Source: Sipunculus nudus (taxonomy: Eukaryota > Annelida > Sipuncula > Golfingiida > Sipunculidae). Taken from it: a stretch of 64,000 bases of DNA. The translations under genes were made by a program, and so were the position numbers. The notes beneath the pieces were generated by a model. The model searched no databases. It saw only the letters and a list, made by a program, of their open reading frames with translations, and was not told the origin of the DNA. The stretch covers positions 71,826,929-71,890,928 of the forward strand of contig CM049312.1 of assembly GCA_026874595.1 (NCBI GenBank), read 5' to 3'. This document shows, piece after piece, positions 1 through 64,000 of this stretch; positions within the stretch are counted from its first letter, which is position 1; each line of letters starts with the position of its first letter.

Positions 1-45
1 GAAGCAAATCATCTTCCACTCTCCGAGATGTTGCTGGGAGCTTAA

Positions 46-726
46 GTGTCCAAAATTGTACACAAGGTAGGCAAACAAGACAGCACTGTCGGAGATTTTT
101 TGCACAAAGCAAAGGAAGCCTATGTTGGCTGTGCTTCATATTTACAGAATAAGCTGCCGTTGGAAAATGAGGTTCTTCAGTGCACTTCTGCCTTGGACCA
201 AGTTGCTATGGGTCACACAGTCACTCTAAAAGAACTGAAAATGCTGCCAAAATTTGTGAGGGTGTTAACAAATGAGGAAAGCCAAACCTACAGCCAGGAA
301 GTGCACAAGCTTCATTCCTGTTCAGCTCTACCGTCCACCACTAAAGCTGATGGGAAACCCAAGTGAAAGCATGTCGATCATTGATTGGATCAAGTTATGT
401 CAAAGTTTCAAAGTGTTGGCAAGATGGCTTTAGCTGTTCTGACATGTTTCAATGGAGCCCTTGTTGAGAGCAGCTTCTCTGTCATGAACCAAATTGTTGA
501 TGATAAATCTTGCAATATGAGAACTGACACATACAGTGCCATTCAGACTATCAGATATGCAATAAAATCCACTGGAAAAAATGCTATTCAGGATTTTCGC
601 AGGGATAATGTTCTGCATGGGCCAGTTCAGAGGGACATGACACAAAACATTCAAAGCTCCAAAAACAGGTTTAAAAATAAAAGTAGGAAGCAGAGAGAAA
701 GGCAAAAGAAGAAAAAGAGAAACTAA
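46..726 (+). pseudogene. hAT-like transposase C-terminal remnant (broken)
   Basis: A single reading frame runs from about 46 to 726 but is broken by two in-frame TGA codons (364-366 and 382-384). The second part contains FNGALVESSFSVMNQIVDD, followed by a segment on the pattern 'short basic stretch, T, A, I/R', which resembles the C-terminal dimerisation region of hAT transposases (the usual S-N-A-x-x-E-R-x-F-S-x-M-x-x-I block). The tail is very lysine-rich (about residues 90-113 of the second part). The window starts inside the element, so the catalytic part is not visible. The family call comes from pattern recognition of one motif and could be wrong; the stop codons are directly visible. 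Probably non-functional. Confidence 0.5.
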
Positions 727-939
727 AACTTGATCTAAAAAAACTTAAGACAATCAAAACAAAAACAAAGTTACAGTGAGTCAAAACTCAAGATTTTGAT
801 TGTAATGAAGGATTAGGATTGCATAACTGGAAGACACTGGGGGGGGGGGGCAGATAGGGCATGTGGGGTATAAATAAACAACAGGTACATATAATAAATA
901 AATTATTATCCAAATGTTCCTGTTCTTTCTCTTTTTAAC
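727..939. other. No gene seen; G10 tract and AT-rich spacer
   Basis: This spacer holds a run of about ten G residues at 841-850 followed by A/T-rich sequence. No coding or RNA gene is apparent. Confidence 0.5.
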
Positions 940-2020
940 TCACAGGTGCAGATGAAATTTGTAAAACAATTTCACATCCGTACTGGGATATAAACTGGAG
1001 AAGAGATTTAGATGTGGATTGCTCATGTGACAACATGACATCTATAAATGGATGGCAGATTAACAGCTGGCGTAATGAAGGGAATGACAATAAACAGTGC
1101 GGGGAGTTTATGTATTATTTCAAGGCTTCTAGTGACCCTGCACTTGAGTACCTAGAAGCAGTATTATGGGAAACATGGTACCAGAGCTGTAACTTGGACA
1201 AAGACATGGATAGTTCTTGCTATGTCCAGGAGACAGTGTAATAATTACCCAGATATATGTGACGCATGTGTGCCACAAGTCGACAAATTGCTGCCAGAAG
1301 AAAGAGGTATGTACAAGTGGCTCCTGGAAGAGTCAGAAAATCATATGGTTTTTGGAGCCATGCGGTATGTCTCCCGCATGTATTTGATCCAAATGCACGA
1401 GATATACCAGCAGATATTTAAATCATAATCTACATACACTGCTGAACAAGTTTACAAACTGATACCAGAAAGCACCAATGAGGAACCTGGCTTTTGGGAA
1501 CTATGGAAAGAACATTCAGGCAAAAGGGTAAAGTATGTTGCCACAACTCCCACGTCATATGGGGTGCCAATGAAATTCATAAAACATTCAATACACGGGT
1601 ACTGAAATATGAACTGAAGAAGAGATTTAGATGTGGATTGTGAGTCCTACATGTGTGACCCAACTGATGTACATATATCACCACACCCTAAACCAAACAA
1701 CTCACAAGGTATGACATTGCAAACATCGATGTGATGCCACTGGTCCATATATGTTACAGCTGGCAGAACGAAGGGAATGACAATAAACAGAGCAGGGAGT
1801 TGATGTATTATTTCAAGGATTTTGAGTGACCCTGCACTGGAGTACCTGGAAGCTGTTTCATGGGAAACATGGTACCAGAGCTGTTACTGGGACAAAGACT
1901 TTGGTAGTCACATTCTTGATATGCCCAGGGGACGGAATACTAATTACCCAGATATATGTAATGCATGTGTACCAAAGTCAACAAGACTCTTGGAAGAGTC
2001 AGTAAAACATGGTTGATGAT
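940..2020 (+). pseudogene. Duplicated coding-like remnant, family unknown
   Basis: Two degenerate direct copies (about 945-1430 and 1563-2016) share the protein-like string DPALEYLEAV.WETWYQSC, then a Y-P-D-I-C-x-A-C-V-P motif, in different frames and with stops between the pieces. The shared nucleotide start is an AAGAGATTTAGATGTGGATTG block at about 1001 and 1620. The C-x2-C-containing string looks coding in origin, but I do not recognise the family. The fragmentation (four short frames, none over 75 codons) argues for a decayed, tandemly duplicated exon or transposon fragment. Confidence 0.35.
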
Positions 2021-3960
2021 GGTCACACATGCATAAAAACACATGTTCCTATGAGAAGGCGACTACTGACACCTAAATAAGTAACTGGATAGGGGAAGGG
2101 GCTGTCAGGGCCGTTCAAACATGTTTATGTGTGTGTGGAGGGGGGGGGATGTGTCGTACCAGAGATGGTGCATGCTGAAACAAATCTTACCTGAAAAAAC
2201 CTGGTTCTACTGGCTACAAAAATGGCTGAGCAGAAAAGGGGTGTTCCATGGGTGTCAGCCATTATAAAATCAAGTGATTTCCCAAAATAACCACTGCAGG
2301 GATTGCAAGACACTGAAGAAAGACCACAAGTGGTGTGGAGCAAACAAGGGACCTCATTCTGAAATTGTTAAAAAGCCATGTGGGGTCTGACTGACAGCCT
2401 TGGAGTACCCCTCATCAATCATAACAGCATGGTGAAAGTCTGGAGGCTCCAGCAGTGAAACCAACCATGTATCATGGATGTGCCTGAAGTAGACGTCTAC
2501 ACTAGATAACTGTAGAAAACCATAGAACGATTAGTGAAATACAGGGATTAAACAATAAATTTAATTGGCTAATGTTGAGAACCTAGTTACTCGTTCACGA
2601 AATGAGTTCTAGCACATAAATTGACTTTAGTGGGAGGGCTTTATGAATATGATGGCATTGTTCATTTCTGCTGCCTTTCTATTGCTGCCCTTGGGCAGGT
2701 AATGTTGGCGGGTGACTGGCTATGGTGATCTGTGGCTGGCCTGGAAGGAATCTCGATCATTCCAAATTAACAAATAATAAATCTTTAGAGAAATCAAATG
2801 AATAGAGAGAAAGTCAGAACTCATTAATTGATCTGTCAGTCAAAACATCTGACTACTGGACATCATTCTGTATTACTTCAACTGACTAATATTCTTTTAC
2901 ACTGCTATAGATCACATATAGATCTATAGAAATCGGCCAGTGATATAGAGCAAATAGGTGTGTGGATGACCAATGTGGGGAAAGAAAGAGGGGAAATATT
3001 CAACAGTGTGCTGACTATGGGTGAATGGGCAGGTATCTTGCAACTGTGCTGGGGCATTGTGCATCGATATAAAGAGGCTAATGAGTCTCATCCCCTTGTC
3101 ATCTATGTCAACAGGGTTTGTCTGCATTTCTAGTGAAAATAACCAATATTCTTCAGGCTGACAGAAATATTCAAAGACATATGTATACCCCCTCCCTCCA
3201 CCTGAAAACATGCAGAGACAGATTCAGCAATGAACTTACTGAACTCTAGCCGACTGAAGCCCATGATGCAGACAGGATATCATATTACACTTGAGCTGAA
3301 CACAACTTCAAATTCTGGCCGTTATTCAGGAGATTTTTACGACAGAAGTTGTGTTTGTCAACTAGAAAGAGAATTTATTGCTGAAAAATGTCTCAACTGT
3401 GAGTACTCTTGCACTACTTGCAATAAACCAGTGATTGCATAAAGATGGTTAAGTATTTCTTCATAAAGTGCAAAGTTTGCAGAGTGTTTGGGGTATTCGT
3501 TCAAATTCTGTACATTTAAAACATTACAAATTCAAACCAAACCGTATAAGTTCAACAGTTCTCTTTAGTTTAAATACAAAATGACTGTCTTTGCTGCTCC
3601 AAGCAAGAACAAGGCAAGCTTAAAAATACTGATACGGGCCCCTGACAGCACTCAAAAGCTGGATGACCACAAAATTGCTGAAAATATCCAAAATTAATGA
3701 AAAACACAAATTCCCGCTTTCATGTTTTGGTCCCTTAACAAGAAATAAAACCAAAATATCACAGAAATACATAATACAAAGAATATACTCATAAAATAAA
3801 GCTTTTATCCGTTAAACATAGTCTGAAAATAATGACAAAATATAAAAATAAATTCCCACACCCCTCACCCAGGCTCAAAAATAAAATATTGTATAATTTT
3901 GACTTAATTCTCCATACAGACAAATATGAAATCCATTTTTAAGCAACAATCTGATTTAAA
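2021..3960. other. No recognisable gene
   Basis: This is mixed-composition sequence with only short open frames. One of them (3230-3442, +) has several cysteines, ending CLNCEYSCTTC, but it has no family resemblance I can defend. A G9 tract lies near 2142-2150. I see no repeat structure. Confidence 0.4.
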
Positions 3961-3966
3961 CACTGA

Positions 3967-4173
3967 ATGGTCCAAAGCACTGTTTTACAGATTGGCACAG
4001 GTGTAGAGGGCTATCGTAATGACAGGAGGGAGATCTGCAGAAGGAGGGGGATAACCTTGCTGCCACAGGTCCTGGTACTTGGTGGTTCCATCATGGACAT
4101 TAACCAGGTGTTTGTTCTCATGGAGGATGCTACATACCAGGTCAAAAGTGTCCTGAAAGCAGTAGAAATGTGA
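3967..4173 (+). pseudogene. Short coding-like fragment, unidentified
   Basis: A 68-codon frame contains QVLVLGGSIMDINQVFVLME followed by Y-x-V-x-S-V-L-K-A-V. The alternation of hydrophobic and conserved-looking polar residues suggests old coding sequence, similar in style to proteins captured in animal transposons, but I cannot name the family. There is no upstream or downstream exon with which it obviously joins. Confidence 0.2.
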
Positions 4174-4875
4174 TTTAAGGTTAACTATTTATTCCACCTT
4201 GAATATTCTATGGAAATCAAGGATGTTTGGACATTTTTACAGTTATTCGTATATGATATTCAAACATCTTACCACAGAACAACTTCAGCAGTCTGAGAAT
4301 TCCTTGGCCTGGGTTATTAAAAACACTGTGCCAAACCAATGTTCATTACACATATCTTTTCAAATATACAGATTATACCTTGAGATCTTATTGAAAAGAT
4401 TATGGTTTGTTTTTCATGGTCCCATATTTATAGATTATTTATAGATTATTACACATATTTATAGATTTATATGTATCTACCACTGCATGGTGTCCGCTCT
4501 GCTGTCATTGTACAAGATGTGTAAGGTCCATGTTTAATGTCTCTTCATGCTTGCAACATTTCTATTCATGTATAGAAGAAGGTTAATTCATGGCATCAAG
4601 ATAAGTTTATTTAGCATGTTAGTCTGTCATCTTTAAGTTTGAGTTTAAGAAGTATGTCATCTTTAGGAGTGAAATTATATATTAGCCAAAGAGGATAATT
4701 TTAAATCCTGTTTAAATATATGTTTAAGCAATATTTGAGAATATTGAGTGTCTGGTCCTGACAGGTGCATACTAGCAAACACATACATATGCATGTTTTT
4801 TAATGTAGATATATAGAAAAATAACTTCCCCTTATTCTTAGTAAAAAGGTTACTCATAAATCAGTTATATTTAAC
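4174..4875. other. No gene seen; AT-rich spacer
   Basis: AT-rich sequence with a local duplication of TTTATAGATTAT around 4428-4465. No gene or element end is recognised. Confidence 0.4.
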
Positions 4876-5070
4876 CTAAAACATCAGTTGCTGTCAACCG
4901 AAATATCAGCTGAATGTTAACTGATTCTATCACAATGCAGTTATTATGGTTACTGATCTTAAAACAGTTATGTCATCTGATATTTAAGTTAGGGTTATTT
5001 TTACCAATTGAATCAGTTAGAATCAACCGGGTTTTTTTTTTTTCAGTTGATTTTAACTGATATGTTTTAG
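4876..5070. mobile_element. MITE-like inverted-repeat element, about 195 bp
   Basis: The left end (4876 onward, CTAAAACATCAGTTGCTGTC) is imperfectly complementary to the right end (5041-5070, finishing AACTGATATGTTTTAG) over about 28-30 bp. The interior contains several CAGTTA/TAACTG words in both orientations. No coding capacity and no unambiguous target duplication are seen, so the superfamily is left open. Confidence 0.45.
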
Positions 5071-5284
5071 AGTGTATACTGTATACATATTATAATAAAC
5101 TGTTTTGATAAATTGTGTTAAAATTTTTTTGGCATAAGGTCGCCTATTTTTACAAACTGTTTTTGTCACTTGTCGGTCTACATCAACTGTTAGTGTTATT
5201 GTCAGTGCTAGAGACTAGTAGTGCTTGCTTCACAGAAAACAGGTTGCTGGGGATTGTTAACTTTTCACCTTGGTCCAGAGACCT

Positions 5285-5381
5285 GGGGGGGGGGGATTTA
5301 CAGAAGCCACTGTGTAGGGTTACCCGGCAGCCCTGTGTATGTTGTGTCCACTGAAACAAAGGGGGGGGGGGGGGGGGGGGG
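5285..5381 (+). repeat. Two poly-G tracts, the longer G21
   Basis: A run of about ten G lies at 5285-5294 and an uninterrupted run of 21 G at 5361-5381. The short 'ORFs' crossing them are poly-glycine or poly-proline artefacts. Long G runs recur across the window (841, 21745, 39180, 50801) and as poly-C at 63669. Confidence 0.9.
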
Positions 5382-5399
5382 AGTAGCTTCAATCTTCTT

Positions 5400-6600
5400 G
5401 AAGACTATGTGGCAGCAAAGCCAATTTCATGTCAGAACTTCAAAAGTTATGTCAAATTTATGTTAATGTTTGTATCGGTTCAAGTCAACATTAATGTCCC
5501 ATCATAATGTGTGCATCACATCATCAAAAGTGTTCAAGTCTGTATATTTATTGTTTTATATGCTTTGTTTGAATCTATATGGCTCAGTCATACATGATTG
5601 GTGATGCTGCTGGAGACAATGACTGTTACTAGAAGTTGTTTATGATGTATCTCAGATCTGGTCATGTTATGTATATTTTACATTGTTAAACCTTCATGTT
5701 ACATCTGTTTGGAATGCTTTAATCAATTTGTACTCTATGTTTAAAATCCATGGTAATGTAATGCCAAGGGTGCCAGTGAGATGGGCTTCTGATTTAATGA
5801 TAAAGGAAAAGCCACGTCAGTAGATAACCTTTAAAGTGAAGTTCAACTAAAAATAACTTATATAAGATCTATACAAAACAAAATTAAACTTGCACCTCTG
5901 ATGGTGAATATTACACTCTATCAGTTCCATCAATATAATATTACTTCCTTAAGAAATGTTTTTTGGACAAGTTTATATGAATGAATATACAGTTAACCTG
6001 TATGTGTTAATTAGTGGCTCATAGCTGACAATTAATATTTATCATATGTTATCATTTGTTTATTTTAGATTCACCATGAAATGCCATATGACACAAAAGG
6101 AAATCATGCATGTGTAAGTAGTGCGCCATTAAAGCTTATTATACTACATATATTATATGCATTACATATATCGTTTTTCATGCATTTTGTTGGTGTTTTT
6201 CAATAACTGAATGAAATGTGCCGTCAGTAAAAATGTGACCAATAACCATATTAACTTCACAGTAAGTAATTTCGAGGATCAAAATTCAGTATAATTTTAT
6301 AATCTTTACACAGAATCTTAACTTATCGAAAATATTTTATAGAATATTTAATAATGTTTATACTTGAAAATATATGTAATATAAAGGAAATAGAACAGAG
6401 TATTCTTGTAAAGTAAATTCTTTTCAGCACCGAGTGCCACACCTTGAAGCTGTCCCTAGTTGAGTAAGCAGGGTACCCACATTCCTGTGGCATGACAGGG
6501 GACACATGCTGTACAGTGCTGGTCACCTCATATACCATATTTAGTCAACAGAAAGATGTTTACAGACTCTGCATTACCTTATTTGTCACTGTGTATATTG
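5400..6600. other. No gene seen
   Basis: AT-rich sequence with scattered short frames. No repeat units, element ends or splice-bounded coding segments are recognised. Confidence 0.4.
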
Positions 6601-6609
6601 TAATATTAA

Positions 6610-6800
6610 TTTTATGCATACCATGGCAGGGAGTCAGAGCTGGAACCCTGGCCCCCCTCTGGACATGTATAAAAGGGGTAGGGTTATAAGCCCAAGGAGA
6701 CCAGACCAGCTTTAAGCCTCCTTCCAGTTGTATTTAAGTAACAATAAAGAAATGTAAAATCAACACTGGTGTTGTGCTGATCCCCATCCCAGTCTCAATT
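6610..6800 (+). mobile_element. Possible LTR 3' portion / leader of a gypsy-type element
   Basis: Upstream of a Gag-like fragment there is a TATAAAAGG box (about 6668), an AATAAA signal (about 6743), and a transition into sequence ending ACTGGTGTTGTGCTGATCC. That is the order expected of promoter, R and polyadenylation signal in an LTR. No second LTR copy was found in the window and no primer-binding site was confirmed, so this is an inference from context. Confidence 0.3.
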
Positions 6801-6901
6801 GGAGGAGAGCAGGGCCTTAAACATAGGATGGAGCCTCAACAATGAACCTACAGCAACCTGTCACCAGAGCATGACTGCTGCAAGAACAAGTACAAGCAGT
6901 C

Positions 6902-7431
6902 ATGGCAGAACAGCAGGAACTACAAGAACAGGTACATGCCACAGGCTCACAGAACCTGAGTATCATTGACTATTTTGATGGCCAGCAAGACCTGCAGATC
7001 TGGATCGAGAGATTCAAGCAATATTCTGCCTTTAAAATACTTGAAGATGACTTAGACTTAAGAAGTAAGACTTTTCCCAATAATGCTAAGTGGCTCAGCC
7101 ATTTATTAGTATAGAAATTTGTCCAGGGATGTGAGAAATATAATTCAAGAACTATTAATATCAAATTTAACACCAAAGAAACCCTCAAGTGAATAAAAGT
7201 GGCTGAATTAGTGAACAAACTACCAATGAGCCCATAGTCATGTACATCAGTGAAATAACAAGACTCTGTTCCGAATTAAACAAGCCAGAGGCAAAACACA
7301 TTGAAATTCTCGTCAGAGGCCTCTTACCATCAGTCAAAGCCTGTCAGTTAACAAATCCACATAAGCATAAAAACTGCTTTTGTTCATCTAAATACATTAA
7401 ATATTTATGTACAGTAATGAAAATCAATTGA
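6902..7431 (+). pseudogene. Ty3/gypsy-like Gag remnant
   Basis: The first part (6902-7114) begins MAEQQELQEQ and contains IIDYFDGQQDLQIWIERFKQ, matching the 'F-x-G-x-x-D-x-x-x-W-x-x-R-F' start of retrotransposon Gag capsid regions. The second part (7240-7370, another frame) contains YISEITRLCSELNK followed by EILVRGLLPSVKA, the second typical block of the same region. Frameshifts and a stop separate the two parts. The interval downstream is not pol but unrelated repeats, so this is an isolated, decayed fragment. Confidence 0.55.
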
Positions 7432-7482
7432 AGTTTCAAGGCCATGACTAATGAATGGAGTATGAATCAGCTACATGTTAAA

Positions 7483-7540
7483 CAAGAGACCCATGGGTCA
7501 TGGCACTCAGCTGAATTTTGTTAAAAGATAGATAAACTGT
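7483..7540 (+). mobile_element. 5' end signature of a pearl-type (Helentron-like) repeat
   Basis: CAAGAGACCCATGGGTCATG followed by GCACTCAGCTGA is the same 5' terminal block found at 19915, 31168, 37355 and 53424. It contains the palindrome GACCCATGGGTC and a copy of the CTCAGCTGA word that recurs in the 3' hairpin. The matching 3' end for this copy is uncertain; the nearest plus-strand one begins in the 12.1-12.3 kb segment. Confidence 0.6.
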
Positions 7541-8280
7541 CCAGTTAATTTTAAATCTTATAAATGTTTCTTTTAAGACTTGTTGGTCCTTTTTCTTTCT
7601 CATCTCTTTGCTAAAATCTTGTGCAGATGAATTCTTTGTGTAGTTGGCAAAGGTAAGGCAACCATCTCCTGGATCACCAGGTTAACTCTCATTTTGTATT
7701 ATTCTCATTTATTAAAAATAATAATAATTATATTTGATACATCTATATGCCACAAATAAGAGCTCTTAGCTTATCCCTTTTAACTGGAAATGTAATAAAA
7801 TGTATTTTAGTCTGTGGATGGTACACAAACATGCCATAACAGAACTGTGGGTACAGAATGAGATTTTTTTTCAATGCTCTCAATGCTCTTTTCAGTGTAA
7901 AGTGATGAGAAAAATGAAAAGCAGACAAATTTGTGAATGGCTGTTGAAATTTTAAGACTGTTAAGAAGAAACTCTGAACATTACTTTGGAATACCTCTGA
8001 AAAATGGAAACCAAGCTGTACTGGGCCTGCCTGAATTTTCACAAAGGACTCAAAAAACATTCACCTTTTCGATATAATGCAAATGCCAAAACCATGTTTT
8101 ATAAACATTGTTATACAACACTTCATTTAACATATGATAAAACTGCACAATTCCAATCTGAAATACAACACGAAATTGATGAAAATGATTACAACACCTT
8201 TTATGAACTGAAAAATAAAACCCATTAAAACTTTTATAATGTTGTTTTCTTGTACATCAAGTGAAAAGTGAGAATGAAAA
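7541..8280. other. No gene seen
   Basis: AT-rich sequence. The two overlapping frames here (7743-8060 minus and 8004-8228 plus) show no recognisable motif. Confidence 0.4.
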
Positions 8281-8289
8281 TGAACAAAA

Positions 8290-11100
8290 TATTAAAAGAG
8301 TGTGTCAGGCCTGGCTCCCACACAGCTCCTGAGCCTAATTTTCAGGTCCTCAATTCCTAATCTCTTCCATCTGTAACTACCACTGACCCCTAAAGATGGC
8401 ATCAAAGGCCAGTTATGTGGATCACCATCAGCCACTATAAAGGTCACGACATTTCCAATCTAAAGTGACACAGAGCTGGTAAAAAGTATTCATACTGGCC
8501 AGTTGAAAACTGCAGCAAGGAACCATTTAGTGTGATGTACCATCTCCATGATGAAAGCAACAATGCAACAGAGTATGCTGCAGCGGGACCAAACTAATGA
8601 TGAACTGCTGATGGCAGCCAAGCAACTGGTTGTTCATTATCCTTCCCTGGCTAATGACAGGAGAGCAAATCCCACCAAACCATGCATATGTGTACATTAT
8701 AAACATTCATCAGCTGAGCAGACCCAAGTTCACAAGGTTCATATCTGCATGCTATTTACCCAATAAACAAAAAACACTGCAAACTTTGTTTTGTATGTCC
8801 ATCTCAAGTTTAGCCAACCCTCACCTCACAATTCATTCTCTTAAGCAATACATTTGTGGCCTGAAATTGAATTATATGTTTTGCATCAGAGATACAGGGT
8901 TGCAAAGTAAAATATTTAAAGGAGATTTACATGAGGAGGAATATAATAGTATCTTTCTATATGTACTACATGGACTTGTTTACAGGAAGAAGTTACTTGT
9001 AACAGCAAGGACTACCAAAGAGTGGGGCAGTTGTTGCCTGAGACACCTGTTGGTACAGTTTCCAGGAAGGCTGTGTCCTAAGTGACCCCTGATGATGGCA
9101 TGAAAGGAGAGTTATGTTGATCATAATCAGCAACTATAAAGGTCTCAACATTTCCAACCTACAGTGACACAGAGCTGGTAAAAAGTATTCATACTGTCCA
9201 GTTGAAAACTGCAGCAAGGCACCGTTTATTGTGATGTACCATCTCCATGATGAAAGCAACAATGCAACAGAGTATGCTGCAGAGGGACCCAACTAAGGAT
9301 GAACTGCTGACGGTGGCCAAGCATCTGGTTATGTTACCCATCCCTGGCAGATAACAAAAGGGTAAATCCAACCAAACCATGGGTGTGCTTACATTATAAA
9401 CAATCAGCTGAGCAGACCCAAGTTCACAAGGTTCAACCTGCATGCTATTCACCCAATTAACAAAAACATTGCAAACTATTTTACTGTATGTCTACCTCAG
9501 GTTTAGACAACTCTTACCTCACAATCCTTTTTCTAAGGCAATATGTTTGCAGCTTGAATTTGAATTATATTTTTTCATCAGAGATACAAGTTTGCAAAGT
9601 AAAATGTTTAAAGGAGGTTTACATGGGGAGAATTATAAAAGCATCATTCAAGAACCTAGAGTGTTTGCATTCATCACCTTGAACTGTAAAATTAGTTTTT
9701 ACATTGGGAATGGATATCATAATATCAAAATAACATATATATACACTACTTGTACTTGTTTACAGGAAGAAGTTACTTGTAACAGCAAGGACTACCAAGC
9801 AGTTGGGCAGTCGTTGCCTGAGACATCTGATGGTACAGTTTCAAGGAAGGCTGTGTCCCCAGGGATCCCTGACAATGGCACCAAAGGCATGTTATGTGGA
9901 TCACTATCAGCTGCTATAAAGGTCACAACATTTCCAATCTACAGTGACACAGAGCTGGCCAAAAGTATTCATACTGGCTAGTTGACAACTGTGCACAGCA
10001 AGGCACTTTTTAGTGTGATGTACCATCTCCATGATGAAAGCAACTTTGCATCAAGAGTATGCTGCAGAGGGACCCAACCAAGGAGGAATTGCAAATGGTG
10101 GCCAAGCAAATGGTTGTGCATTACCCTTCCCAGGAAGATGACAGGAGAGTAAATCCCACCAAATCATGCATAGGTTTACATTATAAACAAGCAGCTGAGC
10201 AGACCAAAGTTGACAAGGTTAAAGGTGCATGCTTTCACCCAATTAACAAAATCATTGCAATGCAAACTTTTTTTTGTATGTCTTTCTCAGGTTTAGCCAG
10301 CCCTTACCTCACAATCCTTTTTCTTAAGCAATATTTTTGTGTCCTGAAATTGAATTATATTTGTATTCATCAAAGATACAGGGCTGCAAAGTAAAATGTT
10401 TTAAGGAGATTTACATGAGGAGGATTTATAAAAGTATCTTTCAATAACATATATAGTACTTGACTTGTTAACAGGAAGAAGTTACTTGTAACAGCAAGGA
10501 CTACCAAGCAGTTGGGCAGTTGTTGCCTGAGGCACCTATTGGTACAGTTTCAAGGAAGCTTGTGTCCCCTGTGATGCCTGAAGATGGCATCAAAGGCCAG
10601 TTATGGGAATCATCATCAGCCACTATAAAGGTCACAACATTTCCAACCTACAGTGACACAGAGCTGACCAAAAGAATTCATACTGTCCAGTTGACAACTG
10701 AAGCAAGGCACCATTTAGTGTGATGTACCGTTGCTTAAAGAAAGCAACACATCATCAGGCACTACAAAGGTCATGGCATTTCCGATCTACAGTGACACAA
10801 AGCTGGCCAAATTTATTCAGTTCGCAACTGAAGCAAGGCACCATAAGGTGCGATTTGCCATCTCCATGATGAAAGCAACACCGCATCAAAGTATGCTGCA
10901 GCACGACCCAATCAAGGATGAACTGCTGATGGTGGCCAAGCAACTGGTTGTGCGTTTCCCTTCCCTGGCAGATGAAAGGATAGTAAATCCCACTAAACCA
11001 TGCGTATGTTTACATTATACACGATCATCCTCTGAGCATACCAAAGTTCACAATGTTAAAGCTGCATGTTATTCATCCAATTAACAAAAAAACATTGCAA
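8290..11100 (+). repeat. Four-copy tandem unit of about 0.7-0.84 kb with coding-like segments
   Basis: The block CATCTCCATGATGAAAGCAA recurs at 8541, 9240, 10023 and 10859 (last copy slightly offset), giving periods of about 699, 783 and 836 bp. A second marker, ACAGGAAGAAGTTACTTGTA, recurs at about 8982, 9762 and 10471. Each unit has a polypyrimidine/AG acceptor-like end, then a coding-like part (S-D-T-E-L-A-K-x-I-H, later K-D-E-L-L-M-V-A-K-Q-L-V-V). Divergence and indels between copies show this is an old segmental tandem duplication. Confidence 0.8.
10520..11084 (+). pseudogene. Coding-like segments of the tandem unit (unidentified protein)
   Basis: In the last units, frames at 10520-10723 and 10731-11084 read S-D-T-E-L-T-K-R-I-H-T, then QLTTEARHHLV, then MLQHDPIKDELLMVAKQLVV, then R-F-P-S-L-A-D-E-R and a K-P-C-V-C-L-H-Y motif. 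The same order occurs in the units at 8.5, 9.2-9.9 and 10.06 kb. The pattern 'helix, then L-x-x-x-A-K-x-L-V-x-x-Y-P-x-L-x-D' vaguely recalls DNA-binding-like segments in uncharacterised animal proteins, but I do not recognise a family. Copies are shifted in frame relative to each other. Probably non-functional duplicated exons. Confidence 0.3.
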
Positions 11101-11607
11101 ACTTTTTATTTGTATGTCCATCTCAGGTTTAGCCAACCCTTACCTCACAATCATTAAAAAACATTTAAAGGAGATTTACATGAGGAAGATTATAAGTATC
11201 TTTCAATAATCAGAGTGATTGCTTCCACCACCTTAAACTGTTAAATTAATTTTTAAATTGGGGAATGGATGCGAGTTGGGTGAAGAGTTATGGCTGCATT
11301 TTAATGATTTTAATGTTTAACTTATTCATTAGAATAAATTTATAACATAACATTAAGCAATGTATTTTTTTGTCAACTTTGCTGGTTATTTTATTAAACT
11401 CTACAGGAAGGTCTGCTGAAACAGATGATCAGGAGACTTGGAATTGAGAAAGCTGTTGTGAAACCACAAGGCAGAAAACCAGGACTATGTCATCCCAGAC
11501 TGGAGATGAACTGTATGGCCAAGAAGATTCCTGCAAAGTCAGGTATGGTATTCTGACAGTAAATCCTGTTCCTAAACCATCCGTCCACCCACCATCACCC
11601 TACTTAC
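11101..11607. other. Spacer with one possible exon-like segment
   Basis: A CTCTACAG acceptor-like site at about 11399-11406 opens a frame beginning E-G-L-L-K-Q-M-I-R-R-L-G, which closes within about 150 bp. No recognised family. Confidence 0.25.
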
Positions 11608-12122
11608 TTGAAATTCCCTTTAGGTAGGACTAACATTGATAGCCCAAGGGGCAATCTCTGTTATGCCAGTTTGACATTGGACAGAGTCCTTGTGTGGATT
11701 ACCTGGGAAGGAGATAAGTTGGTCCCTGGTACTGTTAAATCAAGGTCAGGACCTGTGTCATATTTAGTAGAGTTACGTGATATACCTGTTGTAAGAAATC
11801 ACATTGAACAGATTGTGACTGATCATCAACCCAGAGTGTTCACACATGGTTCTAGCACGTCATTGAGAAGGACCATGAACAAACAGTTTTCTCTTCTGAG
11901 AACATCAGTGCCATTATGTGCGGAGAACCTCTACCTGATGCACCAGAATGTGCCAGTGATAATTCAGGATTTGATGTACATGTTCAGATTAATGCAACAC
12001 CTAGTGGTAATAGTAATAATTCTGATGATACTGAAGTTCAAAGTTTTCATGTGCAATCCCCAATGCATAGGTACCCACTAAGAGACCGTAAACAACACTT
12101 GACATGGTGTCTAAAAACTTGA
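11608..12122 (+). pseudogene. Ty3/gypsy-like Pol C-terminal remnant (integrase tail)
   Basis: The frame contains VPGTVKSRSGPVSYLVELRD followed by V-V-R-N-H-I-E-Q-I, matching the GPY/F-type integrase C-terminal module of Ty3/gypsy elements (W-x-P-G-x-V-x-x-R-x-G-P-x-S-Y-x-V, then a R-H-x-D-Q block). A frame change near 11.9 kb leads to H-R-Y-P-L-R-D-R-K, the basic tail that commonly ends these polyproteins, with a stop at 12120-12122. The catalytic core is absent upstream, so this is a 3' fragment with a frameshift. No LTR follows; pearl-type sequence does. Confidence 0.55.
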
Positions 12123-12327
12123 ATAAAAGCTACTCTTTCCAATCAATTCCTTTGAAATTTCAGATTTTAAAAGATTAAATGTATATGTAAACATACTGTG
12201 AAAATTAAATCAACAGGTCTCAAAACATGCAAAAGTCCAAGTTTCAAAACGTGCCCTGTTAACAGACAGACAACAAGACAGCCAGACTGACGGATGGCGG
12301 ACAAAGGACCATGACTATAGCTCAGAT
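12123..12327 (+). mobile_element. Pearl-type repeat, 3' part, left half (interrupted by the RAG1-like transposon)
   Basis: The sequence resembles the body of the copy at 31168-33780 (AATAAA-containing block, then CATACTGTGAAAATTAAATC near 12193). It continues through AAACGTGCCCTGTTAACAGA and a short ACRG-like tract to the first arm of the 3' hairpin, CTATAGCTCAGAT, where it stops at 12327. The missing second arm lies at 18415-18441, on the other side of the RAG1-like transposon. Confidence 0.8.
12324..12327 (+). other. Target site duplication AGAT, left copy
   Basis: AGAT directly precedes the CAC terminus of the transposon and is repeated directly after its GTG terminus at 18415-18418. A fifth base does not match (C on the left, A on the right), so the duplication is read as 4 bp. 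Confidence 0.75.
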
Positions 12328-12367
12328 CACAGCAGTTACAATGCTGCCCAAGCTGTATGTTTAATGG
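12328..12367 (+). repeat. Left terminal inverted repeat of the RAG1-like transposon
   Basis: It begins CACAGCAGTTAC, then about 16 bp not shared with the right end, then GTATGTTTAATGG. The first 12 and the last 13 bases match the right end in inverted orientation; the extra bases are an indel relative to the right terminus. Confidence 0.8.
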
Positions 12368-13081
12368 CCTGTTTACTACAGCACCCTGCTGGCTGGGGTA
12401 TCGCTTACACCCCTGCCTCCAGAGGGTATGTTGCTAGGCAACAGGGATGTTCCAATATGGCGGACCCCTAGCAACAGACTATACCTTTCCCAAATAAATT
12501 CCTCATTAATCAGTTACTGTATCTTGTACTGCCTCCCAGATGACCCCTTATCCAGGCCCATATATCAACCTGTCATGGTAACATAAACAATGCCACTGGG
12601 GTAAGTTTACCAGCCCCACAGTGGTCAGTCACTGTGTTGCCAGGGTACATGACAGGAATGGCAGTTGTGGGCGTCTGTAAGTTAAAAAATTTCAGTTGTT
12701 TGTATTTTTAACCAAAATCAAATGTATGATTCTGTTAGAAAAACGTGTGTTTTTTGTCATGCTGAAAACCAAAGTTTGATTTAATTTTTTGTTTGAATGT
12801 AAAACCTGGTCTTTTGAGACATGTAGAGTCATAATGGCTGTTGCTGCTGGAGCCCCCTGAAGTTGTGTATGGGGTTTGATGTTGAGGATACACATGAAAT
12901 ATTGTCACTTTTTTGTCCATTTATTCTTGTACTCAATTATACATTCTTAAATTCATAAAAATAACCCTGAGTATTATTCCTAAATGCATAAGTATAACCC
13001 CAGATGCTAAGTGTTTCTGTGCATGGGCATATCAAATTATTCCATTCCCCCTTCAATTTAACATAAACACAGTGGGTCATA
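12368..13081 (+). other. 5' noncoding part of the RAG1-like transposon
   Basis: Contains an imperfect inverted pair TTGCTAGGCAACAGGG / CCCTAGCAAC (12430-12476) and a CACAGTGGTCAGTCACTGTG palindrome at about 12616-12635. These could be subterminal transposase-binding structures. The promoter is not identifiable by eye. No coding sequence precedes the ATG at 13082 in frame. Confidence 0.45.
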
Positions 13082-16000
13082 ATGGACAGATCTCTTGACT
13101 CCCATTTGGCATATTTATCCATGCTTTGTAGAGTATGTGGGAACAAATGCCAAACATACGTTCAAAAACTTAAATACAAGCCCATTATGTGCAAGGATAA
13201 TACTCAAAGAATATTTGATGTTTATGGCATTGACATATCACAAGATCAGAAGGATACACACCCAGAGCACCTTTGCAGAAAATGTTACATTAAGATATTC
13301 AACCAGAAAAAAACATTTGGAAATGCAGATGCTCGTAAATCTAAGAACCATGAAATGGCAGTGCTTATCAATAGCAAGTGGTTACCTCACAAGAGAGGGG
13401 CTCCTCAAAATTGCTTTGCATGCAGCCAAGCTGCATCGCAAAAGAAAACTGGTCGACCGGTGAAAAGTAGGCGTGGGGCTCCAAAACGGATTCCAGATGG
13501 ACTTCTGTTCAATCATAGGGATTCGAATATTTTTGACTTCAGTGCAGAGAAGGCAGAAATAAAATTTAACAACATGAATATAGAGGGGATGAATGAAACA
13601 CAAAAATCAATGTTCATATGTCCAATTTGCCAAGATATTTATTCCACACATGCTGTGTCTGGAACTTGTGGTCATTATTTCTGTGCACACTGTATCAGTA
13701 TGGAATTTTGCCAGGCCCTGTCAAATAATATTGAATGTCCTGTGTGTAGTGGCAATTTAGACTTCTTAAGCTGTAGAGTAGCAGATAAAAGGTTCCAGGA
13801 TCAAATTCTTTCTTTGGAACTCACTTGTAATTTGTGCCAGGTGACTTCAGCTGCAACAGCTATGACGGAACATGCATGCAGACCTAAAGTTAACACAGCA
13901 AATACGGTAATAGAAACAGAAACAGTACAACTAGAGATTGAGGGAGAGCAGGCATCCTGTTCCCCTGGTAAATCTCAGAGTGTCCCAGATCCTGTCACAC
14001 CTGTTCATGAACCTGATGCCACAGTACCTTCACAACTTGCGCGGTCTATTCCGATGATGACAACCGCAATTCAAACATCCCCCAGTATAATGCCAATGAC
14101 GCTGGATGAGAGCATGGAAAGGACCATACAAGAGCCACCCTTACCAGCTGAACGGCATTTGTTCACTAACTTGGCAAAGAGGATGCTGAGATTTTCTAAA
14201 GAAAAGGGATCGATCAGGTGCAAAAATAAACGAGGACAGGTAAGATTTAATTTTAATATGAGCATCAGAAATTCCATTTTTTTTTAAAGTATTTTCATAA
14301 ATATCATTAAGGCTAATTTCATTATCAAATAATTGCTTGTGTAAACTTTTTCCAGCCAATATTGCTTCAGAGAACAGTTGTACCAAGGAAATCCTCAGAG
14401 AAAGCCCCAAGTTATTTGGTCAGAAGACGTGCTGCAAGAATCGGAAAACTTAGGGCAGTGTTAGCAGGCAAACAGGAAAAAGCATTGAAAATACAGCATG
14501 CTAGTGAATTGAAAAAACTGAGTAAAGAAACAAGAAGAGACGTTTGCAGCAAAGCCGGGGTTGCCAGTGGTGGTCGTCTCAACAGATATACTAGCCTGGC
14601 AATGAAAGCTAGCCTTGGACTTACTTGGGGCCAGATGAGAAAACATAAGCGGTATGTTCAGTTCAGATTAGATCTGAAAAATTTCATTTTCACATTCAAA
14701 TAAGTGTCAAGTGCTCAAATTAATTAATAATTTGAAATAAGTAATTGTTTCCTTTTTCAGATTTATGAGGAGAGCTGGCATGGAGATCGAAAATGAACAT
14801 AAAGAACGGGCTGCCAGGAAGGAGATTGTATCAGAAAAGCTTGTTGGTAGAACTGCAAGGTTTCTTGAGAAAGATGAGAAACATCCTGACAGAGATAAGA
14901 GTGGGTTTGTGGAAGTGGAGGTGCCCTTTGTGTACGTCAATGACATAGCTGGCTTTGTCAATGATTTGTTGGACAGATATCAGAGGTAATTAGTTTACTT
15001 TAGAAAATAAATATATACACTATCGATTAAAAATTTATTCACTATCGATATTATTTTCATGCCTGTCTAATAGTATCTAGTAAAATTTAAATGTTTTATT
15101 CTGTAAAATGTATGTGTACTCAATTTCAAGGAGTAAGCTGTTGTTATGGAGAGATGGGATGATGGCCGAGCAAGCAGATGATGAAATTTGGATTAAAATT
15201 GGTGGAGATCATGGAGGAGGCAACATGAAGTACACATTACAAGTGCTCAACCTGAAAGAACCCAATGCAAAGCAGCACACATTTGTGATTGGTTGCTTTG
15301 AAGCTAAGGATCTCCATGAAAACCTTCGGCGTTCTCTGGAGGTTATGAAACCTTGCATTACCAAGCTGGCACAGATGTCATGGAAGTAAGTTATCAAAAA
15401 TACAAACAAAATATACAAAGAATGTTTAACACCCCAGAATAACACAAAATATATGAAAGCAAAATATTTAATTTTATAGATAACTATTTTCGTCAAAATT
15501 GCACCGTTTAAAGCTATTTAAAAAAGTATCAAACGATATCGTTATTACAGTGTAAGGATTATTTTTTGCAGTGGCAAAAGAATTCGTCTGTTCCTCAATG
15601 GGGATTATGACTTCCTGTGTAAAGTGTATGGTCTCTCTGGACCAAACGGTAAGTATTTCTATTTCTCTAACCTTTCTGTATAAAGAAAAATAAAATATAT
15701 TGTGTTTTGTTAATTATGTCACTTGATCAGTGATTGTAAGGCATATTTTTTTCTCCAGGCTCTTATCCATGCCTTTGGTGTGATGTTCCCAAGAAAGCCA
15801 TGCAGATAAGGCGCCGGGAAAGAATTTCCCAACAACGCATGCTGTCACTCATTAAAAAACAATATTCTGAATACGTAATACTTGGCAAAGCAAAGAAGGT
15901 GAACGCATCAGCATTCTACAATGTCATTCATAAACCTCTGCTGGACATCTTTATCAACCATGTAAGTATATAAAGTTATCCTGGAATTTTATCACTCAAG

Positions 16001-16480
16001 GTAAATTTGCCCATTCCCAAATCTTTTTTCTCATAATTTTAAACATATTTATCTTGATAGCTGCATGTTTTAAATAACTTTTATACATTTTTTTCAGGTA
16101 GCTCCACCATATTTGCACATTCTTCTTGGCATTGTGAAAAAACATCATGACCTGTTTATCAAAGACTGCCATGACACAGACATGGAAATTGCAAAACACC
16201 TTTTGCAAAATAAGTGTCCATCCAGCAATCCAGTCATGATACGATACAGAGATATGGTCAAATTGGCACAAGAAGTAATGAGCATAGAGGAAAGAATCAG
16301 AGCTCTTCAACAACAGATTAGTGTTGTTGATGACAATGAGGACATTTCATTAGCAGATATGGAATCTCAAAGAAGAGCTTTGGAAAAGGAATTGCGTGAT
16401 ATGGTAAGAATTTATACATGCATTTTTTCAAATTTGAAAGTAAATTAAAAAAAAAAAAATACAAGACACCATTTCTGTAT

Positions 16481-16532
<52 letters not shown>

Positions 16533-17453
16533 TATATTATATTTATTTCATATAAAGGAAAGAAAACAGAAGACCCTTCAGAATCCACCAACATCGGAAA
16601 TGAGAGTAGGACCAGTGACAAGAACATTAGATCAGACCTTAGAAACCAGTGGCATCGTTGTGCAAGCTTACCACAGCCACAGCTTTGTCGGAAACCACTG
16701 TCACAAATACCTACAGGTATGTATGCAATTTCTGTATCTATATCAATATCAAACATTATAATTTTATTGGTTTAAAATAATTAAAAAGACAGCAGCATTG
16801 GTCTAAAAAAATATGTCCATATTGTTTCAGGAACCAGTCTACAATAACCTATGCGACAAGATGGTCACAAAAGTTAAGGTGTACATAGACAATGCCTTGA
16901 TTGTGAACAAAGCCTTTGTGACTGCACAAACTTATAAAATGCTGAATAAGCGGTTTGCTGCAGTTCACAGAATGGTTTCCCGGGATAGGGCCATATCTGC
17001 TGAGGAGTGTGATATAATAGGTAAGATTTTAATCTTTGATTATTCATATATAACATATATGATTTACCCATTCATTATAAAGAATACGCATAAAATACAT
17101 GCATTTAAATATGTGTATATAAATTCGTCTTTCCAGAGCAGAAGATAGATTCATACCTCAGCTATTACCGGCGCGATCTAAGTCAGCCTCTCACACCGAA
17201 ACACCATTTTTTGGAGGATCATGTTGTATCTTGGATTCGGAAGTGGGGCTATGGGATGGGTCTTCATGGAGAACAGGGAGGGGAAGGGATCCATGCCGTC
17301 ATCAATAAAATTAAAAGGGCAACATGGGCAATTAAAAATCCAGTTTCAAGACTGCTTTCGACCATAAAGGAGCAGCATACACAGTGTGCTCCAGAGATTC
17401 AAGCTGAAATTCCAGCAATCAAAAAGAGAAAATCTAAAAGCACCTCTGATTAA
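13082..17453 (+). CDS. RAG1-N/RING plus DDE transposase, ten exons, 1061 aa, intact
   Basis: Exons by GT/AG sites: 13082-14239, 14356-14651, 14761-14985, 15131-15385, 15572-15648, 15759-15961, 16098-16403, 16558-16716, 16831-17020, 17137-17453. They join in frame with no stop (3186 nt). Residues 16-19 (CRVC), 65-68 (CRKC after HPEHL) and 111-114 (CFAC) match the RAG1 zinc-binding N-terminal region in order. Residues 180-222 are a C3HC4 RING (C180, C183, C196, H198, C201, C204, C219, C222), followed by a C2HC-like site (C249, C252, H264, C266). The transposase core has D586 in IKIGGDHGGG, D656 in NGDYDF, a CLWC zinc pair at 675-678, a helical, charged segment (about 790-850), FVGNHCHKYL at 883-892, and E1002 in LHGEQGGEGIH. 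These parallel RAG1 D600, D708 and E962. It should act in the nucleus, cutting CAC-ended termini; the RING suggests E3 ligase activity. Length is close to vertebrate RAG1. Exon borders are predictions; 15131 is the least certain. Confidence 0.85.
16486..16525. repeat. (TA)n microsatellite in intron 7 of the transposase gene
   Basis: A run of about 20 TA dinucleotides lies between exons 7 and 8 of the transposase gene, just before the predicted acceptor at 16556-16557. The acceptor context is AT-rich rather than a strong polypyrimidine tract, making this the weakest acceptor in the gene model. Confidence 0.9.
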
Positions 17454-17604
17454 TCACAGGTTAAGGAAAGAAATTATAGCCTTTAGGCCTTACCCAAAGA
17501 GAAACAATATTTATAGAAAATAGTTGGTACGAGTATATGATGTTACTTGTGTACAGAATGACAAAATATTTTATAGAGGCCAGGTTTCATTTTTATTTAC
17601 TGTA

Positions 17605-17639
<35 letters not shown>

Positions 17640-18383
17640 TACATTACTGATGACATGTATATATGACCATAAATGGATCATTTTTCATCACTTAAAACAA
17701 TATTATTTTGTAATATTTTTTGTATTTTTTCAGTCATTATTCGCATTTATCCACTTCAACATATTTACAAGTATCATAAGTGTTTCATATAACACATATG
17801 TTCTCATATAAATGTTAAATATACTTCTTTGTTCAAATGATTGACATCCAATGGGTTTCAGGCATGAAATTCCTTATTATTTGTATGTGACTGACAGCAA
17901 ATATACCTCAATTTCTGATAACTCTGTCTCTTTAGAAAAAAATTAAATCAACATATTGAAAGCACACATCTTTTGTGAAATATAGTGTAATTGTTCTCTG
18001 AAAATTTGGTTGTTATAAAAATACAAGTGCTTGTGTAGTCACTTAGACTGTATCTTTAATTTCATGGAATGATTTGTTTTTACAGTGACAACAAGAATGG
18101 TGTAGTAGTTTGTGTTGTTAACTCATTCTGTAGTGTTGCTCCTCAGATGAATAATAATATAACTTGTATGTTCAAATTCCTGAGAAAATTACCTTTCAGT
18201 GCATATATATATTGTCTTGGGTGTATTTTTAATAAAAAATATATGATGGAAAACATACAGGAGATCTTGTTATAAACACAGGTTTATCAGAGCCCCGGTC
18301 ACACTGAGTGTGTAACATGATACTGATGCTGCTACACTGGTGGCCAGGGGCTGTGTGTATACACAGTAGCTCAGCCTATGTTC
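17454..18383 (+). other. 3' noncoding part of the RAG1-like transposon
   Basis: AT-rich sequence after the stop codon with a (GT)n run at about 17609-17636 and several AATAAA-like words (for example about 18228). No second gene and no kelch-like repeat coding is visible. Confidence 0.5.
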
Positions 18384-18414
18384 CCATTAAACATACACCA
18401 GCGTAACTGCTGTG
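18384..18414 (-). repeat. Right terminal inverted repeat of the RAG1-like transposon
   Basis: Reads CCATTAAACATAC...GTAACTGCTGTG, the inverted counterpart of the left end (12328-12367) with a shorter central spacer. It ends in GTG, immediately followed by AGAT. Confidence 0.8.
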
Positions 18415-18441
18415 AGATAACTTATAGTCAGCTGAGCTAAA
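18415..18441 (+). mobile_element. Pearl-type repeat, right half of the 3' hairpin (with right AGAT duplication)
   Basis: AGATAACTTATAGTCAGCTG then AGCTAAAA continues the hairpin that stops at 12327. Joining ...TAGCTCAGAT to AACTTATAGTCAGC (one AGAT removed) gives the standard end seen intact at 25151-25179 and 51450-51480. Confidence 0.8.
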
Positions 18442-18455
18442 AATGCTAAGCCTGG

Positions 18456-19139
18456 TGATATTCAGATCAACACCAGTCTCATTAAGAAAACAAAATGTCC
18501 AAGGGCAAAACACGATTCATGACAGGTGGAACTCTACACAGCTGCAGAGTAGTGGCTCAGCCTGATCCTGACAAACATGTGTATACAGTTAGACCTTGTT
18601 GAGGAACTGGAGCAGAGAAAAATGTTACTCTGCCATGAAATGTTAGATACAGGAGAACCCTGTTATGTGGAAAGAGTGGAACCGGTCGGAGAGCACGAGG
18701 ACAATATCAGCAGTTCTGATGATGAAGACAGTTTAGACAGTAACAGTCATATTGATGAGCTACACCAGATTTCTAATGCCTTAAATAAATTGGAAGGTGG
18801 CTTTCTAGTAAACAGGAATCCCCCAGCCAATAAACCTATCGATGCATGAAGGAAATGCAGTTGATACTGAAATGGAAAAAGAACACAAAGCTGTATTGGG
18901 AAATGAATACCTGAAAGAGAAAAAGCAGGGAAGGTTGTCATATCTCCACCAACAGAAAATCTGGCCAATCCTGCTGATTATGTAGAGACTGAAACTTGTC
19001 CCCTTGTAGCAAGATATCGCAGAACTACAAGAAGCACAGTGGGAAAGCATAGTAACCCTCGTAACTTACCAGTCACTGTTACAAATAATGAAAGTATATT
19101 TATTCAACCTAAGGTTCTGGCTGATTTGGTATGGAGCTG
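18456..19139 (+). pseudogene. Retroelement-like polyprotein tail, degenerate
   Basis: An acidic frame at 18577-18849 (ends of the string: SSSDDEDSLDSNS) is followed, in a different frame, by a basic stretch reading A-R-Y-R-R-T-T-R-S-T-V-G-K-H-S-N-P-R-N-L-P that runs to a TGA at about 19137-19139. The R/S-T-x-G-x-H-S-N-P-x-x-L-P style resembles tails of gypsy-type polyproteins. No enzymatic motif is present. Low certainty. Confidence 0.3.
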
Positions 19140-19914
19140 AGCATTGCTAGCAGAACTGTTAACTAATGGAAAGCAATATTAGGGTTAAAAAATATTTAAT
19201 CCTACATGGAAATAAAAGTAAATAACTGTTTGACTATTAGCACACGACTATGTTATTGTCGGGAAGCCAATACTTAAGCAGGGAAGATTGTAATCAGATG
19301 ATATGATACTCATATGTGGGTGCATATATTTTGTTGACCACAATGCATTGTTTACTCAGATGCTGTAGGGCACACCACATGTTCATAAGTGTTTTTAGCA
19401 GGGGTTCCAGAGCTGCTGTCCAGTCTTTGTCTATGTCTCCCAAGCATGCAGGGGGCAATAATATCATGCAACATAATTATAGTTAAGTGGATGATAATCC
19501 TTAAGCATAAAGTTGCATTATGTAATTTCCTGTAACTCACATATATAAAACTGAACAAATAATATTTTAACTTTGCATACTTATTGGAGTGTTTAAATGT
19601 TTTAAGTAAGAACTATATATATGATGCAGGGTTAGCCCCTGCTCAGGGGAGCATAAATGCTGTGCTTGCAAGTAGATCTGGGCTTTAGATGCCCACTGTC
19701 TGGAAGGAGACCACTCCCAACAGACAGAAGACCACATTAATGGCACACCACAACCAGACAGTGTGAATGTCAGCTTAAAGCTTTTGTTTGGTTTAGGAGT
19801 AAGGTTAAGAATAAGTTAGGACAAAGGTTAAGATTAAGTTAAAAGTAAGGTTATGATTAGGGTTAAGGTTAAGTTAATACTGAGTGCATGAGGATATTTG
19901 AAATGATTAAATAA
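19140..19914. other. No gene seen; degenerate GTTAAG/GTTAGG repeats
   Basis: Between about 19790 and 19880 there are several GGTTAAG, AGGGTTAAGG and related hexamer-like words. They are irregular and mixed with other sequence, so they do not form a telomeric array. The rest shows no recognisable feature. Confidence 0.5.
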
Positions 19915-20095
19915 CAAGTGACCCATGGGTCATGACGCTCAGCTGACTGGGAAGAGATTCGCAAAAGGAAATTTTATCATCAGAATGGTAGTATATACCC
20001 ATTCAACTGAAGCATCAAACAGATTAACCAACAGGCCAAGATTTAGTCTGTATTTATATATCTCAAAAATAGAGAAAAATGTGTAAACTTTTAAA

Positions 20096-21267
20096 ACTAG
20101 AATACGGGTAACCGACAAGTGACTACATGTATCTGCCAAAATCGGATAGTGAGGCATGGATTGAGTGGCAAGGGGAAATAGAGTGAGGTATGTTGCATAT
20201 TAGCATGGATGTCTGCAGCCTAAATGTGTATGTAGGTTGTGCCACCTACCACAAATCCAGAAAGCTGTCCAAGTTGTATACACCTGCAAAATTTTAGGCA
20301 GAAAAGTCAAACCACTACATGTATATGAGCGATTTTTGCCCATGGCAGACAAACAGACAAACACTGTGCAAAAATCTTTGCAGGTAACCCCTCCAGTTTT
20401 GTGTATGATAAAGACCTATGTGAGATCTAAACACATGCACAATTTTGGCCCAATCGGTCAAATGGTTCCTGAGATATGAGCTTGGATGTGTCCAGCGTTA
20501 ACTAGAATGTAGGTGGCGCCACCTGTCATAAAATCAAGAAAGCTGTCCACGATGTATAAACCTGCAAAATTTTAGGCAGTTATGTCGAACCACTTCAGAG
20601 AAATGAGTAATTTTAGGCCACGGCAGACTAACAGACAGACACTGTGCAAACATTGTTACAGGTGGCACCACCATTTTTTGTGTATGTTACAGAGCTATCA
20701 AAGGGCTACATTTGTATAAATTTTATTCCCTGATCGGTCAAACGGTTCCCGAGATATAAGCTTGGATGTCATCAGCGTGAACGTGAATGTAGGTGGCGCC
20801 ACCTGTCATAAAATCAAGAAAGCTATCCTGGATGTATTCACATGACGAATTTCAGGTGAATTAGTCAATTCACTGCAGAGATATGAGTGATTTTAACCCA
20901 AGGCAGATGAACAGATGGACACTGTGCAAACATGGTTACAGGTGGCGCCACCATTTTTTGTGTATGTTATAAAGCAATCCAAGGGCTACATTTGTATCAA
21001 TTTTATTTCCTGATCGGTCAAACGGTTCCCGAGATATGAGGGTTTATGAGTGGAAACAGACCCACAAATGGACACTGGATAGAGAGGAAAGGTCAGAGGT
21101 CAATGCAAATTGGTTAGGCACCAGTTCACATGTGACCCGATAATAGGTGTAAGTTTGGGAAAAATAGGTCCATTAGTCTCCGAGGAGCTCTCTGGAAACG
21201 AACGCCCCTGCGGCGGAGGAACTAGGTCAAAAATATAGTATCCGCAAAACTTCGTTTTGGTGGATAC
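20096..21267 (+). mobile_element. Second hairpin-ended element nested in copy 1
   Basis: It starts ACTAGAATACGGGTAACCGA and ends in the imperfect palindrome GTATCCGC-AAAAC-TTC-GTTTT-GGTGGATAC (21238-21267). The interior has about 278-bp tandem units, each with two GGTGGCGCCACC-type boxes (20512 and 20790 mark one of the two). The same element occurs alone, in reverse orientation, at 58711-60174, which defines its limits. Confidence 0.75.
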
Positions 21268-24200
21268 AAAAATACAGGTGGCTCCACCAGTCTGAAGAAA
21301 CTAATAAAAACACTTAATGGTCAATATCCATGCAAAAAATCATGGTGATCTCTGCATTAGTTGTTCAGATACTTCAGTTTTTGTATTAAATTGTCCATTA
21401 TTCTGAGGGATACTTCGGAGTCCTATAGCTTGAAGGATATGGGTAACAGAGACCTAATTTCAAGTTTCCACAGGCACCTTTCATGGGCCTCCTTGCATGA
21501 CAAGAATGAAGATTCTAGGTCCAGTTGTTGCGATTTGTACCATGTTGACAGATAACCACATTTTTAAAGGTCTCAAAAAAAAGAAAAAAATTCGTAAAAA
21601 TTTGAAAAAAAAATAGAGGTGGCACACCCAGTCTGCAGAAACTGATGGAACAGCTCATGATTAATATGTATGCGGAAAATCATGACCATCAGTGTTGTAG
21701 TTATTGAAATACTGCAGTTTTTGTATCAAATTTTCCATTATTCTGGGGGGGGGGGGTATTTTGGACCCATACAGCTTAAAGAATATGGGTAACAGAGACC
21801 TAATTTCAAGTTTCCATGGAGACTTTTCATGGGTCTCCCTGTGTGTCAAGAATGAAGATTCTTGGTCCAGTTTTTATGATTTGTGCCCTGTTAACAGATG
21901 TTCATATCTTTAAAGGTCTCAAAAATACAGAAAAATTTCGTAAAAAAAAACGAACAAATACAGGTGGTGCCACCAGTCTGCAGAAACTTATGAAACACTC
22001 CATGATCAATATCCATGCAAACAATTATGGTTATCTCTGCATTAGTTGTTCAGTTACTTTAGCTTTTGTATCAAATTTTCCATTATTCTGAGCTGTACTT
22101 TGGAGTGCCATAGCTCAAAGGATATGGGTAACAGAGACCAAATTTCAGGTTTCCATAAACTGATGAAACATCTCATGATCAATATGTATGTCGAAAATCA
22201 TGACCATCAGTGATGTAGTTAATGAGATATTGAAGTTTTTGTATGAAATTTTTGACTATTCTGGGGGGTAATTTTGGGCCCCATAGCTCGAAGGATATGG
22301 GTAACAGAGACCTAATTTCTGGTTTCCATGGAGACTTTTCATAGGTCTCTCAGTGTGTCGAAAATGAAGATTCTAGGTCCAGTCGTTACGATTTGTGCCA
22401 CGCTAACAGATGACAGCATCCTCAAAGGTCTCAAAAATAGAGGAAAAAATCGTAAAAAATCAAACAGTACAGGTGGCGCACCAGTCTGCAGGAACTGATC
22501 GAACATCTCATGATCAATATGTATGCCAAAAATGAAGACCATCAGTGATGTAGTTATTGAGATATTGAAGTTTTTGTATGAAATTTTTTACTATTCTGGG
22601 GGGTACTTTGGGGCCCCACAGCTCGAAGGATATGGGTAACAGAGACCTAATTTATGGTTTCCATGGAGACTTATCATGGGTCTCCCTGTGTGTCAAGAAC
22701 GAAGATTCTAGGTCCAGTCGTTACGATTTGTACCCTGTTGACAGATAACTACATCCTTAAAGGTCTCAAAAATGGAGAAAACAATTCATGAACATTGAAA
22801 AATACAGGTGGCGCCACCAGTCTGCACAAACTGATGAAACATCTCATGATCAATATGTATGTCGAAAATCATGACCATCAGTGATGTAGTTAATGAGATA
22901 TTGAAGTTTTTGTATGAAATTTTTGACTATTCTGGGGGGTAATTTTGGGCCCCATAGCTCGAAGGATATGGGTAACAGAGACCTAATTTCTGGTTTCCAT
23001 GGAGACTTTTCATAGGTCTCTCAGTGTGTCGAAAATGAAGATTCTAGGTCCAGTCGTTACGATTTGTGCCACGCTAACAGATGACAGCATCCTCAAAGGT
23101 CTCAAAAATAGAGGAAAAAATCTTAAAAAATCAAACAGTACAGGTGGCGCCACCAGTCTGCAGGAACTGATCGAACATCTCATGATCAATATGTATGCCA
23201 AAAATGAAGACCATCAGTGATGTAGTTATTGAGATATTGAAGTTTTTGTATGAAATTTTTTACTATTCTGGGGGGTACTTTGGGGCCCCATAGCTCGAAG
23301 GATATGGGTAACAGAGACCTAATTTCTGGTTTCCATGGAGACTTATCATGGGTCTCCCTGTGTGTCAAGAACGAAGATTCTAGGTCCAGTCGTTACGATT
23401 TGTACCCTGTTGACAGATAACTACATCCTTAAAGGTCTCAAAAATGGAGAAAACAATTCATGAACATTGAAAAATACAGGTGGCGCCACCAGTCTGCACA
23501 AACTGATGAAACATCTCATGATCAATATGTATGTCGAAAATCATGACCATCAGTGATGTAGTTAATGAGATATTGAAGTTTTTGTATGAAATTTTTGACT
23601 ATTCTGGGGGGTAATTTTGGGCCCCATAGCTCGAAGGATATGGGTAACAGAGACCTAATTTCTGGTTTCCATGGAGACTTTCCATAGGTCTTTCAGTGTG
23701 TCGAAAATGAAGATTCTAGGTCCAGTCATTACGATTTGTGCCACGCTAACAGATGACAGCATCCTCAAAGGTCTCAAAAATAGAGGAAAAAAATCGTAAA
23801 AAATCAAACAGTACAGGTGGCGCACCAGTCTGCAGGAACTGATCGAACATCTCATGATCAATATGTATGCCAAAAATGAAGACCATCAGTGATGTAGTTA
23901 TTGAGATATTGAAGTTTTTGTATGAAATTTTTTACTATTCTGGGGGGTACTTTGGGGCCCCACAGCTCGAAGGATATGGGTAACAGAGACCTAATTTATG
24001 GTTTCCATGGAGACTTATCATGGGTCTCCCTGTGTGTCAAGAACGAAGATTCTAGGTCCAGTCGTTACGATTTGTACCCTGTTGACAGATAACTACATCC
24101 TTAAAGGTCTCAAAAATGGAGAAAACAATTCATGAACATTGAAAAATACAGGTGGCGCCACCAGTCTGCACAAACTGATGAAACATCTCATGATCAATAT

Positions 24201-25080
24201 GTATGTCGAAAATCATGACCATCAGTGATGTAGTTAATGAGATATTGAAGTTTTTGTATGAAATTTTTGACTATTCTGGGGGGTAATTTTGGGCCCCATA
24301 GCTCGAAGGATATGGGTAACAGAGACCTAATTTCTGGTTTCCATGGAGACTTTTCATAGGTCTCTCAGTGTGTCGAAAATGAAGATTCTAGGTCCAGTCG
24401 TTACGATTTGTGCCACGCTAACAGATGACAGCATCCTCAAAGGTCTCAAAAATAGAGGAAAAAATCTTAAAAAATCAAACAGTACAGGTGGCGCCACCAG
24501 TCTGCAGGAACTGATCGAACATCTCATGATCAATATGTATGCCAAAAATGAAGACCATCAGTGATGTAGTTATTGAGATATTGAAGTTTTTGTATGAAAT
24601 TTTTTACTATTCTGGGGGGTACTTTGGGGCCCCATAGCTCGAAGGATATGGGTAACAGAGACCTAATTTCTGGTTTCCAAGGAAATTTTTCATGGACCTC
24701 TCAGTGTGTCAAGAATTAAGATTCTAAGTCCAGTCTTTATGATTTGTGCCTTGTTAACAGATGATCACATTTTTAAAGGTCTCAAAAATAGAGAAAAAAA
24801 TTCGTAAAAAATCGAAAAATACAGGTGGCGCCACCAGTCTGCAGGAAGTGATGTAACATCTCATGATCAATATGTATGCCAAAAATCATGACCATCAGTC
24901 AAGTTGTTAATGAGATATTGAAGTTTTTGTATGAAATTTTTGACTTTTCTGGGGGGTACTTTGGGGCCACATAGCTCGAAGGATATGGGTAACAGAGACC
25001 TAATTTCTGGTTTCCAAGAGATTTTTTATGGACCTCTCAGAATCCCAAGTTACAAGGTTCTAGGTCCAGCGGTTACGATT
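21268..25080 (+). repeat. Array of about 336-bp monomers with a 672-bp higher-order period
   Basis: The box ACAGGTGGCGCCACCAGTCT (or close variants) recurs at about 21275, 21612, 21960, 22469, 22805, 23140, 23477, 23813, 24149, 24484 and 24821. From 22469 onward the spacing is 335-337 bp. Two monomer types alternate ('...CTGCAGGAACTG' and '...CTGCACAAACTG'), producing a near-identical dimer repeat of about 672 bp. One unit near 22.15 kb carries a deletion. Confidence 0.85.
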
Positions 25081-25183
25081 TGTGCCTGGTTAACGGACGG
25101 ACAGACGGACAGACGGACAGACGGACAGACGGACAAAGAGTGATCGCTATAGCTCAGATGACTTTCAGTCAGCTGAGCTAAAA

Positions 25184-25599
25184 AGTTAAACCAAGTATTT
25201 GAGTAAGTGTTTGTATAAACTTAATTAAATTTGAAATTATTTTAATCTAGTTGTAAATTTACATTCGTGTCTTGAGTTTATAGAGTGTGCATAATTATAT
25301 AAGGTCTGCATAACTTATATCCAAACTTCATTATTTTTGTGTGATCCCATGGAGTGCCTTGGTCGGTCTCCTTCCACAGATACCCAATTATAACAATAAG
25401 GGTATAGTTTTCTGTCCACACATGTTATAATTTAGAACCATTATTTAATGTAGAGCTACATTTAATACTGCAAAATGAATTCATGCAGGTGACAGATGTT
25501 TCATCAGCATTTTCATGAACCAGGAAAACTGATGTGGTTATATTCCTTATTCAAGAAAATGTTACTTGTCCTAGTCAATATTGTCTTGTCTGACTCCCA
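25184..25599. other. No gene seen
   Basis: AT-rich spacer between the composite element and the AT-rich repeat block. Nothing recognised. Confidence 0.4.
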
Positions 25600-26048
25600 T
25601 TTGGCTTAAAAAAAAATCAAGAGAATTTTTCTTGAACAATTTTCTTAAATCAAGTAAATATTCCTTAAGACTAGAAAAATTTTCCTTAAAAATAGCTGAG
25701 TAAATATTCCTTGAAATAAGAAATTAAATCAAGTAAATATTTCTTAGAAATAAGAAAATAAGAATTTAAATCATGTAAATATTCCTTGAAATAAGAAAAT
25801 AAAAATTAAATCAAGTAAATATTTCTTGAAATTAGAAAGACAGTCTAGAAAATATTCCTTGAAATAAAGAACTAAGTCAAGTAAATATTCCTTGAAATAA
25901 GAAAATATCCCTTACAGCTAACAATTAAATATTCCTTATCCAAATCCAACGATATTTTACTTATTTTAAGATAATTTTACTTGTTTAATATTTTTTTGCT
26001 TATTTTAAAATTTTTTTACTTATTTTAAGTACGTTATTTTTTGCAGTG
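25600..26048. repeat. AT-rich degenerate tandem/inverted repeat, possible MITE
   Basis: Multiple copies of AAGTAAATATTCCTTGAAAT(AAGAAA) are followed at the right by their inverted counterparts (ACTTATTTTAAG...). The block finishes ...TTTTTTGCAGTG at about 26048, which resembles the CACTGCAAAAAA terminus of fold-back MITEs seen in other animals. A matching left terminus was not found, so the element class is uncertain. Confidence 0.55.
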
Positions 26049-26149
26049 CATCAAACTGAGCTAGTGAAGGGCTGAAGTGGAAGTTTTGAAACTCAATGAG
26101 TAAAATGAAAGCACTGTAGACCTTGAAAACAGTGAAGTGTCTTGAAGCG

Positions 26150-26560
26150 AAATGCATTAAGGATTTCATAGCTTGTACCATTAGGGATTTCATGGATTGT
26201 GCCATTAGCGATATCATGACCTGTGCCATTAGGGATTTCATGGATTGCACTATTAAGGATTTCATGACCTGTGCCATTAAAGATTTCATGGATTGTACCA
26301 TTTAGGATTTCATGCCCTTTGCCATAAGGGATTTCATGGATTGTACCATTAAGGATTTTACGCCGTGTGCCATAAGGGATTTCACGGATTGTACCATTAA
26401 GGATTTCATGACCTGTGCCATTAGGGATTTAATTGATTGTACCATTAAGGATTTCATGACCTGTGCCATTAGAGATTTAATGGATTGTACCACTAAGGTT
26501 TTCATGACCTGTACATTAGAGATGTCATGGATTGTACCAATAAGGATTTTATGGAAGTAT
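26150..26560. repeat. 24-bp (48-bp dimer) minisatellite
   Basis: Alternating units GATTTCATGGATTGTACCAT and GATTTCATGACCTGTGCCAT (plus TA(A)G) repeat about 16 times. Because the period is a multiple of three and few stops occur, open frames run through it on both strands (R-D-F-M-D-C-T-I / K-D-F-M-T-C-A-I on plus; K-S-L-M-V-Q-S-M on minus). No start context, splice sites or non-repeat coding flank supports a real protein. Confidence 0.85.
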
Positions 26561-27344
26561 CTGAACCAGAATCCTATATTTATACATGCTGCCTAAATGG
26601 ACACAATATCCCACTTGAAAAGGGAATCAGGCTGATGAAACAGTGCTCTGAGCAAGCAACTGTTTGGCAGAAGAAAAAGAACTACCAATATTGTCAAGCT
26701 AGGTCAAGACTAATAATCAAAGCAATTTACACGGGCTTTACGTGAGATTTGGGAGGGCTAAGGAGCACTTTTGTATATGCTGGATAAATCGACATCAGTT
26801 GGTAACTTGTTGGCACCTAAAGGACACAAAATTAAACTTAGCTCCCTTTGATAATTAGTACTGATTGAATCAAAGTATAATACACAGAACATACAGCATA
26901 AAATAATAATTCCAGTTTAAAATTCCTTCAAAACTAAAAATTGTGTTTCAACAGTTAATATAAATATGTTAATGCACACTACAAAGGTACTATTTTTATC
27001 CATATATTTGTTATATTCTCGACTGAATATTGTAAGGTATTGAATATATATGTTTGCACTCTTCTTCAGAACTCCAAAGTTATTTAATTTAAATGTATTA
27101 CCCATTCATGTATTAAGATTGACAGTTTTCTAACAGAATATAGCTCAGGATTACATATAAGTAGTTGTACTCCTTCATTAGCATGTATTTTTCAAGTAAT
27201 TTTATAAGACATGTAATATTCACTCTATTGCTACTAATTATGACTGGAAATATCTTATATTGGTGCTCCCAATCAATGTCTGGTCAGTACATCTTGTGAA
27301 GGGTGACCAGGGAGAAATCATGAGGACATACAACAAGAACACTT
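26561..27344. other. No gene seen
   Basis: Mixed AT-rich sequence. Nothing recognised. Confidence 0.4.
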
Positions 27345-28140
27345 GATTACTTCACAATCAAATACCAAAGGCAGCTGAATGGAAAGACTTTATACACGTG
27401 TGGGAGAAGGATATCTGGTAAGTACATCTTGTATTAGAGGATACATGATAAGTACAGACTTTATAACTTCACATTCAAATACCAAAGGCAACTGAATGGA
27501 AAGACAATTTATGTTTGTGAAGAAGAATATCTGGTAAGTATATCTTGTATTTGAGGATACACAACAAGTACAGACTTTATAACTTCACATTCAAATACTA
27601 AAGGTAGCTGAATGGAAAGACTTTATACACGTGTGGGAGAAGAATATCTGGTAAGTACATCCTGTGTATGGGGATACAGTACAAGTACAGGCTTTATAAC
27701 TTCACATTCAAATACCAAAGGCAGCTGAATGGAAAGACTTTATACACGTGTGGGAGAAGAATATCTGGTAAGTACATCTTGTATTTGAGGATACACAACA
27801 AGTACAGACTTTATAACTTCACATTCAAATACCAAAGGCAACTGAATGGGAAGACAATTTATGTTTGTAAAGAAGAATATCTGGTAAGTACATCTTGTGT
27901 ATGAGGATAGAGGACAAGTACAATCTTTATAATTTCACATTCAAATACCAAAGGCAGCTGAATGGAAAGACAATTTATGTTTGTGGAGAAGAATATCTGG
28001 TATGTACATCTTGTGTATGGGGATACAGTACAAGTACAGGCTTTATAACTTCACATTCAAATACCAAAGGCAGCTGAATGGAAAGACATTTTAAATGTTT
28101 GGCAGAAGAATATCTGGCAAGATCATCTTAAGTAGAGACT
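27345..28140 (+). repeat. 117-bp tandem repeat carrying TCTGGTAAGTACAT boxes
   Basis: Units of about 116-119 bp contain ACTTCACATTCAAATACCAA, then GGCAGCTGAATGGAAAGAC, then GAAGAATATCTGGTAAGTAC. The GGTAAGT box falls at about 27416, 27532, 27650, 27767 and 27884; a GGTATGT variant follows at about 28000. Open frames span two to three units (Y-N-F-T-F-K-Y-Q-R-Q-L-N-G-K-T), but the frame shifts between units. Confidence 0.85.
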
Positions 28141-28579
28141 TGATTACTTTACATTCAAATACCCACTGCAGCAATAAAGTGCCCCAGAATAAAATCTGTA
28201 TCCGACTGCCAGAATCCTTAATGCAGATGAGAAAGGCTACTTAAATGCCTCAGGGGGAATAAACTCTAAATGCAAGGTGCGATACATCAAAGACAATCAT
28301 TTAGCTGAAGGAAACATGTTTGTTATGATAACCAGAAGTCTCAGTAAACTTTGACCTACAGATTAAGTACTACTTTCATGTATTGGTATGTTAGAGAAGG
28401 AAACCCTTATGAATGTATTCAGTTGTAAAATATCAGATTGGAAATACTATGTCAGTATGAAGCGTAAGTAAAATGAGATATTAATGTATAATAGATGGGC
28501 CCAATATATAACAAAATCATGTATAACAAAATCAAAATGAAGAAAGCAAAACATTAAATAAAAACAAATTTTGTCATAT
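28141..28579. other. No gene seen
   Basis: AT-rich spacer. Nothing recognised. Confidence 0.4.
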
Positions 28580-28850
28580 TTGTACTGACACCAGTCATTT
28601 TGATATTTGACAGTCCTGAAGTGGTACAAGAGTTTTTCAAAGCAAAACAGATTTTTTTGCTTAATTTTCCAAAGGAATGATGTCCAGAGTGACCTAGTTG
28701 TTGGTTTTGGTAGTAGAACTTCCTTATATATAATCATATGTTGAATTTTCAATCCACAGATCCAACAGTGTCAAAACCTAGCTGCTTGTCTTATGGACAG
28801 ATGACCAGATGGATGGACACTGGACCATCCCTATACCTCAGCTGAGCTTA
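28580..28850 (+). mobile_element. Degenerate 3' end of a pearl-type repeat
   Basis: Shares TTTTGATATTTGACAGTCCT and following words with the bodies at 32.8 and 33.5 kb. It ends with a decayed ACRG-like stretch (GGACAGATGACCAGATGG) and ACCTCAGCTGAGCTTA. The first hairpin arm is largely lost. Confidence 0.5.
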
Positions 28851-30282
28851 CAATGACCATTATATTGTATTATTTCATATAGATTTATATCCTTCTCCAT
28901 CATTTAGTCTACACATGAACTTGAAAGTCATGGGTCCCAAGAAACACAGGTAGTGAGGTTATGAAAGTATTCTTTCAAGTTCATGAGAGACAAGTGTTGT
29001 CAATTTAGTAGTAGAGTGTATCTGTGTCTGTCAACAAATTCTGATACATCATGGGAATTCATATGAAGGAAATATAAAGGCATGAACACCAGTGCCCTGC
29101 AATATATTATATACAGATTGTGGCAAATTGGCCAACTTGATAATGGTATGTAGTAACCAGGGCAACCATTTGTTCTGCATGTTGTCTCAAGTTATTGACT
29201 AGGGTTGAAGACAGAGAGGAGCAGAAAGGGTGGTGCTGCATATTCTGACTAAGATGCACAAATGAGCTGTGTTGGTGAGACAAGCAACTCAATAGTTTTG
29301 CTCTGTGAACAAAAGGGTACAAAAATTTCATGTCAAATGACTATACCGATGTCACTCACCTATAGCTGGTAAGTATTACATTCATAAACATATCAGACCT
29401 AAAATCAAAATACTAAACTGAAACAATAATAGCCTGTTAATGGAAGGGCTCTAAATTGCCTTGGAGATTAGATCCAGAAAATGGTGGTAAAGCCACCAAA
29501 AGTCAGATCTTACTGGCCTGACTGAGCAAGTAGGTTCAACATAAACCTTTAACATAGTCCTTAGCAAAGAACTGAAACTAAACTTACCCTCACTGAGCCA
29601 TATTGATGATACCTCTTTTAGTCTTTATAAAAAATTACCAGTATATTTATTTGTACAAATACTGAAGAGAAACATTATTGACAGACATTTGAAAATGTTC
29701 ATTGTGTAATATGCCGTCAATCTATAAGACAATCATATTAAACACACGTTTTGTTAGAGTCTATGAAAGTACAAATTCATGAAGGGCAAGATAAAGCTTG
29801 ATATTGTTTGCCAGACTTGCCAAACTTGAAAAATTGATGCAAACTGTGGCAAGAACATGGTCTATTTAAATAAAGTACACCTGAAGAAGTTGATCTGTCA
29901 AACGACTGTTCAATGTTACTCTTCTATTTCTGGCATCTCCTTCATAAACATAAAAAGAATTCTAATAAGTTTCAAAGAACAATTGAAAAATGTTACTAGG
30001 GGCTGGTATATGAGAAGAGCTTGGGTACACACAATCTACCTCTGTAGAAAAGTGACTCACCAAAATCCATTTTTTCTTTCAAACACGCAAGTGTTCAAAA
30101 GGATGAGTCTAAACAGCTAGGATCCGTTGCTGCAGGGCCTGGTTTGTTAACAAAATATAAAATTTTTGTGAAATGACTGCCATGATGCCCCCCATTTCAT
30201 GGGATTTCACCAATGAAAATAAAGCAATATTATTAATACTGCAGCAGCTTGCAGCCTGAGGATGATTTCCTCCTGGTATTGG
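28851..30282. other. No gene seen
   Basis: Mixed sequence with short frames only (for example 29857-30120). A GCTGGTAAGTATTAC box at about 29365 resembles the box in the neighbouring minisatellites. Confidence 0.4.
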
Positions 30283-30680
30283 AAAGGAGAGGAAGTCTGG
30301 TAAGTATATTAAAATAGCAAATGTTCAGCCTGTTTTATACAGGTAAGTTATTATCTGAAAAAAAAAGAACTCTGGAAAGTACATGGTGATAACACACTGC
30401 TATGGGGCTGATCAAACCTCGCTGAATTCTGGTATGTTGGAAAAGCAACCGCCTGTTTAGAGGGGCTGATTTATTATCGACTCTCACAAAACAGTAATAT
30501 CAACAGCCTGTTTTCTGGGGCTGATTTATTATCAAAACTCATGGAAATCTGGTAAGTACATAAAAATATATACAGCCTGTTTAAGAGGCTGATTAATTAC
30601 TCAACCTCATGGAAATCTTAAAAATATATTGAAATATCAACAGCCTGTTTCAGGGGCTGATTTATTATCAAACCTGGTGG
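30283..30680 (+). repeat. 68-bp minisatellite family, locus 1
   Basis: About five or six degenerate units with the order AACAGCCTGTTT...GGGGCTGATTTATTATCAAA...GGAATTCTGGTAAGTAC. This is the same family as 40890-41760 and 43560-43840. It directly precedes the THAP exon at 30.7 kb. Confidence 0.75.
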
Positions 30681-30716
30681 AATAGTGACACTTCAGATAA
30701 GGCTCAGCAGGGGGTC

Positions 30717-33700
30717 TTGGATGGGGCATGTAGGGGCGAACAGATGGCCCAGTCTGGCTGGGGTCACTCATTCAGTAATGATATTTTACAGTGCTGTACT
30801 TTGGCAGAGACCCATCATCTCTTGTTTATGTTTGAAAACACTATGAATACAGCTTTAAGATCAAAAAGCCAAAGAAAAGATGTTTATTGGGGACCCATAA
30901 AAGTGATTCCACGTATCCTGATAAGAATACATGAAGAAGGTTTACTTTATCCTTTCACCAAGCCTAGGACTAACTTTGAGAATTGTAAACTTTGGGTTAA
31001 GCTGTGTGGTCGACCTCATCACCAGCTAAATGTCAACAAAGTAAATAGATACACCTATATTTGCAGCAAGGTAAGAATTACTTCAACTTGATTTATTTTA
31101 CGATTTTTTTCAGCAATTAATAAGTATACAGGTAAGCTACAAAATGTGTTTGAATAACAGAATAAAACAAGGGACCTATGGGTCACGACGCTCAGCTGTT
31201 ATATATGATAAAAAAATATTATTTAGAAATGAGGCACATGCTGGTTTTGTGTGGTAATAAATATAAGCTGTATTATGAGTTGTTGTTGTTTAGCTTATGT
31301 ATGATTTTGATAGTACCTTTGGAGACAGGGAAGAGGATTGATTTCATTTATTTTATTAACAAATGGAGTACTATTGTCACACAGATTTTGACTTGGCCAT
31401 ATAACTTATAAGCAGAACAAATAATATAAGAGTTTAACTATTTATTAAAAAAAATTATAAATATTGTCCCAAATATAATTTTTATTAAAAATAATAAGAG
31501 AATCATATGATTTTTTTAAAAGAAATATAACTGAAATGATTATTAAAATAATATTAAAGAATATATTCATGAATGTATTCATGAATACATTTTGAAAGTA
31601 TTTGCACGAGTATTCATATACTTTCATTTTTACCTGAATTCCCATTCTTTATGCAAGAAATTTTATAATGGAGTACATAATCATATTCGTATTTAAATAC
31701 AATTACAAAGTATTCGCACCATGTCTGGTATTTATTCAGTTTTCACCAAACAATGATGTTGAGAATCCAGAATATACAAAATTCACACATTTAAATAATG
31801 ATCATAAGTACCTGGTTTTACGGCTTTTATTTATATTAAAAAATAACTGTAAAAAATTCATTTTGGACTAATTTCACATCAATGTACACACTAGACACAG
31901 TAGGAATCTAGATTAATATTACCAACTGCATCTTTGTCTATCATTAATTTCCTTCATATGATCCCTAATGATTAGTAATGAATAATATGATTTACTTCTT
32001 TATTATTAAAATTGAACTGAAAAATGCCATAGGTGACTGCATGGTGTTATTTGGAATACGTGACATTCTACCCATCGATACAAGATTCTTATATCATCAG
32101 TAACTGCACGTTAATTTCCTGTTATTATAAACTAACAAATTCCTTTTCTATTTTTCTTTAATTTGTTATTAAAAACCAATAAAAATTTATTAATTTATTG
32201 CTTATTGTTATGTTGTTGGTTAAAACTACTAGATGAGTTGAGTTGGACACCTGGATCAACTGTGGCTGGCCATAAGCTGCCTGGATTTCGTGTATGCCTC
32301 TCCTCAAGCATGCATAATACAGGTGACTCAAGAGGGCCTGGAGAGAGCCAAAGTCTGACAGGGTCTCATAAAAAACATTAATAAAAGCTACAATTTTGGG
32401 CAAATTTCTTTCAGCTTTCTAAACTAAAAAGCTGAAATCCTTATGTGTGCATGATATGAAAATTATATCAACAGTGCTCACGGGAAACAAACGTGCCATG
32501 GTCAGTTGGGCAAAATTTAAGTTACTAATTTTACATTTATACTAATAACTTATTAAATTGGAAAAATTCAGAACTAATTTTGGGTATTCAATTGAATCTT
32601 GATTAAACAATGTTACATCCCTGACAAAAAACCTCTAGCTTCAGCAATCCCCTTGTTAAGGGAGTAAATATATTTCTTGATTTTTTACAAAGTGCATTAT
32701 GTTTGGGCCCAAAAATTAAAACAATTACGCAATACTGACATCATTCTGGCATGTGCATAGAGAATAAAAAATATGTATATTATTTATGTTTAAAGTCAGA
32801 TCAGTGGTTTTGATATTAGGCAGTCTTGAAGTGTAACAATGGGTTTTTAATGGAAAAATGAAGTTTTTCATTAATATCTCGAAGGTATTAAATCCCAGTA
32901 ACCAAATTCTTGGCATGGTAGGGGATTTTGGAGACATCTAACTGTATGCCAAATTTAAGGAACTTAGAGCTGAAGCTGGGGAGCTGAGCTCTTGCAAACT
33001 GCATAACACTAGCTTGATGTAAACTTGATGTGACATAGTGCTTGAAAACTTGAATAAAATCTACAGTTTTTCATCAACTGGTTTCAAACTTTTGGTGTTA
33101 ACAGTTGAAATGCTAACAAAAACATGCTGTGAAAATTAAATCCACAGCACTTACAGGAAAAAAACGTGCCATGGTCAAAGTTGGGCAAAATTTAAGGTAC
33201 CAATTTTTTATTTTTATTAATATTTTAAAAAATTCAAAAGATTTTCATCTAATTTTGGGTATACAATTTAATTTTGATTAATTTAAGTTATATTACTGGA
33301 AAAAAGGTCCATATCTTTAACATGTTTTGTGTTAAGTGATCAAATATCTTTCCTGATTTTTTACAAAATGCATTATGTTTGGGCCCATAACTTTTTCAAA
33401 TTAAATAATACAGACATAATTTCTGGCATGTACATAGGAACTATATAGAGGAATATTTATGGTAAATATGAGGAAAAACAGATGAGTGGTTTTGATATTA
33501 GGCAGTCCTGAAGTGTGAAAATAGGTTTTTAATAAAAAATTGAGGTTTTTCCTTAATTTCTCAAAGGAACGAAGTTGCAAAGACCCAGTTTTCGGCTTGG
33601 TAGGAGATCTTGGGGACATCTAACATAATGCTGAATTTTGGATTCCTAGGTCTTACGGTTTCAAAACGTGCCACATCTACGGATGGACAGACAGACGGAC

Positions 33701-35160
33701 GGATGGACGGACAGACAGACGGACGACGGACAATGGACCACGACTATAGCTCAGTTGACTTATAGTCAGCTGAGCTAAAAATGTATATTTTATCAGATTT
33801 ATTTTCTGAATTATAAAAAAACCATGAACAGGGTACAATATTAACAGAAATAAACATTGTATTAATAATATAATATATTTATGACCAAACATAATTTCCT
33901 GTGTTGGTAGTCACCTGTGAGCTAAACCTGTTAATATTCAAATACTTTTATTGTTTTGTATGATAGCATTTTGAGGATGGATGGCACACGACAGAAAATC
34001 CTCATACCATGCCAACTGATCCTTATGACCAAAGAAAAAGGTCTTCAAAGGCAAGAAAAAGATTGAGAGAGAAGTCCCTTGCCAACTAGAGTGAAGTTTC
34101 CAAAGAAACCAGGAAATGAATCCCAAGGGATCAAAGAGAAACCACTGAGGTGACAGATGAACAGACAGACACAGTGACTGGAGATAGTGCTGAAAACCAA
34201 GACTGCCATGTCAAGTGTACATCTTGTGGATCTAGCATTGAGACATCTGCCAAAACTAGGAAAAAAATTACCAATAATGACTTTATGAACGAAATTCTCA
34301 CCAATAACACTCACTGCTACAGGTATACTGATTTTCCAAATGTTATATTGTGAAAGTCTATCTTTGAAAGGCTTGAGGGATGGTGCAAGATCTCTGGCAA
34401 CTACTTAAAAGAGACACTGTAAGAGGGGAAAATTAACATTATTAGATGAGTTTGTGGATACTCTTGTTCGTGTCAAACGCTGATATGAAAGTCACCATTT
34501 AGCATTTATTTTTGGTATCAAATAGCCATGTGAGTAGAATATTCACCACATGGATAAACTTTCTGGCTAGGGTTTTCAAACCTTTGTTACGTTGGCCATC
34601 TACGGAAACAATAAAAGAAAATCTACAGGATTCTTTTCTTGCTTATCTATGGACCAGGTGCATAACAGATTGCACATAAGTTAGAGTGTAAAAGCCTTTC
34701 CAACCAGTCGCACAGAAGTTGACATGGTAAAACTTCAAACACTTCATTACTTCAAGGCATTAGTTGGAATAATGCATATTGGTGTATTCACATTTATCTC
34801 AAAACTGTATCCTGGATCAGTATCAGATCCAGCCACTGTAAAACTCAATGGCTTTTTGGACAAAACTGAGGAAGGAGAGGACATAATGGTAGACCGTACG
34901 GCATTTACTGATACCTAAAAAAGCCACTCTCAACATGCCAGCCTTTAGACATGGAAAAGGTCTAGGATTTTCTGCAGTGAAACGCTCTTGAGACATTGCC
35001 AGTGTTAGAATACATGTTGAATGACCAATTGGTAGAATGAAAACCCTCAAGTGACTTTGAGGTGTTCTCCCTGTATCTCTATAAATGAGATATTTGATAA
35101 ATCAAATAACAATTGCAGTTGCAGCAATATGTAATCTACAGCAAAGGTTAGCTTGAACAT
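30717..35160 (+). pseudogene. THAP-domain / DDE_Tnp_4 transposase gene (broken)
   Basis: The first exon (to 31070) holds the core of a THAP zinc finger: NFENCKLWVKLCGRP and Y-T-Y-I-C-S-K, ending at AAG|GTAAGA. The next exon starts at 33967 after TATGATAG and continues in phase with HFEDGW..TTENP, the normal THAP end, then hits an in-frame TAG. Further pieces in shifting frames match DDE_Tnp_4 transposases of the PIF/Harbinger-ISL2EU type: C-x-x-C-G (about 34221), N-N-T-H-C-Y-R-Y-T-D-F-P-N, C-I-T-D-C-T (about 34658), FTFISKLYPGSVSD, GFLDKTEEGEDIM, then K-K-A-T-L-N-M-P-A-F, R-I-H-V-E and I-C-N-L-Q-Q-R-L. Multiple frameshifts and stops make it non-functional. A pearl-type element occupies most of the intron. 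Confidence 0.7.
31168..33780 (+). mobile_element. Pearl-type element inside the THAP/DDE intron
   Basis: The 5' end is CAAGGGACCTATGGGTCACG then ACGCTCAGCTG. The 3' end is an ACRG/ACGG tract (about 33683-33731), CTATAGCTCAGTTGACT / AGTCAGCTGAGCT and CTAAAA (to 33780). The interior contains two related segments of about 0.5-0.7 kb (around 32440-32960 and 33110-33640) sharing AAAATTAAATCCACAG-like, GTGCCATGGTCA and TTTTGATATTAGGCAGTC words. No coding capacity. It lies between the two THAP exons (31070 and 33967), in the same orientation. Confidence 0.8.
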
Positions 35161-36239
35161 TTAATTAATTTCATTTTCTTGACAAGCAATTCACTTATAC
35201 TTTTCTATTTGTATGGGCATACCTTCTTTAATTGTTTACTGTCTTATTTGTCTATTTCATTTTTATGGCTGGTAAGAAATGATATTCATAAAACTTATCA
35301 ATTTGTAAAGCATTGTATCCATAAACTGTCAATTGAATCTTGAAATGCATTCTTATACTGTGTATGCCTCTGTTTGTGTAGCCAATCAGGTAACATGTAT
35401 GTACTCCTGTTCATGCCATTTGCCTTTGTATCTGACTGTAATAAGGATGAGCAGGATTTATAACAAGAACACTGTCTTACATTCTAAACATGTTCACCAT
35501 TTTTAAAGCAATTTTTGCATGAAAGTTTCTTTTACTGTATAAACATTTGACTTCTAAGAGAGTGTCTCCGCGTGTTGGGCAGTGGAGTAAACATGCACCT
35601 ACAATAGGTGTCATCACTGATGTATAATCAGCGTACAGTTAATATCTCACAGGAGCAGGCAAGTAATATTTATCCAAACTACTGCCTTTTAACAAAGCTT
35701 GAGCTGTTTTACTGTTATCAGTTGAATGTGCTATTGATTCCTTGATTTGGAATAGACACTAATTTCAAGATGGGTTACAGGTACTGTGTCCTGACAAGTT
35801 GCACCCCTTTTTCTCCAAAGACAAGGCCCTGAAGTAATACTGTTAGTATTTTGATCATTAATGCAGTTACAAATGTAAAACAAGGTAGCCACAACATGTC
35901 TATAGCACCCATCTATGCCCCCTTTCAAGTACAGTATCAAGAACATATGCGACTTGTCTCAAAAGCATCACTCATGATAATCTATACATTATAGTGGTTC
36001 AGGTTAGTCACAGGGTCTTTTTCCCTGGTCCTTGGTTCGACTTTACTCTTGACAGCAAAATTAAATACTGCTGATCAGGATACTTATAAAATTCAACATA
36101 AAGCAGATGGCCATCTTGGGCCATTGTATACCCCTCCATCTTATCGTACTCTCACATTGTCAGCCATAATGTGACCAGTCCTGTGGTATGACTGGGATTT
36201 CAGGGGCAGCCAATGGATTGACTGACCCTGGTCACATGG
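35161..36239. other. No gene seen
   Basis: Mixed AT-rich sequence after the DDE_Tnp_4 remnant; the element's right terminus was not identified. Nothing else recognised. Confidence 0.4.
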
Positions 36240-37160
36240 GACCAGTTCCAATTAGCACCAGGCCTGTACCCCCTTGCGGGGGTCTCCTGCCAGGTTTGAA
36301 ATAGTCGCCGTTAGCCAGCCGCTGCAGCAGCAACACGTTATAAGCAATGCAGAATGCAGCCATAAAAAAAACCCTGGACACTGATAACTGGCACACTTCT
36401 TTACCCAACAATTTAAAATTGGGTACCAGCTGCAGTCTACCATGAGCTCCACATCAACAAACACCATGGATGCTACTATGAGCGATGCCACCTTAGGAAT
36501 TATAAAACCAGCACCAGCAGCGGCGAATAACTTGCAACTGGACCAGATGATTCCTGACATAGTGGTGGACTTCAACCTCCAACAATGGGCGGTCAAAACA
36601 ACTTAACCCAAGACACTGTAGCGGTACCAGCAGCTGACGGTTTCACTACACTCAAATTATGACAGCTCTTAGATGAGAAAGTGTTGCAAACACTCGCGAT
36701 TATGCCTGTCGCATAAGCCTCAGCATTACGACTGCCTTAAAATGGCTCAGGACAGTTGACGACATTCAAGATGGCGGCGCCCAGCTGAACGTACAACAAC
36801 ATATCCCACATAACCCCACATCCTCCAGGGATCCCCTGTCAGCTGCAGCCTCGGGCATACCAACAAGCACGGTCGACGACATCCTTGGTGCCTTGCGATA
36901 TGGACAAGCAGCTGAGCAGCCTTCTTCTGTCCAGAGAATACACGCCGCCCATATGAGACCAGCGGCAGTACAGCCGGACATCATGATGCAGCACTGCCAA
37001 ACCCAACCAGCGTTACACAATACGGACCTTAATGTATACGCTAGTCCTCTCCAGCCTGTGCCACATATCCAGTATTCGGACCTTTGTATGGATTCTGGTC
37101 TCTACCCAAGACCTTTGGCCGAGGTACCATACCTTAAAATAGTGGACTATTTATGATGAA
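36240..37160 (+). pseudogene. GC-richer coding-like block, unidentified (possibly retroelement ORF1)
   Basis: Base composition is clearly more GC-rich than the surroundings. From about 36442 a frame reads MSSTSTNTMDATMSDATLGI and later A-A-N-N-L-Q-L-D-Q-M before a TAA. Another (36893-37156) is rich in Gln, Ala and Pro and ends E-V-P-Y-L-K-I-V-D-Y-L. This resembles the low-complexity N-terminal region of a retroelement structural protein, but there is no diagnostic motif. Stops and frame shifts indicate decay. Confidence 0.25.
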
Positions 37161-37354
37161 TTGTTTCGGAGGGAGCGAGCAAAGCTTCGTTGTAGATAGG
37201 GGGCTCAGATACCTAGTCTGAGCAAGGTGTGGTTGCAACCAAAAGGGGCAGTGTCAGGTATAAACACGAAGGCAAATGCAATGAATAAACAAAGATCATA
37301 CAAGGGTGACCACAATCAGGTAAAAAGGCAGGCTGATCCAATATCAGGTAAAAA

Positions 37355-40300
37355 CAAGTGACCCATGGGTCATGACGCTCAGCTGACTGGGAAGAGATTC
37401 GCAAAAGGAAATTTTATCATCAGAATGGTAGTATATACCCATTCAACTGAAGCATCAAACAGATTAACCAACAGGCCAAGATTTAGTCTGTATTTATATA
37501 TCTCAAAAATAGAGAAAAATGTGTAAACTTTTAAAACTAGAATACAGGTAACCGACAAGTGACTACATGTATCTGCCAAAAATCGGATAGTGAGGCATTG
37601 ATTGAGTGGCAAGGGGAAATAGAGTGAGGTATGTTGCATATTAGCATGGATGTCTGCAGCCTAAATGTGTATGTAGGTTGTGCCACCTACCACAAATCCA
37701 GAAAGCTGTCCAAGTTGTATACACCTGCAAAATTTTAGGCAGAAAAGTCAAACCACTACATGTATATGAGCGATTTTTGCCCATGGCAGACAAACAGACA
37801 AACACTGTGCAAAAATCTTTGCAGGTAACCCCTCCAGTTTTGTGTATGATAAAGACCTATGTGAGATCTAAACACATGCACAATTTTGGCCCAATCGGTC
37901 AGATGGTTCCTGAGATATGAGCTTGGATGTGTCCAGGGTTAACTAGAATGTAGGTGGCGCCACCTGTCATAAAATCAAGAAAGCTGTCCACGATGTATAA
38001 ACCTGCAAAATTTTAGGCAGATATGTCGAACCACTACAGAGAAATGAGTGATTTTAGGCCATGGCAGACTAACAGACAGACCCTGTGCAAACATTGTTAC
38101 AGGTGGCGCCACCATTTTTTGTGTATGTTACAGAGCTATCAAAGGGCTACATTTGTATAAATTTTATTTCCTGATCGGTCAAACGGTTCCTGAGATATAA
38201 GCTTGGATGTCATCAACGTGAACGTGAACGTAGGTGGCGCCACCTGTCATAAAATCAAGAAAGCTATCCTGGATGTATACACATGACGAATTTCAGGTGA
38301 ATTAGTCAATTCACTGCAGAGATATGAGTGATTTTAACCCAAGGCAGATGAACAGATGGACACTGTGCAAACATGGTTACAGGTGGCGCCACCATTTTTT
38401 GTGTATGTTATAAGCAATCCAAGGGCTACATTTGTATCAATTTTATTTCCTGATTGGTCAAACGGTTCCCGAGATATGAGGGTTTATGAGTGGAAACAGA
38501 CCCACAAATGGACACTGGATAGAGAGAAAAGGTCAGAGGTCAATGCAAATTGGTTAGGCACCAGTTCACATGTGACCTGATAATAGGTGTAAGTTTGGGA
38601 AAAATCGGTCCATTAGTCTCCGAGGAGCTCTCTGGAAACGAACGCCGCCGCAGCGGAGGAACTCTGTCAAAAACATAGTATCGGCAAAACTTCGTTTTGG
38701 CGGATACAAAAATACAGGTGGCTCCACCAGTCTGCAGAAACTAATAAAAACACTTAATGGTCAATATCCATGCAAAAATCATGGTGATCTCTGCATTAGT
38801 TGTTCAGATACTTCAGTTTTTGTATCAAATTGTCCATTATTCTGAGGGATACTTCGGAGTCCTATAGGTTAAAGGATATGGGTAACAGAGACCTAATTTC
38901 AAGTTTCCACAGGCACCTTTCATGGGCCTCCTTGCATGACAAGAATGAAGATTCTAGATTCAGTTGTTGCGATTTGTACCCTGTTGACAGATAACCACAT
39001 CTTTAAAGGTCTCAAAAAAAAAAAATTCATAAAAATTTGAAAAAAAAATAGAGGTGGCACACCCAGTCTGCAGAAACTGATGGAACAGCTCATGATCAAT
39101 ATGTATGCCGAAAATCATGACCATCAGTGTTGTAGTTATTGAAATACTGCAGTTTTTGTATCAAATTTTCCATTATTCTGGGGGGGGGGGGGTATTTTGG
39201 ACCCATACAGCTTAAAGAATATGGGTAACAGAGACCTAATTTCAAGTTTCCATGGAGACTTTTCATGGGTCTCCCTGTGTGTCAAGAATGAAGATTCTTG
39301 GTCCAGTTTTTATGATTTGTGCCCTGTTAACAGATGTTCATATTTTTAAAGGTCTCAAAAATACAGAAAAATTTCGTAAAAAAAACCGAACAAATACAGG
39401 TGGTGCCACCAGTCTGCAGAAACTTATGAAACACTCCATGATCAATATCCATGCAAACAATTATGGTTATCTCTGCATTAGTTGTTCAGATACTTTAGCT
39501 TTTGTATCAAATTTTCCATTATTCTGAGCTGTACTTTGGAGTGCCATAGCTCAAAGGATATGGGTAACAGAGACCAAATTTCAGGTTTCCATGGAGACTT
39601 ATCATGGGTCTCCCTGTGTGTCAAGAACGAAGATTCTAGGTCCAGTCGTTACGATTTGTACCCTGTTGACAGATAACTACATCCTTAAAGGTCTCAAAAA
39701 TGGAGAAAACAATTCGTGAACATTGAAAAATACAGGTGGCGCCACCAGTCTGCACAAACTGATGAAACATCTCATGATCAATATGTATGTCGAAAATCAT
39801 GACCATCAGTGATGTAGTTAATGAGATATTGAAGTTTTTGTATGAAATTTTTGACTATTCTGGGGGGTAATTTTGGGCCCCATAGCTCGAAGGATATGGG
39901 TAACAGAGACCTAATTTCTGGTTTCCATGGAGAATTTTCATAGGTCTCTCAGTGTGTCGAAAATGAAGATTCTAGGTCCAGTCGTTACGATTTGTGCCAC
40001 GCTAACAGATGACAGCATCCTCAAAGGTCTCAAAAATAGAGGAAAAAATCGTAAAAAATCAAACAGTACAGGTGGCGCCACCAGTCTGCAGGAACTGATC
40101 GAACATCTCATGATCAATATGTATGCCAAAAATGAAGACCATCAGTGATGTAGTTATTGAGATATTGAAGTTTTTGTATGAAATTTTTTACTATTCTGGG
40201 GGGTACTTTGGGGCCCCATAGCTCAAAGGATATGGGTAACAGAGACCTAATTTCTGGTTTCCAAGGAGATTTTTCATGGACCTCTCAGTGTGTCAAGAAT

Positions 40301-40751
40301 TAAGATTCTTAGTCCAGTCTTTATGATTTGTGCCTTGTTAACAGATGTTCACATTTTTAAAGGTCTCAAAAATAGAGAAAAAAATTAGTAAAAAATCGAA
40401 AAATACAGGTGGCGCCACCAGTCTGCAGGAAGTGATGTAACATCTCATGATCAATATGTATGCCAAAAATCATGACCATCAGTCAAGTAGTTACTGAGAT
40501 ATTGAAGTTTTTGTATGAAATTTTTGACTTTTCTGGGGGGTTATTTGGGGCTACATAGCTCGAAGGATATGGGTAACAGAGACCTAATTTCTGGTTTCCA
40601 AGGAGATTTTTTATGGACCTCTCAGAATCCCAAGTTACAAGGTTCTAGGTCCAGTGGTTACGATTTGTGCCTGGTTAACGGACGGACAGACGGACGACGG
40701 ACAAAGAGTGATCGCTATAGCTCAGATGACTTTCAGTCAGCTGAGCTAAAA
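37355..40751 (+). mobile_element. Large pearl-type composite element, copy 2
   Basis: Near-identical to 19915-25183 through the 5' end, the nested element (37536-38707, ending in the GTATCGGC...GCGGATAC hairpin) and the flanking monomers. It carries only about six 336-bp monomers (boxes at about 38716, 39051, 39399, 39732, 40070 and 40406) against about eleven in copy 1. The ACRG tract is also shorter (about 40679-40700). The two copies differ mostly by monomer number and small substitutions, so they are recent relatives. The flanking DNA is unrelated. Confidence 0.8.
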
Positions 40752-40889
40752 ATTGTATTGCTTATAACAAACTCTCACATGTCAGCCATAATACAAGTAA
40801 TAACAAATGACCTGTTGCTGCTGACTTATACACAGTGTAAATGACACCCTGTGCCCCCTGTCTGGTAGGCTGCTAACTGCTTAACCTGG
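40752..40889. other. Short spacer, no gene
   Basis: Spacer between the composite element and the 68-bp minisatellite. Nothing recognised. Confidence 0.4.
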
Positions 40890-41760
40890 GTACAGCTATT
40901 CTGTAAGTGCATTGAAATAGCAAACAGCCTGTTTTGTGGAGCTGATTTATTATCAAACTTTGTGGAATTCTGGTAAGTACATTGAAGTAACAACAGCCTG
41001 TTTTGTGGGGCTGATTTATTATCAAACTTTGTGGAATTCTGGTAAGTACATGAAATAAAAACAGCATGTTTTGTGGAGCTGATTTATCATCAAACTTGGT
41101 GAAATTCTGGTAAGTAAAGTGAAATAACAACAGCCTGTTTTGTGGGGCTGATTTATTATCAAACTTTGTGGAATTCTAGTAAGTTCATTGAAATAACAAT
41201 AGCCTGTTTTCAGGGGCTGATTTATAATAAAAATTTGTGGAATTTTGGTAAATACATTGAATATCAACAACCTCTTTTCAGGAGTTGATTAATTACCAAA
41301 CTTTGTGGAATTGGAGTACGTGCATTGAAATATGAACAGCTTGTTTTGTGGGGCTGATTCATGATCAAACCTCATGGAATTCTGGTATGTACATTGAATA
41401 TCAAGAGCCTGGTTTCGGGGGCTGATTTATTATCAAACTTTGTGAAATTTTCGTAAGTACACTGAAATGTCACCAGCCTGTTTGTGGGGTTTATTTATTA
41501 TCAAATTTCACGGAATTCTGGTAAGTGCTTTGAAATAGCAATAGCCTGTTTTTTGGGGCTGATTTATTATCAAACTTTGTGGAATTCTGGTAAGTACATT
41601 GAAATATCAACAGCCTGTTTCGGGGGTATATTTAATATCAAATCTAACAGAATTATGGTTAGTGTGTTCCAATAGCAACAGCCTGTTTTATAGGGCTGAT
41701 TTATTATCAAACCTCATGGAATTCTGGTAAGTACATTGAAATATCAACAACATGAAAATC
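40890..41760 (+). repeat. 68-bp minisatellite family, locus 2 (12-13 units)
   Basis: Units follow ACAGCCTGTTTTGTGGGGCT, then GATTTATTATCAAACTTTGT, then GGAATTCTGGTAAGTACATT. The GGTAAGT-type box recurs at about 40972, 41039, 41108, 41176 (AGTAAGT), 41245, 41382, 41450, 41518, 41587 and 41725, a period of about 67-69 bp. Confidence 0.9.
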
Positions 41761-42982
41761 TTTCACAGTCTTTGACCACTATAGCTCAGATACTGGCTGT
41801 CAACAAGAACACTTAACTGTTCACCTCTTGTTTATGAAACATCAAATATACAGAAAGGGGTTGACATATAAAGATGTCAGGTGACAGTAGTTGTGTTACT
41901 CACCTAAGTTTGGTAAGTATTATTTTATACAAAATATACAAAAGTCAATTTAATAAGGCTGAACAAGAAGTCTGTTTTTCTAGGTTCAGTTTTTTCAGGC
42001 TTCATGAGATCTTGTATGAAAACATTATGACATTTTATGACTACTATAGCTTAGATAATGATTAAGAAGACAATTACATATTCACCTCATGCTTGTGAAT
42101 CAATCACAACTGTATTCTCAAAGTGGCTAATATATAAAAAAATATGTCTGAGGAAAGCAGCTGTGTTTTAAAGGTGAATTCGTTAAACAAACATTATAAC
42201 AACAACTGTGGCAGTCTTGAATTGCTGAAAAGGTTTCTATTGGAAAATAAAGAGAAAATACTGTAACCAGTACAGGTATAGAAGGCAAAAAGTTCTAAAC
42301 AATATCAATTATTATGCTGATCAGGAGAATGACTGATATTGCCACCACAGATAAATACTGGAATACAAGGCAACATATATTTTCCATTTTTTCCATTTTT
42401 CACTTTGCCTAGAGGTCAATGACCTCCAAGTATTAACAGTGAACCAGAAACATCACATCTGTCTGTAGACTTTAAGGGAAGGAAATATGGACAGCTGTTA
42501 TACTGGACAGAAAAGCATGAAAGAATGACCAAAGGTGACTTAACAATGTATGATAAGTAACTCAACAAACAGACTGCAAAGGCAAATATAAATGGTTAAA
42601 CCAATCAGACATAGTAAATGTATTATTTATTAAGAGAACAGTTTTGTTATCCTGTTTTCTTTTAGAAACCCAACAAAACTGACATTAAAGTTATTGAATT
42701 CACAACATCTAGCTTTGTGGGATGATTAATAACAGGACTTGTTGGAAGAGAGTTGTCTCTTTTAGAAACCAAATAGAAAGTCAAACAGAAGTGATAGCAC
42801 AATAAGAATATGAGAATGAGGCAATATTAAGACTGATTCATGAATTATGATAACGGTTTAACAGCTGAACAGTAATAACAAATTTTGTACTGTTACTTGT
42901 GACTGTGAAGCTGCATTTCTATGTGTGTGTATATATGTGTACATATGCATGAGAAATGGGTCATATGATTTCGTAACTCTGA
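41761..42982. other. No gene seen
   Basis: AT-rich sequence with another TTTGGTAAGTATTATTTT box at about 41909 outside the array. Nothing else recognised. Confidence 0.4.
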
Positions 42983-43185
42983 TGTTTCCATGTGTCCGTC
43001 AGCATATATGCATGCATATGTGCTTATATGCATGAAAATTGCCACAGAAGGGATTTTCATGCATACTTTGCACAGGCTCTGTGTGAATTAGGGGGGATTT
43101 GGGTAAAATGTATTCACTCTCTGCTAGATCCATTGAACCACTACATATGTCTGCCAGTTCATGCATAAATGCACACATGGAAACA
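42983..43185. mobile_element. MITE-like element with TGTTTCCATGTGT termini
   Basis: The left terminus TGTTTCCATGTGT and the right terminus ACACATGGAAACA are perfect 13-bp inverted repeats enclosing about 200 bp rich in GCATATATGCAT. The interior word CTGCCAGTTCATGCATAAAT is the reverse complement of sequence at about 61880-61892 and 62633-62645, so this is a divergent relative of the module at 61784-62012. Confidence 0.6.
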
Positions 43186-43479
43186 CAGCTGTTATGCATA
43201 TACATGCATACATATAAATCTACAGATTTATATATTTTTAAATAAATACACACACATATACAGTATATATTGGAAGAGGAATAGTAAATATTAATTTTAT
43301 CAATCTTACCGTGATATATCAAACTGAAATGATTAATACAAGCAAATGGATTTACAAGTAGACCATGATGAAGCCTGAGTATTTGTGTGACAAATAAAAC
43401 CAGAATATTACAAGCATGGTTTTCAAGGGCTGAAGCTGTGTTATCAGAACTCTTGTGTGAAAATTTATAAGAATCTGAT

Positions 43480-43840
43480 ATTTATAAATACTGAAATACC
43501 AACAGCTTCTTTTCAAGGGCAGACACTTTTTATCAGAGCTCACAGAGTCTGATATTTATTATAAAAATTGACATATAATAAGCCTGTTTTTGACAGCTAA
43601 TGTATCTATCAGGGGAGCCGGAGGGCTGGTAAGTATAATGATATTGATAACAACAGCCTGTTTTCTACAGATCAGTTATTTATCTGAACATAGCGAATCC
43701 TGTGGTAAGTACACTGAAATAACAACAGCCTGTCTTCTACAGGTAAATTATTACCTAAAAAAACCTGAACTCTGTGGTCAGTCTACTAAAATAACAACAC
43801 CGTTTTCAGGGGATGATTTATTATCAGAGGTATGAGGAAA
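43480..43840 (+). repeat. 68-bp minisatellite family, locus 3 (degenerate)
   Basis: Four or five decayed units share AACAACAGCCTGTTTTC, CTGATTTATTATC-like and GGTAAGTAC words with the loci at 30.3 and 40.9 kb (boxes at about 43627 and 43703). The last unit ends GGGGATGATTTATTATCAGA. Confidence 0.65.
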
Positions 43841-46800
43841 CAGTAATATTTTTTTAATACCAGGCAAAGTACCAGCAATTCAAGAAACAAGGCAACCATA
43901 AATCAATCAGATAAGGAACCAGACTGGATCACGATCAAAAGAATGATGTGATGACTTTGTCTATGAAGAAGATTATTTTTCCAAAAGGCAACAAATAGGC
44001 AATAAATTCTACATTATTATTTTATTTAATTTTGATGGCCAAATCGTTTGAGGGATGGATCAAATATTTAGAATTAACTAGAAAATGGTGACCTGTTGGG
44101 TCACTTTTCTGAGGAAGGCAATTATGCGACATCTGGTGGTAAATATAGTAACAAGCATTTGCTACTTTCTTGAGCTGCCACCTTTTATCTGTAAATATAA
44201 ATGTAATAAGGTGAAGATCAGCAAGGCTGACACTGAGACATGCTGCTTCAGGCTCAGCATTCAATTATGTCGAAATAAAATGCCAAAAATTAGTGGAAAT
44301 TTTGTAAGTAAGCATATACAAGTTTTGTCAATGCCACAACTGTCCAAGTGTCATGACAAATTTCTGCTGGTTGATGGTCTAAAAAATCAGAAACAGCAGC
44401 TTAGATACTATAAAGACACTGTATACAATGATGTTGAAGTTTGAACTGAAGGTTTAATCTGATGAACTTAACTTGAACATCTGTGACGTGACTTACGGAC
44501 ATGGGTGGTGACAATGACTAGTCTATTATGTGGTCCAAAAACAACCTCCATAAACTGAATGATTCCATAAAGTGGATCCCAGATCATGTTCAAAGCTTTC
44601 AGTATGCTAAAACATGCAAGAGATAGCATGACATAGAAAACATAACCTTCAGCTAAATCATATATTTGGCTTCACATACTGTGGATTGTTTCATATTCAC
44701 AAGGTGAACTTTATGCGATGTTAATTTTTTTACAAGGGCTCCTTTGTTGTAGTATGCAGTAACATTCACACAGCATATCACATTATAATATTCCTTAATC
44801 CCTAACAATTTGACAAGAACCCACTAGAACTTGTTGTAATTCTTATCCCCTGTAGGCAGATAATATCAAAGATCTGATTTATGTATATATCAATCTTTGA
44901 TTACTAGGTAAAATAAAATGTTATTATTTATTATGTATCAATATAATTATAAATGACCCGTGCAGATGGAGCTTCTCGTTTAAATTTCATTTAAATTTTC
45001 ATGATTATTTCATTTTCTTGAATATTGCAAATTTGAACCCTCGTGATCAAAAAGCCAACAATCATATATCATGTGTTCAGTAGAATGATAGATGGGTATC
45101 ATGACATGATTGAGTAAAAAGAAGCTGGCCTAGACTGCAGTTCAGCCACCTGACATCAAGGAAACCAAACACAGGAGAGGTCAGACACACAATGGTTTGT
45201 CAGTGGAGTAAACTCGATTGGATGCAAGAAGCAGAGCAAATTCCACTCTTGTTTTCAAAATGAAAGTAAAACACTACAGTATGTAGAGAGACTAGGGTCA
45301 TGAACTCAAAGCAGCTGATACAAAAAGACACATCAAGGCAATGTTCATATGTAACTAACAAACAGGTGGCTAACTAATTAAATGAACGATGAATTAAACA
45401 TATAATGAATTACATGTCTGTTATTGATATCAAGCCAAATTAGGGTTGTTGCAAAGGTTCTAGACAATCTCACTCTTAATACATGCATACATTTGAGTGT
45501 CAAGCAATTACTTTTCTTCTGTAGAGTTTCATACTGTTACAGATAGGTAAGGAGTACTGTCATAGGGAATACCTAAAAATATGAGTAGTGACCCCTAAAA
45601 AGTTAATGCCAGTACAAAAAGGAACAGTATTACCATAACAAAACAACATTACCAACAAATCCTCAACCAGAGTTTGAAGCGAGCTTAAAAAGGACTTGAA
45701 TTGAGGACAAGTCTGAAAAAGTGAATCTAAAGTGCAGCTGTGAAAAACCTGTGAAGGGGCTACATGAAATTACAACTGCTCTTTATGTTGAAAATAAAAT
45801 GATTGATTGCAACAATAAGAAAGACATTCTTGATGTGTGTTAAATAAATAATGTTTGAGGATGTATTATTCATTGACCAAGGCAATAAGACCATTTGAAG
45901 TGCTAAATGTGGTGAGAGAAACAAGTAAAACTGAAGGATATAAATGCATGGGGAGGAAAACAGACTTTGTAACAGTAAAATACATACACTTGTATGTTAC
46001 CAATGAGACTTGCAGTGTTCTGTAGATCAAATGTTAAGGACAAAATCATGATTATAGAATGGTAACTGAAATTCCCCAAGTTAAAAGATATGAATCAAAG
46101 TTAAAAGCACAACTGGTAATTTTCATTGGAGTTTAATTAGAAGGAAAAGCAAAATAATTCAGTTTCTATGTAGATGCAATGGGCATGAAGACCACAGTGA
46201 TATAATTAATTTAAAATGGAGATGACAAAAATCATCTTGAATATATGAAAATATATCATTGATCATGAATTTTCTATATATCACACTGACTTATTTACAG
46301 TTCAATGTGAGTCTAGCCAATTTATTGTGTTTATGAATAAAAACATTTGAACTCCTGCATCAGCAGCAAAGGAGGTCTGAGGCTGAAGGGTATGACTTTC
46401 ATTCTTATAAAATCACTATATATCACTCCATAATAAGGATGCAAGTCATTAGGTAACACCACCGTATACCCCTGTTCTTGTGTTTATTCCAGTGTTCATT
46501 ATATCACTCATCTTCCCACTGCCACTGAAAACGTTTATTCAAACTGTCATTGAACTTCTAGAATTTGAATATTTTCTTGTGTGAAACTTGAAAGCCTTTG
46601 AATTTGCTGAGAAATAAATGTCCACAAGGTTCTTCTTGTACAATCCATCTCATCTAATACTGCCAAATGCAAACAATGTCTGTATATCTTTCCTTCATTA
46701 GCCATTCATTTTTCTTAAGAGAGAAATGTAATCCCACAGTTATGGGTGGCAATCATGTGTCAACAAATCCATTTTAGCTTCCTTGTTGAGTACATTTATC

Positions 46801-49200
46801 AGAATCTGTCATCCATTCACTAACCAGCTTCCTAATCATCTGTAGATGATTAGTTGGCACTGTTTCACTGGTCCTTGATTCATTATTAAAAATCTACCAT
46901 GTAATTTATTTAAGTCAAGCATTCATGTCCACTTTTCTTGAAGTCACATAGTGATCTTTGGAGTCACAAATTTCATAAATCTTCCAAAGAGATTAAAGAA
47001 GTATGGTCTCTGTAGCTCCTTGAAGATAACCAGTTTCAGATGATGATTATGTAGGAACAATCGACACTTGTACTTTCAGCTTGGTCTGCATACTTTTCCA
47101 GCTCCTTAAGCCCAAACACAGATAAACAAAGGCCAGGGTTTGAGAAGATGGCTCTTAATATTAATCTGGTAAACCAATGTTTTCACTGACTGAAGATGTT
47201 TTTAGCTCTATCAAGCAGCCACAGGTTGCTGTAGTCTGGGCCTTCTGCCCTGCATGCTCCTTGAGCATAATTTTGTTTGAGCTTATAGACTAGATGCCAC
47301 ACAAGTGAAGCAGGAAACCAGAGGAGACTGCCACCATTTATCTGTACCAGTGTCCGGAGAAAGCTACAACACTCAAAACCCCAAGGCATGATACAAACTG
47401 GCACTAATCCTAGCAAAGGTTAGAGTAAGCGGTCATTATTTTCTTCATCAGCCAACAATGTTTTCAGTTCGTTAAAAAATGTCATCCATATCAAATTCTG
47501 TCATTTTTTTCACTCAGATTGCTGGATTCAGATTATTCACAATATTTATCAGTATTTCATCCTTGACCAAACTGGATCATTTGACACTCCGAGATACATT
47601 GAAAAAAATGAATCTTCAATACCTTAAAACATTGTCTGTCAGGAAACTCTGAAGTATTTTTACTTGATGCCAATAGTTCATATTATACAGCTCAATAGAT
47701 GAAGGCAAGACATCTTGAGTCACTTTACACAATGACAGCTGCGAGTCTCCAGTATCTCAGCTGCAAATCGTCCAGTAACTTACTGATGGCAGTACATATT
47801 CAACTTTTTTACACAATGCTGTGTAACTCCAAAGTATTTCCACTTTTAGAGCAAACTGTGTTTAAGATTATGGTGTACTAATCATTTACCACAAAAACGC
47901 TTGATTTCCAAACTTTGAATAGTCTCGTCATTATGGTTCACTGAAGGTGGCATTTGGTTACTGAGTTACTCACTGAAACCAGCAAACTTAGGTTATCAGG
48001 GATATACAGGGTTTGCTCCTTTCTTCAAACAAAATGCAAACAAATAATAAAACCAAATAATCATACCATACAAAATTCAGTCTCAGACCTCAATTAAAAT
48101 TAGGAATGAGTTTACTGGATTTTCAAGTATTAAAAAAGTAGTTACCAGAATATTTTCTTTTTCATTATCTGACAATACAAATATGGCATTTGGTGCATGT
48201 TGATTTGTGATGCATCAATATACCAACTGATCTTAAAAAACCTGATATTTGACCATAGCAAGACAATGAAATGAACCAGAATGATATTGTTTGACCATGT
48301 TACCCTCAGTCTGAAAATGATTAACACTGATTAATAATGATTAATCAAATTATTATCTATCTAGTTTCAAATGTAAAAGATTTAAACAATAACCAGACAG
48401 AACATGCAAGTCCAATTGTCATGGGTTTGGATAAAAATCAAAGAAGGTGCTGATAAATCTGATTATTAGGCTGATCAAAGCAACAGAGAATCTGGCAAAG
48501 AATAATTTTGGTTGCTAATCTTTTAAGAGGAAGAGGAAGCGTGATGGAGTAAATGGCTGCATGAATGGAGAAACCCTGGAAGAATGTGAAGCAAAGAAAT
48601 ACACCTTATAGAAATAGGCCAAATGCTCTCTCAAAAGGCAATAAAGCACTTCACTTACACTTAAGGCAACATATTTTAAATATGAGGTAAATTAAAATGA
48701 ATTTATTGGATTATGGATCTCTGGAGCTTAAAACTGCTAGTCCTTGATAAATTATTCAAAATACATAGACGTGTTTCTGAAAAAAATACAGGCATCTGAC
48801 ATTAAACTATGCCCTGCTAACTTGGATACTTTTGCTACACAAAGAGTGGATGACAAATAGATGTTTAATACAGGGGCTGGTGACAGCATTATGCCAGTCA
48901 GTATCAGTAATTTAGCATGTTGTGTATGCCTTGCCTTATCAACAACAGTTATCATTCAACTGTATGCAGAGAGCCCTTAACTGTTTTACACATGGTACAC
49001 TTATATTGTAAGTATAAATGTCAAAGACACTACAGCGACACCCAAGTTGCAACCAGATGCCAATGACAGTGAACATGCCCCTGTGTAATTTGTACACTGA
49101 TAATGAAGCCACAGAGGCAGTAATAATAAAGACAGCTTATTGAATTTTAAGGTTTCAGCTACAGTAATTGGTCATAAGGTCAAATATAGTTTTTTTATTT
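43841..49200. other. Long interval with no recognisable gene
   Basis: The longest frames (44085-44444 plus, 119 codons; 47183-47416 minus, 77 codons) contain no motif I recognise. The minus-strand one is preceded and followed by further short frames (continuing as L-K-E-L-E-K-Y-A-D-Q in about 47070-47110) and could be old coding debris. The phrase AAAATGGTGACCTGTTGGGT at about 44082 faintly resembles a pearl-type 5' end. I see no tandem repeats, RNA genes or element termini. Confidence 0.35.
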
Positions 49201-50790
49201 AACAAATATTTATTAAACTAGCAAATTTGTGGAATATATGTCCTCCATGTCCGCCTCTTGTTATTTTAGCTATTTGATCTTCATGCTTGCTTTTTCAATA
49301 TGTTTTAGTTTTGATTTTCCCCCGAAGATACCTCCACATGTCAAAGTGCCTGTGTTTTAGTTTTCATTGTCCCCTGAAGATGTCTCCACATGTCATAATT
49401 TTTGTTGTGATCTGGGTACAAAAGGGAATTATTTGTTTGTTTTGGAGCTGGTGATAAATTTTAAGACACACACTCCAAAAACCATCCCAACCAAGGTATG
49501 CATGAGAGAAATCACTGACCCAGATTTGAAAGAAATCAGATAACATTAAGGAAAGTTACTGCACGGAAACGAAAACCTGACAGAGGGACACACAGACACA
49601 CTGAAAGACAGACAAACCCAAATTAATGTCCTCCGTTCTGCGGAAGCTGGGGACAATAAATATTTGACAATATTGAAAAATTAAAGCTAAATGCATACAT
49701 GTTTTATTGTTTATTGTATTCACATACCTCCTCATCATTGATATTGACACTTCAGAGTGATGCTCAATATGATCCTGAAACATAGTGGAAACCTACCGAG
49801 TTCTCCTTTGCTGCATAAACTTATGACAAGTTTGTTCAGGTTCAGTGGAAGGGAGGGCAGGGTGGAAATATAACCCACAAAAAGTGGCACATCCAAAGCT
49901 AAATAGGCTTCATTGTTTCTGTAGGAGGACATGCTATATCAGATACACGATTCACAGGAAGCTGATTTTATCAGCACAATTCAGCAATATTAACCAGGAT
50001 CTTTACCAAACCACACATCACAAACCTTAGTGTTTTTTAACATATTTAGTTTTAATTTCAGTTTTCCTTTGTAACTTTTTTTCCTGTTAATACTCAAAAG
50101 GCTGACATGTATATTATTTTAATTTAAATATATTCCCTATTAAATCTTTGATTTTTATGGAGGTGAGGGCATTTAACATGTAGTGTTTCCCATCAACTTT
50201 AGTAATTTCAGATTGCTCTTGAAACATTTGTTGCTAATAAAACCATGATCAATGTTTTGAGTCTCTTTTTTTCTAGGTACAGTTATGGCCATTTTACATT
50301 TTGACAAAACTGACTTGAAGCTAACAGTAACACAGAAACTAAACTGGTGCAGTGTAAGATATTTTGCATGTTCATGTATGTCAAAATAAATTATTTTTTT
50401 TTAATATAAGCATATATTTTTCAGTAAAATTATGTGATAAAACTTCAGTATTTATATCCTGAAACATGATTGCAGTATATTATAAGCGTGTAGCTTATAT
50501 GTGAAGTCTGCCAAGTACCAATATTTAACTACCATAGTGAATGAAACTAATGTATTTTGCCTCCATGGTTATCTATATAATTAATACACAGTTTGAGTTT
50601 CTTTGGCTCAACATAGAACTTAGTTTTGCTTCTGAGTCCTCTGGGAGAATTATAATTTTCTTTCTATTTATCTGCATAAAAATTTTAAGAATTTTTATAT
50701 AAATTTGCCATCCACCATTGCCCATTTGTATTTTTTTGCATGTGTCTGGTAACACATTAGTCCATACAGTATGTTTTGCCAGATGAGGCT
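49201..50790. other. No gene seen; short direct duplication
   Basis: Around 49314-49400 the phrase TTTTC(C)CCC(C)GAAGAT.CCTCCACATGTC occurs twice, about 58 bp apart. At about 49580-49665 there is a GACA-rich stretch followed by GCGGAAGCTGGGGACAATAA, which may be the end of another interspersed repeat. No coding sequence recognised. Confidence 0.35.
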
Positions 50791-50800
50791 TTATCTTGGA

Positions 50801-50815
50801 GGGGGGGGGGGGGGG
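50801..50815 (+). repeat. Poly-G tract (G15)
   Basis: An uninterrupted run of 15 G, flanked by TTATCTTGGA on the left and TTGAGGAGG on the right. The proline-rich minus-strand frame crossing it is an artefact. Confidence 0.9.
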
Positions 50816-51289
50816 TTGAGGAGGCATATGTGGGGTTTTCATATATTTTGTGGTCACTGGCCCATTAAAATCCACACTAATCCATTATAACACCTCTAAA
50901 GGCAGTTTATTCTATCCAAAGAAAGTAAAGGTTTTTAATTAAAGAGTGAAACACATACAAACAAGGACCACATGACACTTTCAAACAGGATCACTTTTGC
51001 ATTGGGTCATGCAAGATGGTATCAGTATAATAAGCTAATGTATCATCTGATCAACTTTTGCTTTAGCAGTCATGAACAAGGAAGCATTACATGTATGCTA
51101 AAAAAAATCACCCCAATTTGAGTAGAGGTGTGTGCTAACCAGCATTCAGGACTCTAGTGATAATTTATTTATGGACAGGCTGATTGAATGTCATGCATTA
51201 CAGTTAACATCAGTACCAACTGTTCTACATGACATAAAATATAGCATGGTTTTAATATAGATATGTCTTATACCCTATAAATATACATA
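50816..51289. other. No gene seen
   Basis: Spacer of mixed composition with no recognisable feature. Confidence 0.4.
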
Positions 51290-51485
51290 TCTTAAAAGAA
51301 CAAATTCCTAGTGACCCAATTTTTTCCGTATGGAAGAAGATTTTGGGGATATCTAACTGTATGCTACATTTTGGATTCATAGGTCTTACGGTTTCAAAAC
51401 GTGCCCTGTTAACAGCCAGATGGACAGACAACAGACAAAGACCACGACTGAAGCTCAGATGACTTATAGTCAGCTGAGCTGAAAA
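51290..51485 (+). mobile_element. Pearl-type repeat, 3' end fragment
   Basis: Shares GGGGATATCTAACTGTATGC, GGTCTTACGGTTTCAAAACG and GTGCCCTGTTAACAG with the body ends at 12.2 and 33.6 kb. A short ACAGAC tract and the intact hairpin AGCTCAGATGACT / AGTCAGCTGAGCT follow. Confidence 0.75.
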
Positions 51486-51819
51486 TGAAATATGGCTATA
51501 TGAAACGCAAGAAAAAAATGTACTATGTCTTAATGAAGCATCATCCAAAAGCAATCACTCGGAGAGTCAGTAAGCACTTCTTTTGCATGAGCACCAGGTA
51601 TCAATAGGAACTAATTGGAAAAAAAAAATGGTGCCCAAGGGTCCAGGAAGGAATGTCCAAAAGCCAACCCACAACACAAGTGGACCCAGGATGAAGAAAA
51701 ATGAGATGATGATGTTTTCCACTTATTTCAAAGGGAAAAAAAAACCCAAACAGGAAGCTCTTGATAAAAAATGCCTCTTAACTGATGGGGGCAGCATCTA
51801 ACTCCTTAAGATGAATAAA

Positions 51820-51904
51820 AAAGAATTATGACAATGGATGGACAGCCGACAGACAAAGGGCCATCGCTATAGCTCAGTTGACTTTTAGTCAGCTCTGCTA
51901 AAAA
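51820..51904 (+). mobile_element. Pearl-type repeat, 3' end fragment (short)
   Basis: ACAATGGATGGACAGCCGAC, then CGCTATAGCTCAGTTGACTT and AGTCAGCTCTGCTAAAA. The second hairpin arm has a small change (GCTCTGCT for GCTGAGCT). Confidence 0.7.
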
Positions 51905-53423
51905 CCATATGGATTTCATCTTGACTTACATTAATGATTATTAGTCTGTTCCACTTGTATCAAATTCCTTGTACAACATAAGTCATGAAATGTCTTTGTT
52001 TAATTGTGTTGATTTGAGTTGTATTTAGAATATTAGGGAGCCAAACAGGTACAGGTGAATTCGGCCAATTTCGAACCTGGCCTGTACCAACCCAGCCCGT
52101 TCTTGTGAACCCGGCCCATCCAAATTACCAACCACGCCCATGAAATTTACCAACCCAGCTCGTCCCTGGACCTGCCTTGAGACAAAGCACAGCATATTCT
52201 CTATCTCTCTCTTAAACATGCAAGCTAATACTATATACAAAATATTTAAGTAGATCTATAACTTTATTTTAACACACATGTATGGGTATACTTTCATTGA
52301 GCTCTGTCATTCACTCAAAAAAAAAATTAAATAATATGAATATGGCTCAAAATTACTTATGAAACACTTCGTATTTATTCATATTTTTGTTTTATGAGAA
52401 AGACAGCAAACAGAAATGAGAATTAATTCTGTTGGTTAATATTTCTTACACCTGATTGTAAATTAACTGTATATCATTACAAATAGCCTACAGTGTTTGT
52501 ATAGCAGGCATTTAGGTGTTCACATTAAATTTTAGCCTGTACGTTAATTATGTTTCACAAAAGTTTGATAAACTGTGAATTTGTGAAACCCCCGACATGG
52601 CAATCACGCAGTGTCAGATTTAACTGACCCTAACCGAATTATTCTGATACCTGAGGGTCTGTTTACGCGATTCTAGTCACAACACAGGACCTCATTACGT
52701 CAAGTGCTTGATTTCCTGCTCAAGAAACCCTCTTCTCGGGATACCTAACCTGAGACGGCCACTGGAGACTAGAAAACCCCAATTTTTATTACCTGTATAT
52801 TACTCACCACGAGTGTCCAGCACTTTCATTCTGCTAATGACCCTGCTTCAACTGACTTCAACGAATTATCAAAAAACTGCACCAGAAAATTGGTGTTTCT
52901 TTTTTGATTTGAATTATTAATAACATATATCAATATCTTAAGCAGGCTCCACAACTTAGGATTCAATCTAATAGAATAAAGAGCCCTTATGGCAGTTGAA
53001 ATAATGAGTAAACTTTTGAACATATAAATGGTCAATAAACCTAGCCATAGTGAAACAGCTTTAGTGCTAGTTACCGTAAATGATAATGAATAAAGATTCA
53101 CGTATGTTGGCCTATACAACATCCATAATATACATTGAGATGTGTGTGCATATTTAATCCAATTGATTTTCTATATTTATTTTGTGAATCATATGTATAT
53201 ACATATGCTGGTTATCCATTAATTTGTATTTGCAGTTGTTAGTTGTGCGTCTTTTTGGCATTGGCATTACAAATACATTGGATAAAATGCTGTATATAAA
53301 CAAGATATCAAGCATTTAAATATATGTGTAGGCCTTTTTTGATGTATGCATGAATTCATGGAAAACATATACATGTGCAAAATCTGCAAGCAAATGAGTT
53401 TACATTTTACAAAATTGATTAAA
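51905..53423. other. No gene seen; short ACCAACCCAGCC repeat
   Basis: At about 52086-52170 four variants of an ACCAACCCAGCCCGT-like word recur every 21-24 bp. The rest is AT-rich with short unrecognised frames. Confidence 0.4.
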
Positions 53424-54650
53424 CTAGGGAGCCATGGGTCTCGACACTCAGCTGCATTTGTATATTTATAAGGATATATGTTTATGAGGTTTTCAAAAAT
53501 ATTGGTCCTGTGATCAGTTTGAAGCCAACCTGTCTACCCAAACTGGAATTATCATCAGTAAACTAATTTGTGAATGGATGGGCCCAGTGACCTTAACCTT
53601 TGACCTAGTGACCCAAAAATTAAAAGGAAACTTCCCCCCATTGGCAGGTTCACCACATGTTGATGATGGAAGGGTTGAGATGAAAAGTTTGGCTTTAAAT
53701 GCATCCACAATCTTTCGAAATAGTGGGTCCTGTGACCTTGACCTTTGATCTCATGACCCCAGAATCAATTGTTCTTACTTAAGTGGTGGGCCATATATAA
53801 GTCAAAATTGAAACCAATATGTCCATCCAAACTGGAGTTATCATCTAGAAACAAATATGTAGACAGATGGGCCCCTGTAATAATGACCTTTGACCCTGTG
53901 ACCCCCGAATCATTCAGTTTCTACCTCTATTGGCAGCTCAGCTATATGTGCATGATGGAAGGTTTGGGATGAAAAATTTTGCTTAAAATGCATCCACAAT
54001 CTTTCTAAATAAGTGGGTACTTGACCTTTGACCTCATGACCCAAAAATTGAACAGAATCTTCCCCTATTGGCAGGTTAGAAATATCTTGAAAATGGAATT
54101 TGCAATGAAAAGTTTGGCTTCAAATGCATATGCATTCTTTTTAAAGAAATGAGTCCAGTGACCTTGACCTTTGACCGCTGGACCCCAAAATCGACGAGTG
54201 GCGAGTCATATATAAGTTAAGTTTGAAACCAATATGTCAAACTAAACTGGAGTTATCATCTGGAAACTAATTTGTGAACAGATGGCCCCTGTGACCTTGA
54301 CCTTTGACCACGTGACCCAAAATTCATTTATGCTCTCCCCATACTGACAAGTCAGCTAAATGGGCAAAATGGAAGGTTTGGGATGAAAAGCTTGGCTTAA
54401 AATGCAGCAATTATCTTTTTAAATGAGTCCTGTGACCTTGACCTTTGACCTCCTGACCCCAAAATCATATAGCTTCTTGCTTTAGTGGTGGGCCATACGT
54501 AAGTCATGTTTGAAATCCATGTGTCAATACAACCTGGAGTTATCATCTGGAAACAAATTTGTGTGAATGGACAGATGGACAGCTAGACAAACAGACAGAC
54601 AGGGTGATTTACAGTCAGACAGGGTGACTTACAGTCAGCTGAGCTAAAAA
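53424..54650 (+). mobile_element. Pearl-type element filled with about 140-bp monomers
   Basis: The 5' end is CTAGGGAGCCATGGGTCTCG then ACACTCAGCTG. The 3' end has an ACAGACAG tract and GGTGACTTACAGTCAGCTGAGCTAAAA. The first hairpin arm is altered, with a small duplication of CAGTCAGACAGGGTGA. The interior consists of about seven units of 132-149 bp, each with a TGACCTTTGACC-type box and words such as GGTTTGGGATGAAAAG and CTGGAGTTATCATC. No coding capacity. Confidence 0.8.
53588..54451 (-). promoter_or_regulatory. Seven periodic nuclear-receptor-like direct-repeat boxes
   Basis: TGACCTTGACCTTTGACC or close variants occur at about 53588, 53733, 53884 (short), 54022 (short), 54159, 54292 and 54433. 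On the minus strand the full form reads AGGTCAAAGGTCAAGGTCA-like: a DR1 arrangement (two AGGTCA half-sites, one-base spacer) overlapping a TCAAGGTCA extended half-site. In animals DR1 is bound by RXR/HNF4/COUP-type receptors and TCAAGGTCA by ERR/NR5A-type receptors. The boxes are visible; receptor binding in this organism is inference. Confidence 0.55.
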
Positions 54651-54717
54651 ATAGTAGGTATATTTAAGAGGAGTAAATATATACTAATAGCATGTCTTGC
54701 TAACAATTTTTAATCAG

Positions 54718-55845
54718 TCATCAGCCGACAGTTCTGTGGGCCACACCTTGAGCGAAGCAAACCATAACCTGGCACTCTTCAACATGTTCTACAAGGTAAT
54801 ATTTGTTGTTACTTATCCTTTACGAATTTATTTACTTCAGTAAATGTGCATATAACATATGTTACATGAATAAGTCATTACAATATATCAAAGGTTCTCT
54901 TAATAATATGCAAACGGTATAAAGGATTTAATATTGTTATGGTGAGATATAAACACCAAGAAATTTTTTTATTAAGGATATACGCAATACAATGGGTCAA
55001 TGAATCCATTATATTTATACATGATAGGATATGGGTAAAGAACAATCATCATAGAGGGATCACCCTGTATTGTGTACTTTTGTACATCTCGTGACATTGT
55101 GTGCACAATAACAAAAATACCTGCAAAGGTTTTAAATATTGAGTTGAATCTCAATATTAAGAATACTTAACAAACTGACAATAGTGTCTTGCTGGTGTAA
55201 TTTACTTTTTTAACCATCCACAGGCTACATCCCTGGCTGACCACTCCAGAGACCTCACACCAATGGATCTCTCCTGTCCTGCGGACGATGGAGTTGTACA
55301 GATACAGCCATCAGCGGATAGTTGGGTGGGCCACGCCTCGAGCCAAGAAAATGATAACCTTGGTCTCTTCGACATGTCTGTCGAGGTAACATTTTTGTAG
55401 TGTCTCACTGTCACTGAGGACTTTACTTACATCTTTGAATGTTTTACAGTTGATGGTAAGATAATATGTAAATAATCCAAATTGGTAAAGTTAAGATAAA
55501 TCCCATAGGAATGTCCAGATTGTAATAAATAAAAAATACCCATTTTCATTCTGTTAAATAAGTCGATTATAATCGTTATATCCAGCATAAATATATGTCC
55601 TGCTAAGTATACCATCATGAAACCCATTAAACAAACTGACAAGCGTGATTCCTGATTTTAAATTCCAATTTAAACCATCCACAGACTGCATTCCTAGCTG
55701 ACCACTCCAGAGACTTCGCACCAATGAATCTCTCCTTTCCTGAGGACGAAGGGGTTGTACATATACAGCCATCAGTGAATAGTTGGGTGGGCCGCGCCTT
55801 GAGCCAAGAAAACGATAACCTTGGACTTTCGACATGTCTTTCGAG
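54718..55845 (+). pseudogene. Triplicated splice-bounded exon, family unknown
   Basis: Three related exon-like segments, each preceded by CAG and followed by GTAA: 54718-54795 (26 codons), 55224-55385 (54 codons) and 55685-55845. They share S-S-A-D-S-x-V-G-H-x-x-S-x-x-N-x-N-L-x-L-F-x-M. The two longer ones also share L-A-D-H-S-R-D, P-M-D/N-L-S and G-V-V-x-I-Q-P-S. All start and end in the same phase. The third has a one-base deletion (161 instead of 162 nt) that breaks the frame. The flanking intron is duplicated as well, so the unit is about 460 bp. I do not recognise the protein; it may be part of a decayed transposon or a host gene whose other exons are outside recognition. Confidence 0.5.
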
Positions 55846-56059
55846 GTAATATTTTGTAGTGTCTCCTTTAATGACTTTAGTTAAATGCATGAATGTTTTA
55901 TAGTAGGAGATAGGATATTAGGATAATATGTAAATATTCCGAATCTGTAATTTGAAGATAAATCCCATTGGAATGTCCAAATTGTAATAAATCCAGAGAC
56001 TGCTCACGTACATGGAATCTACATGGCTGGGTAGTTCTGTGACTGGAGTGTCCGTAGCT

Positions 56060-56400
56060 GGTCCATGTACAGAGAACCAATCCACATGAACAATGACATC
56101 GAAGCATGGCATCGATGCCTAAACTCCAAGGCCACGAGAGGAAAGTTGCCGCTGTACTTAATGGTAAAACTGCTGTGGGAGGAGTCCCAACTACTGAATG
56201 TAAATGTATATCTCATGACCAACATGCAGCTAAAGAGGGACCAGTGGCGGAGATAAAAACAAATTCAAGGAAGCCTCTTCAGCCTGTGGGACAGGTATGA
56301 TGTAGGGACTCTCAGTATCTTCATTCTTTCGAGAAGCTTGACATATTTACCGCCCACAGATACCATACCCAGTGCCAGAGGAAGCCTAAGTGCTTAGGCC
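56060..56400 (+). pseudogene. MULE-like transposase C-terminal remnant
   Basis: The frame reads MNNDIEAWHRCLNSKATRG followed by L-P-L-Y-L-M-V-K-L-L-W-E-E. This matches the 'T-N-N-D-V-E-G-W-H-x-R-L-N' block and the helical segment after it that close the catalytic region of MULE-type transposases. It runs into a stop after L-K-R-D-Q-W-R-R, then continues recognisably as S-L-F-S-L-W-D-R-Y. Isolated and broken. The family call is from one block. Confidence 0.5.
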
Positions 56401-56720
56401 ATGAACATTGTGATTGATATATATGTGAAGAATAGTTTGGATTTTTATAAATTTAAAGACCAACTTTATATTCATATATGAACTTTGGCACGTGCTATAG
56501 TGAAATTTCACGGTTGTGAAAGACTTTGCAATATATTTAGACTGTGTTAAAGCTTCAGATTCAAAGAATATGCAAAAATAAATAACCCGTTATGCATCCT
56601 GAAAATGTTATGTATTATTCTTGGCATTAGGTTTTTTTATTATTTTATTTTATTTATGAGTGAAAGACAGAGAGCGCAAGTATACCCATCAATGATACAT
56701 GTGTGTTAAAATAAAGTTAT

Positions 56721-56925
56721 GTGTATTTGAGTTGTATTATTAAGAATATTATGTGGCACAGACACCTCAACAGCAAGGCATGCATGCAGAGGAGAGCTGA
56801 ACACATAGGTCTGCTAATCAGACTACTCCATGACAAAACAAGACTAGCATCGAATGAACTGGACCTCCTTTACAAATCCCACATCTCCAGAAAGAGTGCT
56901 ATGGTCATCGTTGGAGCATGACTGG
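56721..56925 (+). pseudogene. Second, more decayed MULE-like fragment
   Basis: Contains MWHRHLNSKACMQRRAEHIG then L-L-I-R-L-L-H-D-K-T, paralogous in order to the W-H-R-x-L-N-S-K-A block at 56.1 kb but from another copy. No longer coding context. Confidence 0.35.
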
Positions 56926-57485
56926 TCACGTGGGTGGTGCAATCGCAGGAAGGAGGCGTCGTTCTCAGTTTCTGCGACGGGATTTGAAGAACGGTCATTT
57001 TTCGTGTTCCGGGTTCGTAAAGTTTTAGTCTGCAACATGTTGCAACATAGGGCACGGCTTAGCAAATATGTTCAGCGTTGTTTCTACTTACAGATAACTT
57101 GGAACAAGCTCTCACCAACTGCATGGACTCCAAGTGACCCGGAACATGCTGTCATCAACAGCGTGGCCTCCCTTCTCTGTCCTGCTGGGCTGCCCAGAGC
57201 TGACTCAGCTGAGCTGTGCTTGGCTTGGCTGGTGACGCCTGGACGTGACACATATAACGTTAGTTCATTTCCGCGGTCAAACTGGTAACGTTTAATGTGT
57301 AAGATCTGGAGGTCTTATGCCGGAAATCGGCTCTCCCTTTAAAATATCAACATTTAAGCACGTTGAAGTTTTTACGTCTAGCCGGGGGCTAAATCTGGAC
57401 TATTTGTCTAAATTATTTTAAGAAACACATGTAATATTGTTACTAGGCAGCGATCAACTACTGATTTAATTATTTCCAGGGTAAA
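56926..57485. other. No defined gene; somewhat GC-richer spacer
   Basis: An open frame (56854-57288) crosses this interval but shows no motif. The composition between 57100 and 57280 is less AT-rich than the neighbours. No element end recognised. Confidence 0.3.
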
Positions 57486-57882
57486 TAGGGAAAGTCCGTG
57501 TAATTTGGACCACTTAAAGAAAATCCTTGAAAAGTTTAAATATATAAAACATACAAAAATTTTAAAATAATGTTTTATTGAGGAACTTGATACAGGAAAA
57601 CTTTACTGTGACAGTACACCTGCAAATTAGTATTACAGACTTTACAGTCAGTGACAAAAAATAATTAATTCTGGTCCATATTACACACTCTGAATGTAAT
57701 ATATATTGATCACCAAAAAGTGTAATTTGGTCCATTACTTGAACAGATTCAATTATAAAGTTAATATCCACTTCAAAAGTGAATTTACAGTGTTGTTTTT
57801 CTCCATCGTTATATCGCTCTGGCCTCGTCTGAAGGCCATGCATATATATATAGAGCACTTTAAACCGTAGGGTAACTCTACC

Positions 57883-57889
<7 letters not shown>

Positions 57890-57931
<42 letters not shown>
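57890..57931. repeat. (TA)n microsatellite
   Basis: About 20 TA dinucleotides inside the left arm of the outer TA element. The minus-strand Tyr/Ile frame crossing it is an artefact. Confidence 0.9.
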
Positions 57932-57934
<3 letters not shown>

Positions 57935-58710
57935 GGAAAAACACAAGGAGTACCAGTATTCCTCAAGCAATGTTCAGTATAAGTATATTCTCCTGTACAG
58001 GACTAAAAGACTAACTTAGCTGCTTTAATTGTTTAGCCCTAGCATTTTTCTCTAACACCTGCCAGGGCAACCTTCATGTCGTCGGATGCCCACTTGCCAT
58101 ATGTTTGCCTTTTGCTTTACTGGATGCCCGCGTAGTCATGTCGGCTAGTACTATATAGTCTTTAAATGTGCTATTGTTTTTGTAAAGGTATGTTTCCATG
58201 TGCGCGTATCTGCGTAGGGGAAATCCGTGTAATTCGGACCCTTTTAAGAAAATCTTCGAAAATTTTAAATAAATAAAACATGTAAAAATTGTAAAATCAT
58301 TTTCATTGAGGAAACTGGTACAAGAACACTTTACTGTGAAAGTAGACTTGCAAAATTAATATTACCGACTTTAAAGTCAGTGACAAAAAAAAATAATTCT
58401 GGTCCATATACTACACACTCTGAATGTAATATGGACTACATAAAAGTGTTATTTGGACCATTACCTCAACAGATTCAAATACAGTTAATATCCACTTCAA
58501 AAGCAGAAATAATATTTTATAATTGACCAATAATGAAGAAAAACATATATCTAAGCATAAAAGTCAAACATGTTTTTCAATTTATCATGTAAGAAAAAGA
58601 GTTTTAAAACACATATCGTCGATAATATTCACTGTAAATACAGCTTGCATGGAGGCAATCATTAAATGAGAACGATCATAATACTGCAGTTACAATTAAC
58701 ATTTTTAATT

Positions 58711-60174
58711 GTATCCGCCAAAACGAAGTTTTGCGGATACTATGTTTTTGACCGGATTCCGCCATCGCCGCCGCCGCGTTCGTTTCCGGAGAACTCCTCT
58801 GAGAATACTGGACGGATTTTTCCGAAACTTACACAAATTATCGGGTCACATGTAAGCTGGTGCCTAACCAAGTGTCCTTGACTTTTGACTTTTCCTCTCT
58901 GCCCAGCGTCCGTTTGTGCGTCTGTTTCCACACATAAACCCACATATCTCGGGAACCGTTTAACCGATTAGGAAAAAAAATTACAAAAATGTAGCCCTTA
59001 GATAGCTTTATAACATATACAAAAAAGGTGGCGCCACCTGTAGCCATTTTTGCACAGTGTCCATCTGTTTGTCTGCCTTGGGTTAAAATCACTAATATCT
59101 CTGCAGTGGTTTGATTAATTAACCTAAAATTCGGCATGCGTATACATCATAGATAGCTTTCTTGATTTTATGACAGGTTGCGCCACCTACATTCACGTTA
59201 ACGCTGCAGACATCCAAGCTCATATCTCGGGAAAAGTTTGACCAATCAGAAATTTTTTTACACAAATATAGTCCTTGGAAAGCGTTATAACATACACAAA
59301 AATGGTGGCGCCAATTGCAGTCATTTTTGCACAGTGTCCATCTGTTTGTCTGCCTTGGGTTAAAATCACTCATTTCTCTGCAGTGGTTTGACCAAATTAC
59401 CTGAAAATTGGCATGCGTATACATCCCGCATAGCTTTCTTGATTTTATGACAGGTGGCGCCACCTACATTCACGTTCACGCTGTAGACATCCATGCTTAT
59501 ATCTCCGGACTCGTTCGACCAATCAGGAAATAAAAATTACACAAATGTAGCCCTTGGATAGCTTTATAACATACCAAAAAAAAATGGTGGCGCCACCTGC
59601 AGCCATTTTTCACAGCGTCCATCTGTTTGTCTGCCTTGGGTTAAAATCACTCATATCTCTGCAGTGGTTTGACCAAATAACCTGATATTCGGCATGCGTA
59701 TTAATCCTGGATAGCTTTCTTGATTTTATGACAGGTGGCACCAGCTTCATTCACGTTCATGCTGCAGACATTAATGCTTATATCTCCGGACTCGATTGAC
59801 CAATCAGGAAAACAAATTGACACAAATGTTGCCCTTGGATAGCTTTATAACATATACAAAAATGGTGGCGCCACCTACAGCCATTTTAGCACAGCGTCCA
59901 TCTGTTTGTCCGCTGTGGGATAAAATCACCCATATCTCTGCAGTGGTTTGACTTTTCCACCTGAAATTTTGCATTTGTATACATCTTGGATAGTTTCTTG
60001 TTCAAATAACAGGTGGCGCCACCTACAATCATGTTTACGTGGCAGAGATCCATTCTGATATGTAACACATGTAACCCTATTTCACCTGCCACTCAAACCA
60101 TGCCTCACTTCACCCGTCCTACTCTGATTTTTGCGGATACACGTAGTCGCTTGTCGACTACCCGTATTCTAGTT
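58711..60174 (-). mobile_element. Free-standing copy of the hairpin-ended element nested in the large composites
   Basis: In reverse orientation it begins ACTAGAATACGGGTAGTCGA (right side, about 60174) and ends with the near-perfect palindrome GTATCCGC-CAAAAC-GAA-GTTTTG-CGGATAC at 58711-58740. It contains about five tandem units of about 280 bp, each with GGTGGCGCCACC boxes and TCTGTTTGTCTGCC words. The flanking sequence resumes in the TA element, where a segment (AAAATCCACTTCAAAA... at 60181, compare 58487) appears duplicated on the other side. Confidence 0.75.
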
Positions 60175-60419
60175 CAAGTTAAAATCCACTTCAAAAACGG
60201 AAATGTTATTTAACATACTTATTTACCTATATATATGCACTAAGAAGAACATGCACCTAACATAAAAGCCAAACATGTTTTCTTATTTATTCCTCAAAGT
60301 GTATTTGCAAATAGTATACTCTCCTGTACAGGAATGTAATAGACTATATACCCTCTCCCATATCAACCCCATATATGCGTATATATATATATACCTAAGT
60401 TGGTTCCAGTGCTTGCAGT

Positions 60420-61600
60420 ATAGTGCTCGATACAGCTAAGGTAGAGCAGATTAACTAAACGTTAACGCTGGAGCATCGTGTTATTACTCCGAGTTTCACG
60501 CCGTTGCCGGTATCGGCAGCCGGGCGATCATCCGATAACTGACGCTTGTTTGGGACCCAGCTGTAACTGTTACCTTCTTTTTACACGGTTCGGTGGCCTC
60601 CGGTGTCGGCATTTCGAAATTATTTCACTTCGCCTGTTTAGTAGGATTATTGACTTGTCGCTTTTGTGGTGCAGTATGCTGTATTTCTCCTCCACACAGA
60701 GATTACATTGGTCCGAGGTTCGTTTCATTGTGTTAGAGTTGGATCATTTCCCAGGTGGTAGAATATTTTATTTGTTTTCTCTTCAGGATAAAATTAATGT
60801 GCTTCGAAATAGCATAAATTTTGTTACGGAGATAAATAAAAGTCAGATTCTGTAACACTAAGCAGAGTGAAATGTCTATGGGAATGAATAAAGAAGTCGG
60901 TGATTTTTTGCTAACAAATAATTATAATTTATTCTTAAAACAATCCTAACATTACAATACACTAAATCAATACAATTACACAGTATAACAACAGGATAAC
61001 AGTAAATCAATATAAATACACATTTTAATAAATAAATTGTACAGTACCAGAGTGTCCGAATCCTAGGCTTTTCTGGATACCACCACTGTCACAGCTCAAC
61101 AAGTCCTTTTAAACATAGAATCCAGATGAACAGTTCACGTAAATCTTCTCAGAGAATAACAGTCTAATTCAATCCCGAAACCAATCTGTTGTAATCCAAA
61201 AGTGAAGTTCTGGTAATAGTCCCAAAGGCAAACTGAAGATAGAAACTGTTACAGAGTTCGAAGAATATCTATCAGTGCTGCAATTATCGGAAAGGTCCAC
61301 AAACTGACTCACACTCTACCGTCTCCGCTGGAATATTTCTCTCTCCCCTCGGCTCTAAAACAGCCCTTATTTATAACTTTTTCACCCAAAGCCCAGAAAC
61401 TTCTATTCCATGAACAATTAAAAGAACACAACAAGAACATAATACACACGCGCCAAAATAACGCTCACCAACATTCGAGACCAGAACAAAGAACGCTGTG
61501 TTTCTAAACCTCAGAGTTCAACCAGTACGGACTACACGGAGCGCTGTGTCTCTACACGCCATAGCAATGCCCTACGCCTGCGCTACACGAATCAGAATGT
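60420..61600. other. Unassigned insertion in the inner TA element
   Basis: Compared with the outer copy (57.99-58.08 kb), the inner copy has about 1.2 kb extra here. A 125-codon plus-strand frame (60478-60855) has no recognisable motif. On the minus strand a TTATAAATA box (about 61367-61375) precedes GC-richer sequence, which could be a promoter or a solo LTR in reverse, but I could not find paired TG/CA ends with a target duplication. Confidence 0.3.
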
Positions 61601-61605
61601 CAACA

Positions 61606-61611
<6 letters not shown>

Positions 61612-61678
<67 letters not shown>
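61612..61678. repeat. (TA)n(TG)n compound microsatellite
   Basis: About 17 TA followed by about 16 TG dinucleotides. It generates spurious Tyr/Ile and Cys/Val or Thr/His frames on both strands. Confidence 0.9.
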
Positions 61679-61679
<1 letters not shown>

Positions 61680-61783
61680 TCGGATGCCCACTTACCATAT
61701 TTGCCTTTTGCTTTCCTGGATGCACGATTAGTCATGTTGGCTAGTACTAGCCCTTTGAATGTGCCTTTGTTTTTGTAAAGGTA

Positions 61784-62012
61784 TGTTTCCCTGTGCGCGT
61801 ATATGCGTATGAGCGTATATTCGCGTGAAACAATAGGTGTACATGTGCCTGTATATATATATATATATATATGCGTATATGCGTGAACTGGCAGACGTAG
61901 GCCTAAATATTGGTACAGTGGATCGAGCAGGCCTTCCACAATAAGAAACGTCATTATACCCCGAATCCTGTGGCAATTTTCACGCATATACGCTGACGGA
62001 CACATGGAAACA
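61784..62012. mobile_element. TGTTTCC...GGAAACA module within the TA element
   Basis: Begins TGTTTCCCTGTGCGCGTATA and ends CACATGGAAACA, with GCGTATATGCG words and GAACTGGCAGACGTA inside. The outer copy has the same module (58191 onward, resuming at 62580), and it is into this module that the inner copy is inserted. A divergent stand-alone relative is at 42983-43185. Confidence 0.6.
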
Positions 62013-63381
62013 CCCCAGTTACAATATCATATGGGTGATTTTTCACGCATATGCGCATATACGTGCACATGGAAACACCCGGCCCTTAAGTCAATATCAA
62101 TGTAATCTAGGAGAAAGAAATAAATCGAATTAATGATGTTTTCCTTTAGTGTGTAAAATGAACCACTTGTGTGTAATACCGACCACCGGTCCATATTATA
62201 CACACAGCAAGTCAATATGCGATATGCCGATTTTGACACTGACCTTATTTACATATTATTAGCCAAAATCAAATTGGCCAGTTCTAGATCCATGTTTTAG
62301 AGCTGTGTTATGTTGGGACATGATGGGATCTTCATTGAATAACAGTCAGAATACTTCGTTATTTATATGCATGGGAAATAACAACAAACTATGAAATTAA
62401 CATCTCCAAGTTGAATATTCGTCAAAACTTGCACCTAGCTTTCCTGCACCGTCGTTGGACGTTCAAAATGGTCGATGCTTCAGTGACGAACTTGCCTCGT
62501 TCTAGCAATATTTTTCCAAATATGGAAATTTTGGTTGTATCAAATTACACGGTGGTCCAAATTACACGGATTTTCCCTATGTGCGTATATATGCGTGAAA
62601 AATAGGTGTGTTTTCATGCGCGCGTATATGCGAGAACTGGCAGACGTATTTTTATAAATGTATGTACAGTGGATCGAGCAGGCCTTCACCAAAGGTTACT
62701 GTTCAAAGTTACATTATTTTATCCCGAATCCCCTTGAGGGCCAGTTCACGCAGACCTTAACGGCAAATACGCTGACGGACATATGGAGACACCCCAGTTA
62801 CGAAATCTTATGAACGATTTTTTTTCACGCACATACGCATATATGTGCACATGAACACCTGACCCTTAAGTCCATATCAATGTAATATAGAAGAAAAGAA
62901 GAAAATCTATTTATAATGAAATATTTCTTTGATGTGTAAAATAAACCAGCTATGCGTAATATGGACCACCGGTCCATTTTACACTTAAGAGCCTGGTCCC
63001 TATTACACACAGCAAGTCGATATGCCGATTTTGACCCTGGCCTTATTTACATATTATTAGTCATATTCAAATCGACTAGTTCTAGACCAATGTTATTATG
63101 CTGTGTAATGTTGGGACAAGATGAGATCTTCATTGAATAACAGTCAGAATACAACAATATTTATATGCATGGAAAATAAGAACAAACTGTGAAATTAACA
63201 TCTTCAAGTTGAATATACGCCAAAGCTTGCACCTAACTTTACTGTACCGTCGTTTAATCCTTTAAAATTGGTCGATACTACAGGGAGAAACTTGCCTCGT
63301 TCTGGTATACTATTTTTCCAAATATGGATATTTCGGGTGTTTCAAAATACACAGTGGTCCAAATTACATGAATTTCCCCTA

Positions 63382-64000
63382 CTACTCATTTCGGTTAGAT
63401 CCAGTTGAGGCTCCATGACAGAGCCACACCTGGGTTTATCATTGTGGTATACATTCTATCAAATATTTAGCAGCTGTTCAATGGAACAACTAACCGAACG
63501 ACTATAAATGTGCAGAAAAATATATAGCTGGTTTTAAAAGCATATTATTAACTAGACTGGGCTCAAATGAAGGTGTAAAAAGTGTATCCTAAATGGCACC
63601 CTTGTAGTAGTCCTTATAAATATAATCTAGGCAGTTCAGCAAATGCCAGTCAGAACCTAAATTTCCATCCCCCCCCCCCCCCCCCGCTCCCCCACATTCG
63701 CGCAAATCTTTTGGAAATTCGGGCAGATGAAAAATCCGACAAGGAAAGCTTACGCTTTAAGCTTACACTTAAAATGCAACCAGGCAGGCAGTTCCTCCCT
63801 GCACTCATCTTTACCCCACTGCTGCGCAGGCTCTGCTACTCACTCAGTACAGTCTATAGTAACACCTAATTGTGTAACGCAGTGCTTCCCAGTAACAGAT
63901 ATGTCAATAATTTTAAGGATAAACTCTTCAAAAAGGGATTTATTATGGCTTATAAGCATGGTTTGAAAACTGTGTTTTGCTTCCATACAATTATCTGAAA
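63382..64000. other. No gene seen; C17 tract
   Basis: A run of 17 C at 63669-63685. The frames crossing it are artefacts. Nothing else recognised to the window end. Confidence 0.5.

Follow-up and report, generated by a model that had tools for sequence, protein, structure and literature searches.

This locus of Sipunculus nudus (assembly GCA_026874595.1, contig CM049312.1) raises the question of what kind of transposon carries a RAG1-like N-terminus, and of how its two ends compare with the paired signals of V(D)J recombination. We analysed one 64,000-nt stretch, referred to as the window (71,826,929–71,890,928, forward strand); coordinates below are window positions.

Boundaries and target site

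The transposon is inserted in a host repeat, other copies of which represent the empty target site. When the joined flanks were used as a query, 40 of 2,304 candidates were scored: 37 are host-repeat copies that match across the junction; of the other three, two correspond to the window's own flanks and one fails to span it. These empty sites support the element boundaries. The CACAGCAGTTAC terminus, with at most one mismatch, has three matches in the 64-kb window against 0.20 expected, and the target-site duplication (TSD) is 4 bp long, not 5 bp. The complete transposon with inverted termini and an AGAT duplication that had been proposed for this locus is thus real.

Table 1 Features of the transposon and its gene
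Feature	Position	Strand	Basis or detail
TSD, left copy, AGAT	12324–12327	.	Other repeat copies span the junction of a single-AGAT empty-site query
Complete Chapaev-type DNA transposon, 6,087 bp	12328–18414	+	Termini, TSD, copies, empty sites
Left terminus CACAGCAGTTAC, heptamer-like CAC end	12328–12339	+	Window matches versus expectation
Left inner box TGTATGTTTAATGG, long-spacer end	12354–12367	+	Core TTTAAT 12360–12365, starts 32 bp from terminus
Exon 1 (386 aa), RAG1-N-like (Chapa) zinc region and RING	13082–14239	+	RAG1 aa 101–384 match profile positions 7–275
RING finger, aa 180–222	13619–13747	+	Pfam PF13445 (aa 180–220, E 2.3e-6) and PF00097 (aa 180–222), both above cut-off
Exon 2	14356–14651	+	Gene model; splice sites kept in five copies
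Exon 3	14761–14985	+	Gene model; splice sites kept in five copies
Exon 4, first catalytic D586 (15207–15209)	15131–15385	+	Gene model, relatives' alignment
Exon 5, second catalytic D656	15572–15648	+	Gene model, relatives' alignment
Exon 6, C675xxC678 (C(2)C motif)	15759–15961	+	Gene model, relatives' alignment
Exon 7, L744-H745 (LH motif)	16098–16403	+	Gene model, relatives' alignment
Exon 8	16558–16716	+	Gene model; splice sites kept in five copies
Exon 9	16831–17020	+	Gene model; splice sites kept in five copies
Exon 10, H980-x4-H985 and catalytic E1002 (17271–17273), stop 17451–17453	17137–17453	+	Gene model, relatives' alignment
Right inner box, same 14 bp as left, short-spacer end	18384–18397	-	Core TTTAAT 18386–18391, starts 23 bp from terminus
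Right terminus CACAGCAGTTAC, inverted	18403–18414	-	Window matches versus expectation
TSD, right copy, AGAT	18415–18418	.	Duplicate of left AGAT

A ten-exon transposase gene

The gene model (13082–17453) joins ten exons across nine GT-AG introns into 1,061 codons with no stop. Because 64 combinations of nearby GT/AG sites stay open (1,049–1,061 aa, the chosen model among them), the exact splice junctions are partly ambiguous. The exon joins are nevertheless supported without RNA, since intronless relatives (~40% identity) encode a protein collinear with the spliced product and GT-AG is kept at all nine introns in five copies. One such relative (L035) covers aa 48–1057 in one frame with one stop; another (L036) covers aa 1–552 and 554–1057 with no stop and a frame change in between. 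The predicted ten-exon reading frame therefore holds. No open frame of at least 160 aa other than exon 1 was seen inside the element, where introns can hide short exons.

Among 18 aligned rows of relatives, which are not independent, the catalytic residues are kept in 15 (D586), 14 (D656) and 16 (E1002), and the motif residues in 15 (C675 and C678), 16 (L744-H745) and 15 (H980 and H985). Departures at these sites are gaps (one to three per site) or other residues (none to two). An AlphaFold model of exon 1 alone was unusable (pLDDT 31.8).

Copies and age

Further copies with the same termini had been proposed as a check, and a genome pattern of terminus plus inner box found four more complete ones. 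With the window element this makes five, alongside one copy with a damaged right end (L026); both counts are lower bounds. The five 6.1-kb copies are 0.30–0.44% apart pairwise and have five different TSDs, each a perfect 4 bp; the gene is open in four of the five. A point on the other side is the dN/dS-like ratio, only 0.63 between copies and based on 27 changes, with coding variation about equal to non-coding. The near-identity of the copies, their separate TSDs and the open frames bear out the suggestion of an intact, recently active member, and the window element is a young Chapaev transposon that is probably still autonomous. An open ten-exon gene would also be expected of a domesticated host gene that is no transposon, a reading to which we give practically no credence: five complete copies with different TSDs, together with the empty sites, contradict it.

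A copy count by the bare 12-mer terminus was discarded. It returned 3,118 exact matches against 71 for the reversed control, and 19 of 20 inspected matches, all on C1, sit in an unrelated abundant repeat, so this count does not measure copies of the element.

Chapaev hallmarks of the element

By its hallmarks the element is a Chapaev (CMC) transposon (Kapitonov and Jurka 2007, as cited in PMC4411706 and PMC4079192; CMC/CMCT group named in PMC12730594). It shares with the described members CAC...GTG termini (defined in PMC4079192), a 4-bp TSD, a DDE triad with C(2)C, LH and H(4)H motifs (named in PMC4079192 and PMC12730594) and a Chapa-RING N-terminus. CAC termini are present in all 15 elements from this genome with both ends identified, CAC having been a search criterion for five. 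The TSD is a perfect 4 bp in 14 of these 15, a length that was a search criterion for four and lies within the 3–4 bp typical of CMC elements; the exception is TTAT/TTGT. The 5-bp TSD of Transib, RAG1 and RAGL elements occurs in none of the 15, and the TWA 3-bp TSD that defines Chapaev3 (PMC4079192) was not found, the 4-bp TSDs being of varied sequence. The order of Chapa then RING was recognized through the match to RAG1 aa 101–384, standing in for a Chapa model, and through Pfam for the RING; ahead of the RING, profile positions 7–116 match a RAG1 N-terminal chain (E 5.4e-5). The only significant Pfam match of the core is DUF1280 (aa 458–630).

The Chapaev affinity claimed in the original prediction is thus upheld by termini, TSDs and catalytic motifs. 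A best match outside RAG and Chapaev had been named as one outcome that would speak against it; the profile matches are to RAG1-N, RING and Pfam DUF1280. A single-protein query, which detects close relatives only, found none in viral and prokaryote contigs.

Relation to RAG1

At its N-terminus the transposase matches RAG1 over the latter's N-terminal region and RING, and the profile match to RAG1 aa 101–384 confirms the predicted RAG1-N-like region. 'RAG1-like transposon' as originally worded does not survive. The Pfam RAG1 model (PF12940) does not match the element's core, whereas it finds 34 other places in the genome, and alignment with the RAG1 core profile was not significant (probability <1%; the profiles are shallow). 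Judged by these comparisons, the catalytic core cannot be recognised as that of RAG1. We therefore regard a true RAG1-core transposon of RAG/Transib type as very unlikely, the 4-bp rather than 5-bp TSDs also arguing against it. What speaks for such an origin, besides the N-terminus, is a D-D-CxxC-H4H-E scaffold common to the core and RAG1, sub-threshold collinear core segments between the element and RAG1 profiles, and a D-19-CxxC and H4H-E arrangement that agrees with RAG1L proteins of the same genome in motif spacing only.

A transposon architecture of RAG1-N plus RING is already published: a Chapa domain followed by RING in two Chapaev subgroups was presented as a clue to the RAG1 N-terminus (PMC4411706), so the headline of the original prediction is not new. 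N-RAG-TP of Aplysia (Panchin and Moroz 2008), a transposon made entirely of a RAG1-N-like region according to PMC8355894, has this region in common with the window element by that description.

Bipartite ends with a 9-bp asymmetry

Both ends are bipartite, consisting of the CACAGCAGTTAC terminus and an inner TTTAAT-type box, with the long spacing on the gene-5' side. The 9-bp asymmetry recurs in six lineages, all from the S. nudus genome and sharing descent, though terminus, spacer and box differ among them; two conserved blocks thus stand at two fixed spacings, which differ by roughly one helical turn. In a motif-free joint test of six lineage representatives, the top 12 offset pairs were all at the 9-bp shift. 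The best score was 41/48 against a null maximum of 29 (0/2,000 shuffles of single bases in the right ends), and this offset pair still ranked first without the three strongest elements (0/500 each).

Variable-gap patterns across the genome gave the same two spacings. For pattern A, 33 of 35 matches fall at them (reversed control, 2), a figure that includes one match of 39 bp (C12:42359192) that reads as an unrelated abundant repeat, so that long-spacing matches drop from 15 to 14. For pattern B they hold 20 of 24 non-satellite matches (reversed control, 5). Another 55 bipartite-looking pattern B matches at C9:1.90–2.00 Mb, considered as a signal array, were rejected and excluded from the tally, the fetched piece being a 52-bp satellite. 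Both patterns required exact boxes and so miss changed ends. End pairs found within 12 kb were long plus short in 12 of 12 cases, with no long-plus-long or short-plus-short pair. Long-plus-short pairing is also expected from descent of complete copies.

The sample comprises 18 regions, one of which (L029) merely completes another (L025); in L028, L032–L034, L037, L039, L040 and L043 one or both ends are missing from the fetched piece. Seven further loci (L054–L060) yielded no element with two readable ends, L054–L056 belonging to the L035 and L044 lineages. Protein searches scored 43 of 352 and 112 of 161 candidates, so lineages may be missing.

The inner boxes could be remnants of a longer ancestral inverted repeat in which one 9-bp indel preceded the lineage split, a matter of history and not of function. 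The lineages are related, and one old indel would produce 9 bp everywhere. Left-right box similarity is moreover only weak in L027, L030 and L031, which taken singly show no significant match and have their best score off the 9-bp diagonal (reached by 442, 524 and 161 of 1,000 shuffles, respectively). Yet spacers have diverged across lineages, whereas the box motif and its register have been retained; a single right box of the 15 does not fit the motif, which was defined after the ends were inspected. L044 has the most divergent ends of any lineage: there, terminus and box are altered at both ends together with the register kept, and the two boxes, of a different sequence, are identical to each other at 11 of 11 bases, whereas neutral remnants would not co-change. 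We consider such an origin improbable.

Slightly less probable again is that the box serves a host factor, such as a DNA-bending protein, or regulation, and not the transposase. The motif is A/T-rich and no box-binding domain was identified in the transposase, but both ends have the box, each in a constant register with the cut site, even the 3' end, which is remote from the promoter, and the box sequence varies between lineages within one host.

We thus favour, with good confidence, a young and probably still autonomous Chapaev cut-and-paste transposon with two-site ends and long-plus-short pairing. Its gene would be expressed as a 1,061-aa transposase with a RAG1-N-like Chapa domain, RING and DDE core, which would bind each end twice, at the CAC terminus and, putatively, at the inner A/T-rich box. 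One long-spacer end (box +32, gene 5' side) would be paired with one short-spacer end (box +23), with the asymmetry possibly directing the pairing, followed by a cut at CAC and joining into a 4-bp staggered target.

Comparison with known end signals

Unequal ends are known elsewhere: in the P element and CACTA/EnSpm, inner transposase sites differ in spacing or number between the two ends. P element ends are unrelated and CACTA ends carry many subterminal repeats, whereas the window element has a single box per end in fixed register. By analogy, its end arrangement is similar to the 12/23 signals used in V(D)J recombination in the CAC-first heptamer-like terminus, the inner A/T-rich element and the two spacings (here 15 and 24, counted from the 7-bp heptamer to the best 8-mer block). 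It differs in its 9-bp rather than 11-bp difference, its box sequence and its 4-bp TSD. Unlike in the RAG1/RAG2 system, no RAG2 gene was seen in the element, whose introns can hide short exons, and the core is not recognisably that of RAG1.

In the accessible Chapaev literature, a comparison without Repbase entries, we found no mention of a fixed 9-bp asymmetry of bipartite ends such as the window element has. Asymmetric bipartite ends are shared with relatives of RAG1, some Transib families having 12/23-like and amphioxus ProtoRAG 27/31 ends (PMC8355894, PMC8289069). These have 5-bp TSDs and other spacings and lie on the Transib/RAG side, whereas the window element lies on the Chapaev side. 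Most Transibs are described with symmetric ends and few with 12/23-like ones, and one proposal holds protostome RAGL to be fairly insensitive to asymmetry (PMC8289069, PMC8355894, PMC7204232).

Chapaev end asymmetry bears on how the 12/23 rule came about. Chapaev stands beyond the RAG1-core family yet has a RAG1 N-terminus; a fixed end asymmetry there would suggest that unequal bipartite ends are older or recurrent. Tentatively, and with more doubt than belief, we propose that Chapaev transposases follow a long-end/short-end rule (heptamer-15-box with heptamer-24-box), and that the logic of paired signals in V(D)J recombination either is older than the divergence of Chapaev and Transib/RAG or evolved two or more times in association with the same RAG1-N-containing architecture. 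If so, Chapaev would offer a living outgroup against which to trace how the 12/23 rule arose.

As to RAGL ends, a figure legend in PMC8355894 gives those of the eastern oyster as asymmetric, and its text names ProtoRAG as the sole such invertebrate case. In RAGL copies of the S. nudus genome, the left boundary, the one end read, is CACATACAG in two copies.

A mobile Chapaev element with young copies

Direct reading of the window, with the gene rebuilt on canonical splice sites, bears out the original prediction in its termini, its AGAT duplication and its frame of 1,061 codons. A search for further copies with the same termini had been suggested as a check. In the genome (1.43 Gb in 153 contigs), a query made of the terminus and the inner A/T-rich box, separated by any gap from 0 to 28, gave 12 matches; these comprised five complete pairs and two lone left ends (reversed control, 0), with complete elements found also at L021–L024. 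The five elements are 6,080–6,125 bp long, differ pairwise at 0.30–0.44% of sites and have the target-site duplications (TSDs) AGAT, TTTA, GGGG, ACCT and TGCT. The gene is open in four of the five (one codon shorter in L022) and has a stop at codon 638 in L023. Variable columns are about equally frequent in coding (27/3,186) and non-coding (28/2,951) sequence, and the coding changes are 8 silent and 19 replacement, as expected if the insertions are young.

The host site of the window copy is a dispersed repeat. Using the joined flanks with one AGAT as query, we scored 40 of 2,304 candidates; other copies of the host repeat matched across the junction in 37, the best with 91% identity over 113 bases, equal in length on each side. 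Together with the multiple copies, these empty sites establish the boundaries and the 4-bp duplication; the window element is a mobile element.

The bare 12-mer terminus (3,118 matches) was rejected as a copy count: of 20 matches inspected, all on contig C1, 19 belong to another repeat. This abundant dispersed repeat (for example, L001–L018) bears CACAGCAGTTAC independently, in the context gaaaattaaatcCACAGCAGTTACAG, and probably accounts for most of the approximately 3,100 exact matches. A similar stretch lies in the left flank of the window element.

Bipartite ends with a 9-bp asymmetry

In the window, the left terminus is followed after 14 bp by TGTATGTTTAATGG, and the right terminus after only 5 bp by the same 14-bp box. 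For divergent relatives we fetched 18 regions and L025 (37–62% protein identity). Both ends could be placed for ten elements besides the five young copies, either by terminus and TSD or by the point where the alignment of copies ends. The box core begins at +32 on the gene-5′ side in 15/15 elements and at +23 at the opposite end in 14/15; in the fifteenth (the L042 right end) the block is in place with its final base altered. Termini (CACAGCAGTTAC, CACAGCGGTTAG, CACACCAGTCTA/CACACTTGTTTG, CACGGCTGTTTC) and spacer vary among lineages, and the box itself varies in L044 (ACTTAGTTCTC at both ends). All lineages sampled come from one genome and share descent, and the main rival reading is a frozen ancestral indel; L044, in which both boxes have changed together, argues against such an indel. 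Five of the relatives (L035, L036, L038, L041 and L042) form a Chapaev subfamily whose gene appears to lack introns; its ends are built like those of the ten-exon subfamily.

Because the box motif had been recognized by eye, we also ran a motif-free test, in which left–right 8-mer identity was summed over six lineage representatives (window, L027, L030, L031, L038 and L044) at every pair of offsets. The optimum was +31/+22 (41/48), and the top 12 pairs all have a shift of 9, against a maximum of 29 in 2,000 single-base shuffles. This pair stayed first when the window element, then also L044, then also L038 were left out (0/500 shuffles each). Taken singly, three representatives show a distinct match: the window element (0 of 1,000 shuffles), L044 (1) and L038 (14); L027, L030 and L031 show no standout box match (442, 524 and 161 of 1,000), their best matches falling off the 9-bp diagonal.

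Across the genome, two patterns that allowed any gap from 0 to 30 also show two spacings; they required exact boxes and therefore miss changed ends. The first gave 35 matches (18 short, 15 long, one of these the abundant dispersed repeat, and 2 others; reversed control, 2). The second gave 24 (11 short, 9 long and 4 others, one being a short end plus one extra base; reversed control, 5), excluding 55 matches within a 52-bp satellite. Outward-facing pairs within 12 kb were long plus short in 12/12 cases, and two of these, at 2.4 and 2.8 kb, look non-autonomous by length. The satellite fills an entire 9.9-kb piece (L045, C9:1957000–1966900), and pattern matches flank this piece on both sides over about 100 kb.

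In the accessible text of PMC8355894, PMC8289069 and PMC7204232, some Transib families have 12/23-like ends, ProtoRAG has functional 27/31 ends and protostome RAGL elements are probably insensitive to asymmetry. Among the open-licence PMC papers listed by our searches, including the accessible text of PMC4411706, PMC4079192, PMC12730594 and PMC3630058, we found no statement on asymmetric Chapaev ends; since the scope was such papers, bipartite asymmetric Chapaev ends are provisionally new. The most likely mechanism, modelled on RAG and Transib, is that the transposase would hold both ends in one complex, its core contacting the CAC terminus while a different part of the protein sits on the inner box. 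The 9-bp difference, slightly less than one helical turn, would let the complex tell the ends apart and favour mixed pairs, and cutting would be followed by 4-bp staggered joining. Candidate box readers are the Chapa zinc region or a basic stretch around aa 433–500.

Gene structure and relation to RAG1

The gene of the window element stays open in 64 combinations of neighbouring splice sites, so the absence of a stop is real, yet not every junction is fixed. The spliced protein aligns collinearly with two intronless relatives of about 40% identity: with L035 over aa 48–1057 in a single frame containing one stop, and with L036 in two stop-free stretches (559 and 497 aa). GT–AG is conserved at all nine introns in five copies; both observations support the predicted exon joins.

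Pfam places a RING (PF13445) at aa 180–220, RAG1 importin binding (PF12560) at aa 4–136 (E 0.0016, below cut-off) and DUF1280 (PF06918) at aa 458–630 (E 1e-17), spanning the first catalytic aspartate. DUF1280, of unknown function in Pfam, is probably a piece of Chapaev transposase. By coordinates, its 32 genome matches all overlap Chapaev protein matches.

With the single sequence, a search of solved structures found RING proteins, and RAG1 was absent among the 60 of 66 matches listed. In a profile of the window protein and stretches of relatives, positions 7–275 matched long RAG1 chains (residues 101–384, E 2.9e-7), and positions 7–116, ahead of the RING, matched a RAG1 N-terminal chain (E 5.4e-5). 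Against three RAG1-like (RAG1L) proteins of this genome, the N-terminal part reached 97.5% probability in profile–profile comparison; the core segments, though collinear, stayed below 1%, a weak negative because both profiles are shallow (Neff 2.4–2.8 and 1.8). A genome search for the RAG1 core (PF12940; 39/39 candidates scored) gave 34 matches, the window not among them.

Judged by its residues (D586, D656, LH 744–745, H980-x4-H985 and E1002), the catalytic scaffold is of the RAG1 kind, with a CxxC 19 residues past the second D, as in three RAG1L proteins of this genome. C(2)C, LH and H(4)H are described as Chapaev hallmarks in the accessible parts of PMC4079192 and PMC12730594; with the CAC termini and 4-bp TSDs, they make the element a Chapaev rather than Transib/RAG. 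The element had been valued for the origin of the RAG1 N-terminus. It is a good new specimen, but of a known answer, since Chapaevs in which a RING follows Chapa had already been described in 2015 (accessible text of PMC4411706).

RAG-like elements and repeats

Two RAG1-like frames (L050 and L052) are uninterrupted and carry PF12560 (over cut-off), a RING-like finger and the RAG1 core; RAG1-N plus RING is thus present in both Chapaev and RAG1L elements here. L053 (C11:72620500–72627000) is likely, from its predicted frames, to hold a RAGL gene pair. The RAGL copies L051 (C7:53204500) and L052 are 97.5% identical and share a left boundary starting CACATACAGATGTG; the sequence downstream is repetitive. 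Two separate stretches of the window share a pair of tandem units (about 280 and 336 bp), which suggests a segmental duplication.

Coordinates of RAG-like frames and of repeats in the window
Region	Feature	Position	Strand	Remark
L050 (C2:3871000-3878000)	RAG1-like ORF	2313-5303	minus	997 aa
L052 (C10:30491000)	RAG1-like ORF	2592-5465	minus	958 aa
L053	RAG1L gene	2055-4568	plus	faces kelch/PHD ORFs
L053	ORFs with kelch, RAG2 match, PHD finger	4988-5611, 5747-6406	minus	RAG2 20.9 vs cut-off 21 bits
Window	stretch similar to the CACAGCAGTTAC repeat	about 12190-12211		left flank
Window	two tandem units	20197-25094, 37638-40679		same units at both
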